Part shown: piece after piece, positions 1-64,000 of the stretch | Layout: each line of letters starts with the position of its first letter | Position numbering within the stretch: the first letter of the stretch is position 1 | Notes under the pieces: model-generated | Told to the model about the DNA's origin: nothing | What the model saw: only the letters and a program-made list of their open reading frames with translations | Databases searched by the model: none | Translations under genes and position numbers: made by a program | Origin: Mesorhizobium sp. B2-8-5 | Lineage (GTDB): Bacteria > Pseudomonadota > Alphaproteobacteria > Rhizobiales > Rhizobiaceae | Direction: 5' to 3' | Assembly (NCBI RefSeq): GCF_006440675.2 | Contig: NZ_CP083951.1 | Coordinates: forward strand, 5,861,501 to 5,925,500 | Length of the DNA stretch: 64,000 bases

Positions 1-2051
1 TCCTGGCGCTCAACCATGTCAGCTTCCTCGACGGCCCGCTGGCGCTGACGCTGACCGACGAGGAGCCGGTCTTCGCCATCGACTACACGATCGCGCAGGC
101 CTGGTGGATGAGGCCGTTCATGAAGCTTGCCCGCGCGCTGCCGCTCAATCCGGCGAAGCCGATGTCGACCCGCACCCTTATCAAGATCGTGCAGGGCGGC
201 GATCCGTTGGTCATCTTTCCCGAGGGACGCATCACCGTCACCGGCGGCCTGATGAAGGTCTATGACGGCGCCGCCATGGTCGCCGACAAGACCGGCTCGA
301 TGGTGGTGCCGGTGCGCATCGAGGGGCTGGAGAAGAGCTACTTCTCGCGGCTCTCCTCGCAACATGTGCGCCGCCGCCTGTTCCCGAAGGTCAAGGTGAC
401 CATCCTGGAGCCGGTGAAGCTCGAAGTCCCGCAGGAATTGAAGGGCCGCCAGCGGCGCGCCGCGGCGGGCTCCGCGCTCTACCAGGTGATGTCGGACCTG
501 GTCTTCCGCACCCAGGACATCGACAAGACCGTTCTGGAGAAGATCATCGAGACGGCCAACGAGCGCGGCATGAAAGAACTCGCCGTGCAGGATCCGGTCA
601 CCGGTTCGCTGAGTTATGGCAAGCTGCTCACCGCCGCCGCCGTGCTCGGCGAGAAGTTCGAGCATCTCTATGCCGGACAGCAGACGCTGGGCATCATGCT
701 GCCCAACGCCAACGGCGCCTGCGCAGCACTGCTCGGCGTCATGTCGGCCGGCAAGGTTCCGGCGATGATCAACTTCACCGCGGGTGCCGCGAACATCCTG
801 TCGGCCTGCAAGGCGGCCGAGGTGCGCACCGTGCTCACCTCCCGCGCCTTCGTCGAACAGGCAAAGCTCGGGCCGATGGTCGAGGAGATCGGCCGCTCGG
901 TCGACATCGTCTGGCTCGACGATCTGCGGGCCACGATCGGTCTCAAGGACAAGCTGCTCGGCCTGTTGCGCAAGGCGACGCCGCGGGTGGCGCGCAAAGC
1001 GGACGATCCGGCGGCGATCCTGTTCACCTCGGGCTCGGAAGGCACGCCGAAGGGCGTGGTGCTCACCCATCGCAACATCCTGGCCAATGCCGCCCAGGCC
1101 GCCTCGCGCATCGACTTCCATTCGGGCGACAAGGTGTTCAGCGTGCTGCCGATCTTCCACTCCTTCGGCATGACGGCGGGCACGGTGCTGCCGCTGATCT
1201 CCGGCGTGCCGGTCTATTTCTACCCCTCGCCGCTGCACTACCGCATCGTGCCGGAGCTGATCTATGCCTCGAACGCGACGATCATCTTCGGCACCGACAC
1301 CTTCCTGTCCGGCTATGCCCGCACGGCACACCCCTACGACTTCCGTTCGGTGCGCTACTGCTTCGCCGGCGCCGAGCCGGTGAAGGCCGCGACGCGCCAG
1401 ACCTATATGGAGAAGTTCGGCCTGCGTATCCTGGAAGGCTACGGCGTGACCGAAACCGCGCCGGTGATCGCCATCAACACGCCGATGTACAACAAGTCGG
1501 GCAGCGTCGGCAAAATCATGCCCGGCATGGAGTACCGCCTCGAGCCGGTGCCCGGCGTCGACGAAGGCGGCCGGCTGTTCGTGCGCGGCCCGAACGTCAT
1601 GGCCGGCTACCTGCGCGCCGAGAACCCCGGCGTGATCGAACCGCTGGCCGACGGCTGGCACGACACCGGCGACGTCGTCACCGTCGACGATGCGGGCTTC
1701 ATCTCGATCCGCGGCCGCGCCAAGCGCTTCGCCAAGATCGCCGGCGAAATGGTCTCTCTTGCCGCGATCGAGGCGCTGGCGGGGGAACTCTGGAAAGGCT
1801 CGCTGTCGGCCGTCGCCACGGTGCCGGACGCTCGCAAGGGCGAAAAGCTGATCCTCATCACCGAGGCGCCGAAAGCCACCCGCGCGGACTTCCTCGCCTT
1901 CGCCAAGGCAAACGGCGCCATGGACCTTATGGTGCCGGCCGAAGTGCGCGTCGTGCCCAAGGTGCCGGTGCTCGGCTCCGGCAAGCTCGACTTCGCCGGG
2001 GTGACCAGGATGGTGCGCGGCGCGGAAGAGCTGAAGGTCAAGGCCGCCTGA
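1..2051 (+). CDS. Acyltransferase/AMP-ligase (Aas-like), 3' part
   Basis: The reading frame is open from the left edge (first full codon at base 3), so the gene begins outside the window; the ATG at 108 is internal. The visible part has a PlsC-type acyltransferase with the HX4D motif at visible residues 5-10 (NHVSFLD) and the FPEGR block near residue 72. An AMP-binding ligase domain follows, with the P-loop-like TSGSEGTPKG, then EGYGVTETAP and GWHDTGD. This order matches 2-acylglycerophosphoethanolamine acyltransferase/acyl-ACP synthetase (Aas), which re-acylates lysophospholipids at the inner membrane. Rhizobial versions often carry an N-terminal MFS-type lysophospholipid flippase domain, which would lie upstream and cannot be seen. 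The gene converges on the HypD-like gene across a hairpin. Confidence 0.85.
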   Translation, partial: LALNHVSFLDGPLALTLTDEEPVFAIDYTIAQAWWMRPFMKLARALPLNPAKPMSTRTLIKIVQGGDPLVIFPEGRITVTGGLMKVYDGAAMVADKTGSMVVPVRIEGLEKSYFSRLSSQHVRRRLFPKVKVTILEPVKLEVPQELKGRQRRAAAGSALYQVMSDLVFRTQDIDKTVLEKIIETANERGMKELAVQDPVTGSLSYGKLLTAAAVLGEKFEHLYAGQQTLGIMLPNANGACAALLGVMSAGKVPAMINFTAGAANILSACKAAEVRTVLTSRAFVEQAKLGPMVEEIGRSVDIVWLDDLRATIGLKDKLLGLLRKATPRVARKADDPAAILFTSGSEGTPKGVVLTHRNILANAAQAASRIDFHSGDKVFSVLPIFHSFGMTAGTVLPLISGVPVYFYPSPLHYRIVPELIYASNATIIFGTDTFLSGYARTAHPYDFRSVRYCFAGAEPVKAATRQTYMEKFGLRILEGYGVTETAPVIAINTPMYNKSGSVGKIMPGMEYRLEPVPGVDEGGRLFVRGPNVMAGYLRAENPGVIEPLADGWHDTGDVVTVDDAGFISIRGRAKRFAKIAGEMVSLAAIEALAGELWKGSLSAVATVPDARKGEKLILITEAPKATRADFLAFAKANGAMDLMVPAEVRVVPKVPVLGSGKLDFAGVTRMVRGAEELKVKAA

Positions 2052-2062
2052 GCTGAATGGAC

Positions 2063-2093
2063 GAACAGGCCGGCGACAAGCGCGGGCCTGTTC
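2063..2093. terminator. Hairpin between convergent genes
   Basis: The arms GAACAGGCC (2063-2071) and GGCCTGTTC (2085-2093) form a perfect 9-bp stem with a 13-nt loop, 12 bp after the aas-like stop. The gene on the other strand ends at 2126, so it could end transcription in both directions. There is no T-run, so a rho-independent role is only probable. Confidence 0.5.
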
Positions 2094-2125
2094 ATCCCGG
2101 CCGGCAGGTCCGGCCGAGAGGTCTC

Positions 2126-3085
2126 TCAGGCCGCGTATCTCGCCATCACCGGCTGCCTCGACCACTGCGCGTACCAGGTGTCGAACAGCTTGAGCTGCTG
2201 CTCGGCATAGCCGCGCTGGCTGTCGCTCAGCGCATCCGTCTCGTTGAAGTGCAGCCTGTATTCGGGGCCACCCTTCAGCACCATCATGTGCTTGAAATAG
2301 AGCACAAGGTCCGGTCCCTCGTCGAAAGAGGATAGCACGGCCAACGCCGCGTCCAGTTCCTGCGCCAGCCGGCGCGCTTCGGCATCGCCCTTGGCCGCCG
2401 CCTGGCTGAGGCCGACGAGATGCAGCACTTCCTTGGGCAGGACATTGCCGATGCCGGTGATGGCGCCGGACGCGCCGCAATTGACGAAACCGTGGAAGAC
2501 GGCGGTGTCGACGCCGATCATCAGCGCAACCTCATCGTCCCGGCTGGTGATGTTTTCCGCCGCGTAGCGCAGATCCGACGGCCCGCCGAACTCCTTGAAG
2601 CCGACAAGGTTCGAATGCTCGGCGCGCAACGCGAAGAACAGATCGGCGCGCGTGGCAAAGCCGTAATAGGGGCTGTTGTAGATGACGGCCGGCAGGTCGG
2701 GGGCAGCGGCAAGGATTGCCTTGAAGTGGTGACGCTGCGCCGTCACCGATGGCCCGCGCGACAGAACGCGCGGGATCACCATCAGGCCCCGCGCGCCGAC
2801 CTTTTGCGCGTGGGCGGCATGGGCCACGGCGCTGGCGGTGTTGACCGCGCCGGTGCCGACGATCACCGGAACGCCCGCCTTGACCAGGCGCTCGACGCCT
2901 TCCATGCGCTGCGCGTCGGTCAAGAGCGGCCAGTCGCCCATGGAGCCGCAATAGACTACCGCCGACATGCCGGCGGCGATCAGCTCGCGCCCCTTGCGCA
3001 CCAGCGCGTCGAAGTCGGGAAGGCGGTCATTGGTGCAAGGCGTCATCAGCGCCGGCATGCAGCCGGAAAAAACATTGGCGGTCAT
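2126..3085 (-). CDS. DapA-family lyase, probable 1-pyrroline-4-hydroxy-2-carboxylate deaminase (HypD-like)
   Basis: A 319-aa DHDPS/N-acetylneuraminate-lyase family TIM barrel. The Schiff-base lysine is Lys164 in VGFKEFGG and the partner tyrosine is Tyr136 in VIYNSPYYG. The usual GTTGE loop is replaced by CGSMGDW (residues 46-52). From memory the whole sequence, especially MSAVVYCGSMGDWPLLT and the SSFDEGPDLVLYFK region, closely follows Sinorhizobium meliloti HypD, which deaminates 1-pyrroline-4-hydroxy-2-carboxylate to 2-oxoglutarate semialdehyde in hydroxyproline catabolism. The start at 3085 is preceded by AAGGAGA; the frame extends further upstream without a ribosome site. The next gene upstream is an aldehyde dehydrogenase, which could use the product. 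The other hydroxyproline genes (epimerase, dehydrogenase) are not in the window. Confidence 0.75.
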   Translation of the reverse strand: MTANVFSGCMPALMTPCTNDRLPDFDALVRKGRELIAAGMSAVVYCGSMGDWPLLTDAQRMEGVERLVKAGVPVIVGTGAVNTASAVAHAAHAQKVGARGLMVIPRVLSRGPSVTAQRHHFKAILAAAPDLPAVIYNSPYYGFATRADLFFALRAEHSNLVGFKEFGGPSDLRYAAENITSRDDEVALMIGVDTAVFHGFVNCGASGAITGIGNVLPKEVLHLVGLSQAAAKGDAEARRLAQELDAALAVLSSFDEGPDLVLYFKHMMVLKGGPEYRLHFNETDALSDSQRGYAEQQLKLFDTWYAQWSRQPVMARYAA

Positions 3086-3220
3086 TTCGAAGTCTCCTTG
3101 AGGCAGGCATGCAGATTGACCAGTTTGGCCCGGCGCGGCACCGCTTGCCAAGTGGATAGTCGAGGTTCATGCGCGCTCAGCATGGGTACGATCGTGGCCA
3201 TTTGTTCTCAGGCACTCCGC

Positions 3221-4708
3221 TCAGAGCGCTACCCACGCCGTCTTGAGGTCGGTGTATTTCTCGATGGCGTGGAGCGACTTGTCGCGGCCGAAGCCGGACT
3301 GCTTGAATCCGCCGAGCGGCACGGTGATGTCGGCGCCGCCATAGGTGTTGACATGGACGACGCCGGCATTGATAGCGCGCACCATGCGGTGCGCGGTCGA
3401 CAGGTTCGATGTCCACACGGCCGACGCAAGACCATAGACGGTCGCGTTGGCGAGGCGCACCGCCTCTTCCTCGGTCTCGAAGCGCGTGACGCCGAGCACC
3501 GGCCCGAACACTTCCTCGCGGGCGAGCTGCATTTTCTCAGTCACGTTCTCGAAGATCGTCGGCGCCATATAGCTGCCGCCGGTTTCCGCCAGGATGCGAT
3601 CGCCGCCAGTGACGAGACGGGCGCCCTCCTCCGAAGCCTTGGCGACGAAGCCGAGATTCTTGGTCAGTTGCTCGGCGCTCGACACCGCGCCGACATCGGA
3701 GCCGAGATCGAGCGGATCGCCGACCTTCAGCTTCGTGGTGGCCTTGAGCAATTCGTCCATGAAGCGGTCGTAGACCGAGGCCTGGACCAGCAGGCGCGAA
3801 CCGGCGATGCAGACCTGTCCGGAATTGCGGAAGATGCCGTTGGCCGAGACGACCGCCGCCTGTTTCAGGTCCGGCGCATCGGCAAAGACGATGTTGGGCG
3901 ACTTGCCGCCAAGCTCGAGGAAAACGCGCTTGAGGTTCGAGCGCGCGGAATATTCGAGCAAGCGGCGGCCGACAGGCCCGGAGCCGGTGAAGGCGATGGC
4001 GTCGACATCCATATGCAGGCCGAGCGCCTCGCCCGCGACCGAGCCGCGGCCAGTGACGACATTGAAGACGCCCTCGGGCAAGCCGGCCTCGGCGGCAAGC
4101 TCCGCCAGCCGCAGCAAGGTCAGCGAGGCGATCTCCGGCGGCTTGACGACGATGGCGTTGCCGGCGGCGAGTGCCGGCGCGATCTTCCAGGCGCCGATCA
4201 TCAGCGGGAAGTTCCACGGCACGATGACGCCGACGACGCCGAGCGGCTCCTTGTGGATCAATCCAAGGACATTGTCAGCGGTCGGCGCGATCTCGCCATA
4301 GACCTTGTCGATCGCTTCGGCATAGTAGCGGATGGTGCCGGCAGCCGACAGCGGCTCGGCCTTGTAGGCCATGCCGATCTCGGTGCCATTGTCGCGCACG
4401 CCGAGCACGGCAAGCTCCAGCGCGTGCTTTTCGACCAATTCGGCGAATTTCGTCAGCACCTTCTTGCGAAAAGCGGGCGCCGCGCGTGACCAGGAGCCCT
4501 TGGCGAACGCCTTGCGCGCCGAAGCGACGGCGCGGTCGACATCGGCGGCGGCACCGTCGGCAATTCTTGCGAAGGGGCGGCCGTCGATCGGCGAAATCAC
4601 CTGTAGGCTTGCGCCGCTCTCTGCGTCCGCATGGGCGCCATCGATGAACAGACGCCGCGCGCCGACCTCCGTCTTGCGCAGCGTGTCGATAGTGTCCTGG
4701 CTGATCAT
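3221..4708 (-). CDS. NAD(P)-dependent aldehyde dehydrogenase (PuuC-like)
   Basis: A 495-aa ALDH superfamily enzyme. Visible features are the VPWNFP substrate/cofactor segment near residue 163, the FTGSGPVGRR cofactor loop near 240, catalytic Glu265 in LELGGKSP and nucleophile Cys300 in NSGQVCIAG. The C-terminal half has the EEVFGPV and GGFKQSGFGRD signatures. It most resembles the group that oxidises amino-aldehydes such as gamma-glutamyl-aminobutyraldehyde, but the substrate cannot be read from sequence. The chosen ATG at 4708 is 2 bp after the P450 stop, so the two genes are co-transcribed; the HypD-like gene follows 135 bp downstream. A role as 2-oxoglutarate semialdehyde dehydrogenase in hydroxyproline catabolism is possible but unproven. 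Confidence 0.8.
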   Translation of the reverse strand: MISQDTIDTLRKTEVGARRLFIDGAHADAESGASLQVISPIDGRPFARIADGAAADVDRAVASARKAFAKGSWSRAAPAFRKKVLTKFAELVEKHALELAVLGVRDNGTEIGMAYKAEPLSAAGTIRYYAEAIDKVYGEIAPTADNVLGLIHKEPLGVVGVIVPWNFPLMIGAWKIAPALAAGNAIVVKPPEIASLTLLRLAELAAEAGLPEGVFNVVTGRGSVAGEALGLHMDVDAIAFTGSGPVGRRLLEYSARSNLKRVFLELGGKSPNIVFADAPDLKQAAVVSANGIFRNSGQVCIAGSRLLVQASVYDRFMDELLKATTKLKVGDPLDLGSDVGAVSSAEQLTKNLGFVAKASEEGARLVTGGDRILAETGGSYMAPTIFENVTEKMQLAREEVFGPVLGVTRFETEEEAVRLANATVYGLASAVWTSNLSTAHRMVRAINAGVVHVNTYGGADITVPLGGFKQSGFGRDKSLHAIEKYTDLKTAWVAL

Positions 4709-4710
4709 TC

Positions 4711-5898
4711 TCAATTTGCTCCAAATTCTACATGAAGTGCCGCCGGCGCGCGGAACTCCCAGCCGCGGAACACCGGCTCCTTGCCCGGCACCAGCCTGAG
4801 ATCCGGAAAACGCTCCAGCAGCAACCTTAGCGCCAGGCACATCTGCTCGCGCGCGAAGAAGCGGCCCGAGCAGAAATGATGGCCGAAGCCGAAGGCGGCG
4901 TGGTTGCCCTCGTTGCGATGGATATCGAAGCTGTCGGGATCGGTGAAGCGGCTTTCGTCGCGGCTGGCCGAGGAGACGAGCGCCGCAACGGGAGCTCCGG
5001 CGGGTATCGTCGCCCCGCCGATCTCCACGGCACGGGTCGTTTCACGCGTCTGCGTGCCGATCGGCGCCACCCAGCGCAGACCCTCGTCCACTGCTCTGGG
5101 CACGAAGGTTTCAGCATCGTCGAGCACCTGCCGCAACTGCTCAGGGTTCGTCAGCAGACCGACGAGGATGGAGCCGGCGCCGTGGCCAGGCTCCTGCATG
5201 CCTCCGAGCAAGATGACCTTGATGGTCGGCATCAGGAAATCGATCGAGCGGGTCGAGCCGTCAGGCATGCCGTCATGCAGCATATGCGAGAGCGCCGAGT
5301 CGTCGGGCTTGCGGATCAGCCGCTCGAGGGTTGGCCGGACGGCGGCGCCGACCTCGGCGCTGATCGCGTCGGCGGTTTCCTGCCGCTTCGGATCGTTCTC
5401 GAAATTGATGGCGCCCTGGGCAAGGCCATAGAACCAGCGCCGCAAGGTCGGCATATCGACGTCGGCAAGCCCGAGCGAGCGCGCCAGGCTCAGCGTCGAC
5501 ACCGGCTCGAAATAGTCGGCCATCAGCTCGGCCGAGCCGTGCGCGGCAATTCTGTCGAGATAGGGTTCGGCGATCGCGCGCACGAGATCGCCGGCATAGG
5601 AGGCTACGGTGCGCGGCCGGTATTTCGGATCGACGCCCTGGCGCAGTTGCTTATGAGTCTCACCGTCGGTGGTCAGGATGGTCGGCTTGCCGAAAGAGCG
5701 CTCGACCGGCGAGGTGCCGACGACCGCCGAGAAGATGTCGGGCGACTTGGCGACGGTCTCGACGTCCTTCCAGCGGGTGACGAACCAGAGATTGACCGCC
5801 GGCACGAAAGCGACCGGCGCGTTGCGCCTAAGCTCGGCGTAGATCGGATAGGGGTCAGCTTCCAGCGCCTCGACCGTGATACCATCGGTAAAGCTCAT
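4711..5898 (-). CDS. Cytochrome P450
   Basis: A 395-aa soluble bacterial class I P450. The heme loop is FGFGHHFCSG with ligand Cys343. The K-helix ExxR is Glu272-Arg275 (EGLR), and the C-helix HKQLR (82-86) contributes a heme-propionate arginine. The I-helix reads GGMQEPGHG (232-240), so the usual acid-threonine pair for oxygen activation is Glu-Pro here. There is no ferredoxin or ferredoxin reductase gene in the neighbourhood, so electron partners must be encoded elsewhere. It lies between the permease and the aldehyde dehydrogenase on the same strand. Substrate unknown; with its neighbours it probably oxidises an imported amine or amino-acid-like compound. Confidence 0.88.
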   Translation of the reverse strand: MSFTDGITVEALEADPYPIYAELRRNAPVAFVPAVNLWFVTRWKDVETVAKSPDIFSAVVGTSPVERSFGKPTILTTDGETHKQLRQGVDPKYRPRTVASYAGDLVRAIAEPYLDRIAAHGSAELMADYFEPVSTLSLARSLGLADVDMPTLRRWFYGLAQGAINFENDPKRQETADAISAEVGAAVRPTLERLIRKPDDSALSHMLHDGMPDGSTRSIDFLMPTIKVILLGGMQEPGHGAGSILVGLLTNPEQLRQVLDDAETFVPRAVDEGLRWVAPIGTQTRETTRAVEIGGATIPAGAPVAALVSSASRDESRFTDPDSFDIHRNEGNHAAFGFGHHFCSGRFFAREQMCLALRLLLERFPDLRLVPGKEPVFRGWEFRAPAALHVEFGAN

Positions 5899-5923
5899 GC
5901 CGCTGCTCCCGCTCCGTTAAGGC

Positions 5924-5945
5924 GGGGCGGCGCGGACGCCGCCCC
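5924..5945. terminator. GC-rich hairpin between permease and P450 genes
   Basis: GGGGCGGCG (5924-5932) and CGCCGCCCC (5937-5945) pair over 9 bp around a 4-nt loop. A TTTGT follows on the plus strand, but the flanking genes run on the minus strand, where no T-run follows. It may weaken read-through from the permease into the P450, or protect the mRNA 3' end. Confidence 0.4.
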
Positions 5946-5968
5946 TTTGTCCATCAATCACCTGCCCA

Positions 5969-7414
5969 TCAATCGCCGAGCGGCTGGCCGAGCCGTTCGA
6001 AGGCAGCCGGATCACGGCCTCGCAAAGCGCCTGCCAGCAACAGGCCGACCACGGCCGCGATCAGCACAAGCGCCGGCAGGAACACGCCGAGGAAGCCGCC
6101 GGCGCCCGACAGGCTGCCGAAATTGATGACGATCAGGTAGATGATGATGGCGAAGGCGATGAAGGTCAGCGCTGGCAGGATCGTGGTCTTCAGCCCGTTC
6201 TCCTGGTTGGACGGGTTGGCGCGGAAGTACATCACGACGGCGAGCGAGGCCACCGCCATCATGACGATGACGCCGAGCGTGGCGACGTTGGTGAGCCACG
6301 AGAACAGCGCCAGCACCGGGTCGAGGCCGAGCACCGCGAACAGCCCGATAACGACGGCCGCGAGCACGGTCTGGATCACCGAGGCGACATGCGGGCTCTG
6401 ATGCGCCGAATGCGTCACGCCGATCGACTGCGGCAGGAGCTTTTCGCGGCCGGCGACGTAGATGTAGCGGGCGACCGCGTTGTGGAAGGCGAGCACGCCG
6501 GCGAACAGGCTGGAGACGAAGAGGATGCTCATGGCATGGGTGAGCAGCGTTCCGGCGTAGCGGTCGGAGAGGCCGAATAGGAAGGTGGTCGGATCCTGCA
6601 AAGCCTGCAGCGACGGCAACAGCTTGTCGACGCCGGCGCCTACCGCCATCAGCCAGGCGGTGATCATATAGAACAGGCCGATCAGGATGACGGAGAAATA
6701 GGTGGCGCGCGGAATGGTGACCTTCGGGTCGCGCGCCTCCTCGGCATAGATCGTGGTCGCCTCGAAGCCGATGAAGGCGGCAAAGCAGAACAGGATGGCG
6801 ATGGCCGGCGCGCCGCTGGCGATCTGGCTCCAGCTGAAGGGCGCCGCCGACAGGCCGCTGTCGCCGCCGGTCTTGAGGATGGTGAGGTCGAGGATCAGCA
6901 CGACGACGTATTCGGCAAGCACCAGCACCGTCAGGATCTTGGCCGACAGGTCGACCTGCCGGTAGCCGAGCACGGCGACGATGGCGATGGCAATGAAGCT
7001 CCACACCCACCAGGGCAGATTGATGCCCCAGCCGGCGAACAGCCCTGCGGTGGCCGCGCCCAGCAGGCCCATGACGCCGATCTGCATGGCGTTGTAGGAG
7101 AGGATCGCGATCAGCGCGACGGCGCCGCCGGCGAGGCCGCCAAGTCCACGCGCGGCGTAGGCGTAGAAGGCGCCGGCATTGCCGATGTGGCGCGACATGG
7201 CGACATAGCCAACCGCGAACAGGAGCAGCAACAGCGTCACGATCAGATAGGTGCCGGCAAAGCCGGCGCCGTTACCCATCAACATGCCGAGCGGCGTGCC
7301 GCCGGCAACGGCCGTGAGCGGTGCGGCGGCCGAAATCACCATGAAGGTGATGGCGCCGACGCCAAGGCTGTTCTTCCTCAGCCGGTTCACTTCTCCGGCT
7401 TCAAGTGTGGTCAT
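5969..7414 (-). CDS. APC-family amino acid/polyamine permease
   Basis: A 481-aa integral membrane protein with about 12 hydrophobic helices. The N-terminal GAITFMVISAAAPLTAVAG is typical of helix 1 of the amino acid-polyamine-organocation superfamily, where unwound glycines bind the substrate amine and carboxylate. A conserved GFEATTIYAEEARDP stretch follows helix 6. The start at 7414 has GGAGGG four bases upstream; another in-frame ATG lies at 7426. It heads the minus-strand group that continues with the P450 and aldehyde dehydrogenase, and it is divergent from an IclR regulator that is the obvious candidate to control it. The transported substrate is unknown. Confidence 0.82.
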   Translation of the reverse strand: MTTLEAGEVNRLRKNSLGVGAITFMVISAAAPLTAVAGGTPLGMLMGNGAGFAGTYLIVTLLLLLFAVGYVAMSRHIGNAGAFYAYAARGLGGLAGGAVALIAILSYNAMQIGVMGLLGAATAGLFAGWGINLPWWVWSFIAIAIVAVLGYRQVDLSAKILTVLVLAEYVVVLILDLTILKTGGDSGLSAAPFSWSQIASGAPAIAILFCFAAFIGFEATTIYAEEARDPKVTIPRATYFSVILIGLFYMITAWLMAVGAGVDKLLPSLQALQDPTTFLFGLSDRYAGTLLTHAMSILFVSSLFAGVLAFHNAVARYIYVAGREKLLPQSIGVTHSAHQSPHVASVIQTVLAAVVIGLFAVLGLDPVLALFSWLTNVATLGVIVMMAVASLAVVMYFRANPSNQENGLKTTILPALTFIAFAIIIYLIVINFGSLSGAGGFLGVFLPALVLIAAVVGLLLAGALRGRDPAAFERLGQPLGD

Positions 7415-7538
7415 TTTTCCCTCCATTCCGCATTGCGGAAACCAAGTGTCCCTGAGATGCCGAGGGCCTTCTGAGAGGGCCAATGCGCATTTCATTATTT
7501 GCAACGGCATTTCGATATTAGACTTGCAAAGGAATCGA

Positions 7539-7567
7539 CTTGCTGTCAAGTTAATTCGCACGTTAAG
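7539..7567. promoter_or_regulatory. Candidate IclR operator/promoter in divergent spacer
   Basis: The 178-bp spacer between the permease and iclR-type starts contains CTTGCTGTCAAG (an inverted repeat CTTG-N4-CAAG, 7539-7550) followed by TTAATTC and GCACGTTAAG. The order GTCAAG, TAATTC, (C)ACGTTAA resembles the control region at 15389-15413. The iclR-type Shine-Dalgarno GGAGG is at 7576-7580, 12 nt before the ATG, which is longer than usual. Confidence 0.35.
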
Positions 7568-7592
7568 TATCTGACGGAGGATCGGACACGCG

Positions 7593-8357
7593 ATGAGCAC
7601 GGTGGCCAAAGCCATTTCGCTGCTGGAGGTGCTGGGCGGCGGCGCGCCCGAGGCGGCGCTTGCCGACCTTGCCAAGGGCGCCGGCTTCGACAAGGCGACG
7701 ACGCGCCGGCTGCTGGTTTCGCTCATTGCGCAAGGGCTGGTCGAGCAGGACGAGGCGACGCGCCTCTACCGGCTCGGAGCCGGCCTGACGCGGCTGGCGC
7801 TGATGCGCGAGGCGCAGTTTCCGTTCCTGCGCATGGCCGTGCCGGTGGTCGAGATGCTGGCCGCCGAGACCGGCGAGACGGTGCATCTCTCGGAATATTC
7901 GAAGCGCGGCCTGATCACCGTCCAGGTCATCGAATCGGCCAAGGCCAATCGTGTCAGCGTGCAACTCGGCGACGTGCTGCCGATGCATGCGACGGCGTCC
8001 GGCATCGCATTCCTGGCTTTCACCGAGGAGCGCATCCGCGAGGCCATCCTTGCCGGACCGATGCCGGCTTTCACGCCCTTCACCATCGGCGATGCAAACA
8101 CTTTGGCCGAACAAGTCGCCGCCGCCCGCGCGCGCGGCCATTCCATCGGCGCGCAGGGTTTCGAGGAGGGCGTGATGAGCGTCGCCGCCCCGGTTCTCGG
8201 CACCGACGGCTACGCCATCGGCGCCATCGCGGTGGCGGCGCCGAGAGTGCGCACCCAAAAGGCCGACATCGAGCGGCTTGGCGTCAGCGTGACCGCCGCG
8301 GGTCGCGAGATCGGCGAGCGGCTGTTCGGCCGGCTGGCCGGCCAGAAGCGGGCCTGA
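7593..8357 (+). CDS. IclR-family transcriptional regulator
   Basis: A 254-aa protein with an N-terminal winged helix-turn-helix (about residues 1-65, with ALADLAKGAGFDKATTRRLL as recognition segment) and a C-terminal IclR effector domain containing MLAAETGETVHLSEY and LPMHATASGIAFLA. IclR proteins bind a small-molecule effector in the C-terminal domain and usually act on adjacent catabolic genes. It is divergent from the permease and is followed by the Tm-1-like protein, HAD hydrolase and aminotransferase in the same direction, so it may control both groups. The effector is unknown. Confidence 0.88.
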   Translation: MSTVAKAISLLEVLGGGAPEAALADLAKGAGFDKATTRRLLVSLIAQGLVEQDEATRLYRLGAGLTRLALMREAQFPFLRMAVPVVEMLAAETGETVHLSEYSKRGLITVQVIESAKANRVSVQLGDVLPMHATASGIAFLAFTEERIREAILAGPMPAFTPFTIGDANTLAEQVAAARARGHSIGAQGFEEGVMSVAAPVLGTDGYAIGAIAVAAPRVRTQKADIERLGVSVTAAGREIGERLFGRLAGQKRA

Positions 8358-8387
8358 CAACCAACGAGAGACTGCAGGGAGACTGAT

Positions 8388-9647
8388 GTGGAGGAGAAAC
8401 GCCGAATCCTGGTTGTCGGTACCGGCGACACCAAGGCCGACGAGCTTCTGTTCATGCGCGAGCGCATCGAGGCCGTCGGCGGCGTTGCCGTGATGATGGA
8501 CGTCAGCGTGCTTGGCGACCCGTCCTACAAGCCGGAGCATGACAAGCATGCGGTGGCGCGCGCGGCGGACACCACCATCGAGGCAATCATCGCCACCGGC
8601 GACGAGAATACCGCGATGACGCTGATGGCACTTGGCGCCTCGCGGCTTGCGCGCTCGCTGCACGACAGGGGCGAAATCGACGGCTTCATTGCGCTGGGCG
8701 GCTCGATGGGCACCGACCTTGCGCTCGACGTGGCACTGGCGCTGCCGCTCGGCGCGCCGAAATTCGTCGTCTCGACGATCGCCTATTCGCACCTCGTGCC
8801 GCCGGAGCGCATCGCCACCGACCTGATGATGATCCTGTGGGCCGGCGGCCTCTACGGGCTCAACAGCGCCTGCAAGGCGGTGCTGTCGCAGGCCAGCGGC
8901 GCCGTCGTCGGCGCCGCGCGGGCTGTCGTCAAACCCGATATGTCGCGGCCGAAGGTCGGCATGAGCTCGCTGGGCAAAAGCTGCCTGCAATATATGGTCA
9001 CGCTGAAGCCTGAGCTGGAGAAGCGCGGCTATGAGGTCATCGTCTTCCACACCACCGGCATGGGCGGGCGGGCGCTGGAGGCGATCGCCGCGCAGAAAGG
9101 CTTCGTCGCGGTGCTCGATTTCAGCCTGCAGGAGCTTGCCAACCAGCTTACCGGCTCGGTGGTGAATTCGGGCACCGACCGGCTAGAGAATGCCGGGCGG
9201 CAAGGCATCCCGCAGATCGTCGCGCCCGGCGCCATCGACATGGTGGATTTCCCGACCTGGCAGGCCGTGCCGTCGCGCTTCACGGAACGGCCGTACCACG
9301 CGCATAACCGCCTGCTTGCCTCGGTCACCTCCGACGGCGCGACACGCCGGGAGATCGCGCGCGCCATCGGCGACAAGCTCGCCGCGGCGACCGGTCCGAC
9401 CGCCTTCATCCTGCCCGCCGGCGGCATCCAGCAATGGGACCAGCAAGGCGAGCCGCTCTACGAGCCGGAAGCGCTGTCGGCCTTCGTCGAGGAGATGAGG
9501 GCGCGCGTGCCGGACAATGCCGAGCTGCATGAGATCGTCGGGCATATCAACGACGCCGCCTTCAGCGCCAAGGCGCTGGAAATCTTCGACCGCTGGGTGG
9601 CGGAAGGCATCGTTCCGCCCGGCGTGACCGGCAGGCGCGCGGCATGA
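8388..9647 (+). CDS. Tm-1-like ATP-binding domain protein (UPF0261)
   Basis: A 419-aa protein of the UPF0261 family, related to the N-terminal part of the tomato Tm-1 virus-resistance protein. It starts RILVVGTGDTKADELLFMR and has the glycine-rich IALGGSMGTDLALDVA block near residue 103. The C-terminal domain carries HTTGMGGRALE and the PGAIDMVDF motif. The GTG start at 8388 follows AGGGAG by six bases. Such proteins are often encoded beside a TIM-barrel PEP-hydrolase-like partner, which is not present here. The downstream HAD gene overlaps by 4 bp (ATGA), so the two are translated together. The biochemical role of this family in bacteria is not settled. Confidence 0.8.
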   Translation: MEEKRRILVVGTGDTKADELLFMRERIEAVGGVAVMMDVSVLGDPSYKPEHDKHAVARAADTTIEAIIATGDENTAMTLMALGASRLARSLHDRGEIDGFIALGGSMGTDLALDVALALPLGAPKFVVSTIAYSHLVPPERIATDLMMILWAGGLYGLNSACKAVLSQASGAVVGAARAVVKPDMSRPKVGMSSLGKSCLQYMVTLKPELEKRGYEVIVFHTTGMGGRALEAIAAQKGFVAVLDFSLQELANQLTGSVVNSGTDRLENAGRQGIPQIVAPGAIDMVDFPTWQAVPSRFTERPYHAHNRLLASVTSDGATRREIARAIGDKLAAATGPTAFILPAGGIQQWDQQGEPLYEPEALSAFVEEMRARVPDNAELHEIVGHINDAAFSAKALEIFDRWVAEGIVPPGVTGRRAA

Positions 9648-10309
9648 GCCAGGTGAAGCCGCGGGCGCTGGTGTTGGACTTCGGCGGCGTGGTCACCCGC
9701 ACTTTGTTCGAGACGCATGCGCTGACCGAGCAGGCGCTTGGCCTCAAGCCCGGCACGCTCGGTTGGCGCGGACCATTCGACCCGGTTTCCGATGCGTTGT
9801 GGCGCTCAATGCAGGCCGACGAGATCAGCGAACGCGACTACTGGAAAACGCGTACGCGCGAAGTCGGCCAATTGGTCGGAGAAGACTGGCAGGACATGCA
9901 GACCTTCGTGCAGCGAGCGCGCGGAGCGGAGCCGGAAAAAGTGGTGCGACCGGAGGCCGACCAAGCCATCCGCACGGCGCATGCCGCCGGTGTCCGCCTT
10001 GCCATCCTGTCGAACGAGCTCGACCTGTTCTATGGCGCTGATTTTCGCCAGCGCCTGCCGCTGCTTTCGCTTTTCGAGACGATCGTCGATGCGACCTATA
10101 CGAAAATCCTCAAGCCCGATGCCCGCGCCTATGCGATGGTCGGCGAGGCGCTGCGGCTGCCGCTTGCGGCCTGCGTCTTCGTCGACGACCAAAAGCGCAA
10201 TGTCGACGGTGCGATTGCCGCCGGCATGCCGACCGTTCATTTCGACGTCGCCCGACCGGCGCAAAGCTATGCCGAGGCGCTCAGCCATTTCGGCCTGACG
10301 CTCTCCTGA
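9644..10309 (+). CDS. HAD-IA family hydrolase
   Basis: A 221-aa haloacid-dehalogenase-like hydrolase. Motif I is VLDFGGVV with the nucleophile Asp. Motif II is AILSNEL, the conserved lysine is in KILKPDARAY, and motif III is CVFVDDQKRNVDGA with the metal-binding acidic pair. The helical cap between motifs I and II is of subfamily I size. Such enzymes hydrolyse phosphoesters or haloacids; the substrate here is unknown. The start overlaps the stop of the Tm-1-like gene (ATGA), and the aminotransferase gene follows after 23 bp. Confidence 0.85.
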   Translation: MSQVKPRALVLDFGGVVTRTLFETHALTEQALGLKPGTLGWRGPFDPVSDALWRSMQADEISERDYWKTRTREVGQLVGEDWQDMQTFVQRARGAEPEKVVRPEADQAIRTAHAAGVRLAILSNELDLFYGADFRQRLPLLSLFETIVDATYTKILKPDARAYAMVGEALRLPLAACVFVDDQKRNVDGAIAAGMPTVHFDVARPAQSYAEALSHFGLTLS

Positions 10310-10332
10310 TTGCAAAACCGGAGTTCCTCCCG

Positions 10333-11688
10333 ATGCGTGACATCAACTTCCTCACCGAAAACAACGCCAAGCCGATCTGGCATCCGATGGCGCATCCGGC
10401 CGAAATGCGGGCGAGCCCGCCGAAGATCATCATGAAGGGCGAAGGCGTTTCGGTGACCGACGCCGAAGGCCGCACGGTGCTCGACGCCGTCGGCGGCCTC
10501 TGGAACGTCAACCTCGGCTACAGCTGCGATCCGATCAAGAAGGCGATGACGGGACAGCTCGACGCGCTCCCCTATTACTCAGGCTTTCGCGGCACCTCGA
10601 CCGGGCCATCGATCGAGCTCGCTTACGAGCTGACCCAGTGGTTCGCGCCGGAGGGCATGGCGCGCGCCTTCTTCACCTCGGGAGGCTCGGACTCGGTCGA
10701 GACGGCGCTGCGGCTCGCGCGGCAATATTGGAAGATCCGCGGCCAGGGCGACCGCACGAAATTCCTGGCGCTGAAGAAGGGCTATCACGGCACGCATTTC
10801 GGCGGCGCCTCGGTCAACGGCAATGCCAATTTCCGGCGCAACTACGAACCGCTCCTGCCCGGCGTCTTCCACACACCGGCGCCGATGACCTACCGCAACC
10901 CGTTCGACGAGACCGACCCGGCGAAGCTTGCGAAGCTCTGCGCGCGGGCGATCGAGGAAGAGATCGCCTTTCAGGGCGCCGATACGATCGCCGCCTTCAT
11001 CATGGAGCCGGTGCTCGGCGCCGGCGGCGTCATCGTCCCGCATGAGAGCTTCATGCCGATGGTGCGGGCGATCTGCGACCGCCACGACATCCTGTTGATC
11101 GCCGACGAGGTGGTGACGGGCTTCGGCCGCACCGGCGCCTGGTCAGGCTCGCGGCTCTCCAGCACGAAGCCGGATTTCATGACCATCGCCAAGGCGATCA
11201 CATCGGGCTATTTCCCGCTCGGCGCGACAATGATCGGCGCCAAGGTCGCCGACGTCTTCGAGGCCGACAAGACGAGCTTCGGCGCGATCGGCCATGGCTA
11301 TACCTATTCCGGTCATCCGGTCGGCTGCGCGGCCGGCCTGGCGGCTCTGGCCGAGACGAAGCGGCTGGCCGTCAACGAAAATGCCGCCGCGCGCGGCGTC
11401 GAGCTCGGCAAGGCGCTGGAGGCGCTGAAGGCGAAGCACCAACTGGTCGGCGATGTTCGTTACCAAGGCCTGATGGCGGCCCTCGAGCTGGTCTCGGACC
11501 GCGCCGCCAAGAAGCCGGTCGACAAGAAGACGATGGCCGCCGTCGCGGACGGCGCCTACGAGGCCGGCGTCATGCTGCGCGTCTCCGGCAACAACATCAT
11601 CCTGTCGCCACCGCTGATCATAACCGCCGCCGATGTGGTAAAGATTGCCGAGGGGCTGGATGCGGGGTTGGCCGCTGCCGCGGCCTAG
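10333..11688 (+). CDS. Class III pyridoxal-phosphate aminotransferase
   Basis: A 451-aa fold-type I PLP enzyme of the omega-amino acid:pyruvate transaminase group. The ADEVVTGFGRTG segment holds the PLP-ring Asp, and TIAKAITSG contains the Schiff-base lysine. TSGGSDSVETALRLARQYW is the phosphate-binding region. Relatives move an amino group from beta-alanine, GABA, putrescine or similar omega-amines to pyruvate or 2-oxoglutarate, giving an aldehyde. This would supply the aldehyde dehydrogenase on the other side of the regulator, so the two opposed groups may form one amine pathway; that link is inference. It is the last gene of the plus-strand group, and a tandem-repeat hairpin region follows. 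Confidence 0.88.
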   Translation: MRDINFLTENNAKPIWHPMAHPAEMRASPPKIIMKGEGVSVTDAEGRTVLDAVGGLWNVNLGYSCDPIKKAMTGQLDALPYYSGFRGTSTGPSIELAYELTQWFAPEGMARAFFTSGGSDSVETALRLARQYWKIRGQGDRTKFLALKKGYHGTHFGGASVNGNANFRRNYEPLLPGVFHTPAPMTYRNPFDETDPAKLAKLCARAIEEEIAFQGADTIAAFIMEPVLGAGGVIVPHESFMPMVRAICDRHDILLIADEVVTGFGRTGAWSGSRLSSTKPDFMTIAKAITSGYFPLGATMIGAKVADVFEADKTSFGAIGHGYTYSGHPVGCAAGLAALAETKRLAVNENAAARGVELGKALEALKAKHQLVGDVRYQGLMAALELVSDRAAKKPVDKKTMAAVADGAYEAGVMLRVSGNNIILSPPLIITAADVVKIAEGLDAGLAAAAA

Positions 11689-11700
11689 GGATTAGGGCTT

Positions 11701-12628
<928 letters not shown>

Positions 12629-12720
12629 GGGACGCCCGAAAAAGTCCAATCGGTTTTACGCTTTCGTCCATAAACCATCCAGCGGCTTGCGGCTACTCTC
12701 CAACAATCCAAGGGAGGATC
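12629..12720. promoter_or_regulatory. hpaA-hpaB divergent control region
   Basis: This 92-bp spacer must hold both promoters and any HpaA site. The only clear element is AGGGAGG just before 12721, the hpaB ribosome site. I see no obvious AraC-type direct repeat by eye. Confidence 0.4.
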
Positions 12721-14268
12721 ATGATGCGATCGGAAGAATTCCGGGCCGACAATTCGCGGCCGTTCACGGGCGCCGAATATCTGGCGAGCCTGCGCGACGG
12801 GCGCGAGGTCTACATCAATGGCGAACGGGTGGCCGATGTCACCAGCCATCCGGCAATGCGCAATTCGGTGCGTTCGCTGGCCCGCCTCTACGACGCGCTG
12901 CACGATCCGAACCAGCAGCCTGTGCTGACCTCGCCGACCGATACCGGCTCGGGCGGCTACACCCACAAATATTTCCGCGTCGCCCATTCCCCTGCCGATC
13001 TTGCCGCGCAGCAAAGCGCGATCGCGCATTGGGCGCGCATGACCTATGGCTGGATGGGCCGCACCGCCGACTACAAGGCGGCGCTGATGAACACGCTCGG
13101 CGCCAATGCCGAATGGTACGGGCCGTTCAAGGACAATGCGCGCGCCTGGCATAAACGCGCGCAAGAAGCCGTCCTGTTCATGAACCACGCCATCGTCAAC
13201 CCGCCGATCGATCGCCACAAGCCGGCCGAGCAGGTGAAGGACGTGTTCGTGCACATCACCAAGGAGAACGACGCCGGCATTTGGGTGTCCGGCGCCAAGG
13301 TGGTGGCGACGTCGTCGGCGCTCACCCACTACAATTTCCTGGCGCAGAGCTCGGCGACAGTGACGGAAGATCCATCGCTGTCGGTGATGTTCATCGTGCC
13401 GATGAATGCGCCTGGCATAAAGATGTTCTGCCGCGTCTCCTATGAGCAGACGGCCAACACAGTCGGCCATCCCTTCGACTATCCGCTGTCGTCGCGCTTC
13501 GACGAGAACGACGCGATCCTGGTGCTCGACAACGTGTTCATCCCCTGGGAGGACGTGCTGGTGCTGCGCGATGCGCAGAAGATCCTGTCCTTCCACCCGG
13601 CGTCGGGCTTCATGCATGGCTATTGCTTCCAGGGTTGCATACGCTTCGCCGTCAAGCTCGACTTCCTCGCCGGACTGCTCGCCAAGGGGTTGCGCGCCAC
13701 AGGCGGCGATGCCTTTCGCGGCAACCAGGCGGCGCTCGGCGAGGTGATTGCGCTGCGCCACATGTTCTGGAGCTTTTCCAATGCGATGGCGCACAATCCG
13801 ATACCGTGGGCGAACGGCGCGGTGCTGCCCAATCTCGAGGCCGCGCTCGCTTACCGGACCTTCATGTCGGAAGCGTATCCGCGCGTCATCGACACGGTAC
13901 GCCGGGTGATCGCCTCGGGGCTGATCTATCTGCCGTCCTCGGCACGCGACTTCGACAATCCCGAGATCGACCGCTATCTCGCGCAATATGTGCGCGGCTC
14001 CAACGACATGGGCCATATCGAGCGCATCAAGATCATGAAGCTGTTGTGGGACGCGACCGGCACCGAATTCGGCGGCCGCCACGCGCTCTACGAGCTCAAC
14101 TATGCTGGTGCGCCGGAAGAGGTGCGGCTGCAGGTGCTGAAGGGCGCCGAACGCGGCGGCCGGCTGAAGCAGATGGAGGAACTGGTCGACCAATGCATGG
14201 CCGACTATGACGAAAAGGGCTGGACCGGCGACACCTGGCTGCCGCCGATTGCCGCCCAGCCCAACTGA
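12721..14268 (+). CDS. hpaB: 4-hydroxyphenylacetate 3-monooxygenase, oxygenase subunit
   Basis: A 515-aa FADH2-dependent hydroxylase of the HpaB family. It converts 4-hydroxyphenylacetate to 3,4-dihydroxyphenylacetate in the cytoplasm, using reduced FAD supplied by HpaC. Family hallmarks are GRTADYKAAL near residue 119, the YGPFKDNAR segment and the FAD-site stretch around DNVFIPWEDVLV. Length matches the family (about 520). The start at 12721 has an excellent AGGGAGG ribosome site; a second ATG follows directly. The reductase gene hpaC begins 12 bp after the stop, and the pathway genes further downstream support the assignment. Confidence 0.92.
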   Translation: MMRSEEFRADNSRPFTGAEYLASLRDGREVYINGERVADVTSHPAMRNSVRSLARLYDALHDPNQQPVLTSPTDTGSGGYTHKYFRVAHSPADLAAQQSAIAHWARMTYGWMGRTADYKAALMNTLGANAEWYGPFKDNARAWHKRAQEAVLFMNHAIVNPPIDRHKPAEQVKDVFVHITKENDAGIWVSGAKVVATSSALTHYNFLAQSSATVTEDPSLSVMFIVPMNAPGIKMFCRVSYEQTANTVGHPFDYPLSSRFDENDAILVLDNVFIPWEDVLVLRDAQKILSFHPASGFMHGYCFQGCIRFAVKLDFLAGLLAKGLRATGGDAFRGNQAALGEVIALRHMFWSFSNAMAHNPIPWANGAVLPNLEAALAYRTFMSEAYPRVIDTVRRVIASGLIYLPSSARDFDNPEIDRYLAQYVRGSNDMGHIERIKIMKLLWDATGTEFGGRHALYELNYAGAPEEVRLQVLKGAERGGRLKQMEELVDQCMADYDEKGWTGDTWLPPIAAQPN

Positions 14269-14280
14269 CGGGGGCCGGCG

Positions 14281-14802
14281 ATGGAAGCGGCCATGACAAC
14301 ACAAGTCGCGAGGCTGGAATTCCGCGAGGCCATGGCGCGGGTCTGCGCGCCGGTCAACATCGTCACCACGGACGGTCCGGCCGGGCGCGGCGGCTTCACC
14401 GCGACCGCCATGTGCAGCGTCTCCGACGATCCGCCGACGCTGCTGGTCTGCATGAACGAGCGTTCGGCGCAGACCGGCATGTTCCTCGCCAACCAACGCT
14501 TCTGCGTCAACGTGCTGACCCAATCGCACATGCATCTGGCGGCAAAATTCGCCGGCGCGATCCGCGACATGGCCGAGCGCTATCAAGCCGCGCGCTGGCA
14601 GACGATGCCATCCGGCATGCCGGCGCTGCTCGACGCCATCGTCAGCTTCGATTGCGAGATCGGCGCGGTGAACAAGGTCGGCACGCACAATGTGATGTTC
14701 GGCCGCGTCGTCGACATTCGCCACGGCAGCGACGAGGCGGCGCTGCTCTATGTCGGGCGCAACTTCATGCAGCCGAGCGCGCTGGGGAGTTTTGGAGGGT
14801 AG
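14281..14802 (+). CDS. hpaC: 4-hydroxyphenylacetate 3-monooxygenase, flavin reductase subunit
   Basis: A 173-aa NAD(P)H:flavin oxidoreductase of the HpaC/flavin-reductase-like family. It supplies FADH2 to HpaB. The split-barrel flavin site is seen in VNIVTTDGPAGRGGFTATA, CSVSDDPPTLLVC and FCVNVLTQ. The exact start is uncertain: the ATG at 14281 follows a G-rich stretch, while MTTQVARLEF at 14293 matches typical family N-termini. It is translated right after hpaB and its stop is 5 bp from the end of the opposing hpaR. Confidence 0.9.
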   Translation: MEAAMTTQVARLEFREAMARVCAPVNIVTTDGPAGRGGFTATAMCSVSDDPPTLLVCMNERSAQTGMFLANQRFCVNVLTQSHMHLAAKFAGAIRDMAERYQAARWQTMPSGMPALLDAIVSFDCEIGAVNKVGTHNVMFGRVVDIRHGSDEAALLYVGRNFMQPSALGSFGG

Positions 14803-14807
14803 GCTTC

Positions 14808-15245
14808 TCAGCCGTCCACCGACTCCGACTGGATCAGGCTCTCCAGCATGTCCAGCAAGCGCTCGTGCTCTTCGGCGCCGTAGCGCTTCTCGATGGCGTC
14901 GTAGATGGCGACCCGCTCGGGCGCCAGTTCCTCGATCAAGGCGACGCCGGCCGGGCTGATGGCGAGCAAGGCGCGGCGGCCGTCATCCTTGACCTTGTTG
15001 CGGGTGATGAACTCCCGCTCTTCCATCGCCTTGATGATGCGGGTGAGGCTCGGCGGCAGGATCGAGGCGCGGTTGGCGAGCTCGGTCGCCTCCAGCGGCC
15101 CGGTTTCGGCCAGCACGCGCAGCACGCGCCATTGCTGCTCGGTGATATCGTGGCGTGCGAGCATCGGCCGGAAATGCGCCATGATCACTTCGCGGGCGCG
15201 AAGCAGAGCCATGGGCAAGGAGCGGCGGGTGCTGGGCGGTAGCAA
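14808..15245 (-). CDS. hpaR: MarR-family repressor of homoprotocatechuate degradation
   Basis: A MarR-family winged-helix protein. The core MALLRAREVIMAHFRPMLAR followed by HDITEQQWRVLRVLAE closely follows E. coli HpaR. HpaR represses the meta-cleavage operon and releases DNA when it binds the aromatic substrate. I propose the TTG at 15245 (145 aa, against 148 for E. coli) because GGAG at 15254-15257 is 8 nt upstream. The frame stays open to 15407, but that extension has no ribosome site and no homology. The gene is divergent from hpaF, and its likely operator is in the spacer. Confidence 0.88.
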   Translation of the reverse strand: MLPPSTRRSLPMALLRAREVIMAHFRPMLARHDITEQQWRVLRVLAETGPLEATELANRASILPPSLTRIIKAMEEREFITRNKVKDDGRRALLAISPAGVALIEELAPERVAIYDAIEKRYGAEEHERLLDMLESLIQSESVDG

Positions 15246-15374
15246 AATCAAGTCTCCGAAAAATTCCAGTCCAGTACGACTCGCAACAAAGATTAGGGCC
15301 CGGATCGCAGCTATATCCGCGATTTTGCCGAGGGCGGCAATCCCACCCGGAAGCTGCATCCGCGCAGAGAACGA

Positions 15375-15413
15375 CGCTTGACATTCGGTCGTCAAGATGT
15401 AATTCACATGTTA
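15375..15413 (+). promoter_or_regulatory. hpa meta-cleavage operon promoter with candidate HpaR operator
   Basis: TTGACA at 15376-15381 is a consensus -35 element and TAATTC at 15398-15403 is a fair -10 at 16-nt spacing. Over the -35 lies an inverted repeat CTTGAC (15375-15380), N8, GTCAAG (15389-15394), a good size for a MarR dimer. A second palindrome-like stretch ACATGTTAAC (15404-15413) follows. Binding there would block transcription of hpaF onward. Confidence 0.55.
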
Positions 15414-15433
15414 ACTACAAGGTGGAGGAAACC

Positions 15434-15820
15434 TTGCCCCATATGGCGATCGAATATTCGGCCAATCTCGACGCGAAGGTCGACATGGGCGAGCTTTGCG
15501 CGCTGATCTCGCGAACCATTCTCGAAACCGGGCTGTTCGAACCGGGCGCGGTCAGGGTCCGCGCGTTCCGCGCCGAAGCCTACGCGATTGCCGACCGGCT
15601 GCCGGAGAACGGCTTCATCGACATGAATTTCCGCATCGGCAAGGGCCGCAGCGCGGCGGAAAAGAAAAGCGCCGGCGAGGCGATCTTCGCGGCCGTGACA
15701 GATCACCTGGCATCGCTGTTTGCCACGCCGCATTTCGCGCTGTCGCTGGAGATCCGCGAGATCGACGCCGAACTGAGCTGGAAGAAGAACGCCATTCATC
15801 CGCGCCTGCGTGGCAAGTGA
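15434..15820 (+). CDS. hpaF: 5-carboxymethyl-2-hydroxymuconate delta-isomerase
   Basis: A 128-aa tautomerase-superfamily enzyme (CHMI, about 126 aa in E. coli) that isomerises 5-carboxymethyl-2-hydroxymuconate in homoprotocatechuate degradation. The catalytic base of CHMI is the N-terminal proline exposed by methionine removal. The frame begins earlier with GTG at 15422, but the codon before Pro-His-Met-Ala is a TTG at 15434. It lies five bases after GGAGG (15424-15428). Starting at this TTG gives a mature N-terminus of PHMAIEYS, as the mechanism requires. It is the first gene of the hpaFEDGH operon. Confidence 0.9.
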   Translation: MPHMAIEYSANLDAKVDMGELCALISRTILETGLFEPGAVRVRAFRAEAYAIADRLPENGFIDMNFRIGKGRSAAEKKSAGEAIFAAVTDHLASLFATPHFALSLEIREIDAELSWKKNAIHPRLRGK

Positions 15821-15840
15821 TCTAGAACGGGAAAGAAATC

Positions 15841-17358
15841 ATGGCGGCACTGGACGACAATCTGAGACAGGCCGAGGCCTATCTGGAACGCTTCCGGAAG
15901 GACGGCGTGCTCAACCAGATCGGCGGCGAAGCGATGCCTGCCGCGGACGGCTCGACCTTCGAGACGCTTTCGCCCGTTGACCTCAAGCCGATTGCCACCG
16001 TGGCACGCGGCAAGGCAGCCGACATAGACCGCGCGGCAAGAGCGGCCAAGGCTGCCTTCAAGGACTGGGCGGCGATCCCCGGCGACGCACGCAAGAAGCT
16101 GCTGCATAGAATAGCCGACGCCATCGTCGCGCGCGCCGAAGAGATCGCCTTCGTCGAATGCATGGACACCGGCCAGTCGCTGAAATTCATGGCCAAGGCG
16201 GCGTTGCGTGGCGCCGAGAACTTTCGCTTCTATGCCGACCGCGCGCCGGAAGCGCGTGACGGCCGCTCGCTGAGAGCGCCTAATCAGCTCAATCTGACGA
16301 CGCGCGTGCCGATCGGCCCGGTCGGCGTGATCACGCCGTGGAACACGCCCTTCATGCTGTCGACCTGGAAGATCGCGCCGGCCTTGGCCGCCGGCTGCAC
16401 TATCGTGCACAAGCCAGCCGAGCTGTCGCCGCTGACGGCACGGCTGCTGGTCGAGATCGCCGAGGAAGCCGGCCTGCCCAAGGGCGTGTGGAATCTGGTC
16501 AACGGCTTCGGCGAGGATGCCGGCCGCGCGCTGACCGAGCACCCCGACATCAAGGCGATCGGCTTCGTCGGCGAAAGCCGCACCGGCTCGATGATCATGA
16601 AACAGGGCGCCGAGACGCTGAAGCGCGTGCATTTCGAGCTCGGCGGCAAGAACCCGGTCATCGTCTTCGCCGACGCCGACCTGGAACGCGCGGCGGACGC
16701 CGCCGTCTTCATGATCTATTCGCTGAACGGCGAACGCTGCACCTCGTCGTCCCGCCTGCTGGTCGAGGCATCCGTCCACGACAAATTCACCGACATGGTG
16801 GCTGAGAAAGCCAGGCGCATCAGGATCGGCCATCCGCTCGATCCCGAAACTGTGGTCGGGCCGCTGATCCATCCGGTGCACGAGGAAAAAGTGCTCTCCT
16901 ATATCGAGATCGGCAAATCGGAAGGCGCGGTGGTCGCCGCCGGCGGCGGCAAGTTCGCCGGCCCGGGCGGCGGCTGCTATGTCAGCCCGACGCTGTTCGT
17001 CGGCGCCACCAACAAGATGCGCATCGCCCAGGAGGAAATCTTCGGGCCGGTGCTGACGGCGATCCCGTTCAAGGACGAGGCCGATGCGCTGGCTCTCGCC
17101 AACGACACGCAATATGGGCTCACCGGTTATCTATGGACCTCCGACGTCACCCGCGCGCTGCGCTTCACCGACGCGCTCGACGCCGGCATGATCTGGGTGA
17201 ATTCGGAGAATGTGCGGCATCTGCCGACGCCGTTCGGCGGCGTCAAGAGCTCCGGCATCGGCCGCGACGGCGGCGACTGGTCGTTCGACTTCTACATGGA
17301 AACCAAGAACATTGCGTTCGCCACGGCGCCGCACTCGATCCAGAAGCTCGGCGGCTGA
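15841..17358 (+). CDS. hpaE: 5-carboxymethyl-2-hydroxymuconate semialdehyde dehydrogenase
   Basis: A 505-aa NAD-dependent aldehyde dehydrogenase. The catalytic Glu is in HFELGGKNP and the nucleophile Cys in NGERCTSSS; TPWNTPFM and EEIFGPVL are the usual family signatures. Its place between the CHM isomerase and the ring-cleavage dioxygenase identifies it as HpaE, which oxidises the ring-cleavage semialdehyde to 5-carboxymethyl-2-hydroxymuconate. It starts 20 bp after hpaF with GGGAAAG upstream and is followed 10 bp later by hpaD. Confidence 0.93.
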   Translation: MAALDDNLRQAEAYLERFRKDGVLNQIGGEAMPAADGSTFETLSPVDLKPIATVARGKAADIDRAARAAKAAFKDWAAIPGDARKKLLHRIADAIVARAEEIAFVECMDTGQSLKFMAKAALRGAENFRFYADRAPEARDGRSLRAPNQLNLTTRVPIGPVGVITPWNTPFMLSTWKIAPALAAGCTIVHKPAELSPLTARLLVEIAEEAGLPKGVWNLVNGFGEDAGRALTEHPDIKAIGFVGESRTGSMIMKQGAETLKRVHFELGGKNPVIVFADADLERAADAAVFMIYSLNGERCTSSSRLLVEASVHDKFTDMVAEKARRIRIGHPLDPETVVGPLIHPVHEEKVLSYIEIGKSEGAVVAAGGGKFAGPGGGCYVSPTLFVGATNKMRIAQEEIFGPVLTAIPFKDEADALALANDTQYGLTGYLWTSDVTRALRFTDALDAGMIWVNSENVRHLPTPFGGVKSSGIGRDGGDWSFDFYMETKNIAFATAPHSIQKLGG

Positions 17359-17368
17359 CCGGAGACAC

Positions 17369-18352
17369 ATGATGGCCCTGCCCCAACCCAACCTTTACCC
17401 CGCCTTCAACATCGTGCGGCTCAGCCATGTCGAGCTCGCCGTCACCGACCTGGCGAAATCCCGCGCCTTCTATGTCGACACGCTCGGCCTGCAGGTGACG
17501 GACGAGACCAGCGGCGCCATCTATCTGCGCGCCATGGAAGAGCGCGGCCATCACTGCATCGTGCTGCGCAAGGCGACGGCGCCGGAAGCGCGCGAGCTCG
17601 GCTTCAAGGTCTTCTCCGACGAGGACCTCGACAAGGCCGAGCATTTCTTCAAAGCCAAGGGCCTGCCGGTGGAGTGGGTCGAGCGGCCCTACCAGTCGCG
17701 CACCTTCCGCACCCGCGACCCGCACGGCATCCCGCTCGAATTTTATTCGAAGATGGAGCGGCTGCCGCCGATCCACCAGAAATACGCGCTTTATAAGGGC
17801 GTGAAGCCGCTGCGTATCGACCACTTCAACTGCTTCTCGCCGAATGTCGATGAATCGGTTGCCTTCTACAACGAGCTCGGCTTCCGCGTGACCGAATACA
17901 CCGAGGACGGCGAGACCGGAAAACTGTGGGCCGCCTGGACGCACCGCAAGGGCGGCGTGCACGACATCGCCTTCACCAACGGCCTCGGCCCGCGCTTGCA
18001 CCATGTCGCCTTCTGGGTGCCGACGCCGCTCAACATCATCGACCTGCTCGACCTGATGGCGACCACCGGCTATGTCGGCAATATCGAGCGCGGGCCTGGA
18101 CGGCACGGCATCTCCAACGCCTTCTTCCTCTACATCCGCGACCCGGACAACCATCGCATCGAGATCTATTGCTCGGACTACCAGACGGTCGATCCCGATC
18201 TCGAGCCGATCAGATGGGACCTCAAGGACCCGCAGCGCCAGACGCTGTGGGGCGCGCCGGCGCCGCGAAGCTGGTTCGAGGAAGGCAGCGTTTTCGCGGG
18301 TGCCGAGCCGCGCAAGTCCGATCTGGCGGCCTCGCCGATCGTGGCGCCTTAA
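17369..18352 (+). CDS. hpaD: 3,4-dihydroxyphenylacetate 2,3-dioxygenase
   Basis: A 327-aa type I extradiol dioxygenase (vicinal oxygen chelate fold, two modules). It cleaves homoprotocatechuate next to the hydroxyls with Fe(II) or Mn(II). The metal ligands can be read: His20 in RLSHVELAV, a His in RLHHVAFWV and Glu in HRIEIYCSDY. The frame is open further upstream inside hpaE. The ATG pair at 17369/17372 after GGAG (17361-17364) is the likely start. Confidence 0.93.
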   Translation: MMALPQPNLYPAFNIVRLSHVELAVTDLAKSRAFYVDTLGLQVTDETSGAIYLRAMEERGHHCIVLRKATAPEARELGFKVFSDEDLDKAEHFFKAKGLPVEWVERPYQSRTFRTRDPHGIPLEFYSKMERLPPIHQKYALYKGVKPLRIDHFNCFSPNVDESVAFYNELGFRVTEYTEDGETGKLWAAWTHRKGGVHDIAFTNGLGPRLHHVAFWVPTPLNIIDLLDLMATTGYVGNIERGPGRHGISNAFFLYIRDPDNHRIEIYCSDYQTVDPDLEPIRWDLKDPQRQTLWGAPAPRSWFEEGSVFAGAEPRKSDLAASPIVAP

Positions 18353-18364
18353 CGGAGCATCAGC

Positions 18365-19240
18365 ATGAGCGCGGGACGCCTCGCCACCTTCACCGCCGGC
18401 GGCAAGACGCGCTACGGCGCCATCACCGACAAGGGTGTCGCCGACCTCTCGGCGCGTCATCCCGAATGGCCGACGCTGCGCGAAGTGATCGAGGCCGGCG
18501 CGCTCGGCAAACTCGCCGAAGAGGCCGAGGGTCTAGCAGCCGATTTCAGCGTCAAGGACATCGCCTACGAAATCCCGATCCCCTCACCTGAAAAGATCAT
18601 CTGCGTCGGCGTCAACTATCCGGACCGCAACGAGGAGTACAAGGACGGGCAGGCGGCGCCTTCGAACCCGTCGCTGTTCATCCGCTTCCCGCGTTCCTTC
18701 GTCGGCCATGGCGCGCCGTTGGTGCGGCCACCGGAATCACCGCAGCTCGACTATGAAGGCGAGGTCGTCGTCGTCATCGGCAAGGGCGGCCGCCGCATAC
18801 CGGAGGCCAATGCGCTCGGCCATATCGCGGCGCTCTCGCTGTGCAACGAAGGCACGATCCGCGACTGGGTGCGTCACGCCAAGTTCAACGTCACCCAAGG
18901 CAAGAATTTCGATCGGACCGGCTCGATCGGTCCCTGGCTGGTGCCGTTCACCGATGAGTCGCAGATCGCCGACATTTCGCTGACCACCCGCGTCAACGGC
19001 GAGCTGCGCCAGCAGGACCGCACCGGGCGCATGATCTTTTCGTTCGCCAAGATCATCAACTACATCTCGACCTTCACCACGCTGGTGCCGGGCGATGTCA
19101 TCGTCACCGGCACGCCAACGGGCGCCGGCGCCCGCTTCGACCCGCCGGTCTGGCTGAAGCCGGGCGATGTGATCAAGGTCGAGGCCGACGGCATCGGGCA
19201 GCTTCGCAACGGCGTCGTCGACGAGGGAACCGGCCGATGA
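18365..19240 (+). CDS. hpaG: Fumarylacetoacetate hydrolase-family enzyme, HpaG-type isomerase/decarboxylase
   Basis: A 291-aa FAH-superfamily protein with a short N-terminal domain (about 70 residues) and one FAH domain. Visible are the entry motif ICVGVNYPDRNEEY, metal-ligand acids in LDYEGEVVVVIGK, and TGTPTGAGA near the end. In this pathway HpaG decarboxylates 5-oxo-pent-3-ene-1,2,5-tricarboxylate and isomerises the product. E. coli HpaG has two FAH repeats (about 430 aa); this protein has only one, so one activity may reside elsewhere. It overlaps hpaH by 4 bp. Confidence 0.88.
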   Translation: MSAGRLATFTAGGKTRYGAITDKGVADLSARHPEWPTLREVIEAGALGKLAEEAEGLAADFSVKDIAYEIPIPSPEKIICVGVNYPDRNEEYKDGQAAPSNPSLFIRFPRSFVGHGAPLVRPPESPQLDYEGEVVVVIGKGGRRIPEANALGHIAALSLCNEGTIRDWVRHAKFNVTQGKNFDRTGSIGPWLVPFTDESQIADISLTTRVNGELRQQDRTGRMIFSFAKIINYISTFTTLVPGDVIVTGTPTGAGARFDPPVWLKPGDVIKVEADGIGQLRNGVVDEGTGR

Positions 19241-20040
19241 TGACGGAAAGCCAAGTCGAGGCCGCCGCACAGCGGCTGTTCGAAGCCGAGCGCGACCGCC
19301 GGCAGATCAGGCTGCTCAGCCTCGATTTTCCTCAGGCGACGATGGACGACGCCTATCGCGTGCAGGCGGCGCTGGTGAAGCGCAAGGCTGCATCGGGACT
19401 GACGATCAAGGGCTGGAAGATCGGCCTGACCTCGAAGGCGATGCAGTCGGCGCTCAGCATCGACATTCCCGATTCCGGGATCCTGTTCGACGACATGTTC
19501 TTCGCGGACGGCGGCACGGTGCCGGCCGATCGTTTCATCCAGCCGCGTATCGAGGCCGAGATCGCCTTCGTCATGAAGGCGCCTTTGGCCGGTCCTGACA
19601 TCTCGATCGACGATGTGCTCGACGCCACCGACCACATCACGCCTGCGCTTGAAATCCTCGACACCCGCATCGAGAGGATGAACAAGGAGACCGGCAAGAT
19701 CAGGACCTTCTTCGACACGATCTCGGACAATGCCGCCAATGCCGGCATCGTCGTCGGCGGCCGCAAGGCCAGTCCGCGCGAGGCGGATCTGCGCTGGATC
19801 GGCGCCATCGTGTCGCGCAACGGCGAGGTGGAGGAAACGGGGCTCGGCGCCGGCGTGCTCGATCATCCGGCCAAGGGTATCGTCTGGCTCGCCAACCGGC
19901 TGCATCAATACGGCATGCGGATCGAGGCCGGTCAGGTCGTGCTGTCGGGCTCCTTCATCCGACCGGTCGAATGCCGACATGGCGACGAGATCGTCTCGGA
20001 TTTCGGCCCCTTTGGTGCGATCCGCATCGCGTTCGCCTGA
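19237..20040 (+). CDS. hpaH: 2-oxo-hept-4-ene-1,7-dioate hydratase
   Basis: A 267-aa hydratase of the 2-keto-4-pentenoate hydratase family, structurally related to FAH. It adds water to 2-oxo-hept-4-ene-1,7-dioate. Family markers are GWKIGLTSKAMQ, GILFDDMF, the PRIEAEIAFV metal site and the C-terminal LSGSFIRPVE. It overlaps hpaG by ATGA and is the last pathway gene on this strand. The next step, aldol cleavage by HpaI, has no gene here. Confidence 0.92.
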   Translation: MMTESQVEAAAQRLFEAERDRRQIRLLSLDFPQATMDDAYRVQAALVKRKAASGLTIKGWKIGLTSKAMQSALSIDIPDSGILFDDMFFADGGTVPADRFIQPRIEAEIAFVMKAPLAGPDISIDDVLDATDHITPALEILDTRIERMNKETGKIRTFFDTISDNAANAGIVVGGRKASPREADLRWIGAIVSRNGEVEETGLGAGVLDHPAKGIVWLANRLHQYGMRIEAGQVVLSGSFIRPVECRHGDEIVSDFGPFGAIRIAFA

Positions 20041-20063
20041 TCGGCTTATTCCAGCACAGAAAG

Positions 20064-20093
20064 AAAAAGGCCGGGCGCGAAAGCGGCCCGGCC
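20064..20093 (-). terminator. Terminator hairpin between hpaH and the oxygenase gene
   Basis: GGCCGGGC (20069-20076) pairs with GCCCGGCC (20086-20093) around a 9-nt loop. An A-run at 20064-20068 becomes a T-run after the stem when read on the minus strand, so it fits an intrinsic terminator for the minus-strand oxygenase gene ending at 20258. It may also stop hpa transcription as a simple stem. Confidence 0.6.
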
Positions 20094-20257
20094 AAGCATG
20101 AAGGTCATAACCTTCAGAGGGGAACATCGCCCGGCGCAATGGGAGGAAAACACCGAGCGATGACCCTTATTTGGGGCCTGAGCGGCGGATTTTCCACGAA
20201 CGGAATTCCAAAAAAGATCGAAATTGCGAAAAAAACTCGCTCGACTGCGCGAAATCT

Positions 20258-21277
20258 TCAGCCAGCGGCCGATGCTTTTTCCAACAGATCGGCATAGTGA
20301 CGCCGCGCCACGTCGGGATGCGACCTCAGCCGGCTCTTCAGCACATTGGTCCCGACGTTGCGGAAGAGCGGATTGTCAGGGTCGCTAGCCGGGCCGCGCG
20401 CTTCGGCCGCCAATTCCTCGGCCAGGTCGAGAAGCGGGATCGTGGCGTCGAGCCGGGCGCTGAAGAAGAACGGAACCGAAATCCGTTCGACGCCGGCTGG
20501 CGGCGTGACGACGCGATGCACGGTAGCCCTGAGATAGCCGTTCGAGGCGAGTTCGAGCAGTTCGCCGATGTTGACGACGAGCGTCAGCGGGATCGGGTCG
20601 ACATCGACCCAGCTGCCGTCATATTCGACCTGCAGGCCCTTGTTCTCGTCCTGCAGCAGGAGGGTCAGGAACCCGCCATCCTTGTGCGCGCCGACGCCCT
20701 GGTCGTCGCCGGTGGCGTCGCGACCGGGATAGCGCACGATCTTCATGCGATGGTTCGGTTCGCCGCGATAGATCGGATCGAAAGCGTCCTCCGGCTGGTC
20801 GAGCGACGCCGCGAAAGCCTTGAGCAGCCGGATCGCCACGTCGGTCGCCTTTGCCTGCCAGGCGAGCAGCGCGGGCTTCAGATCGGGAAATGCGGCCGGC
20901 CACTGGTTCGGACCCTGCAGCCGCGTCCAGGCTGGCACTCCCGGACCCTGCGCAATGGTCGTACGCTCGACGCCGATGTCGAGCTGCTCGCGCCAGTCGG
21001 CCTTGCCCCTGGTCAGCTCGCCGCCGGCGCGCGTATAGCCACGGAACTGCGGCGACTTCACCATTTCGATACCGAGCTTGTCGGCCTCCGGCAGAGCGAA
21101 GAAGCGGCGGGCGGCGCCCAGCACCGCATCGATCTCCGGTTGGGTGATGCCGTGGCCGCTGAGATAGAAGAAGCCGACGTCGCGGGCGGCTGTGCGCAAG
21201 TCAAACAGAAAAGTTCGAAGCTCCGACGGACCCTGCTCCAAGCGATCGAGATCGAGCACCGGAATTATTCTGGGCAT
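20258..21277 (-). CDS. 2-oxoglutarate/Fe(II)-dependent oxygenase, isopenicillin N synthase family
   Basis: A 339-aa non-heme iron oxygenase with the double-stranded beta-helix fold. The N-terminal DIOX_N-type segment ends in FYLSGHGI. The Fe ligands are the HxD of GAHKDGGFLTLL and the His of ATVHRV, and the cosubstrate Arg follows in RISVPFFFS. Rhizobial relatives are annotated only as IPNS-like oxygenases and do not imply a beta-lactam pathway. The start MPRIIPVLDLD at 21277 has GGAGGAG upstream. It stands alone, with a repeat element upstream and a terminator downstream. Substrate unknown. Confidence 0.87.
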   Translation of the reverse strand: MPRIIPVLDLDRLEQGPSELRTFLFDLRTAARDVGFFYLSGHGITQPEIDAVLGAARRFFALPEADKLGIEMVKSPQFRGYTRAGGELTRGKADWREQLDIGVERTTIAQGPGVPAWTRLQGPNQWPAAFPDLKPALLAWQAKATDVAIRLLKAFAASLDQPEDAFDPIYRGEPNHRMKIVRYPGRDATGDDQGVGAHKDGGFLTLLLQDENKGLQVEYDGSWVDVDPIPLTLVVNIGELLELASNGYLRATVHRVVTPPAGVERISVPFFFSARLDATIPLLDLAEELAAEARGPASDPDNPLFRNVGTNVLKSRLRSHPDVARRHYADLLEKASAAG

Positions 21278-21304
21278 GGACAGGCTCCTCCTACGGCAAC
21301 TCTT

Positions 21305-21359
21305 GTTTTTCGCAATTCCGGACGGAAACCGCTGCACACTTTCCTTGGAATTGCTCTAG
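21305..21359. repeat. Short palindromic intergenic repeat, copy 1
   Basis: TTTTTCGCAATTCCGGACGG at one end and TTCCTTGGAATTGCTCTA at the other bracket about 55 bp. The two ends are imperfect inverted copies (GCAATTCC / GGAATTGC). The same element occurs at 27177 and 29534. It lies in the 252-bp spacer upstream of the oxygenase gene. Confidence 0.75.
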
Positions 21360-21529
21360 CGCCCCTGCCGCAAGATGACATGCGCGCCATTGCGGGTGAA
21401 GAAACGCGCCGACCAATCTCATTGCAAACGGCGCAAGCCGGCGCTCAATTCCCGGGTTTTGCGGCAAATCGCGTTCAAATGGGCTTCGGCCGACGCAAAT
21501 CAGGCATTTCTACCGGGCGGCAGCGCGCA

Positions 21530-22324
21530 TCAGACGCGTTGCGCGGCGCGCCAGGGCAACCGGTCATGCGCCGTTGGCCGCAGCACCGTGGGCAGGCCTC
21601 GCGCTTCCTGAATGCCGAAGCCCAATCGCGTCAGGCTGGCCCGCGCCAGGGCGGCGTTGCTGTCGATGACGATCAATCCGTTCGTGTCGCCGAGGCTGGC
21701 CGCCACCACCGACAGTTCGGTGCAGCCGAGAAGTGCTGCATCGGCACCAGCCAGTTGCGCGAGATGAAGCGCCCGCTCGGTCTCGGCCGCGGCCTGCGCG
21801 ATCGAGCCGGCCTTGACGAGGCCGATGGCGCTGTCGACGCGCTCCTGGAACTCCGTGCCTTGCGGAAGGCAAAGCTCGAAACCGGCCGCCGATACCCTGC
21901 CCTGGTAGAAGCCGGAGGCCAGCGTGCCCCGGGTTGCGAGATTCGCGACCCTGCCGCGATCCAGGCCGCGACGGATTTCCGCTACCGCCGCGTCACCGAT
22001 ATGGATGATCTCGGCCCGCGAGTTCGCCGCCAATCGATCGTACCAATGATGGGCGGTGTTGCAGGGCATGGCGATACAGGCGACGCCGAACTCGTTGAGC
22101 GTCGAGACCGCGGCCTGCAGCGGCGCCAGCGGTCCGTCATGACCGCCAAGGATCGCCTCGGTCCTGTCGGGCAGTTGCGGCACGCTGAGGATGACGGAAG
22201 GCACATGCTCGTTGTCGCCGAGCGCTTCGGTCATCCGGGTCAGCTTGAAGTAGAAGTCCGCCGATGCCAGCGGCCCGAGACCGCCGATGATGCCAAGCTG
22301 GGGACGGATGCTGTCGTCGATCAT
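21530..22324 (-). CDS. Aspartate/glutamate racemase family protein
   Basis: A 264-aa PLP-independent racemase. The two catalytic cysteines are present: Cys88 in IAMPCNTAH and Cys201 in LLGCTEL. The N-terminal GIIGGLGPLASADFY is typical of the aspartate racemase branch. It overlaps the symporter gene by four bases (ATGA), so it is the third gene of an acidic-amino-acid operon. It could racemise D- or L-aspartate/glutamate brought in by the symporter, or act on a related acid. Confidence 0.88.
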   Translation of the reverse strand: MIDDSIRPQLGIIGGLGPLASADFYFKLTRMTEALGDNEHVPSVILSVPQLPDRTEAILGGHDGPLAPLQAAVSTLNEFGVACIAMPCNTAHHWYDRLAANSRAEIIHIGDAAVAEIRRGLDRGRVANLATRGTLASGFYQGRVSAAGFELCLPQGTEFQERVDSAIGLVKAGSIAQAAAETERALHLAQLAGADAALLGCTELSVVAASLGDTNGLIVIDSNAALARASLTRLGFGIQEARGLPTVLRPTAHDRLPWRAAQRV

Positions 22325-23685
22325 CGGACGGGCTCGGCTTCGAGCTCGTCCGCGACGGGTTCTTCAGATTGTGTCGCCTCCCTGTGGCTGGGCGCGATCA
22401 TAGCCGTGCTCGCCGCCACGGTGCAGACGCTGGACAGCGTCATAAACGTATCGACAGCCGCGTCGACCGCGACGAACAGGGCGAACGCCGCCTCGAAGGG
22501 AAGCTTCAGATAGCCGCAGACGATGGACATCTGGGACAGGATGAGCAGGCTGCCCATGCCGCCGGTGGTCAGCGCCAGAAGCGCGGAGACGATACCGACA
22601 AGCAAGAGGTCCGGCATCGCCAATTGATGGCCGTAGAGCTGGGCGATGAACAGGACGCCCGAAGTGTAGACCAGCGCCGGGCCCGTTCGCAGCAATGCCG
22701 CCTGCAGCGGCACGAGCAGCTCGACGACCACCAGGCTGAAGCGCAGCCGCTCGCTCAACAGGTTGATGACCCAGGGCAGCGAGGCGACCGAGGAGCGCGT
22801 GGTGATGGCCACCATCAGAAGCGGTTGGCAGGTCTTGATCGTGGCCCAGAAGCTCCGCCGCGAACGTATCGCGATAATTGCAAACGCGCCGGCGAGGAAG
22901 GTCAGGCAGGAAAGGCCCATCACCAGCAGGTAGCCGCCCATCAGCATCAGCGGCTTGGTGCCGGTCGACGCGGTCTGGTCGGCGATCAGGATGAAGGTTG
23001 CAAAGGGCAATCCCCAGACGAACCAGTTGGTCAGCACCGTGCACGCCCGGTACACCGCGTTGAGTGCCTGCGACAGGCTGAGCGACGAGGGCTGGGGGAT
23101 CTTGCCCATCGCCAGACCGAAAAGCAGGCAGAACAACAGGACCTGGATTGTCTGGCCCGAGGCCAGCGCGTTGAAGACGTTGTTCGGCACCAGATCCATG
23201 AAGATCGAATGCCCGCCATTCGGATCCCCGGTGAGCGGCGGCGGCTGGAACGGAAATGCGAGATCGGTGGAGACGCTACCTTGCGAATTGATGAACTCGC
23301 CGAGCTCGATGCGCGACTGCGGGTTCTCGATCTGGCCGGGCTTGAGGATCAGCGAATAGGTGCCGCTCACCAGCACGGCGAGGAACGACACGACCAGCAC
23401 GGCTATGCCCACCTTGCCGAGGTAGCGGACCGATTTCGGATCCTGGACCATCGCGGTGATGGAGAAGATGACGGACGAGACCAGATAGGGCAGGACGACC
23501 ATCTTGAGGAAATTCAGGTAGATCTGCGCGACGGGGCTGATCGCGTGGGCGAAGGCCGGGTAATAGAGGCCGCACAGGATTCCGGCCAGGATCATGATGA
23601 TCGTCGTCGCCGGCGAGCGCAGGATGCGCTTCGCCGCCAGGCGCCAATCGAAGGGCATGGGTGCGGCTACATCCGAGACGGCCAT
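22321..23685 (-). CDS. DAACS-family dicarboxylate/amino acid:cation symporter
   Basis: A 454-aa membrane protein of the glutamate/aspartate/C4-dicarboxylate symporter family. The N-terminal helices LAGILCGLYYP and FLKMVVLPYLVSSVIFSI are typical. The first re-entrant loop reads TTRSSVASLPWVI, where the family usually has a serine-rich TSSSxxTLP. Helices 7-8 and the second loop include FVAVDAAVDTFMTLSSVC. It starts 2 bp after the stop of a solute-binding protein gene and overlaps the racemase gene. Direct operon pairing of a DAACS carrier with a periplasmic binding protein is unusual. Confidence 0.88.
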   Translation of the reverse strand: MAVSDVAAPMPFDWRLAAKRILRSPATTIIMILAGILCGLYYPAFAHAISPVAQIYLNFLKMVVLPYLVSSVIFSITAMVQDPKSVRYLGKVGIAVLVVSFLAVLVSGTYSLILKPGQIENPQSRIELGEFINSQGSVSTDLAFPFQPPPLTGDPNGGHSIFMDLVPNNVFNALASGQTIQVLLFCLLFGLAMGKIPQPSSLSLSQALNAVYRACTVLTNWFVWGLPFATFILIADQTASTGTKPLMLMGGYLLVMGLSCLTFLAGAFAIIAIRSRRSFWATIKTCQPLLMVAITTRSSVASLPWVINLLSERLRFSLVVVELLVPLQAALLRTGPALVYTSGVLFIAQLYGHQLAMPDLLLVGIVSALLALTTGGMGSLLILSQMSIVCGYLKLPFEAAFALFVAVDAAVDTFMTLSSVCTVAASTAMIAPSHREATQSEEPVADELEAEPVR

Positions 23686-23687
23686 TG

Positions 23688-24530
23688 TCAGGCTTTGCTC
23701 CCCTGGCGATAGCGCGCGATGATCTCGTCGGTGTTGAGGACCTGCTGGCCCCTTGCCAGGTCGAGATAGAGATCGACAAAGGCCGCGAGATGCGGATTGT
23801 CCGGACTGATGCCGACCGCGATCGTGTCGACCTTGTCGGTCAGCGTGATCGAGCGCGCGACGACCGTCATCGAGGGATCGTCGACCATCAGCTTCTTGAT
23901 CTCGAAATCGTCGCGATAGGCCAGGTCGATCGCGCCGTTGCGGATCGCATCGACAACCGTATTCCAGCCCGCGAAGCGTCGGATCTGCGCGTGCGGGAAC
24001 GTGGTGGCCGCATAGGTGGCGAAAGACGAGCCTTCGATGACGCCGAGATCGCCGGAGAAATCGCGGATGATCTGCTCAGGCGGCTCGCCTTGCGCGATGC
24101 GCGCCAGGTTCACGCGGTTGGCGAGCAACCCTTGGTGCAGCATCGCGTAGGGCCGGGAATAGAGGATCGAGCGACCGCGCTGAAGGGTGCGGCTCAACTT
24201 GCCGATCGCCAGGTCCGCCTCACCGGAAGTCAGCTTTTGCACCATGGCGTCGAAGGTCACGGCGGATCGGTCGAACACCGGTTCGACGCCGAGCTCCGCG
24301 GCTATGCCGCGCGCCAGGTCCATATCGATGCCGCTGTTCCCGGAGCCGTCGGCCGGAAAGAACGGATCGGACGCGAAGGCCGGCATGGCGATGCGCAGCT
24401 TGTTGTCGCTGACGACGGGTTTTGGAGCGTCTTGCGCCTGGGCCGGCATGGCTGCGGCTTGCGCCTGCGCAATGAGCAGCCCTCCGCCTCCGGCTGCAAA
24501 CAGCGTGCGACGTGTAAGCGGCATGCCCAT
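23688..24530 (-). CDS. Family 3 extracellular solute-binding protein
   Basis: A 280-aa periplasmic amino-acid-binding protein (SBP_bac_3). The N-terminus MPLTRRTLFAAGGGG has twin arginines before a hydrophobic stretch and an AQA cleavage region, so export may be by Tat. The mature part begins around DNKLRIAMPAF, and GNSGIDMDLARGIAAELG is the typical family entry. No ABC permease or ATPase is nearby; the gene is followed 2 bp later by a DAACS symporter. The start at 24530 (MGMP) is preferred to the upstream ATG at 24584, which would hide the signal peptide. Confidence 0.85.
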   Translation of the reverse strand: MGMPLTRRTLFAAGGGGLLIAQAQAAAMPAQAQDAPKPVVSDNKLRIAMPAFASDPFFPADGSGNSGIDMDLARGIAAELGVEPVFDRSAVTFDAMVQKLTSGEADLAIGKLSRTLQRGRSILYSRPYAMLHQGLLANRVNLARIAQGEPPEQIIRDFSGDLGVIEGSSFATYAATTFPHAQIRRFAGWNTVVDAIRNGAIDLAYRDDFEIKKLMVDDPSMTVVARSITLTDKVDTIAVGISPDNPHLAAFVDLYLDLARGQQVLNTDEIIARYRQGSKA

Positions 24531-24724
24531 TCTCAATTCGTGCAGGAGAGCCGGACAACAGATCTGACAACGCGCAGTATGCATGCCGAAGTTAAGTAAA
24601 GGTATATTTTATTTTGCGCTTTTTTACATTGCAGATCGCCAAAACGGCATCAGGAAATATGCATACTTTCTAAAATAGCGAGCCGCGGCATGGTGTTTTA
24701 TTGCACGTTTCGTGCAGTGGGTCG
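24531..24724 (-). promoter_or_regulatory. AT-rich spacer upstream of the binding-protein operon
   Basis: A 194-bp gap. Bases about 24590-24680 are AT-rich for this genome (runs such as TATATTTTATTTTGCG) and probably hold the promoter of the minus-strand binding protein-symporter-racemase operon. I cannot place exact -35/-10 boxes. Confidence 0.4.
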
Positions 24725-25414
24725 TCAGAACGTCTCGACCCAGGGCCTCAACTCGACCTCGAAGCTCCAGGCGCTGCGATGCTGGCGATGGACGGCGAGA
24801 TAGGTCTCGGCGATCGCGTCGGGCGAGAGGCGGCGCTCCGGACGGTCGGGTTCGGGCGCCTGTCCGGCCGGCTCGATCTGGCCGTCGATGATGAAATGCG
24901 CGACGTGGATGTTCTTCGGGGAAAGCTCGCGCGCCATCGATTGCGCCAGCCCGCGCAGGCCGAATTTCGGCATGGCGAAACCGGCGGAGCCGGAGAACCC
25001 TTTCAGGCTTGCGCTGGCGCCGGTGAACAGGATCGAGCCGGAACCACGTGCCAGAAGCCGGCGCGCTGCCTGCTGGCCGACAAGGAAGCCGCCATAGGCG
25101 CCGACGAGCAGGGCTTGCTTGACCGCCTCGGGATCGAGCTCGGCGATTGGGCCGCGCGTGCGGCCGCTGGCGTTGAAGACGGCAATTTCGAGCGGGCCTT
25201 CCTTGTCGGCCGCCTCGAACAGGTGCTCGACGGAAGCAGCGTCCGACACATCGGTTTCGACGGCTTGCGCGCCGGTTTCCTTGACCAGCGCCGCTAACTT
25301 GTCGACGTTACGCGCGGCAAGGACGACGCGGAATCCCTCCTTGGCTAGAAGCCGCGCCAGCGAGGCGCTTAGCCCGGAGCCGGCGCCCGCGATCACCGCA
25401 ACATTGGCTGCCAT
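24725..25414 (-). CDS. SDR-family oxidoreductase
   Basis: A 229-aa short-chain dehydrogenase. The NAD(P) motif is AGAGSGLSASLARLL near the N-terminus, with FNASGRTRGP at the NNAG position. The normal YxxxK is not clear: the corresponding region reads AGFAMPKFGLRGLAQSM, so Met-Pro-Lys replaces the usual Tyr-X3-Lys. The catalytic Ser segment is ILFTGASASLKG. The start at 25414 follows AAGGAGG; the frame is open to 26062, but that extension lies over the anmK gene on the other strand. Loss of the Tyr suggests altered or no catalysis. Confidence 0.8.
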   Translation of the reverse strand: MAANVAVIAGAGSGLSASLARLLAKEGFRVVLAARNVDKLAALVKETGAQAVETDVSDAASVEHLFEAADKEGPLEIAVFNASGRTRGPIAELDPEAVKQALLVGAYGGFLVGQQAARRLLARGSGSILFTGASASLKGFSGSAGFAMPKFGLRGLAQSMARELSPKNIHVAHFIIDGQIEPAGQAPEPDRPERRLSPDAIAETYLAVHRQHRSAWSFEVELRPWVETF

Positions 25415-25463
25415 GACGTTTCCTCCTTGAGGTACCTCGATGTCGAACCCGCAGGCTCGCGCC

Positions 25464-25514
25464 TTTGGCGCCAAGAGGCAAGAACGTGGCTGCTCGATTT
25501 TCGCCATTTGGCGC
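25464..25514. promoter_or_regulatory. Palindrome and repeated TTTGGCGC in the SDR-anmK spacer
   Basis: The 189-bp divergent spacer contains the perfect palindrome TTGGCGCCAA (25465-25474), and TTTGGCGC occurs twice (25464-25471 and 25507-25514). They could bind a common regulator of the two divergent genes; no regulator gene is adjacent. Confidence 0.25.
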
Positions 25515-25603
25515 AAAAGGCGACCTGGAAGGGCGCGGCGAAAGACTTGCCTGCGGGGCTGATCCATCCGACACGTGGATGAAGGGCGATTCGAGGAACG
25601 ACC

Positions 25604-26719
25604 ATGGAACCAATCTGGGCCGTCGGCCTGATGACCGGCACGGTGCTCGACGGCAATATCGACGTGGCGCTGATCAAGACCGATGGCGAACGCATCGCCG
25701 ACACCGGCACCTACACGCTGGCCCCCTACCCGCAGTCGATCCGCACCTTGCTCGAAGAGACGCTGCGCCAGGCGCGCGCCTGGAATTTCGAGGGACCGGA
25801 GCCGGCGATCTTTCGCGAAGCCGAGGAGGCGCTGACGCGCGCGCAATCGGCGGCGGTCAGGGATCTGGTCGAGAGCCAGGGCATGCGAATGACCGATATC
25901 GGCGTCGTCGGCTTCCACGGCCAGACCGTGCTGCATCGCGCTCCGCAGCCGGGACGTATCGGCCGCACCCGCCAGCTCGGCGATGGCGAGCTGATGGCCT
26001 CGCTGCTCGGCACCAAGGTCGCCTATGATTTCCGCTCGGCCGATGTCGCGGCTGGCGGACAAGGCGCGCCTCTAGCCGCGGCCTATCATGCCGCGTTGCT
26101 TAAAGAGGCGGACGCCAGCGGCGACACCGCCGTGCTCAATCTCGGCGGTGTCGGCAACATCACCTGGTGGGACGGCAAGGACAATATCGTCGCCTTCGAC
26201 ACCGGCCCGGCCAATGCGCCGGTCAACGATTTCATCAAGTCGAAAGGCCTCGGCGAGATGGACCGCGACGGCAAGCTGGCGGCTGCCGGCAAGGTCGACG
26301 AGGAGCGGCTCGCCCGGCTGCTGCAGCATCCGTATCTCACCAAACCCTATCCAAAATCGCTCGACCGCTTCGACTTCACCGCAGCGATGGCCGAGGGGCT
26401 CGGCGCGGAGGACGGCGCAGCATTGCTGACGGCCTTCACCGTGTCAGCCGTCGGCAAGGCGCTCGACCTGTTGCCGCGCCGGCCGAAGCGGCTGGCGGTC
26501 AGCGGCGGCGGCCGCCACAATCCGACGATGATGGCAATGCTCGAAAGCCGCGCCGGCGTCGAGGTCGCGCAGGCCGAGACGTTGGGCTGGAAGGGCGACG
26601 CGGTGGAGGCGGAATGCTTTGCTTTCCTAGCCGTGCGCGTGCTGCGCGGCCTGCCGATCAGCTTTCCAAGCACCACCGGCGCGCCCGCGCCGATGCGCGG
26701 CGGAAAGCTGGCTGGCTGA
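25604..26719 (+). CDS. anmK: Anhydro-N-acetylmuramic acid kinase
   Basis: A 371-aa sugar kinase of the ASKHA fold. AnmK phosphorylates 1,6-anhydro-MurNAc with ring opening to MurNAc-6-phosphate in cell-wall recycling. Seen are the phosphate-1 motif [16 protein letters not shown] (usually GxMSGTSLDG), [11 protein letters not shown] with a conserved Asp/His region, [25 protein letters not shown] and the C-terminal [10 protein letters not shown]. Length matches the family. No other peptidoglycan-recycling gene is adjacent. It ends directly against the stop of a convergent acetyltransferase gene. Confidence 0.93.
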
Positions 26720-27145
26720 TCAGGACGGCAGCTTCTTCTGCAGGAAGATGCGGCTGCGGCCGGTGGGGAAGTCAGGCAGCGTGCCGAACGGCTGGTAGCC
26801 CTGACGCCGATAGACCTTTTCGGCGACCGGGTTGAAGGTGTCGATCCAGGCACCGTGACAACCGCGTGCGATGGCTTCCCGTTCGGCGGCGTCGAGCATG
26901 CCGGCGGCTGCGCGCCGGCCGCGCAATCTTTCGTCGACCCACAGCCACTGCACGTAGAGCCAGCCCCAGGCGGTGTAGCCGGAAATGCCGGCGACGATGA
27001 CACCATGTTCGTCACGCACGATAACCGCCAGCGCCTTCCTGCCTGACGCGCCGACATCGGCATCGTTGAAGGCGGTGAGGCTCCCGCTCAGGAAAGCGAG
27101 GTCCTGCGGCAAGGGCTCGGCGGTGATCTGGAGGCTCGTCTTCAT
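26720..27145 (-). CDS. GNAT-family N-acetyltransferase
   Basis: A 141-aa GCN5-related acetyltransferase. The acetyl-CoA loop is VDERLRGRRAAAGMLDAAE (an R/Q-x-x-G-x-A variant). The C-terminal FNPVAEKVYRRQGYQPFG is typical of motif B. The start MKTSLQITAEP at 27145 is chosen; the frame continues upstream across a repeat element without a ribosome site. The acceptor substrate is unknown. Its stop abuts the anmK stop with no spacer. Confidence 0.85.
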   Translation of the reverse strand: MKTSLQITAEPLPQDLAFLSGSLTAFNDADVGASGRKALAVIVRDEHGVIVAGISGYTAWGWLYVQWLWVDERLRGRRAAAGMLDAAEREAIARGCHGAWIDTFNPVAEKVYRRQGYQPFGTLPDFPTGRSRIFLQKKLPS

Positions 27146-27176
27146 CGGCTGCGACTCCGGTTCGCAAGCCAGCCTT

Positions 27177-27222
27177 AGAGCAATCCCAGGAAAAGTGCGA
27201 AACGGATTTCCGGCCGGAAGCG
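27177..27222. repeat. Short palindromic intergenic repeat, copy 2
   Basis: Begins AGAGCAATCCCAGGAAAAGT and continues through GATTTCCGGCCGGAAGCG. This is the same element as at 21305 and 29534, in opposite orientation and somewhat degraded. It fills the spacer between the GNAT and MFS genes. Confidence 0.7.
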
Positions 27223-27240
27223 AAGAGTGAGGCAGGCCTG

Positions 27241-28425
27241 TTATCGAGGACCAGCCGGCCGCCACGCCGCGGCGCCCGCCGCAACCAGCATCAGTCCCGC
27301 GGCGATCAAGGCGCAGTTGGCGAAGCCGAGGGTCGTGTAGAGCGGGCCGAAGCCTGCGGTGCCGACAGTGACGGCAAGATAGGTGACCGCGCTGTTCAGA
27401 CCCATGATGGTGCCGCGCCGCGCCGGATCGAGCGCGGTGAGGCGCATGACCAGCACGTTCAGCCCGAAATGGTTGGCGAGACCCCATACGCCTATTGACG
27501 CAAGCAGCAGGCCGAAGCCGGCGCTTGCCAAGGCGATGGCGACATAGACGGCGGCGACCAGCAGATAGGCGAACGGCATGACACGGCGCGCACCGAGCCG
27601 GTCGATGACGCCATCGAGCAAAGCGGCCGCGCCGAAGCCGAGACCGTAGGCGACCGCCGCCAGGCCGTTGGCGCTGACCGGCTCGCCGAGGGCTTCATGA
27701 AGATGGTCGCCGAGATAGCCGTAGACGCCGTAAAAGGCGGTCATGAAGGCGCCGCAAGCAATGAGCAGCGGCAGGATGCCGGGAACGGCGAGCGCGCCGA
27801 GCGGCGACGGCGCCGGACCGCTTTTCCTGACGTCGTGCAGCGAACTCATCGCAAGGCCGGCAACGGCCGCTCCCGCCAGCAGCGCCACGGCCGCGAAGAC
27901 GGCGCGCCAATGGATGAGATCGGCGATCACGGCCGACAGCGAGACACCGGCGACCATCGAAAGCGTCCAGCCGGTCAGCACCACGCCGATGGTGCCGCTC
28001 TCGCGGCCGGGCGGCGCGATCGCGGCCGAGCTGGCATAGATCGCCGGCATGGCGATGCCGGCGGCAATGCCGGCAACGAGTTGCGCCGTGACGAGCAACA
28101 CGACCGTCGGCGCCAAAGCACTGGCGACGAGCGCCAGAGCCAGCAACAGCAATGCGCCCTGCAGCATGCGGCGCGCGCCGATCCGGTCGATGTAGCGGGC
28201 AAGGAAGAGCGCGCTGGCCGACGTGCCGAGGCCGAAGGCGGCGGCAGCCGTCATCACCGCCGGCACGCTTGCGCCGAACGACGCCGCGACGGCGGGCGCG
28301 ATCGGTCCCAGAACCAGGGAATTGGAGCCGATGACGGCGATGCAGCCGGTCAGCAGATAGGCGGCGGCCGGTATCGGCGCCCGAGGCGCGTGGGTCATAA
28401 TTGCAGATTGATTGGTGTTCGACAT
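27241..28425 (-). CDS. MFS transporter (DHA1-like)
   Basis: A 394-aa protein with about 12 hydrophobic helices. The loop 2-3 motif is FLARYIDRIGARRML, a form of the DRxGRR signature; a second copy, DGVIDRLGARRVMP, sits between helices 8 and 9. It resembles drug:proton antiporters of the arabinose-efflux (AraJ/YdhP) type. Divergent from an Lrp/AsnC regulator with only 48 bp between start codons, so it is probably that regulator's target; an Lrp-controlled MFS pump often exports amino acids or their analogues. MTHAPRAP at 28398 is an alternative start. Confidence 0.85.
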   Translation of the reverse strand: MSNTNQSAIMTHAPRAPIPAAAYLLTGCIAVIGSNSLVLGPIAPAVAASFGASVPAVMTAAAAFGLGTSASALFLARYIDRIGARRMLQGALLLLALALVASALAPTVVLLVTAQLVAGIAAGIAMPAIYASSAAIAPPGRESGTIGVVLTGWTLSMVAGVSLSAVIADLIHWRAVFAAVALLAGAAVAGLAMSSLHDVRKSGPAPSPLGALAVPGILPLLIACGAFMTAFYGVYGYLGDHLHEALGEPVSANGLAAVAYGLGFGAAALLDGVIDRLGARRVMPFAYLLVAAVYVAIALASAGFGLLLASIGVWGLANHFGLNVLVMRLTALDPARRGTIMGLNSAVTYLAVTVGTAGFGPLYTTLGFANCALIAAGLMLVAAGAAAWRPAGPR

Positions 28426-28473
28426 ATCTCCATAATGGCCGAATTGAATTCCGCATCAATGGAGAATTTCCAT
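28426..28473. promoter_or_regulatory. Compact divergent control region of MFS and Lrp genes
   Basis: Only 48 bp separate the two starts. It has CCGAATT G AATTCCG (6 of 7 bases paired) near the centre and flanking inverted ATGGAG / CTCCAT segments. An Lrp dimer bound here would cover both promoters. Confidence 0.45.
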
Positions 28474-29013
28474 ATGGACGCAGAAACAGATGACATTCAG
28501 CGGAACAAGCATCCGGTCCGCGAGATCGACCCGATCGACCGAAAGATATTAGGCGTTCTGGTCGAGGACGCGACCATCAGCTATGCCGATCTGGGCGAGC
28601 GCGTCGGCCTGTCGCCGCCGGCGGCGCATGAGCGGGTCAAGCGATTGAAGCGCAGCGGGGCCATCCGCGCCACCTCGGCGATCATCGATCCGAGGGCGGT
28701 GAAGAAGCCGCTGCTGGCCTTCGTGCATATCGACACAAGGGGCTGGGGCAAGACGCCGGAACTGATGGCGGTCTCCAAATATCCGGAAGTCGAGGAAATC
28801 CACACGGTCGCCGGCGACACCTGCATGCTGCTCAAGGTGCGCACCGAGGACACGCGGGCGCTGGAAGGCTTGCTGGCCCGCCTCTACGACACGCCCGGCG
28901 TCACCTCGACACGCAGCTATGTCGTGCTGTCGACCTATCTCGAGCGGCCGGTGCAGCCCGAGATCACGAGCGAATGGCCGGCGCCGAAGCATATGGCGAC
29001 ACCGGTTTATTAA
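28474..29013 (+). CDS. Lrp/AsnC-family transcriptional regulator
   Basis: A 179-aa regulator. After an unusually long acidic N-terminal tail (about 25 residues) comes the winged HTH (IDRKILGVLVEDATISYADL, then SPPAAHERVKRLKRSGAI). The RAM ligand-binding domain follows, with VHTVAGDTCMLLKV-like core. The start at 28474 has GGAG nine bases upstream; the frame is open much further upstream, but that part is antisense to the MFS gene. It is divergent from the MFS transporter and probably senses an amino acid. Its stop overlaps the stop of the following minus-strand gene. Confidence 0.88.
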   Translation: MDAETDDIQRNKHPVREIDPIDRKILGVLVEDATISYADLGERVGLSPPAAHERVKRLKRSGAIRATSAIIDPRAVKKPLLAFVHIDTRGWGKTPELMAVSKYPEVEEIHTVAGDTCMLLKVRTEDTRALEGLLARLYDTPGVTSTRSYVVLSTYLERPVQPEITSEWPAPKHMATPVY

Positions 29014-29513
29014 GTCGCCGCGATCTGGTGGCGCCTGGAACGCGCCAGCAGATAGAACGCCGCGACATGCGTGATCATCAGCAGCGGCACGTAGAGGATC
29101 GGGATCGCATAGGTCGCGCCCAACTGTCCGGCATGGCCAGGAAGGTCGAGCACGGTGCCGAGATAGTAGTCGCCGACAAGGTCCACCACGCCCGCGACGT
29201 TGAAGGCGACGACCAACGGCCAGAAGATCGCAGGCCTCGCCACCGCGAGCAGCGCCAGCATGGCGAGCAGACCGGTGGCGAAGTCGCCATAGGCGGCGAA
29301 GCTTGCGAAGTCAGGAGCAAGGTCGGGACCGACCACGCCCGGGATGAGGAAGACGAGGCCGAAGAAGCGGAAGCTGTGCAGCGTTGCTATCGCGCGCTGC
29401 GCCTCTATCGGCTCCATCGACCTCAGCCTCGGCCAGATATAGGCGACGAAGCAAAGCAGCCACGGCACGTAGCCGAGCGCGAGGTGGATGTTGAAGATCA
29501 TCGCTGGTGACAT
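29010..29513 (-). CDS. Small integral membrane protein of unknown function
   Basis: A 167-aa hydrophobic protein with about five predicted membrane helices: near residues 3-25, 48-65, 78-95, 96-115 and 135-158. I do not recognise a named family with certainty. The gene converges on the Lrp gene with a 4-bp overlap of stop codons, and a palindromic repeat lies just upstream. No catalytic motif is visible. Confidence 0.65.
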   Translation of the reverse strand: MSPAMIFNIHLALGYVPWLLCFVAYIWPRLRSMEPIEAQRAIATLHSFRFFGLVFLIPGVVGPDLAPDFASFAAYGDFATGLLAMLALLAVARPAIFWPLVVAFNVAGVVDLVGDYYLGTVLDLPGHAGQLGATYAIPILYVPLLMITHVAAFYLLARSRRHQIAAT

Positions 29514-29533
29514 CTTCGCCTCCTTCAGTGTTG

Positions 29534-29610
29534 GTTTTTCGCAATTCCGGACGGAAGGCTACGGCCAAGCCGCCGAGCCTAACCGCTGACCACTTTTCCT
29601 GGAATTGCTC
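29534..29610. repeat. Short palindromic intergenic repeat, copy 3
   Basis: TTTTTCGCAATTCCGGACGG at the left and TTTTCCTGGAATTGCTC at the right, the same ends as copy 1 but with a 20-bp longer middle. The right end covers the first two bases of the methyltransferase stop codon at 29609. Confidence 0.75.
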
Positions 29611-30436
29611 AATTGACCGGAACGGCTTCAAACACAGCCGTCAGAATGCCCAGCCGTCCCTCCATGAGATTGCGCCCGAGGTTGGTGGCGAATTCGGCGA
29701 AACCCTGGCCCATGACGACCCCGAGATTGAGCGAAGGCGGCGGGCCGGAGGCACGGAGCTCGGCGAACCAGGCCTTGGCGGCAGCCGTGTCGTCACGGCG
29801 GACGAGCGTGCCGAAGCCGGCGGCTTCGATCGCTTCGCAGGTCTCCTCGGCCGTCAACAGGAAGCTTTCGCCCGGCGTCTTCGCCCAGGGCACTGGATAG
29901 AGCGGATCGCCACCATTCAGCACGACGTCGAATGTCGCGAATTTTCCGCCCGGCTTCAAAACGCGCCTGACCTCGCGGTAGAGCAACGGCCGGTCGGCGA
30001 TGTTCATCGCCACATGCTGCAAAAGCGCGGCGTCGAAACGGCCATCCTCGAAGGGAAGCGACAAAGCGCTACCGGCTTCGAACGACACTTGGCCGGCCTG
30101 CCCGGTTCGCGCTGTCAGATAGTGCGCGGCCTCGACGAAGGGTTCGCTGAGATCGACACCGGTCACCGCGCAGCCATATGTCGCCTCCAGGAAGCGAGCC
30201 GGCCCGCCGATGCCAGATCCGACGTCGAGCACCGACATGTCGGCGGTGATGACGGCAAGATCGGCGAGCTCCGCCGTCGCGGCCAGCCCGCGGGTGTGGA
30301 ACTGATCGAGGGTCGCCAGTTGCTCGGGCTTCAGCCGCTGTTGCTCGGGTCCAAACACCGCCAGCGCGGTCTTCAACCGATCGGTCAGGCCGGTCGCGCG
30401 ATAGTGATCGCGCACGCGATCGAGTTCATCGGTCAT
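29609..30436 (-). CDS. SAM-dependent methyltransferase, class I
   Basis: A 275-aa methyltransferase. Motif I is VLDVGSGIGGPARFL, motif II/III includes TGVDLSEPFVEAAHYL, and GSALSLPFEDGRFD and REVRRVLKPGGKFATFD complete the Rossmann signature. The GSGIGGPAR form is typical of the UbiE/sarcosine-dimethylglycine methyltransferase-like group. The start at 30436 (MTDELDRVRDHY) has AAGGG eight bases upstream; ATG at 30442 is the alternative. It is divergent from a LysR gene (85-bp spacer). Acceptor unknown. Confidence 0.83.
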   Translation of the reverse strand: MTDELDRVRDHYRATGLTDRLKTALAVFGPEQQRLKPEQLATLDQFHTRGLAATAELADLAVITADMSVLDVGSGIGGPARFLEATYGCAVTGVDLSEPFVEAAHYLTARTGQAGQVSFEAGSALSLPFEDGRFDAALLQHVAMNIADRPLLYREVRRVLKPGGKFATFDVVLNGGDPLYPVPWAKTPGESFLLTAEETCEAIEAAGFGTLVRRDDTAAAKAWFAELRASGPPPSLNLGVVMGQGFAEFATNLGRNLMEGRLGILTAVFEAVPVN

Positions 30437-30521
30437 TGCCATTTCCCTTCAGGCTTCCAAAGTCACGCAAGAAATACGGCCGCTTTCCGCGAACCACTAT
30501 CCACGATAATGTCGATGGGTC

Positions 30522-31502
30522 ATGAAGCAGAACTTCACAGTCAGGCACGGCGCGCTCGATGGTGTCGAGGCATTCCTAAGCGTCGCAAGGCACCGCAATT
30601 TTCGCAAGGCGGCAGCCGAGCTCGCCGTCACCCCGTCGGCGATCAGCCAGGCGATACGAACGCTCGAGGCGCGCATCGGCGCTGCGCTCTTCGTCCGCAC
30701 GACGCGCAGCGTCGGCCTGACGGAAGCCGGCGAGCGCTTTTTCGCGCGTGCCCGGCCGGCCTTCGAGGAACTGATCGCGGCAAGCGAGATCGCGCGCGGG
30801 ATGGGCCAGCGGCCGGCGGGGCTCCTGCGCCTTTCGGTACCGCCGGCCGTGGTGCCGATGCTGCTGGAGCCGATGGTCGCCTCCTTCTGCCAGGCCTATC
30901 CCGAGATCGAGCTGGAGATCGTCGCCAGCGGCGAGCTCGCCGATCTCGCGGCCGAAGGATTCGACGCCGGCATCCGGATGGGCGATCTGATCGCGCCCGA
31001 CATGGTCGCGGTCCGGCTGACGCCCTCCTTTCCGATGGTGGTGGTCGGCAGTCCCGATTACTTGCGCCGGGGCGCGGCGCCCGAGCGCATCGAGGATCTA
31101 CGCGACCATGCCTGCCTGCGCCTGCGCCGTTCGAACGGCTCGGTCGCGCCTTGGTCCTTTGTCGACGGCAACAAGACGATAGAGGCGATCGTCTCGGGAC
31201 CGTTAATCGCGCATGACTACCCCTCGCTTCTCGGTGCGGCGATCCAGGGTGTCGGGCTGGCGCAGGTGCCAGGCCCGATCGCCGAAGCGCCGATCGCCGA
31301 CGGGCGCCTGCAGGCGCTGCTTAGCCGCTTCGCGGTGACCACGCCGGGCGTCTTTCTCTATTACCCGGAAAGGCACCAGGTGCTGCCCAAGCTGCGCGCC
31401 TTCATCAACCATATCCGGCAGCCGGGCGCCGCTGACGTCCCCCGAAGCGATCGGGCAGGCGGTGGCAAAGCTGACGCTTCGAAGGCCCGTGAAGGCGGTT
31501 GA
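30522..31502 (+). CDS. LysR-family transcriptional regulator
   Basis: A 326-aa LysR protein. The N-terminal HTH includes FLSVARHRNFRKAAAEL and VTPSAISQAIRTLEARI; the C-terminal periplasmic-binding-like effector domain starts around residue 95 (LLRLSVPPAVVPMLL). It is closest in style to the LysR group that controls adjacent redox or efflux genes. It faces away from the methyltransferase gene, its likely target. A hairpin follows the stop. Confidence 0.87.
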   Translation: MKQNFTVRHGALDGVEAFLSVARHRNFRKAAAELAVTPSAISQAIRTLEARIGAALFVRTTRSVGLTEAGERFFARARPAFEELIAASEIARGMGQRPAGLLRLSVPPAVVPMLLEPMVASFCQAYPEIELEIVASGELADLAAEGFDAGIRMGDLIAPDMVAVRLTPSFPMVVVGSPDYLRRGAAPERIEDLRDHACLRLRRSNGSVAPWSFVDGNKTIEAIVSGPLIAHDYPSLLGAAIQGVGLAQVPGPIAEAPIADGRLQALLSRFAVTTPGVFLYYPERHQVLPKLRAFINHIRQPGAADVPRSDRAGGGKADASKAREGG

Positions 31503-31513
31503 GCCAGGCAATA

Positions 31514-31538
31514 AGCCGCTCGACCGAACAGAGCGGCT
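31514..31538 (+). terminator. Hairpin after the LysR gene
   Basis: AGCCGCTC (31514-31521) pairs with GAGCGGCT (31531-31538) around a 9-nt loop, 12 bp after the LysR stop. No T-run follows. Confidence 0.4.
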
Positions 31539-31638
31539 TCGGCGATGCCGGCCGCATGCGCCGCGTCTTCATGAGGAGCTTCGGCCAACCACCGCAAGCG
31601 ATCCAGCGTGCGACGGCGAAGGTAACGCTTCTAAACCC

Positions 31639-31974
31639 TTATCCTTTGTGCCACGCAAGCATTCTGCGGGTCTCCTCGCGTTTTTCTTCCGACAGACCCG
31701 AGAGTAAGTCCTCGTCCAGGTATCCTTGCCGGATGAGAGTTGCGAAAACGACGGTCAGTTGCGAATAGCGATAGTCGAACGTCCGATCCAAATCGCGACG
31801 TTGCTCCTTCAGATAGTCCTCGACCTCCCACATCTCGGAGGGCGTGGTCGCGGCGTTCGCCCGTCTTTTGAATTCGGCCATGATGCTGGCCAGTGCCCTC
31901 TCAAGAGCCTTGTCATATGCGGCGCGGGCAACTTTCTTTTCCGAGGGCGACCAACTAAGCTCATTCAAGGTCAT
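31639..31974 (-). CDS. Fluorescence recovery protein (FRP)-like protein
   Basis: A 111-aa, mostly helical protein. The pattern LSWSPSEKKVARAAYDKAL, then EMWEVEDYLKEQRRDLD, then FDYRYSQLTVVFATLI and LSGLSEEKR matches what I recall of cyanobacterial FRP and its proteobacterial homologues. FRP is a dimer that detaches the orange carotenoid protein from phycobilisomes. No such photoprotective protein or photosynthesis gene is in the window, so its partner here is unknown. The start at 31974 (MTLNELSWS) has GGAAG six bases upstream; ATG 31980 is the alternative. It is a single gene between a LysR and an XRE regulator. Confidence 0.7.
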   Translation of the reverse strand: MTLNELSWSPSEKKVARAAYDKALERALASIMAEFKRRANAATTPSEMWEVEDYLKEQRRDLDRTFDYRYSQLTVVFATLIRQGYLDEDLLSGLSEEKREETRRMLAWHKG

Positions 31975-32085
31975 AGACATCTTCCACGAAGAATCGGGCG
32001 GTGGATATTATCCTAACCGAGTCGCCTTGTGACCTGTTTTCCGCTTCGCCGCCGCACCTTGGCGGAATACCGCACATGGCGGCCA

Positions 32086-32922
32086 TCATTCTGCGGAACG
32101 AGCCGCGATTAGTGATCGAATACGTTCTGCATCCGCCTGCGTGGCGGGATTGTAGACGATCATGCCGAGTTCCGGGCGGCCATCGACCGCAAAGACGGAG
32201 AACTCCAGCTCGATCAGCCCGATCTCGGGATGCCGCAGGCGCTTCACGCCCTCGCCGTGGGCCGGCACGATGTCGTTGTCGCGCCACAGCGCCTCGAATT
32301 CCGGACTGATCCGGCAAAGCTCTTCGACGAGTTGGGTGATTTCCGCGCCTGCGCCCGCCCTCGTGGCATCCGCCCTGAACGATCCGACCACGAAGCGCGC
32401 GACACTCTCCCAATCGTCCTGCGCGTCGCGCACGCGCGAGTTGCCGAACATCAGACGAAGGATGTTGCGCTGCTCGCGCGGCAGCTTGGAATAGTCGGTT
32501 AGCATCGCCGCGGCTGCACGGTTCCAGGCAACCACGTCCCATGTCGCGGTCTTGATGATCGCCGGGCTGGGGTCCAAAGCGTCAAGGACGCGCTGCAGGC
32601 GCGGCGTCACGCTGTCGACGTTTCTGTAGCGGACCTCCGGGGGCCGGCCGAGACCCAGCATGAACAGATGCTCGCGTTCGGGCTCGGTCAGCATCAGCCC
32701 GGTCGCGATGCGGTTGAGCACGTCCGCCGAGGGCGCGCCGCCCCGTCCCTGCTCCAGCCAGGTGTACCAGGTCGGGCTGATATTGGCGCGCTGTGCCACT
32801 TCTTCGCGGCGCAGCCCTTGGGTGCGCCGCCGCCCCGTGGCAAAACCGAAGGCGGCCGGATCGAGGCGCATGCGGCGGTCCCGTAGAAAGGTGCCCAGCT
32901 TGTTGGCCGTCTCGGCTGGCAT
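32086..32922 (-). CDS. Helix-turn-helix regulator with MmyB-like ligand domain
   Basis: A 278-aa regulator. The N-terminal XRE-type HTH contains RTQGLRREEVAQRANISPTWY and WLEQGRG, typical of this family. It is followed by an MmyB-like (PAS-related) ligand-binding domain starting near residue 105 (TPRLQRVLDAL ... TATWDVVAWNRAAAAML). Members often regulate a divergent SDR-type oxidoreductase, as here (SDR start at 33021). The 98-bp spacer holds a perfect inverted repeat. The ligand is unknown. Confidence 0.87.
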   Translation of the reverse strand: MPAETANKLGTFLRDRRMRLDPAAFGFATGRRRTQGLRREEVAQRANISPTWYTWLEQGRGGAPSADVLNRIATGLMLTEPEREHLFMLGLGRPPEVRYRNVDSVTPRLQRVLDALDPSPAIIKTATWDVVAWNRAAAAMLTDYSKLPREQRNILRLMFGNSRVRDAQDDWESVARFVVGSFRADATRAGAGAEITQLVEELCRISPEFEALWRDNDIVPAHGEGVKRLRHPEIGLIELEFSVFAVDGRPELGMIVYNPATQADAERIRSLIAARSAE

Positions 32923-32950
32923 TGCGATCCTGTTGGCTGTTATACCATGA

Positions 32951-32966
32951 TAAAGTCACTACTTTA
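32951..32966. promoter_or_regulatory. Candidate operator in the XRE-SDR spacer
   Basis: TAAAGT (32951-32956), CACT, ACTTTA (32961-32966) is a perfect inverted repeat in an AT-rich segment between the divergent genes. It has the size and place expected for the adjacent HTH regulator to control its own gene and the SDR. Confidence 0.5.
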
Positions 32967-33020
32967 ACAGAATGATTTATAGCGCAAATAAGGCCTCCGA
33001 ACAACAAGCGGAGATCTCCC

Positions 33021-33923
33021 ATGCGTGTATTCCTCACCGGCGCTACCGGCTTCATCGGTTCCAGAATCGTGCCTGAGCTTCTCGCCGCGGGCCATCAGGT
33101 GCTCGGCCTGACCCGCTCCGAAGCCGGTGCGCGGTCGCTTGCGGCTGCCGGAGCCGAGCCCCATCGCGGCGACATCGAAGACCTCGACAGCCTGCGCGAC
33201 GGCGCGGCGAAGTCGGATGCGGTGATCCACACCGCCTTCGATCACAATTTCTCGAATTTCGTCGCGAATTGCGAGAAGGACAAGCGCGTGATCGAAGCGC
33301 TGGGCGGGGCGCTCGCCGGGTCGGACCGGCTGCTCATCATCACCTCGGGTGTGGGCATGGGTTCTGCCGAACACGGACAGCCGGCGAGAGAAGACATCTT
33401 CAACACCGAACACCGCAATCCGCGTATCCTGTCCGAGCTTACCGGTGCGGCGATGGCCGAGAAGGGCGTCAAGGTATCGGTGGTGCGGTTGCCGCAGGTG
33501 CATGACACGATGAAGCAAGGCCTGATCACGCCGCTGATCGCGCAGACGCGCGCCAAGGGCGTGTCGGCCTATCTTGGCGAGGGCCGCAACCGGTGGTCGG
33601 CGGCGCATGTGCTGGATGTCGCCAAGCTCTACCGTCTGGCGCTGGACAAGCAGGAAGCCGGCGTGCGCTACAACGCCGTCGCCGAGGAAGGCATCGCCAT
33701 GCGCGAGATCGCGGAAGTGATCGGCGCCGGCCTCGACGTGCCGGTGGTCTCGCTCCCGCAGGAAGAAGCGGCCGATCATTTCGGATGGCTTTCGATCTTC
33801 GCCGGTCTCGATATGCCGGCCTCGAGCGAATGGACGCGCGCGCATCTCGGCTGGCAGCCGTCCGGACCCGGCCTGATCGCCGATCTCGAACGGATGGATT
33901 ATTCGCAGGCGGCCGCGGCCTAG
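33021..33923 (+). CDS. SDR-family NAD(P)-dependent oxidoreductase (extended)
   Basis: A 300-aa extended-type SDR. The N-terminal MRVFLTGATGFIGSRIV holds the TGxxGxxG cofactor motif. The usual YxxxK is not seen at the expected place (the segment reads ILSELTGAAMAEKG), as in many atypical SDRs of the YwnB/NmrA-like type. It starts after GGAGATCTCCC and is divergent from the MmyB-type regulator that probably controls it. Substrate unknown. Confidence 0.85.
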   Translation: MRVFLTGATGFIGSRIVPELLAAGHQVLGLTRSEAGARSLAAAGAEPHRGDIEDLDSLRDGAAKSDAVIHTAFDHNFSNFVANCEKDKRVIEALGGALAGSDRLLIITSGVGMGSAEHGQPAREDIFNTEHRNPRILSELTGAAMAEKGVKVSVVRLPQVHDTMKQGLITPLIAQTRAKGVSAYLGEGRNRWSAAHVLDVAKLYRLALDKQEAGVRYNAVAEEGIAMREIAEVIGAGLDVPVVSLPQEEAADHFGWLSIFAGLDMPASSEWTRAHLGWQPSGPGLIADLERMDYSQAAAA

Positions 33924-33940
33924 CCCAGTCCTCCGGCGGT

Positions 33941-34098
33941 TCAGCGACCCGGCTGGACCGCAGTCTGCAGCAGGTGCGCCAGGCTGTCAGACTTTTCGAC
34001 CTTGTCGGTGAGGTCGAGCCCGGACAGAAGGTCGACCAGATGGCTGTTCATCAGGGCGGCCGCGTCGGCGCTGTCGCCGGCTCCGGAGGAATACCGTC
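33941..34098 (-). pseudogene. C-terminal remnant of a GntR/FadR-type regulator
   Basis: On the minus strand an open stretch of about 50 codons ends at the TGA at 33941-33943. It includes GDSADAAALMNSHLVDLL, which is like the last helix of FCD-domain GntR regulators (typically GDxxAAxxLMxxHL). No start codon, ribosome site or DNA-binding domain is found upstream, where the small secreted-protein gene begins. It looks like what remains of a deleted regulator gene. Confidence 0.4.
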
Positions 34099-34106
34099 GG
34101 GGAACC

Positions 34107-34376
34107 CTACTTCCCGCAATAGTGGTCGTTGATGTCGTTCACCGCATTCGCGTCCGGTCCGACGCGGTGATACGCGCAGGCGCCCGCCGCCGTGTTGGTC
34201 ATCTGCTGATCGTAATAGCGCGGCCCGCCAAACAGCGTCTCGATGATATCGTCGCTGGCCGGGACATAACGTTCCTGTTCGGTGACGCGGTGGCGATGTT
34301 CGCCGGCGGCAACCGGGCCGGCCATCGCGGCTGCCGCGGCAAGCGTGAGCGCGGCGATTGCAAAATGTTTCGTCAT
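34107..34376 (-). CDS. Small secreted protein of unknown function
   Basis: An 89-aa protein with a clear Sec signal peptide (MTKHFAIAALTLAAAAAMAG, cleavage near VAAG-EH). The mature part is about 65 residues, with two cysteines (in GACAYH and HYCGK) that could form one disulfide in the periplasm. I do not recognise the family. It is a single gene between the remnant regulator and the divergent lyase-like gene. Confidence 0.65.
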   Translation of the reverse strand: MTKHFAIAALTLAAAAAMAGPVAAGEHRHRVTEQERYVPASDDIIETLFGGPRYYDQQMTNTAAGACAYHRVGPDANAVNDINDHYCGK

Positions 34377-34637
34377 GGCAGCGACCTTCTGGCAATTTGG
34401 ATCTGCAGCATATCCAAAATCGCCAGCAGAGCAAAAGTTCCCGTTTGCCCGCCGCCGACTTCAAGGCGAGCGAGGCTCGGCCTGTTGTGACATCGGCGTC
34501 CGATTTTTGCCTGCCGTATCGCCAATCGAAGAAAGATAACGGCAGTCGCGACGGCGGATTTTCGACAATGGCCGGCGCCGATGCCGGATATCCTGCATTC
34601 GTTCGGCCACCGTTCCCGAAGGCCAAGGAATAGCCCG

Positions 34638-36134
34638 ATGACAGCCAGAGTGATCGTCCTCGACGCCAAGCCGCTTGGTACGGAAGACGTCGCCGAGATC
34701 GCACGACGCAATGCCCGGCTCGCGCTCGGCGAGGAAGCCATGCGCCGCATCCGCGCCAGCCGGGCACTCATCGAGCATCTCACCCAGCTCGGCAAGCCGC
34801 TCTATGGCGTCACCACCGGGCTTGGCGCGTGTGTCGACACGCCGCTCGCCGAGGCCGACCTGATCGCCTTCCAGCACAGCGTGCCGCTCAGCCACTCGAT
34901 GGGCGCCGGGCCGTCGCTGCCGACCGAGGCTGTGCGGGCGCTGATGGTCGCGCGCATCTGCGGCATGGCCGCGGGCGGCACAGGCACGTCGGAGGGCGTC
35001 GTCATGGGCCTGGTCGCGGCGCTCAACGCAGGCGTTCATCCGGTCATTCCGAGCTGGGGATCGGTGGGCGCCGCGGACCTTGCGCCGCTCGGTCATCTGG
35101 CCAGGGCGCTGCGCGGCGACGGCGAGAGCGAATATCAGGGCAGGATCATGCCATCGACCGAGGCGCTCAAGCTCGCCGGGCTCGAACCGCTCGCCCTGCG
35201 CGAGAAGGACGGCCACGCCATCATCGTCGCCAACAGCCTTTCAACCGGAACGGCCTGTCTCGCCCTCGAGGAGATCGCATGCCTGATCGACTGGTCGCTG
35301 GCGGCGGTGGCGCTGAATTACGAGGCATTCCGCTCGTCCCTCAAGGCCATCGACGAGGATGCGCTGGCAGCGCGGCCGGCCTTCGGCCAAGTCGAGATCG
35401 GCGCGCGGCTGCGGACGGAGCTTTCGGGCAGTGGGCTGTGGCAGGAGAATGCCGCGCGACGCCTGCAGGATCCGCTCAGCTTCCGTTGCGTTCCGCAGGT
35501 GTGGGGCGGCCTGCTGCACGCCTATGAGCAGGCGAAGCTGGCGACGGAGATCGAGCTTGGTCATTCGGGCGACAATCCGGTCATCCTGCCGGAGGCTGAG
35601 CGGGTCGTCTCCAACGGCAATTTCGACCTGACCGCTTTCACGCTGACCTGGGAAAATCTCGGCCAGGCGCTGGCGCATTGCGCCGTCGGCACCGCCAATC
35701 GCTCGATGAAGCTGATGTCGCCGACGGTGGCGGAGCTGCCCCGGTTCCTGTCGGCCAAAGGCGGCAGCCGCCAGGGATATGCGGAACTGCAGAAGCCGAT
35801 CGCGGCGCTCGAAGCCGAGATCCGCCACCTTGCCAATCCGATGTCGCTCAGCCCCTTGGCCATCTCGGATGGCGTCGAGGACCAGTCGTCGATGGCGCCA
35901 CGCGTGGTAGCCAAGACCGCCGCTATCATAGAACGCCTGCGCTATCTGGTGGCGATGGAACTGATCTTCGCCGCCACCGGCGTCGAGCTGCGCGGCGTGC
36001 TGGACAGCATGGGCGAAGGGCCGCGGCGCAGCTATGAGGCCGTGCGGGCGCTGGTCGCCCCGCTCGACGACGACCGCGAAATGAGCGCCGACATGGCGCG
36101 GGTGGCGCGCATGGTGGCGGGGCCTCGGCTGTAG
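34638..36134 (+). CDS. Aromatic amino acid lyase (HAL/PAL) homologue with disrupted MIO triad
   Basis: A 498-aa member of the histidine/phenylalanine ammonia-lyase superfamily. The catalytic-Tyr loop is LYGVTTGLGA, the PLSFRCVPQVWGG block follows, and GHSGDNPVI plus VSNGNFDL are present. The active-site motif, normally GSVGASGDLAPL, reads GSVGAADLAPL (bases 35058-35090), so the Ala-Ser-Gly that cyclises to the MIO prosthetic group is missing a residue and its serine. The reading frame is otherwise intact and full length. It cannot be a normal ammonia-lyase; it may have another function or be a decaying gene. The start at 34638 has AAGGAA seven bases upstream. It stands alone, with no hut genes nearby. 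Confidence 0.85.
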   Translation: MTARVIVLDAKPLGTEDVAEIARRNARLALGEEAMRRIRASRALIEHLTQLGKPLYGVTTGLGACVDTPLAEADLIAFQHSVPLSHSMGAGPSLPTEAVRALMVARICGMAAGGTGTSEGVVMGLVAALNAGVHPVIPSWGSVGAADLAPLGHLARALRGDGESEYQGRIMPSTEALKLAGLEPLALREKDGHAIIVANSLSTGTACLALEEIACLIDWSLAAVALNYEAFRSSLKAIDEDALAARPAFGQVEIGARLRTELSGSGLWQENAARRLQDPLSFRCVPQVWGGLLHAYEQAKLATEIELGHSGDNPVILPEAERVVSNGNFDLTAFTLTWENLGQALAHCAVGTANRSMKLMSPTVAELPRFLSAKGGSRQGYAELQKPIAALEAEIRHLANPMSLSPLAISDGVEDQSSMAPRVVAKTAAIIERLRYLVAMELIFAATGVELRGVLDSMGEGPRRSYEAVRALVAPLDDDREMSADMARVARMVAGPRL

Positions 36135-36265
36135 AGCGGACCACAGGCCCGCTACCAGCGCCGCGTCAGTCGGCCCGGACGTTTCGTCTGTTGGTAGACA
36201 CCCTCGTCGACGCAGCTCGGCTTCCGGCCGGATTGCGGCAAGCGTCGCCGGCTACCTGTCGCGCG

Positions 36266-37162
36266 TCAGTCCGGCGATAAGGACAGTCCCGCGAGAAGCG
36301 GCGCGTAGGCGGCGAGCCTGCGGGATACGAACTCGGTGAAGAGCCGCACGCGCTTCGTCTTGCGTGTCTCCCCCTGCGTGAGAAGCCAGAGCGTTCCGTA
36401 CATGTGCAGGTCGGTACCCGGCACCCTCGCCAGCAGAGGGTCGGCATCTCCCACGAAGCACGGCAGCGTCGTCATCCCGAGCCCCTGCCGCACCGCGACG
36501 ACCTGCGCCTCGGCATCCGTGACCCTGAACGGAACCTCGGCGGCGCGAACCTCACCCGGGTGGGCCCAGTCCGGGATTCCATGAATGCTTATGACGATCC
36601 ACCGGATGGGATCAGGCGCGCCCGCATGCCACGCGGCCAGTCGATCGCGGGACATGTAGATACCGCCGAATACATCCGATCCCTTGAGGCCGTGAAGATT
36701 GAGCGGCAGGGTTTTGCGGTCGTAGACGACGCGGATCGCGACGTCGGCCTCGCGGTTGGTCAGATTTGCCAGCTCGCCGGACGACAAGATTTCCATCTCG
36801 ATGTCCGGATACAGACGCGCGAAATCGGAGAAGTCCGGCATGAGCAGGTGTGTCGCCAGCGGCGGCGCCAGTGTCACCCGCAGTAACCCGCGCACGCTCT
36901 GGTCGCGGCCAAGGACGCGCGTCTCCAGCTGGTGCGACGACACTTCCATCTGGTCGGCGAGCTCGAGGACCTCCTCCCCCGCAGCCGTCAGGCGATAGCC
37001 CGAAGGCAGCTTCTCGAACATGTGCGCCCCGAGCCGTTCCTCGAGCTGAGCGACGCGTCGCAGCACGGTCGAGTGGTTCACTCCGAGGCGCTCGGCGGCA
37101 GCCCGCACCGAGCCTGCGCGCGCGACGGCAAGAAAGTAGCGAACGTCATCCCAGTCGATCAT
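36266..37162 (-). CDS. LysR-family transcriptional regulator
   Basis: A 298-aa LysR protein starting MIDWDDVRYFLAVARAGSV. The HTH carries AAAERLGVNHSTVLRRVAQL (the NHSTVxRR form), typical of the group that regulates divergent SDR or reductase genes. The effector domain begins around residue 90 (LLRVTLAPPLATHLL). It is divergent from the frameshifted SDR and the F420-type reductase across 265 bp, probably their regulator. Confidence 0.88.
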   Translation of the reverse strand: MIDWDDVRYFLAVARAGSVRAAAERLGVNHSTVLRRVAQLEERLGAHMFEKLPSGYRLTAAGEEVLELADQMEVSSHQLETRVLGRDQSVRGLLRVTLAPPLATHLLMPDFSDFARLYPDIEMEILSSGELANLTNREADVAIRVVYDRKTLPLNLHGLKGSDVFGGIYMSRDRLAAWHAGAPDPIRWIVISIHGIPDWAHPGEVRAAEVPFRVTDAEAQVVAVRQGLGMTTLPCFVGDADPLLARVPGTDLHMYGTLWLLTQGETRKTKRVRLFTEFVSRRLAAYAPLLAGLSLSPD

Positions 37163-37427
37163 GGTGCAATCCAGCACCACCGAGGTGCGCCTTCCAAAGC
37201 CCGCATCTAACAGCAGAACGGGCGGTCGTCATAGCCTAAGCGGACAAGCGCGGCCGAATTCCAAACGGCGGACAACCGATCGTCATGGCTTGCGTCAATC
37301 GTCCAACCGGATCGATTTCGCACCACCGATGTGCGCGCTTCCGCACTCAACGCCTGACTGCGGCCGCCCCATCTTGAGGTTCTCGGGGCCTCCCCGAACG
37401 ACCAAAAATGGAGCCTGGAAGGAAGTC

Positions 37428-38161
37428 ATGGGAAAGTTAGATGGTAAGGTTGCAGCATCACAGGTGGATCGAGCGGCATGGCACTGGCCAGCGCCAAGCG
37501 GTTCGTTGAAGAAGGCGCCTATGTTTTCATCACGGGCCGGAAACAGGAGGCGCTCGACGAGGCCGCAAGGCTGATCGGCCGGAACGTGACCGGTGTGCGT
37601 GGCGACGCGGCCAATCTCGACGACCTCGACCGTCTGTTCGATACGGTCAAGCGGGAAAAGGGCAAGATCGACGTCCTGTACGCGAGCGCCGGCACGGGCG
37701 AAGCCGTCCCTCTGGGCGAGATCACCGAGCAGCACTTCGATGCGACCTTCGGCCTGAATGCGCGCGGCACGCTGTTTGCAGTTCAGAAAGCGCTGCCGCT
37801 CTTCAACGATGGCGGATCGATCTTCATGACCGGGTCAGTTGCTTCGGTGAAAGGTTTTCCTGGCTACGGCGTGTATGCGGCGAGCAAGGCGGCGTTGCGC
37901 TCATTCGCACGCACTTGGCTCAACGAACTGAAGGGCAGGAATATCCGGGTGAACGTGCTGAGCCCGGGGCCGATCGCCACACCGATGCAGGACCAGGTTC
38001 TCACCGAGGAGGCGAAGCAGATGTTCGAATCCCTGATCCCGCGGGGAAAGATGGGGCGTCCCGAGGAAATTGCGGCGGTCGCGCTGTTTCTTGCTTCGGA
38101 CGATTCCAGCTTCGTGAATGGGGTGGAGCTGTCTGTCGACGGCGGCTTCTCGGCCATCTGA
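37428..38161 (+). pseudogene. SDR-family oxidoreductase with a frameshift near the N-terminus
   Basis: The ATG at 37428 (after AAGGAAG) starts MGKLDGKVA in one frame, then homology moves to another frame at about 37456. There the bases read as (V)ITGGSSGMALASAKRF, the classic SDR TGxxxGxG motif. One base seems lost between 37455 and 37456 (GCAG-CATC where GCAGTCATC is expected). From 37457 the frame stays open to 38161, with the YxxxK in YGVYAASKAALRSF and DGGFSAI at the C-terminus. A protein starting at the downstream ATG 37478 would lack the first beta strand and cofactor glycines. Either a recent loss of function or a sequencing error. Confidence 0.8.
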
Positions 38162-38335
38162 AATCGCGCCTGATCGCGGGAATAACGCGCCCATGGCGAA
38201 ACGACTTCCGCGCTGAACGGTCGGCCCGGTCGTCCACTAGGGGACGTCTCCGCGAAGGTCGGCACACAGCGGGACGGATAACCCAGCGCCGTTGAAGGCC
38301 TGGGAATCAACATCAACACGGATCGGAGAAATATT

Positions 38336-38935
38336 ATGAGCTATGCAATCGTAGGATTCGGTAAGGTAGGCCAGGCTCTCGCCCACGCCTTCGCCCGTAA
38401 AAACATCGATGTGACCGTCGCGAGCCGCCGGCAGCCCGAGGCGTTGGCGCCACAGGCTCGGGCGATTGGACCCACGGTCGTCGCCAAGTCGCTGCGGGAA
38501 GCACTCGAGGCCGACACAATCATCCTGGCGGTCCCGTTCGGGGAGCATCGCGAGGTTGCGAAAGCCCTGCCGAGCTGGAAAGGCAAGACGGTCATCGACG
38601 CGATGAACGCGTTTCCTGTACCTGAAGAGCTGGACGGCCTCCCGTCCTCCGCCTTCGTCGCGAAGTCGTTCACCGGCGCCAAGTTCGTGAAAGGTTTCAA
38701 TCACCTGATTGCGGCCACCCTGGCTGCCGATCCGGTCGTCGAGGGCGGCCACCGGGTCGTCTTTCTGTCGAGCGACGACGAGGACGCGACCGCTCCCGTG
38801 GCGGCCTTGGCCAAACAACTCGGGTTTGCACCCGTCAAGCTGGGAAAGCTCAACGAAGGTGGCGCGCTGGTGCACGCACGCGGCCGCACTTGGGGCCAGC
38901 TCATCTTCCAGGATTTGTTCAAGAAGGAGCAGTAA
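38336..38935 (+). CDS. NADP-dependent reductase, F420-oxidoreductase-like
   Basis: A 199-aa Rossmann-fold protein (NADP oxidoreductase, coenzyme F420-dependent type). The N-terminal YAIVGFGKVGQALAHAF holds GxGxxG, with VASRRQPE as the NADP-phosphate site. VAKSFTGAKFVKGFNH follows in the usual catalytic region. Such proteins in proteobacteria use NADPH and not F420; the substrate is unknown. It follows the frameshifted SDR in the same direction, 174 bp downstream, under the same likely LysR control. Confidence 0.85.
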   Translation: MSYAIVGFGKVGQALAHAFARKNIDVTVASRRQPEALAPQARAIGPTVVAKSLREALEADTIILAVPFGEHREVAKALPSWKGKTVIDAMNAFPVPEELDGLPSSAFVAKSFTGAKFVKGFNHLIAATLAADPVVEGGHRVVFLSSDDEDATAPVAALAKQLGFAPVKLGKLNEGGALVHARGRTWGQLIFQDLFKKEQ

Positions 38936-39033
38936 CCGATCTACGACCCCGTCATTCCCGCTCGAGTTCGGCAGACTTCGCGCCAACGGGCCCACCGCCT
39001 GCGTCGCCTTCGGAACGATCGCTCATCGTGTCG

Positions 39034-39381
39034 TCATTGATAAGCTGTGGGCACGCTGATGGGCTGAACGTCAACAGCCATCCGGCTGAGCATCACAAAG
39101 TTCCGAATCTCGACCGGACTCGCCAGCAGTTGATCGAGCCGATCAAACAGCGGCTTCAGATGCGGCATCGCCAGATGCCGGTCGAGATCGTTCTTCGAGC
39201 GCCAGTTCTCATAGAACATGAACACGCATGGGTCGGCCGGGTCGACGTGAAAGTCATAACTGATGCAGCCGTCCTCGGCGCGCGTCGGCTCGACGAAGGC
39301 CGACAGGATCTCCTGCAATTCCTCGCGCGTTTCGGGCTTTGCGATCACAGTGCCGATCACCGTGTAGGGAACTGTCATCAT
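39034..39381 (-). CDS. Antibiotic biosynthesis monooxygenase (ABM) domain protein
   Basis: A 115-aa dimeric ferredoxin-like ABM domain protein of the YgiN/quinol-monooxygenase type. Typical are VIGTVIAKPETREELQEIL, EDGCISYDFHVDP and FYENWRSKNDLDRHL with the conserved W and H. Its start overlaps the stop of the ABC permease gene (ATGA-type), so it is the last gene of the sugar-uptake operon. ABM proteins are frequent companions of sugar-catabolic operons, but their role there is often unknown. Confidence 0.85.
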   Translation of the reverse strand: MMTVPYTVIGTVIAKPETREELQEILSAFVEPTRAEDGCISYDFHVDPADPCVFMFYENWRSKNDLDRHLAMPHLKPLFDRLDQLLASPVEIRNFVMLSRMAVDVQPISVPTAYQ

Positions 39382-40346
39382 TTCCTTCCCTGGCTCAGCG
39401 CAACGGCCAGGATGATGATGGCACCACGCGCAATGAGCTGCTGGCTGAATTCCAGCCCCATGAGGATCAGGCCGTTGTTGATGAGGCCGATCATCAGCGC
39501 GCCGACGATCGTGCCAATCACGGTGCCAGACCCGCCGAACAGGCTAGTGCCGCCAAGCACTGCCGCAGCGATGACCGACAACTCGTCGCCCTGACCGAGC
39601 TGGAAGCGGCCGGATTGCAGCCGCCCGGCATAGAGCATGCCGGCAAGTGCTGCCGCCATGGCCGATATAATGAGGACGCGGAACTTGATCGACTTTGTGT
39701 CGATGCCGGAGTAACGCGCCGCGACCTCGCCGCCGCCGGTGGCGAGCACGCGCCGGCCGAAGCTCGTTCGCCTCAGCACGACATGGCCGACGGCGCCCAG
39801 CACCAACATCCAGATCAGCAGGACAGGCACCGGCCCGATATTGCCGCCGCCAAAGATCCACGAATAGCTCTTCGAGATGATCGGCACCGCGGCTGTATCG
39901 CTCATCCACATCGCGGTGCCGGTGGCGATCCCCATCATGGCCAGCGTGGTGAGGAAGGACGGAATGCCGATGCGCGTCGTCAGCAGACCGTTGAAGATAC
40001 CGACGACGGCACCGGTGGCGAGGCCCGCAACGATACCGGTAACCGGTCCACCGGCGTCGATCGCCATGGCCGTGGTGACCGAAGCCAGCCCCGCCACCGC
40101 CCCGACGGACAGGTCGATCTCTCCCGCCGACAGCACGTAGGTCATGGCGATTGCCATGACCGCGATCATCGCCGTCTGGCGCACGATGTTGAGCAGGTTG
40201 TTAGGGTTGAGGAAGCCCTTGTCGAACAAGGTGATCGCGAACGCGATGAAGATCACCAGGAAGCCGATATAAATGATGTTCTGCCGCCAGTTGGCGAGAC
40301 CTAGCCTTGCAAAGAGCCAAGGGACGGTGTCCCGGTCAGTGGACAT
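39378..40346 (-). CDS. Sugar ABC transporter permease (RbsC/BPD_transp_2 family)
   Basis: A 322-aa membrane protein with about 9-10 helices. The GEIDLSVGAVAGLAS signature marks the ribose/xylose/galactose permease family. The later loop SFGRRVLATGGGEVAARYSGI is the coupling helix to the ATPase. Its start overlaps the end of the ATPase gene by 11 bp. With the ATPase and the binding protein it makes a complete CUT2-type importer. Confidence 0.9.
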   Translation of the reverse strand: MSTDRDTVPWLFARLGLANWRQNIIYIGFLVIFIAFAITLFDKGFLNPNNLLNIVRQTAMIAVMAIAMTYVLSAGEIDLSVGAVAGLASVTTAMAIDAGGPVTGIVAGLATGAVVGIFNGLLTTRIGIPSFLTTLAMMGIATGTAMWMSDTAAVPIISKSYSWIFGGGNIGPVPVLLIWMLVLGAVGHVVLRRTSFGRRVLATGGGEVAARYSGIDTKSIKFRVLIISAMAAALAGMLYAGRLQSGRFQLGQGDELSVIAAAVLGGTSLFGGSGTVIGTIVGALMIGLINNGLILMGLEFSQQLIARGAIIILAVALSQGRK

Positions 40347-41922
40347 GTGTTTCTCGCTTACTCTTGCTCATCGCGTTCTGGATAACGATCTGCAGCTTGC
40401 GCTCGGCGGCCTGCAGCTGCGCGACCGGATCGCCCGCAGGCGCCGACGGATCGTCGAGGTCGGCGCGGCTGACATCGTCCACCAGGCGGCCGGCCGAAAC
40501 GATGATGATGCGGTCGCAGGCCGATAGCATCTCGGACAGCTCCGACGAGATCAGGACGATCGCCTTGCCAGCTTTCGCCAACTCGCGCACCAGCGTGATG
40601 ATCTCGGACTTCGAGCCGATGTCGATGCCGGCGGTTGGTTCATCAAGGACGAGGATTCCCGGACCGGTCGAAAGCCATTTGCCGATGACGACTTTCTGCT
40701 GATTGCCGCCTGAAAGCGTACGCACCGCGCTGTCGCGCGATGCCGTCTTGATCCGCAGCCGAGCGATCTGTTCATCCGTCAGATCGCGTACTTTTTTTCC
40801 CGAGACAAATGTTTTGCGACTCAGACGGTCCAGCACTGCGAGCGTGACGTTGGAGGCGACAGAATGCTCGGCAATCACGCCCTGACGCAGACGGTCCTCG
40901 GGTACCAGCGCCACGCCGGCTTCGATGGCTTCGCTCGGTTTCGTGATCATCACCGGTTTGCCGGCGATGCGTATCTCGCCTTCGACGACCGGATCGATTC
41001 CGGCAATGACGCGCGCGATTGCTGAACGTCCGGAACCAAGCAGTCCGGCCAGGCCGACCACTTCACCCCTGTTAACGACGAAGCTGACATTCTTCGGCTT
41101 TTCCGGGCCTGAAACGTTGTCCAGCTCCAGCAGCGGCTCGCCAAGACTCGACTGGCCGCGCACCACATCCGACAGGCCGCGCGAGCGCTTGCCGACGATA
41201 TGCTCGATCATCGTTTCGACGGGCAGCTCCGACAATGGTGCGGTAACGACATGGCGGCCGTCACGCAGGATGGTGGCGCGGTCGGCGATGCGGGCGATCT
41301 CGTCCATCCGGTGCGAAACATAGATGATGGCAACGCCTTGCGACTTCAGCTTGCGCAGGAAAGCGAACAGGCGTTCGACATCGGAAATCGCCAGCGCCGT
41401 CGAGGGTTCGTCCAGCACCAGCACCCTTGCGTTTTGCGAGATCGCCTTGACGATCTCGGTCAATTGCCGCTGTCCCGCGCCCAGATCGCCGACGGTCGCC
41501 TTCGGATCGACCTCCACCTCGAGCATTTTGAACAGGTCCGCGGCACGCCTCTCGGCGGTACGGTCGTCGATCAGGCCGAATGCACCCTTGGCTTCGCGGG
41601 TGAGAAACACGTTCTGCGCCACCGTCAGCGTCGGGATCAGACTCATTTCCTGGAAGATCATGGCGATGCCGGCCTTGCGCGAGGCTTCGGGCGATATCTC
41701 CACCAGCGGCTTGCCATCGACGAGAACGGTGCCGGCGTCAGGCACATGCACGCCGTTGAGCACTTTGAGGATGGTCGACTTGCCGGCACCATTGCCGCCG
41801 AGCAGCGCGTGGATCTCGCCTCTTTCGACCTGCAGGTCGACATCGATCAACGCCTTGACCCCGCCAAAGGATTTGCTGACGCCCTTCATCTCCACCGCAT
41901 GAACAGGCGTCCCAGCGGTCAT
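40336..41922 (-). CDS. Sugar ABC transporter ATP-binding protein (RbsA/MglA type)
   Basis: A 528-aa protein with two ABC domains in tandem, as in CUT2 importers. Domain 1 has Walker A GGNGAGKSTILK, signature LGAGQRQLTEI and Walker B VLVLDEPSTAL. Domain 2 has the degenerate Walker A region GLLGSGRSAIAR, signature LSGGNQQKVVIGK and LVLDEPTAGID. The ATG at 41922 overlaps the stop of the Gfo/Idh gene (ATGA) and is chosen over an in-frame ATG at 41940. The substrate is probably a pentose or polyol. Confidence 0.9.
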   Translation of the reverse strand: MTAGTPVHAVEMKGVSKSFGGVKALIDVDLQVERGEIHALLGGNGAGKSTILKVLNGVHVPDAGTVLVDGKPLVEISPEASRKAGIAMIFQEMSLIPTLTVAQNVFLTREAKGAFGLIDDRTAERRAADLFKMLEVEVDPKATVGDLGAGQRQLTEIVKAISQNARVLVLDEPSTALAISDVERLFAFLRKLKSQGVAIIYVSHRMDEIARIADRATILRDGRHVVTAPLSELPVETMIEHIVGKRSRGLSDVVRGQSSLGEPLLELDNVSGPEKPKNVSFVVNRGEVVGLAGLLGSGRSAIARVIAGIDPVVEGEIRIAGKPVMITKPSEAIEAGVALVPEDRLRQGVIAEHSVASNVTLAVLDRLSRKTFVSGKKVRDLTDEQIARLRIKTASRDSAVRTLSGGNQQKVVIGKWLSTGPGILVLDEPTAGIDIGSKSEIITLVRELAKAGKAIVLISSELSEMLSACDRIIIVSAGRLVDDVSRADLDDPSAPAGDPVAQLQAAERKLQIVIQNAMSKSKRETHVH

Positions 41923-43088
41923 GGTCTTACCTTGGTCCACTGACCGCTTTCACCGGATTCGATCAGTGCGTCGGCGACGCGCTCGGTCCTGTAGCCATCC
42001 TCGAAATTGGGCGACGGCTGCTTGCCCGAGGCGATGGCCGAGAAGAAATCGAAACACTCGACAATCTTGGTTTCGGAGTAACCGATGCCGAGCGCCGGGA
42101 TCGGCCAGAGGCCTGAGCCATAGGGGTGCGCCGGACCGGAATATACAGTCCTGAAGCCGCGCGCATCGGCAGGATCATCGGCAAACATCACCTGCAATTC
42201 GTCGCGCCGTTCGTAGTTGAACGCAATCGAGCCCTTGGTGCCGTGGATCTCGAAGGTGATGAAATTGTTGCGGCCATAGGCGTTGCGGGTCGCCTCGAGC
42301 GAACCGATGGCGCCGTCGGCGAACTTCAGCAGCGTCACCACCTCGTCGTCGACATCGACTTCGACGCGCTCGGCTCCGGTGTTCTTCTCGGCGGCGCCGA
42401 GCCTGTCGAGATTGCCGTGCTGGACAGGCCGCGTCTTGTTGTAGGTGCGCACCAATGCGCTGACCTCGGCGATCTCGCCCACCAGATAGCGGGCAAGGTC
42501 GACGACGTGGGTGCCGATGTCGCCGATCGAGCCCGAGCCGGCTATCTTCTTCTGAAAACGCCAGGACAATGGCGAATCCGGATCGGCCGACCAGTCCTGC
42601 AGATAGGTGCCGCGGAAGTTCAAGATCCTGCCGATGCGGCCTTCCTCTATGTACTGGCGGGCGAGCGCCACTGCCGGTGTGCGCCTGTAGTTGAAGGCCA
42701 CCATGTGGATGACGCCTGCTTTATTGACCGCATCGAGCATGGTCTTTGCTTCGTCGCCGCCGCGCGCCAGCGGCTTTTCGCAGATGATATGCTTGCCGGC
42801 CTGCGCTGCCGCAATCGCAATCTCAGCATGGCTATCGTTCGGAGTGACGATATCGATGACGTCGATGTCCGGTCTGGTCACCACCTTGCGCCAGTCCGCG
42901 GACGATTCCTCGAAGCCGTAGCGACGGCGGCCTTCGTCGGCCAGCGCATCGGTGATGTCGACCACCACTTTGCGCACCGGGTGGGCAGGCGCGGGCCAGA
43001 AAAACATCGGCATGGCCGCATAGGCCATTGCATGGGCCTTGCCCATGAAGCCGCCGCCAATCATCGCCACGTTGAACGTCCTGGTCAT
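41919..43088 (-). CDS. Gfo/Idh/MocA-family oxidoreductase
   Basis: A 389-aa NAD(P)-dependent sugar/polyol dehydrogenase. The Rossmann motif is MIGGGFMGKAHAMAY and the catalytic-lysine motif is IICEKPLA. The GTHVVDLARYLVG segment holds the conserved His. Relatives oxidise inositol, glucose-type or other cyclic polyol substrates. It sits between the binding protein and the ATPase genes of a CUT2 importer, so it most likely acts on the imported sugar or polyol. It overlaps the ATPase gene by ATGA. Confidence 0.88.
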   Translation of the reverse strand: MTRTFNVAMIGGGFMGKAHAMAYAAMPMFFWPAPAHPVRKVVVDITDALADEGRRRYGFEESSADWRKVVTRPDIDVIDIVTPNDSHAEIAIAAAQAGKHIICEKPLARGGDEAKTMLDAVNKAGVIHMVAFNYRRTPAVALARQYIEEGRIGRILNFRGTYLQDWSADPDSPLSWRFQKKIAGSGSIGDIGTHVVDLARYLVGEIAEVSALVRTYNKTRPVQHGNLDRLGAAEKNTGAERVEVDVDDEVVTLLKFADGAIGSLEATRNAYGRNNFITFEIHGTKGSIAFNYERRDELQVMFADDPADARGFRTVYSGPAHPYGSGLWPIPALGIGYSETKIVECFDFFSAIASGKQPSPNFEDGYRTERVADALIESGESGQWTKVRP

Positions 43089-43152
43089 GATGGTCTCCTG
43101 ATCGAATGAAGAAAGGCGCGGCCGGCAGGGAGTGCGCCGGCCGCGGGGCGCG

Positions 43153-44274
43153 TTACATGCTGCCCTTGATCTTGTCGGTGGCCTCGGCGTGGTAGACGGC
43201 CTTCCAGCCCTCGAGCAGCGTGTCCTTGGTGACTGGAAGCGCCGGCAGGGCGACGAAGGCCGGCGCCTGCTTGCCGATCAGGCCGTAGCCGGCGAGCAGC
43301 GCCTCGGTGACACCTTGATCGAACGGCCGCTGAGCCCCCAGACCCTTAACGAAGCCGCCGCTCGCCATATTGATGGCGACGTTCTCACCGAGGTCGCAAG
43401 TGGTGATGACGAGGTCGTCACGGCCGGCGGTGCGCGCCGCCGAGATGACGCCCTCGGCCGGCACGTCCCACACGGCCCAGATGCCATTGATGGTCGGATT
43501 GGAGGTGAGGATCGCCGATGCCGCCTTGTCGGCGTCTCCGGAGAAGTCGGGACCGCCGATGCCTTGTTCGGCGACGATCTTGATGTCGGGATAGTTGTCG
43601 GCGATCGTCTTCTTGAAGGCGTCATAGCGCTGCTTGGTGACAAAGAAGTCGGCGGCGTGGAAAATAAGGCCGATGTCACCCTTGCCGCCCAATGCCTTGG
43701 CCATCAGATGTGCTGCCGCGACACCGTTGCCGTAATTGTCGGCCGAGACGACGGAGACGTAGTCCTTGCCGGCGACAAGGCCGGCCGGGACGTTGTCCAT
43801 GAACACGAGCTTCACGCCCTTGTCGGCGACGGCCTTGTAGGCGGAGGCTGTCGCGGAAGGGTCAGTCGGAATCGAGACGATGATCTTGGGGTTCTGCGCC
43901 ATCACCGTTTCGAGGTCCGCGACCTGCTTTTCCGGTTTGAAGCCGGCATCCGTGGTGGCGATCACCTCGATGCCCATCTTGCCGAACTGGTCCTTGAGCC
44001 CGGCGATCTGCGCACGCGACCAGTCATTGCCGCCGTAATGCATGACGATCGCCGCCGTGGCCTTCATGGCTTTGATCTTTGCCAGTTCCTGCTCGCTCAA
44101 TGTCACAGCGGAGGCCGGCGCCGGCGTTTCGCCGTTTGGTCCTTTCGAAAGGACGGTCTTCTGCAGCTCGGCAAGGGCTGAATCCGGATCGGCGAAGGCG
44201 GGGGCAGCTGTGTAGAGGCTGGTGGCCAGCAGAGCCGCCGTGAAAGCTCCGGCTATTGTCTTGAGATGCGTCAT
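43153..44274 (-). CDS. Periplasmic sugar-binding protein (ABC importer)
   Basis: A 373-aa periplasmic binding protein of the LacI-like (PBP type 1) fold. It has a signal peptide of about 28 residues (MTHLKTIAGAFTAALLATSL, then an APAFA cleavage site). The mature part carries IVMHYGGNDWSRAQIAGLKDQ, IVSIPTDPSATASAYKAV and IWAVWDVPAEGV. It would deliver substrate to the permease/ATPase pair downstream. A cytoplasmic-type paralogue is encoded at 46801. The isomerase gene lies 40 bp upstream. Confidence 0.88.
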   Translation of the reverse strand: MTHLKTIAGAFTAALLATSLYTAAPAFADPDSALAELQKTVLSKGPNGETPAPASAVTLSEQELAKIKAMKATAAIVMHYGGNDWSRAQIAGLKDQFGKMGIEVIATTDAGFKPEKQVADLETVMAQNPKIIVSIPTDPSATASAYKAVADKGVKLVFMDNVPAGLVAGKDYVSVVSADNYGNGVAAAHLMAKALGGKGDIGLIFHAADFFVTKQRYDAFKKTIADNYPDIKIVAEQGIGGPDFSGDADKAASAILTSNPTINGIWAVWDVPAEGVISAARTAGRDDLVITTCDLGENVAINMASGGFVKGLGAQRPFDQGVTEALLAGYGLIGKQAPAFVALPALPVTKDTLLEGWKAVYHAEATDKIKGSM

Positions 44275-44314
44275 TTCGGTCTCCTCCCTGATGACAGGCG
44301 CAATGCCCGTTGGT

Positions 44315-45142
44315 TCAACTCGGCCCTATGGCCTTTTTCAGATAGTTCATGCTGAGTTCCGCCCCTTGCTTCGGGTCAGGCCAGGCATCGAGCTCGGCGG
44401 CGATCCATCCAGAAAATCCGGTATCCTTGAGCGCATCGATGATCGGCGCCATGGCGAGATCGCCGCGGTCGAGCGGCGTGAAGGCGAAGGGATCACGCTG
44501 CCAGCCCTTGAGATGGACGTAGCTGATACGGTCCCTGAATTCGCGGATCTGCGCGGCCGGATCCCCGCCGGCGGCAGCCAGATGCGCAGTGTCCGGACAA
44601 AAATCGATCGCGGTGTGCCTGAAGACCTCGCGGACTTCATCGGGCCCCTCGACAATCGTCGACAGGTGCGGGTGATAGTGCGCGCGCAAGCCCGCTTTGG
44701 CCGCGATGTCGACGACCTTGTCCAGCGCCGCGCCGAGGCGCTTGAAATCGTCCTGCTGGCGGCCGCTCGCACGCTTGGCGCCACCACCGACCACAAGGTG
44801 CGCGGCGCCCAGTTCCGCGGCGGCACCCGCCACACGTTCTATGCGCGCCAGTTCCTCGCCCAGGATATCGTCGAAAATGAAGTTGGCGCCTGAATAGCCG
44901 GCAACGAGCACGACGCCAGACTGCTTCAACGCTTCGCGCAACTCGCCATAGCGGCCTTCATAGTCCAGAAGATTGCCGTCGAAGAGTTCGGTGCCCGCAT
45001 ATCCGGCCGCGCCAATGTCGTGGATCGCCTGCTCCATATCGCCGAAAGTGCGATAGGTCAGCTGAGTAATCGACGTCACACCGACGGCATTGCCGCCAAG
45101 CGCGCCCCAGCAATTCGCGTGATAGGCCAGCTTCACCTGCAT
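44315..45142 (-). CDS. Sugar phosphate isomerase/epimerase (xylose isomerase-like TIM barrel)
   Basis: A 275-aa AP-endonuclease-2/xylose-isomerase-like TIM barrel. Metal-site residues fit HYHPHLSTIVE, DFCPDTAHL, YVHLKGW and the C-terminal GWIAAELDAWP. Close relatives include inosose dehydratase (IolE) and 3-keto-sugar isomerases. The start at 45142 (MQVKLAYHANCWG) follows GGAGG. It is the first gene of the transport operon, divergent from the ROK regulator, and probably works with the Gfo/Idh dehydrogenase on a keto-polyol. Confidence 0.87.
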   Translation of the reverse strand: MQVKLAYHANCWGALGGNAVGVTSITQLTYRTFGDMEQAIHDIGAAGYAGTELFDGNLLDYEGRYGELREALKQSGVVLVAGYSGANFIFDDILGEELARIERVAGAAAELGAAHLVVGGGAKRASGRQQDDFKRLGAALDKVVDIAAKAGLRAHYHPHLSTIVEGPDEVREVFRHTAIDFCPDTAHLAAAGGDPAAQIREFRDRISYVHLKGWQRDPFAFTPLDRGDLAMAPIIDALKDTGFSGWIAAELDAWPDPKQGAELSMNYLKKAIGPS

Positions 45143-45271
45143 GTATGTTTCCTCCTGCGCAGCCGGAAGCTCAGGTCGCCTTGCCGCGGCCAGACCCGAC
45201 TTCAAGTCGGCTCTCCTCCAACTCGACCCGAACTTATGCGCGCAGTTTCGCCGCCGTCAATCATTAAAATG

Positions 45272-45291
45272 CAAAAGCTGGCGTACTTTTG
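45272..45291. promoter_or_regulatory. Candidate ROK-regulator operator
   Basis: A perfect inverted repeat CAAAAG (45272-45277), 8 nt, CTTTTG (45286-45291) lies in the 186-bp spacer between the divergent isomerase and ROK genes, within an AT-rich segment. Half sites rich in A/T with 8-nt spacing suit NagC/XylR-type ROK repressors. Confidence 0.45.
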
Positions 45292-45328
45292 TTGAAAAAC
45301 AGCAGAAGTTAATGCTTGATCCGTAAAT

Positions 45329-46753
45329 GTGTGCGCGCTACCCATGCCGAGCGGGACGACTGGCCAGAAGCTCGAGATGAGGCGCGACAAGGGTATGGAC
45401 GAGGGCGGCACGGCGGCCGGAGACATTGCCAAGCCGCGGCGCACCGCAGGCCGGCCACGCGCCAGCGAATCCGCACATGGAAGCCTGGCCATGCTTCTCA
45501 ATCTTGTGCGGACAGGGGCAGCGACGACCCGCCAGGGGCTGGAGAACCAATCGGAACTTGGGCGAGCTGTCGTTGCCGACCGTCTGGCTACATTGCTTCG
45601 GCTCGGGCTGATCGAGGAAGGCGAGCTTGGGCCGGCCATTGGCGGTCGGGCACCTCGCCATGTCCGCTTCCGGCCGCGTGTGGGAATGATCCTGGTCGCC
45701 GTGCTGGATCATTCGTCGCTTGCAGTTGGCGTATCCGATCTCTCTGGAGGTCTGCTGGCGGAGCATCATGAGGCTGTCGAGCTCGCGGCGGGACCGGAAC
45801 CGGTGGTCCAGCGGCTGGCAACGCTATTTGCCTGGATGCTGGAGGAGCATGGCAGCGAGGCTGCCATCTGGGGCGTTGGACTGGCGGTGCCGGGAGCTGT
45901 CGAGAAATCGGATGGCCAGCGGCTCTTCGCCCCGGCGCTGAACGCGTTCCAGAACTGGGACGGTTTTCCGTTTGTCGAGCAGCTGGCCACCGCGGTCGGC
46001 GCGCCCGTGTGGGTGCGGAGCGGCGTTCAGACGATGACCATGGGCGAGCTGAAATCCGGCAGCGGCATCGGCCTGACAGATATGATTTTCGTCAAGCTTG
46101 GACGCTCGATCGGCGCCGGCGTGATATCGGAAGGCGTGCTGCATAGGGGCGCGCAGGGCGCAGCGGGCATGATAGGCCATACATTCATCGAGGGCGGAAC
46201 CCTCGAGAGCGTCGCGGGCAGCGAAGTGCTGGGACGCGAGGCGCGTCTGGCCGCCGAAAGCGGACGCAGCGCATATCTTGCCGAAGTGCTGGCGCGTGCA
46301 GGCGATGTCACCGTCACCGATGCCGGCCACGGCGCCCAGCTGGGTGATACGTTTTGCATCGATCTTCTGGGGCGCTGCGGCCGCGCCGTTGGCGAGGTCC
46401 TGGCGCCCCTTGCCAATCTTCTCAACCCATCGTTGATAGCGCTCGGCGGCAACGTGGCAGAGACCGGGGATATCCTGCTGGCGGCGGTGCGCGAGGCGGT
46501 CTATCGCCAGGCGCATCCGGTCGTCACCCGCGACCTGCGCATCGTGCGCTCGCAGATGGGCGGATCGGCCGGGCTGGTCGGCGCCGCGCAGGTTGTAGCG
46601 GAATCGCTGTTCGATGCGCGTTTCCTTCAGGGCTGGATCACGCTTGGTTCGCCGCGCGAGCATCCCGAATTCAAAGAATTCCTCGCGCAGGCTTCAGCCG
46701 AAAGCAGCAACCGGCCAGTCAGACCCAGACCGCCGGCAGGGATGCCGGCCTAG
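45329..46753 (+). CDS. ROK-family transcriptional regulator
   Basis: A 474-aa (or slightly shorter) ROK repressor. An N-terminal winged HTH (about residues 50-95, including GAATTRQGLENQSELGRAVV) is followed by a sugar-kinase-like domain with GVGLAVPGAVE and GAGVISEGVLHRGAQGAAG. The usual ROK zinc motif CxCGxxGC is not seen; the region after GHTFIEGGT reads LESVAGSEVLG. Several starts are possible (45329, 45377, 45395). It is divergent from the transport operon, which it probably represses until sugar binds. The next gene encodes the signal-less binding protein. Confidence 0.87.
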   Translation: MCALPMPSGTTGQKLEMRRDKGMDEGGTAAGDIAKPRRTAGRPRASESAHGSLAMLLNLVRTGAATTRQGLENQSELGRAVVADRLATLLRLGLIEEGELGPAIGGRAPRHVRFRPRVGMILVAVLDHSSLAVGVSDLSGGLLAEHHEAVELAAGPEPVVQRLATLFAWMLEEHGSEAAIWGVGLAVPGAVEKSDGQRLFAPALNAFQNWDGFPFVEQLATAVGAPVWVRSGVQTMTMGELKSGSGIGLTDMIFVKLGRSIGAGVISEGVLHRGAQGAAGMIGHTFIEGGTLESVAGSEVLGREARLAAESGRSAYLAEVLARAGDVTVTDAGHGAQLGDTFCIDLLGRCGRAVGEVLAPLANLLNPSLIALGGNVAETGDILLAAVREAVYRQAHPVVTRDLRIVRSQMGGSAGLVGAAQVVAESLFDARFLQGWITLGSPREHPEFKEFLAQASAESSNRPVRPRPPAGMPA

Positions 46754-46800
46754 CATTTGCCAATCGACTCAATGCCGCGACAATCCGGGGAGGTTAGAAA

Positions 46801-47808
46801 ATGGCGATCACGGGCCTTGGGCCGCATGGCGAAAGAGCGGTTCCCGCCGATCAGGTCGGATTGTCGGAGGCCGACGCCGATGCCGCCCGCAGCCGGCGTT
46901 TCGCGGTAGCCGTCGTTCTGCACACCACAATGAGCGACTGGGCAAAGGAGGAACTGGCCGGGATGGTCACGACACTTGGCCGCTATGGCGCCGCGGTGGT
47001 CGAGGTCATCGATTGCGCCTTCGACGTCGACAGGCAGATTTCCGAATTGCTGCGCCTTGCCGGTGAACCGGTCGACGCGGTGGTTTCGATTCCCATCGGC
47101 AGCAGCCGGGCCGCCGATGCGCATCGCGCCATAGCCGGCGCGGGAAAAAAGCTTGTCCTGCTCGACAATGCTCCGACCGGCATGCTTCCCGGAAAGGACT
47201 ATGTCAGCGTCATTTCCACCGACAATTTCGGTCTCGGGCAAATCAGCGCGGAACTGCTTGCGCCGCATGTGCCTCAAGGCGGCAAGGTCGGCGTTCTGGC
47301 CTACGGCGTGGATTTCTTCGCCACCCATGAGCGCGAGATCGCTTTCCGCAAATGGATGGCGGCCCGGCGGCCGGACCTTGCCGTCGTGCGCGGCAAGTTC
47401 GCCGATGTGACGCAGGCGCGAACCGCGACCGCGGCCCTGCTGCAGGATAATCCCGATCTTTCCGGGCTGTTTGCCGTATGGGACGTGCCTGCAATGGGCG
47501 CCGCCGCGGCGATCCGAGAATCCGGGAAGACGATACCGATAACCACCGTGGACCTTGGCAACGAGGTAGCGACCGACCTTGCCAATGGCGGCCTGATAAA
47601 AGGAATTGCCGCCCAGTTGCCTTACGACCAGGGGAGCGCTGCCGGCGTCGCCACCATCCTTGGGCTGCTGGAACGCCGGCCTCCGCCGTGGATCGCGCTT
47701 CCCGGGCTGAGCGTGACAGCCGCCAATGTGGTGGAAGCCTATCAGGTCGTGTGGCGTGCTCCGGCCCCCGCCGGCCTGCTCAGAGCTCGCAGGCTTCGAA
47801 GCGATTGA
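46801..47808 (+). CDS. Signal-less periplasmic-binding-protein-like sensor
   Basis: A 335-aa PBP type 1-fold protein that is a clear paralogue of the binding protein at 43153-44274. Shared segments include VVLHTTMSDWAKEEL / IVMHYGGNDWSRAQI, VVSIPIGSSRAADAHRA, KDYVSVISTDNFG, FAVWDVPAMGAAAA and a common C-terminal QLPYDQG. It begins MAITGLGPHGERAVPADQ with no signal peptide and no DNA-binding domain, so it should stay in the cytoplasm. It follows the ROK gene by 47 bp on the same strand. It may sense the imported sugar in the cytoplasm; this is inference. Confidence 0.85.
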   Translation: MAITGLGPHGERAVPADQVGLSEADADAARSRRFAVAVVLHTTMSDWAKEELAGMVTTLGRYGAAVVEVIDCAFDVDRQISELLRLAGEPVDAVVSIPIGSSRAADAHRAIAGAGKKLVLLDNAPTGMLPGKDYVSVISTDNFGLGQISAELLAPHVPQGGKVGVLAYGVDFFATHEREIAFRKWMAARRPDLAVVRGKFADVTQARTATAALLQDNPDLSGLFAVWDVPAMGAAAAIRESGKTIPITTVDLGNEVATDLANGGLIKGIAAQLPYDQGSAAGVATILGLLERRPPPWIALPGLSVTAANVVEAYQVVWRAPAPAGLLRARRLRSD

Positions 47809-48083
47809 ACCGGGCAGGCGCAACGACCTGCCTTTGCTTCATTCCGAGAGTCCCGTCGTTACCCGGTCTGTGGAAGCTACTTGCCCGACTGCGAAGCGTT
47901 GCCCTGACCCAAACAGGATGATGAGCCAAAGGCCAGTAACCGCAACGGCCAGTCGCGGCAAGGTGCCTGTCAGGTGCATGCACAGCGTGGGAGACCGCCC
48001 ATTCATCCGCAGATGGCCGTCTGCACCCAGCCTTAGGCCAGAATGGCGCTGCTGCCGTTGCTTTGCAGTCAGGCATATCGCCG
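47809..48083. other. Spacer with no recognisable feature
   Basis: These 275 bp lie between two convergent genes. I see no convincing gene, terminator with T-run or repeat. Confidence 0.5.
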
Positions 48084-49799
48084 CTATGTCTCGGCAAGCT
48101 CCTCGGCGGCTTCTTGGACGCCGTGCGCAGCCGCTCGCTCCAGCCAAATGCGGGCGGCGGCGGAGTCATGCTCGTCGGCAATGCCCGTGGAGAGATAGCG
48201 GCCAAGCATGAGTTGGGCATGCCCATGGCCTCTTTCAGCGGCGGCTTCGAACCATTTCTGCGCAGCTTTGTGGTCGAGTGACAGGCCTTGCCCGGCCTCG
48301 TAAAGTGCCCCGATCGCGAACATCGCCCCAGCATGGCCTGTAGCCGCGGCTTGCTTGAAAAGGTGTGCGGCGGTCACGAAAGAGCGTTCCCCGCCACGGC
48401 CACTGTAAAGCATTTCGGCGAGAGCCACCTGCGCGTCCACTATGCCTGCCTTGGCAGCCCGCTCAAACCAGATGCGGGCCTGCCTCTGGTCAGCGACCAT
48501 GCCTCGTCCATCCTGAAGCATGCGGGCATACATGTATTGCGCCTCGGCCACGCCTTCCGCTGCGCGCGCCATCCAATGCGCAGCCCGCTCCTGGTCCTTA
48601 CCCACACCAATACCTTCTGCGAAACAGAGACCAAGATTGAACGCCGCAACCAGATCACCCGATGACGCGGTTGCCCCAAACCATCCAGCGACGCTGATAC
48701 CATCATCCGGTTCGCCTGCTCCTTCAAGAACAAGGTTCGCGAGATCAACCTGGGATTCACGATTGCCTCTGGCTGCGGCGGCACGCAGCAATCGCGTTCC
48801 TTCTTCGGCGTCCTGAGCTACGCCATTGCCCGAGAGATAGAGCGAAGCCAAGGCGCGGGCAGCCGGCTGGTGGCCCCCATCTGCCGCCCGCCGATACCAC
48901 GTCGCGGCCTCTGCATAGTCTCGCAGACCTCCCCCCGAGTACAGTTCGCCAACGCGATAGGCGGCGTCGACATTTCCCGCCAGCGCGGCGCGACGCATCC
49001 AGGCCTCGCCGGCGACGGCGTCCCGATCCGCCAAGCCACCCTCGATCAGCGCAAGCCCCAGCCGAAACTGGGCAGATGCGAGTCCCCGTTCAGCGGCATC
49101 CTGATAGAGCTTCTGAGCTGCCTCGAGATCGACGGGCACGCCCATTCCGTGCTCGGTGAGGATGGCAAGCAGGTAGATGGCCGTCGGCAGGCCGGCATCC
49201 GCCGCGCGCCGAACCTCTGCGGCAATCCTGCTTCTTTGGTCCGGTTGCCTCAGCCGGACCAAGGAAAGGGCAAGGCCGAGGCATCCTTCCGGGCAGCCGG
49301 CCGCCGCGGACTTCTCGTACCAGCCATGCGCGGCATCGAGATCGCGCATCGCGTCCGGGCCTTTGCTTAGGATGTAGCCTAGCAGGGCCTGCCCTGTTGC
49401 GGAGCCGGACTCGGCGGCTTTTCGCGCGAGGTCGAGCGCTGCCGCGAAGTCTGGCTCTCGCAAGGAATTTCGATCGAACAAACCTTCCGAACCGGCGTCG
49501 GCTTCCTGTCCCGCAACCCCCGCTACGCACAATGCGGCAAGCAGCGCCTGCGCGTCTGGACTGCCGCGATCGGCTGCTCGCCGCAGCCAACGTGCCCCTT
49601 CCGAGTGGCTGGGTGGCACGCCAGTGCCTTCCAAATAGCAGCGGCCGACCCGGTATTGCGCTTCCACGATGCCCGCGCGTGCCGCTATACCCATCAGCGC
49701 AAAGGATTCCGCAGGCTTCCCGCTGTCGGAAAGTTGGAGCGCCCGGCGAAAAGCCAGGGCGGGATGGATGCGTCCAGTCAGGCGGTCGAGCATAGCCAT
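48084..49799 (-). CDS. Sel1-like repeat protein
   Basis: A 571-aa protein made almost entirely of Sel1-type (SLR) helical repeats of about 36 residues, at least twelve of them. Examples are EAQYRVGRCYLEGTGVPPSH, ASAQFRLGLALIEGG and AGAMFAIGALYEAGQGLSLD. No signal peptide or transmembrane helix is seen. Sel1 proteins are scaffolds for protein-protein contact. The start at 49799 (MAMLDRLTGR) lies 1 bp after the HlyD stop, with GGGAG seven bases upstream, so it belongs to the secretion operon. It may help assemble or regulate secretion of the collagen-like protein; this is inference from position. Confidence 0.87.
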   Translation of the reverse strand: MAMLDRLTGRIHPALAFRRALQLSDSGKPAESFALMGIAARAGIVEAQYRVGRCYLEGTGVPPSHSEGARWLRRAADRGSPDAQALLAALCVAGVAGQEADAGSEGLFDRNSLREPDFAAALDLARKAAESGSATGQALLGYILSKGPDAMRDLDAAHGWYEKSAAAGCPEGCLGLALSLVRLRQPDQRSRIAAEVRRAADAGLPTAIYLLAILTEHGMGVPVDLEAAQKLYQDAAERGLASAQFRLGLALIEGGLADRDAVAGEAWMRRAALAGNVDAAYRVGELYSGGGLRDYAEAATWYRRAADGGHQPAARALASLYLSGNGVAQDAEEGTRLLRAAAARGNRESQVDLANLVLEGAGEPDDGISVAGWFGATASSGDLVAAFNLGLCFAEGIGVGKDQERAAHWMARAAEGVAEAQYMYARMLQDGRGMVADQRQARIWFERAAKAGIVDAQVALAEMLYSGRGGERSFVTAAHLFKQAAATGHAGAMFAIGALYEAGQGLSLDHKAAQKWFEAAAERGHGHAQLMLGRYLSTGIADEHDSAAARIWLERAAAHGVQEAAEELAET

Positions 49800-49800
49800 C

Positions 49801-51219
49801 CTATGGCTCCCGCATCGCTTCCTGTCCGATCGGCAACATGGCGCCAAGCATGTATTTGAGCACTGTGCGGCGACCGACCTTGACGTCAGCGGTGACAGGC
49901 ATGCCGGGGCTGATCGCGAAACCGGCGGGCAACCCATGAAGAGCGACATCGTCGATGGATATCTGGGTGCGATAGAACTGGTCGGCATCCGAAGGAAGCA
50001 TGGCCAGTGAACTGTTTGGATCGCGCGCCTGTTCTCTGGCCGAAAACGAATCCGGGCTGACCGCTCGAACCGTGCCATGCGCCAGGCCATACTGTGAATA
50101 GGCGAAGGTGTCGAACTTGATAGCCACGGGATCGCCTACATGAACGAAGCCACTGCTACGGCCGATAATATTGGTCTCAACCTCGAGCACTGCATCGGCG
50201 GGAACCAGCGTGATGAAGCGTTCGCCAGACTGCAAGACGGAGCCGACGGAGACCTTGGCTACTGATTGAACCGTCGCGTCGGCCTCGCTCCTTAGTTCCA
50301 CCAGTTGCTTGCGAAGCTTCGCCTTGTTTAGAAGCTCGCGAGCATCCGACATGCGTGAATTGGCTTCCGAAAGGCTCTGCGAGACCTCGGCGCGCCAGCT
50401 CTGAATGTAACCGTCTCGGTCGGCCGCGGCAGCGGCCTGCTGGCGCTTGGCGGCTTCTGTCGTCTGCTCGGCGTTGCTCAGCGAACGCGACATTTCCGCC
50501 GAATTGTCCTCAGCTAAAAGCGTGTTGAGACGGCTTCCAACCTGCCTTTCTTCGAGTTGCTGACGCATCTTTTCGATCGACGCCGCAACTGCGAGCCGCT
50601 GCCGATACCCCTCGGCGTCGGACTGCGAGCGCGAGATGACGGAACTCAGTTCGTCACGCTGCCGGTCGAAGCTTTCAAGCTTTGCGTCGTAGACCGCCTT
50701 GCGACGTTCGTAGATCGAGGCCTGCAGCGTCCAGCTTGGGTCCAGTCCATCGTAGTTGAAGGGCTTGTCATCGACCTCCGCCTTCAGGCGCGCTACTTCG
50801 GCTTCAAGCGTCGTGACCTGGGTCGCCAGCGCCGTGAGATCGGCCGAGGCGAAGGTGGCATCGAGCCTGGCCAGCAGTTGGCCGGCCTTCACACGCTGTC
50901 CTTCGCGCACCTCGATCGACCGAACAATCGCCGTCTCCAGTGGCTGGACGATGATGTTGGGCGATTGCGAGACCACGAGCCCCCTCGTCGTGACGACCTG
51001 ATCGACCGGTATCAGCGCGGCAAGCGCGATCAGCGCAACAACCATGCTGGTGATGATCCACACGACGCTGCGTGCCACCCACGGAATTGGCGCATTGGCG
51101 ACCGCCGTCGACGGCCACTGGAATTCGAGAATGGCAGGAACCGTCGGATCGTTGGCCTCTCGCCGGCGCCGGGGAACTGGAAGGGTGGAATGGGTGGTGC
51201 TGCTCATGGCCGGTCTCAC
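49801..51219 (-). CDS. Type I secretion membrane-fusion (HlyD-family) protein
   Basis: A 472-aa periplasmic adaptor. One N-terminal transmembrane helix (about residues 49-70, WIITSMVVALIALAALIPVD) is followed by a biotinyl-lipoyl half (VVSQSPNIIVQPLETAIVRS). A long coiled-coil hairpin spans about residues 110-320. The second lipoyl half and beta-barrel follow with TLVPADAVLEVETNIIGRSS. It bridges the inner-membrane ABC exporter to a TolC-type outer-membrane channel, which is not encoded here. The GTG start at 51219 overlaps the ABC gene stop (GTGA); ATG 51207 is the alternative. Confidence 0.88.
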   Translation of the reverse strand: MRPAMSSTTHSTLPVPRRRREANDPTVPAILEFQWPSTAVANAPIPWVARSVVWIITSMVVALIALAALIPVDQVVTTRGLVVSQSPNIIVQPLETAIVRSIEVREGQRVKAGQLLARLDATFASADLTALATQVTTLEAEVARLKAEVDDKPFNYDGLDPSWTLQASIYERRKAVYDAKLESFDRQRDELSSVISRSQSDAEGYRQRLAVAASIEKMRQQLEERQVGSRLNTLLAEDNSAEMSRSLSNAEQTTEAAKRQQAAAAADRDGYIQSWRAEVSQSLSEANSRMSDARELLNKAKLRKQLVELRSEADATVQSVAKVSVGSVLQSGERFITLVPADAVLEVETNIIGRSSGFVHVGDPVAIKFDTFAYSQYGLAHGTVRAVSPDSFSAREQARDPNSSLAMLPSDADQFYRTQISIDDVALHGLPAGFAISPGMPVTADVKVGRRTVLKYMLGAMLPIGQEAMREP

Positions 51220-53522
51220 ACAGGGCGAGGCGGCACGGCCGCCAGACGGCTATGGCGGCCGTCAAGATGCCGGTTCTGCTGGAGCCAGAGCTGGCGGTAG
51301 ACACCGCACCGCTCCAGGAGCACCGAGTGAGGGGCGACATCGAGAACCTTACCCTGGTCCATGACCAGGATCTGGTCGCATTCAGTGAGCGAGGCGAGCC
51401 GGTGCGAAACGATGATCATGGTACGCCCGCTGGCGATACGAATGAGATTGGCGCTGACCACCGCTTCGCTCTCCGGATCGAGCGCGCTCGTCGCTTCGTC
51501 GAGTATGAGGATGGTCGGGTCGTGAATGAGCGCGCGGGCGATTGCCAGCCGCTGCTTCTGACCGCCGGAGAGATTGGGCGAACCTTCCTCGATATAGGTG
51601 TCGTAGCCGTTTGGCATGCGTTCGATGAACTCGGCAGCACCTGCCAAGTGGGCGGCACGCATGGCGTCGGAAAGCGTCAAGCCAGGACGTCCCGCGATGA
51701 TGTTGTCCCTGATCGAGCCGCGGAACAAGAAATTGTCTTGAAGGACGACACCCAGACCCTGGCGAAGATGACGAAGGTTGATTTCCTTGAGATCGACTCC
51801 ATCCAGCTTGAGGAACCCGCTATAGTCGCGATTGATACCCTGCAACAGGCGCGCGATCGTCGATTTTCCTGATCCGCTGCGTCCGACGACCCCGAACATC
51901 GTGCCGGCCGGGACATCGAAGCTGACCCTGTCGAGTGCCGGTGTCTTGGTGCCGATGTAACTGAAGGTCAGATCGCTGAACTTGATCTCGCCGACGAGCT
52001 TCGGCCGCAAGCCGGCGGAATTGGAGCTGCTTTCCAACGGGCGGTTGAGAACCCCAGCTGCCTCGCCAATCGCCGCGCCGACCTCCTCATAATCCTCGAC
52101 CAGCCGCGCTAGACCGACCAGCGGCTGCGCGACGCGCTGCGCGATCATCATGAAGGCAAACAGGCTGCCGACCATATAGCCCGACCGGTCGTTCATCGCG
52201 AGATAGGCGCCGATCAGCATGGTGCCGAGGACCATCGCGCGCTCGATCGGCGTGACGAGAGTTTGCGGCCAGTTGGCCAGTTGCCCGAAGGCAAGACGCG
52301 CCTTGCCCGCGTCGGCCACCCGTTCGTCCCACAGCGCCTTGCGTTGCGGCTCCAGCCCGAGCGCCTTGACGGTCTTGATGCCGACGACAGTCTCGCCGAG
52401 CGCGGCCGCCTTCCAGGTCTCGGCGTCGACCACGTTCTGATAGCGTCGGCGCAGCGGCGCAAGGAAGGCGAAGATAATCGCCATGATCACGACCGCGCAG
52501 GCGAGCACCATCCAGGCGAGCGTGGCGTTGATGTAGAACATGACCGGGATCAGGACGCAGAGCGTGATCAGATCCAGGAATGTGCTGAGGAGCTTTCCGG
52601 TCAGGAACTCGCGGATGCGATAGACTTGGGCGAGATGGTACATCGTCTCGCCAGCCGGGTGCCGCTCGAAATAGTCGAGCGGCAGGCGCAACAACCTGCT
52701 GAAGACATGCAGATTGAGCTTGGTGTCCAGGCGCGCACCGACGACATTAATGATCAGTCGTCGAGCGTGACCGAGCAGCGTCTCGTAAAGGAAGACGACG
52801 GCGATGACCGCTGAGAGAAGCACCAGAGTGGGGATACTGCTGAACTGCAGCACCTTGTTGACGACCGTCATGACGATGAGGGGCGGCAGAATCGCTAGAA
52901 TACTCAGCGTGAACGAAGCGATGCCAATGTCCCGCAGCGGCCGGCTCTCGAGCCGCACCAAATCGATAAGCCAGCCGAAGGTGAAGGGCGCATCCGCCGC
53001 GATATAAGACCTCGCTGCCCGCAAAAGGACGGCCTCGCCCGACCATACCTGCAGCAGGCGGAGCTCATCGATGGCAACAGCTTCCGCGTCATCCGGCGCA
53101 TCGACGCTCTTGAGGAAAACGACATTGCGTTCGGCGCTAGCCCCGGTAAGGAGGCCGGCGCCGCCATCGGTGAAAAGCAAGACGATCGGCCCTGCGTGTT
53201 CGAAGCGCAACAGATGCGACCAGCGGATACGTAGCGCGCGCGACCACATGCCGGCGTTCTGTGCCCACTGGGAGAGATCGGAAGCACTTGGAACCGGACC
53301 GGCGATTGCCGCCCTGAATTCGTTCGGATCGAGATCGACTCCGTGATAGCGGGCGACCTGCAGCATCGCCTTGATGCGCGGCCCTGTCCGATCGAACGCC
53401 GCGGGGCCGCCAGGAACCCATTCCGCTGCGCCCTCGCTCCGACCTTTGCCGGTCATGTCCACTTCGACATCGTCACGGATCGGGACAGGCAGGACTTCGG
53501 AGTTTCGAGGCACGCTCACCAT
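51216..53522 (-). CDS. Type I secretion ABC exporter with C39-like domain
   Basis: A 768-aa ABC exporter of the HlyB type. The N-terminal part (about residues 45-170) resembles a C39 peptidase domain, but the catalytic Cys is absent (IKAMLQVARYHG where an active protease has Cys). It should therefore be a substrate-binding C39-like domain. Membrane helices begin near residue 200. The ATPase domain has Walker A GRSGSGKSTIARL, signature NLSGGQKQRLAIARA, Walker B ILILDEATSALD and switch His in VSHRLAS. The start at 53522 follows GGGGAG. It is downstream of the collagen-like gene on the same strand and overlaps the HlyD gene, so the collagen-like protein is the likely substrate. Confidence 0.9.
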   Translation of the reverse strand: MVSVPRNSEVLPVPIRDDVEVDMTGKGRSEGAAEWVPGGPAAFDRTGPRIKAMLQVARYHGVDLDPNEFRAAIAGPVPSASDLSQWAQNAGMWSRALRIRWSHLLRFEHAGPIVLLFTDGGAGLLTGASAERNVVFLKSVDAPDDAEAVAIDELRLLQVWSGEAVLLRAARSYIAADAPFTFGWLIDLVRLESRPLRDIGIASFTLSILAILPPLIVMTVVNKVLQFSSIPTLVLLSAVIAVVFLYETLLGHARRLIINVVGARLDTKLNLHVFSRLLRLPLDYFERHPAGETMYHLAQVYRIREFLTGKLLSTFLDLITLCVLIPVMFYINATLAWMVLACAVVIMAIIFAFLAPLRRRYQNVVDAETWKAAALGETVVGIKTVKALGLEPQRKALWDERVADAGKARLAFGQLANWPQTLVTPIERAMVLGTMLIGAYLAMNDRSGYMVGSLFAFMMIAQRVAQPLVGLARLVEDYEEVGAAIGEAAGVLNRPLESSSNSAGLRPKLVGEIKFSDLTFSYIGTKTPALDRVSFDVPAGTMFGVVGRSGSGKSTIARLLQGINRDYSGFLKLDGVDLKEINLRHLRQGLGVVLQDNFLFRGSIRDNIIAGRPGLTLSDAMRAAHLAGAAEFIERMPNGYDTYIEEGSPNLSGGQKQRLAIARALIHDPTILILDEATSALDPESEAVVSANLIRIASGRTMIIVSHRLASLTECDQILVMDQGKVLDVAPHSVLLERCGVYRQLWLQQNRHLDGRHSRLAAVPPRPV

Positions 53523-53710
53523 AAGCTCCCCTTGCGGTCTAAAAGCGAGGGTTCGGGGGTGTTCCCCGCACACCGCCCCAATCCGGAAAGTCGGCAACAT
53601 CCATCATAGACCGAACCGCCCCGCGGTGCGAGCTCGTTGCCGGCGTCCAAGACGTGGCTACGCGGACCCCGCGTTTCCGCAAGGCCCGCGCGCATTGTTT
53701 TGACCAACAC
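53523..53710 (-). other. Spacer between collagen-like gene and exporter genes
   Basis: 188 bp with GC-rich stem-forming stretches, for example GGTTCGGGGGTGTTCCCCGC near 53551. Such stems may partly end transcription after the long collagen-like mRNA, lowering exporter expression, or protect its 3' end. No gene is seen. Confidence 0.4.
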
Positions 53711-59332
<5,622 letters not shown>

Positions 59333-59400
59333 TCAATTCAAGGGAAAACCGCTCAACCGGCTTGACCGGCGAGCGGCACGAACCAGACATTTGGCAGCGG

Positions 59401-59715
59401 TCATCGCCCCGCCGCCCCGACGGCACCGTCGGGGCGTTGAATTGTGGGGGTCTCCACGCGAAGGAAGCTGGCAGCCTGGAAAGCCCCGCCTTCGTCGAAC
59501 GTGCCGATCGCAAGCGAGCCGGCCGTGCTCGGGACCTTGACGGTGAGGGCTACAGCGAGGCTGCGCTGCACGGCCTTGGGAAGGATGACCTGGCCGACGA
59601 TCGTGTTCTTGGCCGAGTCCAGAATGAAATAGGTGACGTTCTCGGTCCCGTCGCCGATAGGCAAAGCGCCTCGAACGGTGACTTCCATGACCGCAAAGCC
59701 CGCAGTGAAGCTCAT
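59401..59715 (-). CDS. Small protein like the pre-collagen domain
   Basis: A 104-aa protein of a family I do not recognise. Its core NVTYFILDSAKN, IVGQVILP and AVALTVKVP aligns by eye with residues 189-229 of the collagen-like protein ([29 protein letters not shown]). It therefore appears to be a stand-alone version of the domain that precedes the collagen repeats. No signal peptide or membrane helix. A strong ribosome site (GAGGAGG) precedes the ATG at 59715. It is the first gene of the minus-strand operon, 92 bp before the collagen-like gene. Confidence 0.75.
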   Translation of the reverse strand: MSFTAGFAVMEVTVRGALPIGDGTENVTYFILDSAKNTIVGQVILPKAVQRSLAVALTVKVPSTAGSLAIGTFDEGGAFQAASFLRVETPTIQRPDGAVGAAGR

Positions 59716-60553
59716 AGTGTCCTCCTCGATCCGCTGCGGCCAACGCCGCCGTTATTGTCGTTTCTCAGCTTCAGGTTTCACTCGGTGCCGAGCTTCCGCA
59801 GCCGGGCGGGTGAAGCCACGACGGCGAGAGCCGAAAATTGTCCAATCCCAGGAATGCGCCGCCCGAGATACACAGTCGGGCGGACGTCGTTACCAGTCGC
59901 AAGGCGACTACCGCAGGTGGCAAGAGGAGCTGGACACAGGCCGAGGCCGAAGGCCACGTCAACGCGGCGCCGTCTGGTGGGTGATGTTACACGGACCACT
60001 GCCAACTCCATCACGCGGGTCGCGATTGTTCACGACTTGCAAGGAGCCGGCTACTTGCGAGGGACCATCATTGGGAGATCGGTAGCCTAGATCACGGATT
60101 CAGGACCAATCGGCGAAACGTTCGCCCACCACCACATACACCGCGCCCTCACGGGTGAGTGGCGTTCCTCCCGGATACTCTCCTGGCTTCGCAGACAACC
60201 GCGGACCGGCGCTCTTTCGCCAAATCCGCAGCTACCCTCCATTGCATTAGATATTAGTAAATTCGAAATTTCTAAACTTGTAAATGGTTTGGTTTACAAT
60301 TTATTAATTCAGAACCGCTGGGTCACCCATCAGAGACTGTCATCGAAATGACATGCCAGGGCGTGAACACTTTAAAAATCCAAGAGTTAGCTAAGGGCCA
60401 TTTCAATCGCGAAAATTGAGAGCCTTCATCAAAATGGCTTAGGCTGCGGCGGCTGTGAGACGAGCGTGAGAGACGATCGAATCCTCATCAAAAAGGATTG
60501 CTGTGCGACATGACACTACGATGCAAATATGGCCGCCTCAACGAGGGTCCGGC
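59716..60553. other. 838-bp divergent control region of the collagen locus
   Basis: There is no supportable gene here. Bases 59716-60230 have normal GC content and random short open frames. Bases about 60240-60320 are strongly AT-rich and include the inverted repeat at 60279-60298, so promoters for the minus-strand operon and the glycosyltransferase gene are probably here. The glycosyltransferase ribosome site (AGGG) is at 60544-60547. Confidence 0.5.
60279..60298. promoter_or_regulatory. Perfect inverted repeat, candidate operator
   Basis: TGTAAA (60279-60284), TGGTTTGG, TTTACA (60293-60298). It is a 6-bp perfect inverted repeat with an 8-bp spacer in the AT-rich core between the divergent collagen operon and glycosyltransferase gene. 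It could let one regulator control both. Confidence 0.5.
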
Positions 60554-63343
60554 GTGAGCACCATCGGCCTGTGCATGATCGTCAAGAACGAGGCGAAGGT
60601 CATCCTGCAATGCCTCGCCAGCGCGCTTCCTCTTGTCGACTATGTGCTCGTCGTCGACACTGGGTCCACCGACGGCACACAAGACCTGATCCGAGGCTTT
60701 CTCGCGCAAAACGATGTCAAGGGAGCAGTTATCGACGAGCCGTGGCGGGACTTCGCCTACAACCGCAGCTTCGCCCTCGAGCGACTGCGCGAGATCGAGA
60801 GCGTCGACTATGCGATGATCATCGACGCGGACGACATGCTGATCTGCGATCGCGACTTCGAGCCAGCCTTGTTCAAGTCCCGGATGGACAAAGATCTCTA
60901 CGATGTCGAGGTACTGCATGGAAATATCGCGTTCTACCGCCCGCAGATCTGCAGCAACCGGCTGGCCTTTTCCTTCAAGGGTGTGTTGCACGAATATCTG
61001 GAAGGCCCCCCCGGCCCCATCTCAAGGCAGAACGCCGAGGGTTTTCGCATCGCAACGGGGCGCGGCGGAGCGCGCAGCCAGAACCCGCGAAAATACCAGG
61101 ACGACGCGGCGGTGCTGGAGAACGTGCTCGCAACCGAAACCGACCCGTTCCTGATATCGCGCTACACCTTCTATCTGGCGCAGAGTTACAGGGATTTTGG
61201 CGAGCGCGAGAAGGCGCTCGAACAGTATTTGAAGCGAGCTGAACTGGGTTTCTGGAACGAGGAGGTCTATGTAAGCCTGCTCGAGGCCGGGAACCTGATG
61301 GCGGCGCTTGCCCGGCCCTTCGAAGAAGTGGTCGCGGTCTATGAGCGCGCGACCGCGACAGTGCCCACGCGCGTGGAGGCGCTGCACGCAGCGAGCCTCT
61401 ACTGCCGCAACCAGGGGCGCAACGCGGAAGGGCTGGACTATGCGCGTCGCGGTGTGGGCCTCACCGAGCCGGCGGGTCTGTTCGTCCAGCCTTGGGTCTA
61501 CGACTACGGACTGCTCGACGAATTGTCAGTCAACGCATACTGGGCGGGCGCCCATCGGGAATCGCTCGATGCCTGCCTGAAACTGCTGGCCTCCGACAAA
61601 TTGCCGGCGGACATGCTGAAGCGGGTTGTGGCCAATGCCCGTTTCGCCGCGGACAAACTCGAGGTCCGCGAGCCGCCGGTATTGGGAAGCCTCGGCGCAG
61701 AGAGCCTTGTCGAGCAGCACGCGCTTGTTGCGCAGCGCCCGTTACGCTCGCGGCTCAAAGGCACGCCGCGCGTCCTTGTCGCGATATTGGCAAAGCAGAA
61801 GGAGCCCGCGCTGCCGCTCTACCTGACTTGCATCGAAGCGCTCGACTATCCTAAAGAATCGATCGTCCTCTACATCCGAACAAACAACAACACTGATAGG
61901 ACCGAGCACATATTGCGCGAATGGCTGGAACGCGTCGGCCACCTCTATTCCGCGGTCGAGATCGACACGTCGGACGTGTCCGACCGGGTCGAGCAGTTTC
62001 GCGAGCACGAATGGAACGAGACGCGTTTCAAGGTGCTCGGCCGAATCCGCAACATCAGCCTGCGGAAAACCCTCGAGCACAATTGCGAATTCTATTTCGT
62101 CGTCGACGTCGACAATTTCGTGCGACCGGCCACGCTGCGGGAACTCGTCGCGCTCGACGTGCCTATCGTTGCGCCGCTGCTACGCTCCATCGCACCCGGT
62201 CAGTATTATTCGAACTACCACGCCGAGGTCGACGCGAGCGGATATTATCAGCACTGCGATCAGTATCTCTGGGTGCTCAACCGCCATGTCCGCGGCATCC
62301 TTGAAATACCGCTCGTGCATTGCACCTACCTTGTCCGCGCCGACGTGCTGACCGAGCTGACATATGACGACGGCACCACGCGATACGAGTACGTCATCTT
62401 TGCCGACAGCGCCCGCAAGGCCGGGATCGTTCAATACATCGATAACCGGCAGGTCTACGGCTACATCACCTTCGGCGATGGCGAATATCATGTAAGTGAT
62501 GGAATCGAGCGCGCAGGCGAGCTTTTGCGCAGCGCGGGTGACGTCCCGGTATTGGCGGAGGTCGCTGCCGTCGCGTCGGCGCCGGCCGAGCCACGGGATT
62601 CGCCGAAAATTCACCTGATAAACCTCGACCGGAGCGTCGACCGCTGGAACAAGTATCAGAGCGACAATTGGCATCTGACGCAGAATACGCTTCGGGTATC
62701 GGCCGCCGACGGCGCCTCCCTGGACCGGAATGCGCTCATAGAGGAAGGCCTGATCACCAGCGATTGCGCGTATCCGGCAGGAACGCTCGGGTGTGCTCTA
62801 TCCCATATCAACCTGTGGAAGCTGGCGGTTTCGGAGAGCAAGCCGATAACCGTCTTTGAAGACGACGTCCGTGCATCGTTTCGGTTCCTGGAGGAATCGG
62901 CCGATCTCATGGCTCGAGCTCCGAGGGATTGGGATATCATCCAGTGGGGCTATGTATTTGACCCATTGTTCGCCTGGCTGGATTTCGGCTTCTCCAAAGC
63001 AAAGCTGGAATTCTACGACCTCCGAAATAGAAACGGGACCTCGTTTCAGGCTGAGAAATTCTCGAGATCGCTGGTCGGGCTGGTACATTCGTTTGGAACG
63101 CAGGCCTACACAGTCTCGCCGTCAGGTGCACGCAAACTCCTTCAAAAGTGCCTTCCTCTGCAACGCCGGCTTATCCCGTTTCCTGGAACGGGCGTCGTGA
63201 TCGAGGACACGGGCATCGATTGCGCCATGTGCGGGGCGTACGGCTCGATGCAAGCTTTCCTTTGCATTGCGCCACTCGTCATCCCAGACGACGGGCAATC
63301 GTCAGAGCGGATGTCAATGGATCGGCAGCAAAGCTCGGGCTAA
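60554..63343 (+). CDS. Three-domain glycosyltransferase, procollagen-galactosyltransferase-like
   Basis: A 929-aa protein with three putative catalytic domains. Residues 1-170: GT2 domain, CMIVKNEAKVIL, VVDTGSTDGT and the DAD metal motif at 91-93. About 180-390: TPR-like helices. About 400-650: a second glycosyltransferase with VLVAILAKQKEPALPLYL, EALDYPKESIVLYI, FVVDVDNFV, PIVAPLLRS and VHCTYLV, matching in order what I remember of the N-terminal half of animal COLGALT. About 683-900: GT25 domain, HLINLDRSVDRW, TLGCALSHINLW and ITVFEDDV. No signal peptide, so it acts in the cytoplasm. The GTG at 60554 after AGGG is chosen; the frame is open from GTG 60503. It is divergent from the collagen-like operon, so I infer glycosylation of Thr in its repeats. 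Confidence 0.85.
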   Translation: MSTIGLCMIVKNEAKVILQCLASALPLVDYVLVVDTGSTDGTQDLIRGFLAQNDVKGAVIDEPWRDFAYNRSFALERLREIESVDYAMIIDADDMLICDRDFEPALFKSRMDKDLYDVEVLHGNIAFYRPQICSNRLAFSFKGVLHEYLEGPPGPISRQNAEGFRIATGRGGARSQNPRKYQDDAAVLENVLATETDPFLISRYTFYLAQSYRDFGEREKALEQYLKRAELGFWNEEVYVSLLEAGNLMAALARPFEEVVAVYERATATVPTRVEALHAASLYCRNQGRNAEGLDYARRGVGLTEPAGLFVQPWVYDYGLLDELSVNAYWAGAHRESLDACLKLLASDKLPADMLKRVVANARFAADKLEVREPPVLGSLGAESLVEQHALVAQRPLRSRLKGTPRVLVAILAKQKEPALPLYLTCIEALDYPKESIVLYIRTNNNTDRTEHILREWLERVGHLYSAVEIDTSDVSDRVEQFREHEWNETRFKVLGRIRNISLRKTLEHNCEFYFVVDVDNFVRPATLRELVALDVPIVAPLLRSIAPGQYYSNYHAEVDASGYYQHCDQYLWVLNRHVRGILEIPLVHCTYLVRADVLTELTYDDGTTRYEYVIFADSARKAGIVQYIDNRQVYGYITFGDGEYHVSDGIERAGELLRSAGDVPVLAEVAAVASAPAEPRDSPKIHLINLDRSVDRWNKYQSDNWHLTQNTLRVSAADGASLDRNALIEEGLITSDCAYPAGTLGCALSHINLWKLAVSESKPITVFEDDVRASFRFLEESADLMARAPRDWDIIQWGYVFDPLFAWLDFGFSKAKLEFYDLRNRNGTSFQAEKFSRSLVGLVHSFGTQAYTVSPSGARKLLQKCLPLQRRLIPFPGTGVVIEDTGIDCAMCGAYGSMQAFLCIAPLVIPDDGQSSERMSMDRQQSSG

Positions 63344-63380
63344 GCGCCCCAGCTTTCACGGAGTCGCAGAGCCCGCGACT

Positions 63381-63983
63381 TCACACGCGGCTATCGCCAC
63401 GCATTTGGCGCCCGTAATCACGTTCAGCCTCGGTCAGTTGCCGTTTGCGCAGCACCACGCGCATCTCGTCTACCGCCCGCGGGCTGCGCAAGATCTCGTC
63501 CTCCAAGACACCTCGCGCCGCGAGCGCATCCCCGATCGAACTATAGCCGAAGGTTTGCTCCACCAACTCGAACCTGGATTCGGTCCATCCGAGATACCAG
63601 TACCATTCGCAATAGTAGAGCCAACTCCGCTCGTTGAAGGCGTGTACGTGGGTAGGATCCTGCCAGGCACCGTATGACAGGTCGTATGGCACCACAATAT
63701 TGAACAGCCCTCCATCCGCCAGCAAAGTCAGGCAGTTCGTCATAGCCGTCACAAGATCCGCAACGTGCTCGAGCACGTGCGAGGCCGTTACGCTGGCAAA
63801 TAGTCCCCGGCCCATCCGAACCGGTCCGAAGCGCTCGGACATAAATTCACGCTCGAACAGGCCAGGATCCGATATGTCGGCCACGATGTCGGGATGCCAT
63901 CGGTTGCTGATATCGATATTCAGCACCCTTGGATCGCGTATCTTTCCCCGACCGAGTACAACGTCGCCGGGTAGGTTCGGCAA
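63381..63983 (-). CDS. SAM-dependent methyltransferase, possibly 5'-partial
   Basis: 200 residues of a class I methyltransferase: VLNIDISNRWHPDIVADISD (motif I end to II), VTASHVLEHVAD (the SHVLEH signature) and LADGGLFNIVVPYD. This is the type-11 group often found in polysaccharide or glycan loci. The TTG at 63983 has GGAG four bases upstream and could be the start, but the frame is open to the right edge and the usual glycine-rich motif I is short, so the gene may begin outside the window. It converges on the glycosyltransferase gene with a 37-bp gap. Confidence 0.75.
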   Translation of the reverse strand: MPNLPGDVVLGRGKIRDPRVLNIDISNRWHPDIVADISDPGLFEREFMSERFGPVRMGRGLFASVTASHVLEHVADLVTAMTNCLTLLADGGLFNIVVPYDLSYGAWQDPTHVHAFNERSWLYYCEWYWYLGWTESRFELVEQTFGYSSIGDALAARGVLEDEILRSPRAVDEMRVVLRKRQLTEAERDYGRQMRGDSRV

Positions 63984-64000
63984 ATCGCTCCAGGCAAGCG

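Follow-up and report, generated by a model that had tools for sequence, protein, structure and literature searches.

A candidate locus in Mesorhizobium for a threonine-rich collagen-like protein with a type I exporter and a multidomain glycosyltransferase

Collagen-like proteins of bacteria have been described in rather different settings. BclA of the Bacillus exosporium is glycosylated (available part of PMC8968730), and the (Gly-Ala-Ser)n collagen region of Burkholderia Bucl8 reportedly adopts a triple-helical form (available part of PMC8277102). The locus described here resembles BclA in that its collagen may be glycosylated as well; however, BclA is a spore protein, and the collagen of Bucl8 belongs to an outer-membrane efflux channel and is not an exported product. 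BclA is not known to have a type I exporter and is modified by other glycosyltransferases. GmaR and SunS, cytoplasmic enzymes that glycosylate proteins or peptides, share a GT2 module with the glycosyltransferase of our locus; their targets are flagellin and a small peptide, respectively. Our enzyme has TPR-like repeats behind this module and, unlike GmaR and SunS, is fused to COLGALT-like domains. In its available part, PMC7591256 describes FlmG of Caulobacter as a cytoplasmic, modular TPR and glycosyltransferase enzyme. Here the likeness is one of mechanism, TPRs combined with a glycosyltransferase for exported proteins, and not of membership; FlmG carries a GT-B type domain behind its TPRs and acts on flagellin. 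Human COLGALT1 (GLT25D1) combines a GalT-N with a GT25-type GalT-C domain; its residues D166/D168 and D461/D463 are needed for activity (available part of PMC3244457), and in its GalT-C domain, which is the catalytic one, the EDD motif E435-D437 forms the metal site (available part of PMC13382579). Among the matches listed in the open-access literature, no published description of a type I exported, glycosylated collagen was found.

We analyzed a 64,000-nucleotide stretch, hereafter the window, of a Mesorhizobium genome of 6.46 Mb on one contig. A first-pass annotation had proposed that it holds a complete system for a secreted, glycosylated collagen, composed of a giant Gly-X-Thr protein, an apparent type I exporter (ABC/HlyD), a putative Sel1 scaffold protein, a small protein and a divergent COLGALT-like glycosyltransferase. 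Pfam and NCBIfam searches located all of these genes, grouped together. Read from right to left, the minus strand encodes a 104-aa protein (the small gene), the 1,865-aa collagen, the ABC transporter, the HlyD protein and the Sel1-repeat protein; the gene of the multidomain glycosyltransferase occupies the plus strand and diverges from the small gene. Genome-wide, all matches to collagen, DUF4347 and GT25 fall within the collagen gene and the glycosyltransferase gene. To call the system complete was too strong, as the outer-membrane channel must be encoded elsewhere in the genome and the gene set extends past 63343. No TolC-type gene was found within the window; TIGR01844 (TolC-type) has three matches in the genome, all outside the window and one of them above the cut-off (355 bits).

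Beyond the glycosyltransferase follows a glycosyltransferase-like and methyltransferase protein (527 aa; 63381..64000, running on to 64964, minus strand), which is kept beside the glycosyltransferase in two related loci (L043 and L044). The sequence past the window (L039:1-4419) holds the rest of this gene, a TylF O-methyltransferase, likewise near the enzyme in both of these loci, and an F5/8-type C and FkbM protein. Together these neighbors hint at a methylated glycan. G+C content is 0.54-0.63 in the glycosyltransferase region (window 60001-64000), compared with 0.61-0.70 elsewhere in the window, which would fit a piece that was acquired separately. Apart from this locus, the window contains an Alphaproteobacterial ar15 small RNA (20066-20161, minus strand, 57 bits).

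The collagen-like protein (1,865 aa; 53711..59308, minus strand) matches PF01391 with 592 bits and PF14252 with 135 bits. Its collagen domain (54149..58396, minus strand) consists of 472 uninterrupted Gly-X-Y triplets and was rightly called a giant Gly-X-Thr repeat, with Thr at Y in 468 triplets and Ala (302) or Ser (134) at most X places. Lys occupies none and Pro two of the 944 X and Y places. In the Gly and Thr codons of the repeat, positions one and two are nearly invariant (0 to 0.08 bits) and third positions are free (1.68 bits), so that, together with the unbroken run of triplets, the collagen repeat is not due to chance. Thr is the likely acceptor for a sugar in this protein. Because its triplets lack Lys, the hydroxylysine chemistry of animals cannot apply there, and we rejected animal-type hydroxylysine galactosylation for the window's collagen, a rejection that does not cover its Lys-bearing relatives.

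An N-terminal Sec signal is not evident. By a crude hydrophobicity measure over the first 45 aa, the best 12-residue stretch of the window's collagen scored 0.86, versus 1.7-2.7 in eight of 12 further collagen ORFs from the order. The protein contains no RTX repeats (0 GGxGxD motifs), and no C-terminal secretion signal motif was recognized in it, though its C-terminal region (53711..54148, minus strand), a candidate type I secretion signal, is conserved with 42-92% identity in those cassette collagens of the genus that blastp matched. We class the protein as collagen-like and linked to the type I exporter; it would be exported, glycosylated and assembled into a triple helix.

Two domains precede the triplets. 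The DUF4347 domain (collagen residues 7-170; 58799..59290, minus strand; PF14252) contains His61-Gly62 and Cys104, which are invariant in all 10 Mesorhizobium DUF4347 sequences and correspond to the His-Gly and Cys pair of clan CD, a putative catalytic pair. A structure model, good only over residues ~1-130 (mean pLDDT of the whole model 75), matched the fold of Tce1 (PDB 9qpe), whereas a search of the DUF4347 profile against solved structures by sequence gave nothing convincing (its two hits had E values of 0.84 and 0.96). The domain has a probable clan-CD (caspase-like) fold. Unlike in PA0256, a stand-alone type VI secretion system effector with DUF4347, the domain here forms the N terminus of a collagen. 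The pre-collagen domain that follows (residues 171-286; 58451..58798, minus strand) is predicted with modest confidence to be mostly beta strands. In profile comparison, the 104-aa protein (59401..59715, minus strand) matched this domain, in line with the resemblance noted earlier (hhalign probability 90%, E 1.5e-6, from thin alignments). The same domain as in the 104-aa protein is also found fused behind a DUF4347 domain (L044:7074-8225). In the two distant collagens that were read to their start (L034 and L051), blastp found no DUF4347 match, and hhalign detected no homology between the pre-collagen domain and the domain at the N terminus of distant collagens (probabilities 0.5% and 1.6%, alignments of 3 to 7 sequences).

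Beside the collagen gene, the predicted exporter genes are in place, namely those of a HlyD-family type I secretion adaptor (49801..51219, minus strand; TIGR01843, 438 bits, cut-off 209) and of a type I secretion ABC transporter (51216..53600, minus strand; PF00664 and PF00005). For the ABC protein, TIGR01846 is the best family with 518 bits (E 4.9e-155), a score under the model's own cut-off of 726. Many of its relatives begin near residue 27 (position 53522), and its closest relatives align from residue 2. Orthologs with 82-91% identity occur in 50 further genomes of the genus. The Sel1-repeat protein (~571 aa; 48084..49799, minus strand) has 11 stretches of PF08238. Its reading frame had been drawn to 50090, into the HlyD gene; this is too long, and we set the start near 49799, since cassette relatives (577-618 aa) align from residue about 98.

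The multidomain glycosyltransferase (60503..63343, plus strand; 946 aa as listed, with GT2 and GT25 Pfam matches) probably starts with GTG at 60554, where the first Met of its relatives falls. Its N-terminal part contains a GT2 catalytic module (60572..60853, plus strand; PF00535/PF13704, DADD at residues 108-111) and TPR-like repeats near residues 225-320. The nearest solved relatives of this GT2-TPR module are GmaR (E 7.6e-10), SunS (E 1.5e-4) and designed TPRs. Residues 421-816 are homologous to human COLGALT1, procollagen galactosyltransferase 1 (E 1.1e-43). This region comprises a domain homologous to COLGALT1 GalT-N (COLGALT-N; 61763..62467, plus strand; profile match, DxD at 535-537) and a GT25 (GalT-C like) domain (62606..63148, plus strand; PF01755 with 62 bits, EDD at 786-788, DWD at 809-811). 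A GalT-N-only profile retrieved COLGALT1 (E 8e-40), LH3 residues 272-493 (8e-19) and R699 (8e-9); for the GT25 part alone, COLGALT1 is the best solved relative, weakly matched at E 3.8e-8 over a 58-residue stretch. Both DxD motifs and the EDD motif of COLGALT1 are kept, their counterparts being D535/D537, D809/D811 (D809-W-D811) and E786-D-D788. A model of the whole enzyme was poor (pLDDT 47) and was not used.

In contrast to COLGALT1, the bacterial enzyme carries the extra N-terminal GT2-TPR module, nowhere contains RMQV and neighbors a collagen that, with 0 Lys in 944 places, lacks the hydroxylysine acceptor of the COLGALT family. As RMQV and the Lys acceptor are missing, we do not file the enzyme as COLGALT; as a homolog, it may exert a related action on threonine. 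The earlier designation as a collagen-type glycosyltransferase refers to homology, as COLGALT acts on hydroxylysine and the triplets here are Lys-free. Within the genus the COLGALT-type enzyme is accessory, occurring in 15 of 146 genomes.

Among these 146 genomes, 51 have an exporter ortholog, and 14 of the 15 with COLGALT-N are among them (Fisher p 1.2e-6). The fifteenth COLGALT-N genome (G762, locus L046) has a partial exporter match over residues 6-351 with a stop within the stretch. COLGALT-N and exporter lie 6.1-19.3 kb apart in all 11 genomes with both on one contig and on different contigs in three. Of the 51 genomes with the exporter, 37 lack the COLGALT-type enzyme, which counts against reading the locus as one for collagen production; as an obligatory part of the cassette, the enzyme was rejected. 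We fetched 20 exporter loci from these 37 genomes and also read G136 and G229, so that 22 of the 37 were covered. All 20 fetched loci have a collagen rich in Thr next to the exporter (Thr in 73-100% of Y places, counted per ORF). Eight of them end before the position divergent from the small gene. Where it is readable past the small gene, 11 of 12 loci hold or begin another GT2-TPR enzyme, 30-32% identical to the GT2-TPR module of the window; in L107, another collagen and not a glycosyltransferase comes after the small gene, which again speaks against the production reading. At full length, these other GT2-TPR enzymes measure 1,261-1,316 aa, with PF04488 as second module in the three scanned with Pfam (L033, L035, L097). 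G136 and G229 display the same pattern. Since exporter loci without COLGALT-N keep the collagen and mostly another GT2-TPR enzyme, collagen and exporter make up the core, usually accompanied by a GT2-TPR enzyme, and the COLGALT-type module is one of two or more second modules that can replace each other. The first-pass annotation had suggested a check for co-occurrence in related genomes, and here the collagen and exporter core passes (20 of 20 loci and two other families), whereas the COLGALT-type enzyme is not universal.

A search for named loci matched 11, from which four weak or partial ones (L047-L050) were set aside and seven (L040-L046) kept. Collagen was seen in five of the seven; the sequence of L046 starts only within the small gene, and that of L045 only inside the enzyme gene. 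The exporter matched at E 1e-100 in six of the seven genomes and not in that of L045, whose 6.3 kb contig contains no collagen. This contig, from a Hyphomicrobiales metagenome-assembled genome, encodes a GT2-COLGALT-N enzyme and then GT25 as a separate 243-aa ORF (L045:3-2763), which are fused in Mesorhizobium.

Composition also sets the cassette collagens apart. In seven of them besides the window's, Thr makes up 92-99% of Y residues, versus 2-52% in the 12 other collagen ORFs, a set chosen by us from the matches listed for the order that includes one neighbor of a COLGALT-N enzyme (L031). Most of these 12 contain Pro or Lys, and eight have a hydrophobic N terminus; a strong stretch of this kind is absent in eight of eight cassette collagens, the window's included. 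Exceptions in composition are L034 with 20 Pro in 85 triplets, L051 with 5 Lys in 198 and the cassette collagen piece L029 with 7 Lys in 30. Some paralogs within the genus also have Lys in the Y place, with a maximum of 23% in one ORF of L105. Given Lys in L029, L105 and other relatives, its absence is thus no rule of the system.

In the order, 15 of 297 genomes were matched, eight of them by the GT25 half only and therefore left out. All of the seven with COLGALT-N have collagen, versus 120 of 297 overall (p 0.0016), but they fall in four genera (three in one, two in another) and so are not independent. Across the class, the COLGALT-N profile found only the window's own genome among 385; just four other genomes of the order are listed for this sample, so there is no contradiction with the seven of 297. 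In G139 and G030 from one genus and in G004 from another family, the genes for collagen, ABC, HlyD, Sel1 and glycosyltransferase follow one another in the same sequence. Between these distant cassettes in two families and ours, identity is 42-53% for ABC, HlyD and Sel1 and 60-70% for COLGALT-N. G190, of the same genus as G139 and G030, has the same gene order up to the ABC gene, where its contig stops. The enzymes of the distant families keep GalT-N only, and the combination of GalT-N with GalT-C is confined to the Mesorhizobium form; the absence of GT25, the catalytic part in human COLGALT1, argues against the production reading. So does G073, in which a collagen that runs to the contig end, an exporter and Sel1 are present, while the stretches covered hold no COLGALT-N enzyme. 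In L030 (G068) and L031 (G135-C34), a collagen stands beside COLGALT-N with no exporter nearby (Y = Thr 49% and 37%, respectively; 8 Lys in 53 triplets in L030). The hydrophobic N terminus of the L031 collagen (L031:1-1686) and the other triplet composition in L031 and L030:12793-13635 suggest another export route for these two. L032 (G135-C39) has COLGALT-N but lacks both collagen and exporter in its surroundings. Loci L030 to L032 likewise count against the production reading. The enzyme is also found in four Mesorhizobium plasmid records. The one that we opened (NZ_CP088148.1, Mesorhizobium ciceri) contains the full cassette, annotated as unconnected parts, near sugar-transferase and mannose-1-phosphate genes.

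We consider it probable, if far from assured, that the locus serves collagen production with glycosylation followed by type I export. The scheme that we propose draws on gene content, homology, motif conservation, linkage, the lack of an evident signal peptide and the Lys-free, Thr-rich triplets, from which we infer each of its biochemical steps. The collagen chain, lacking a Sec signal, would be synthesized in the cytoplasm. The GT2-TPR module could then bind the chain and transfer a first sugar onto Thr (or Ser), as GmaR- or SunS-type enzymes do on export-bound proteins. The COLGALT-like part might add a further sugar, with GalT-N handling the substrate and GT25/GalT-C catalyzing, and the neighboring O-methyltransferases may cap it. 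The ABC/HlyD exporter would secrete the chain via a C-terminal signal together with a TolC channel encoded elsewhere. Outside, the pre-collagen domain could trimerize chains into a long fiber, and the caspase-like DUF4347 domain might process or release the N terminus. Sugar on Thr can stabilize Gly-X-Thr triple helices, although the triple helix of (Gly-Ala-Ser)n in Bucl8 speaks against a strict need for it. A broader idea, which we put forward tentatively and judge rather unlikely, is a bacterial collagen pathway unlike that of animals, in which cytoplasmic Thr glycosylation by exchangeable GT2-TPR enzymes, one version with a relative of the animal collagen galactosyltransferase, replaces Pro and Lys hydroxylation and is combined with type I export and built-in, caspase-like propeptide processing.

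Alternatively, the type I system may export the collagen, with the glycosyltransferase and the methyltransferases making a surface polysaccharide as mere neighbors within an island for surface structures. The families of the neighboring methyltransferase and glycosyltransferase genes also serve polysaccharides, and the Pfam label of GT25 itself reads LPS biosynthesis. The sugar genes near the M. ciceri copy, the change of enzyme type between genomes, the stretches of G073 without any such enzyme and the solitary COLGALT-N of L032 would all be accommodated. However, COLGALT-N accompanies the exporter in 14 of 15 genomes of the genus and recurs in two other families with the gene order preserved, a GT2-TPR enzyme takes the same position in 11 of 12 readable loci, and this module resembles protein glycosyltransferases. 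We thus regard a polysaccharide function as doubtful, though of more weight than the two explanations that follow.

The Gly-X-Thr stretch could also be a glycosylated rod, mucin-like or polyglycine-II-like, with no collagen triple helix. Polyglycine-II bundles, too, are built on Gly-X-Y repeats, and a domain with Pro at only two of its X and Y places would suit a rod. Yet Gly recurs strictly at every third residue through all 472 triplets, and the (Gly-Ala-Ser)n repeat of Bucl8 is reported as a triple helix in the available part of PMC8277102, which makes the rod improbable to us. Finally, the exporter might handle another protein, with the collagen leaving by a different route or staying inside. 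The missing RTX motifs and the failure to recognize a C-terminal signal motif would agree with this; but the collagen gene lies next to the exporter genes in all 20 loci fetched, on the plasmid and in two other families, and an N-terminal signal peptide is not evident. We hold this last explanation to be very improbable.

If the production reading is correct, a bacterial collagen would come with its export route and a modifying enzyme in one cassette, also on plasmids. The cassette would then provide a simple setting in which to ask how Thr-linked sugars affect a nearly proline-free triple helix, and a candidate route to glycosylated collagen made in a bacterium. COLGALT-type domains beside collagens in bacteria furthermore bear on the origin of animal collagen glycosylation.

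The enzyme as a query had no match in phage records. Relatives of its GalT-N domain were found in 35 viral contigs (L112-L146) as stand-alone proteins of 231-302 aa, 43-51% identical to the rhizobial domain. A collagen match occurs in 10 of these 35 records and in 8 of the 12 of at least 20 kb; the viral collagen ORFs that were read have 65-85% Thr at Y. When the TylF protein of this locus was used to fetch 35 contigs as a control set, collagen was present in 12 of the 35 and in 12 of 28 at 20 kb or more. A link between COLGALT-N and collagen in phages was hence not established, the control set having collagen about equally often (Fisher p 0.15). Within the genus, six loci (L041, L042, L099, L103, L104 and L105) have extra DUF4347-collagen paralogs in tandem next to the exporter; some of them lack a collagen stretch, and the largest ORF among these measures 3,291 aa (L104).
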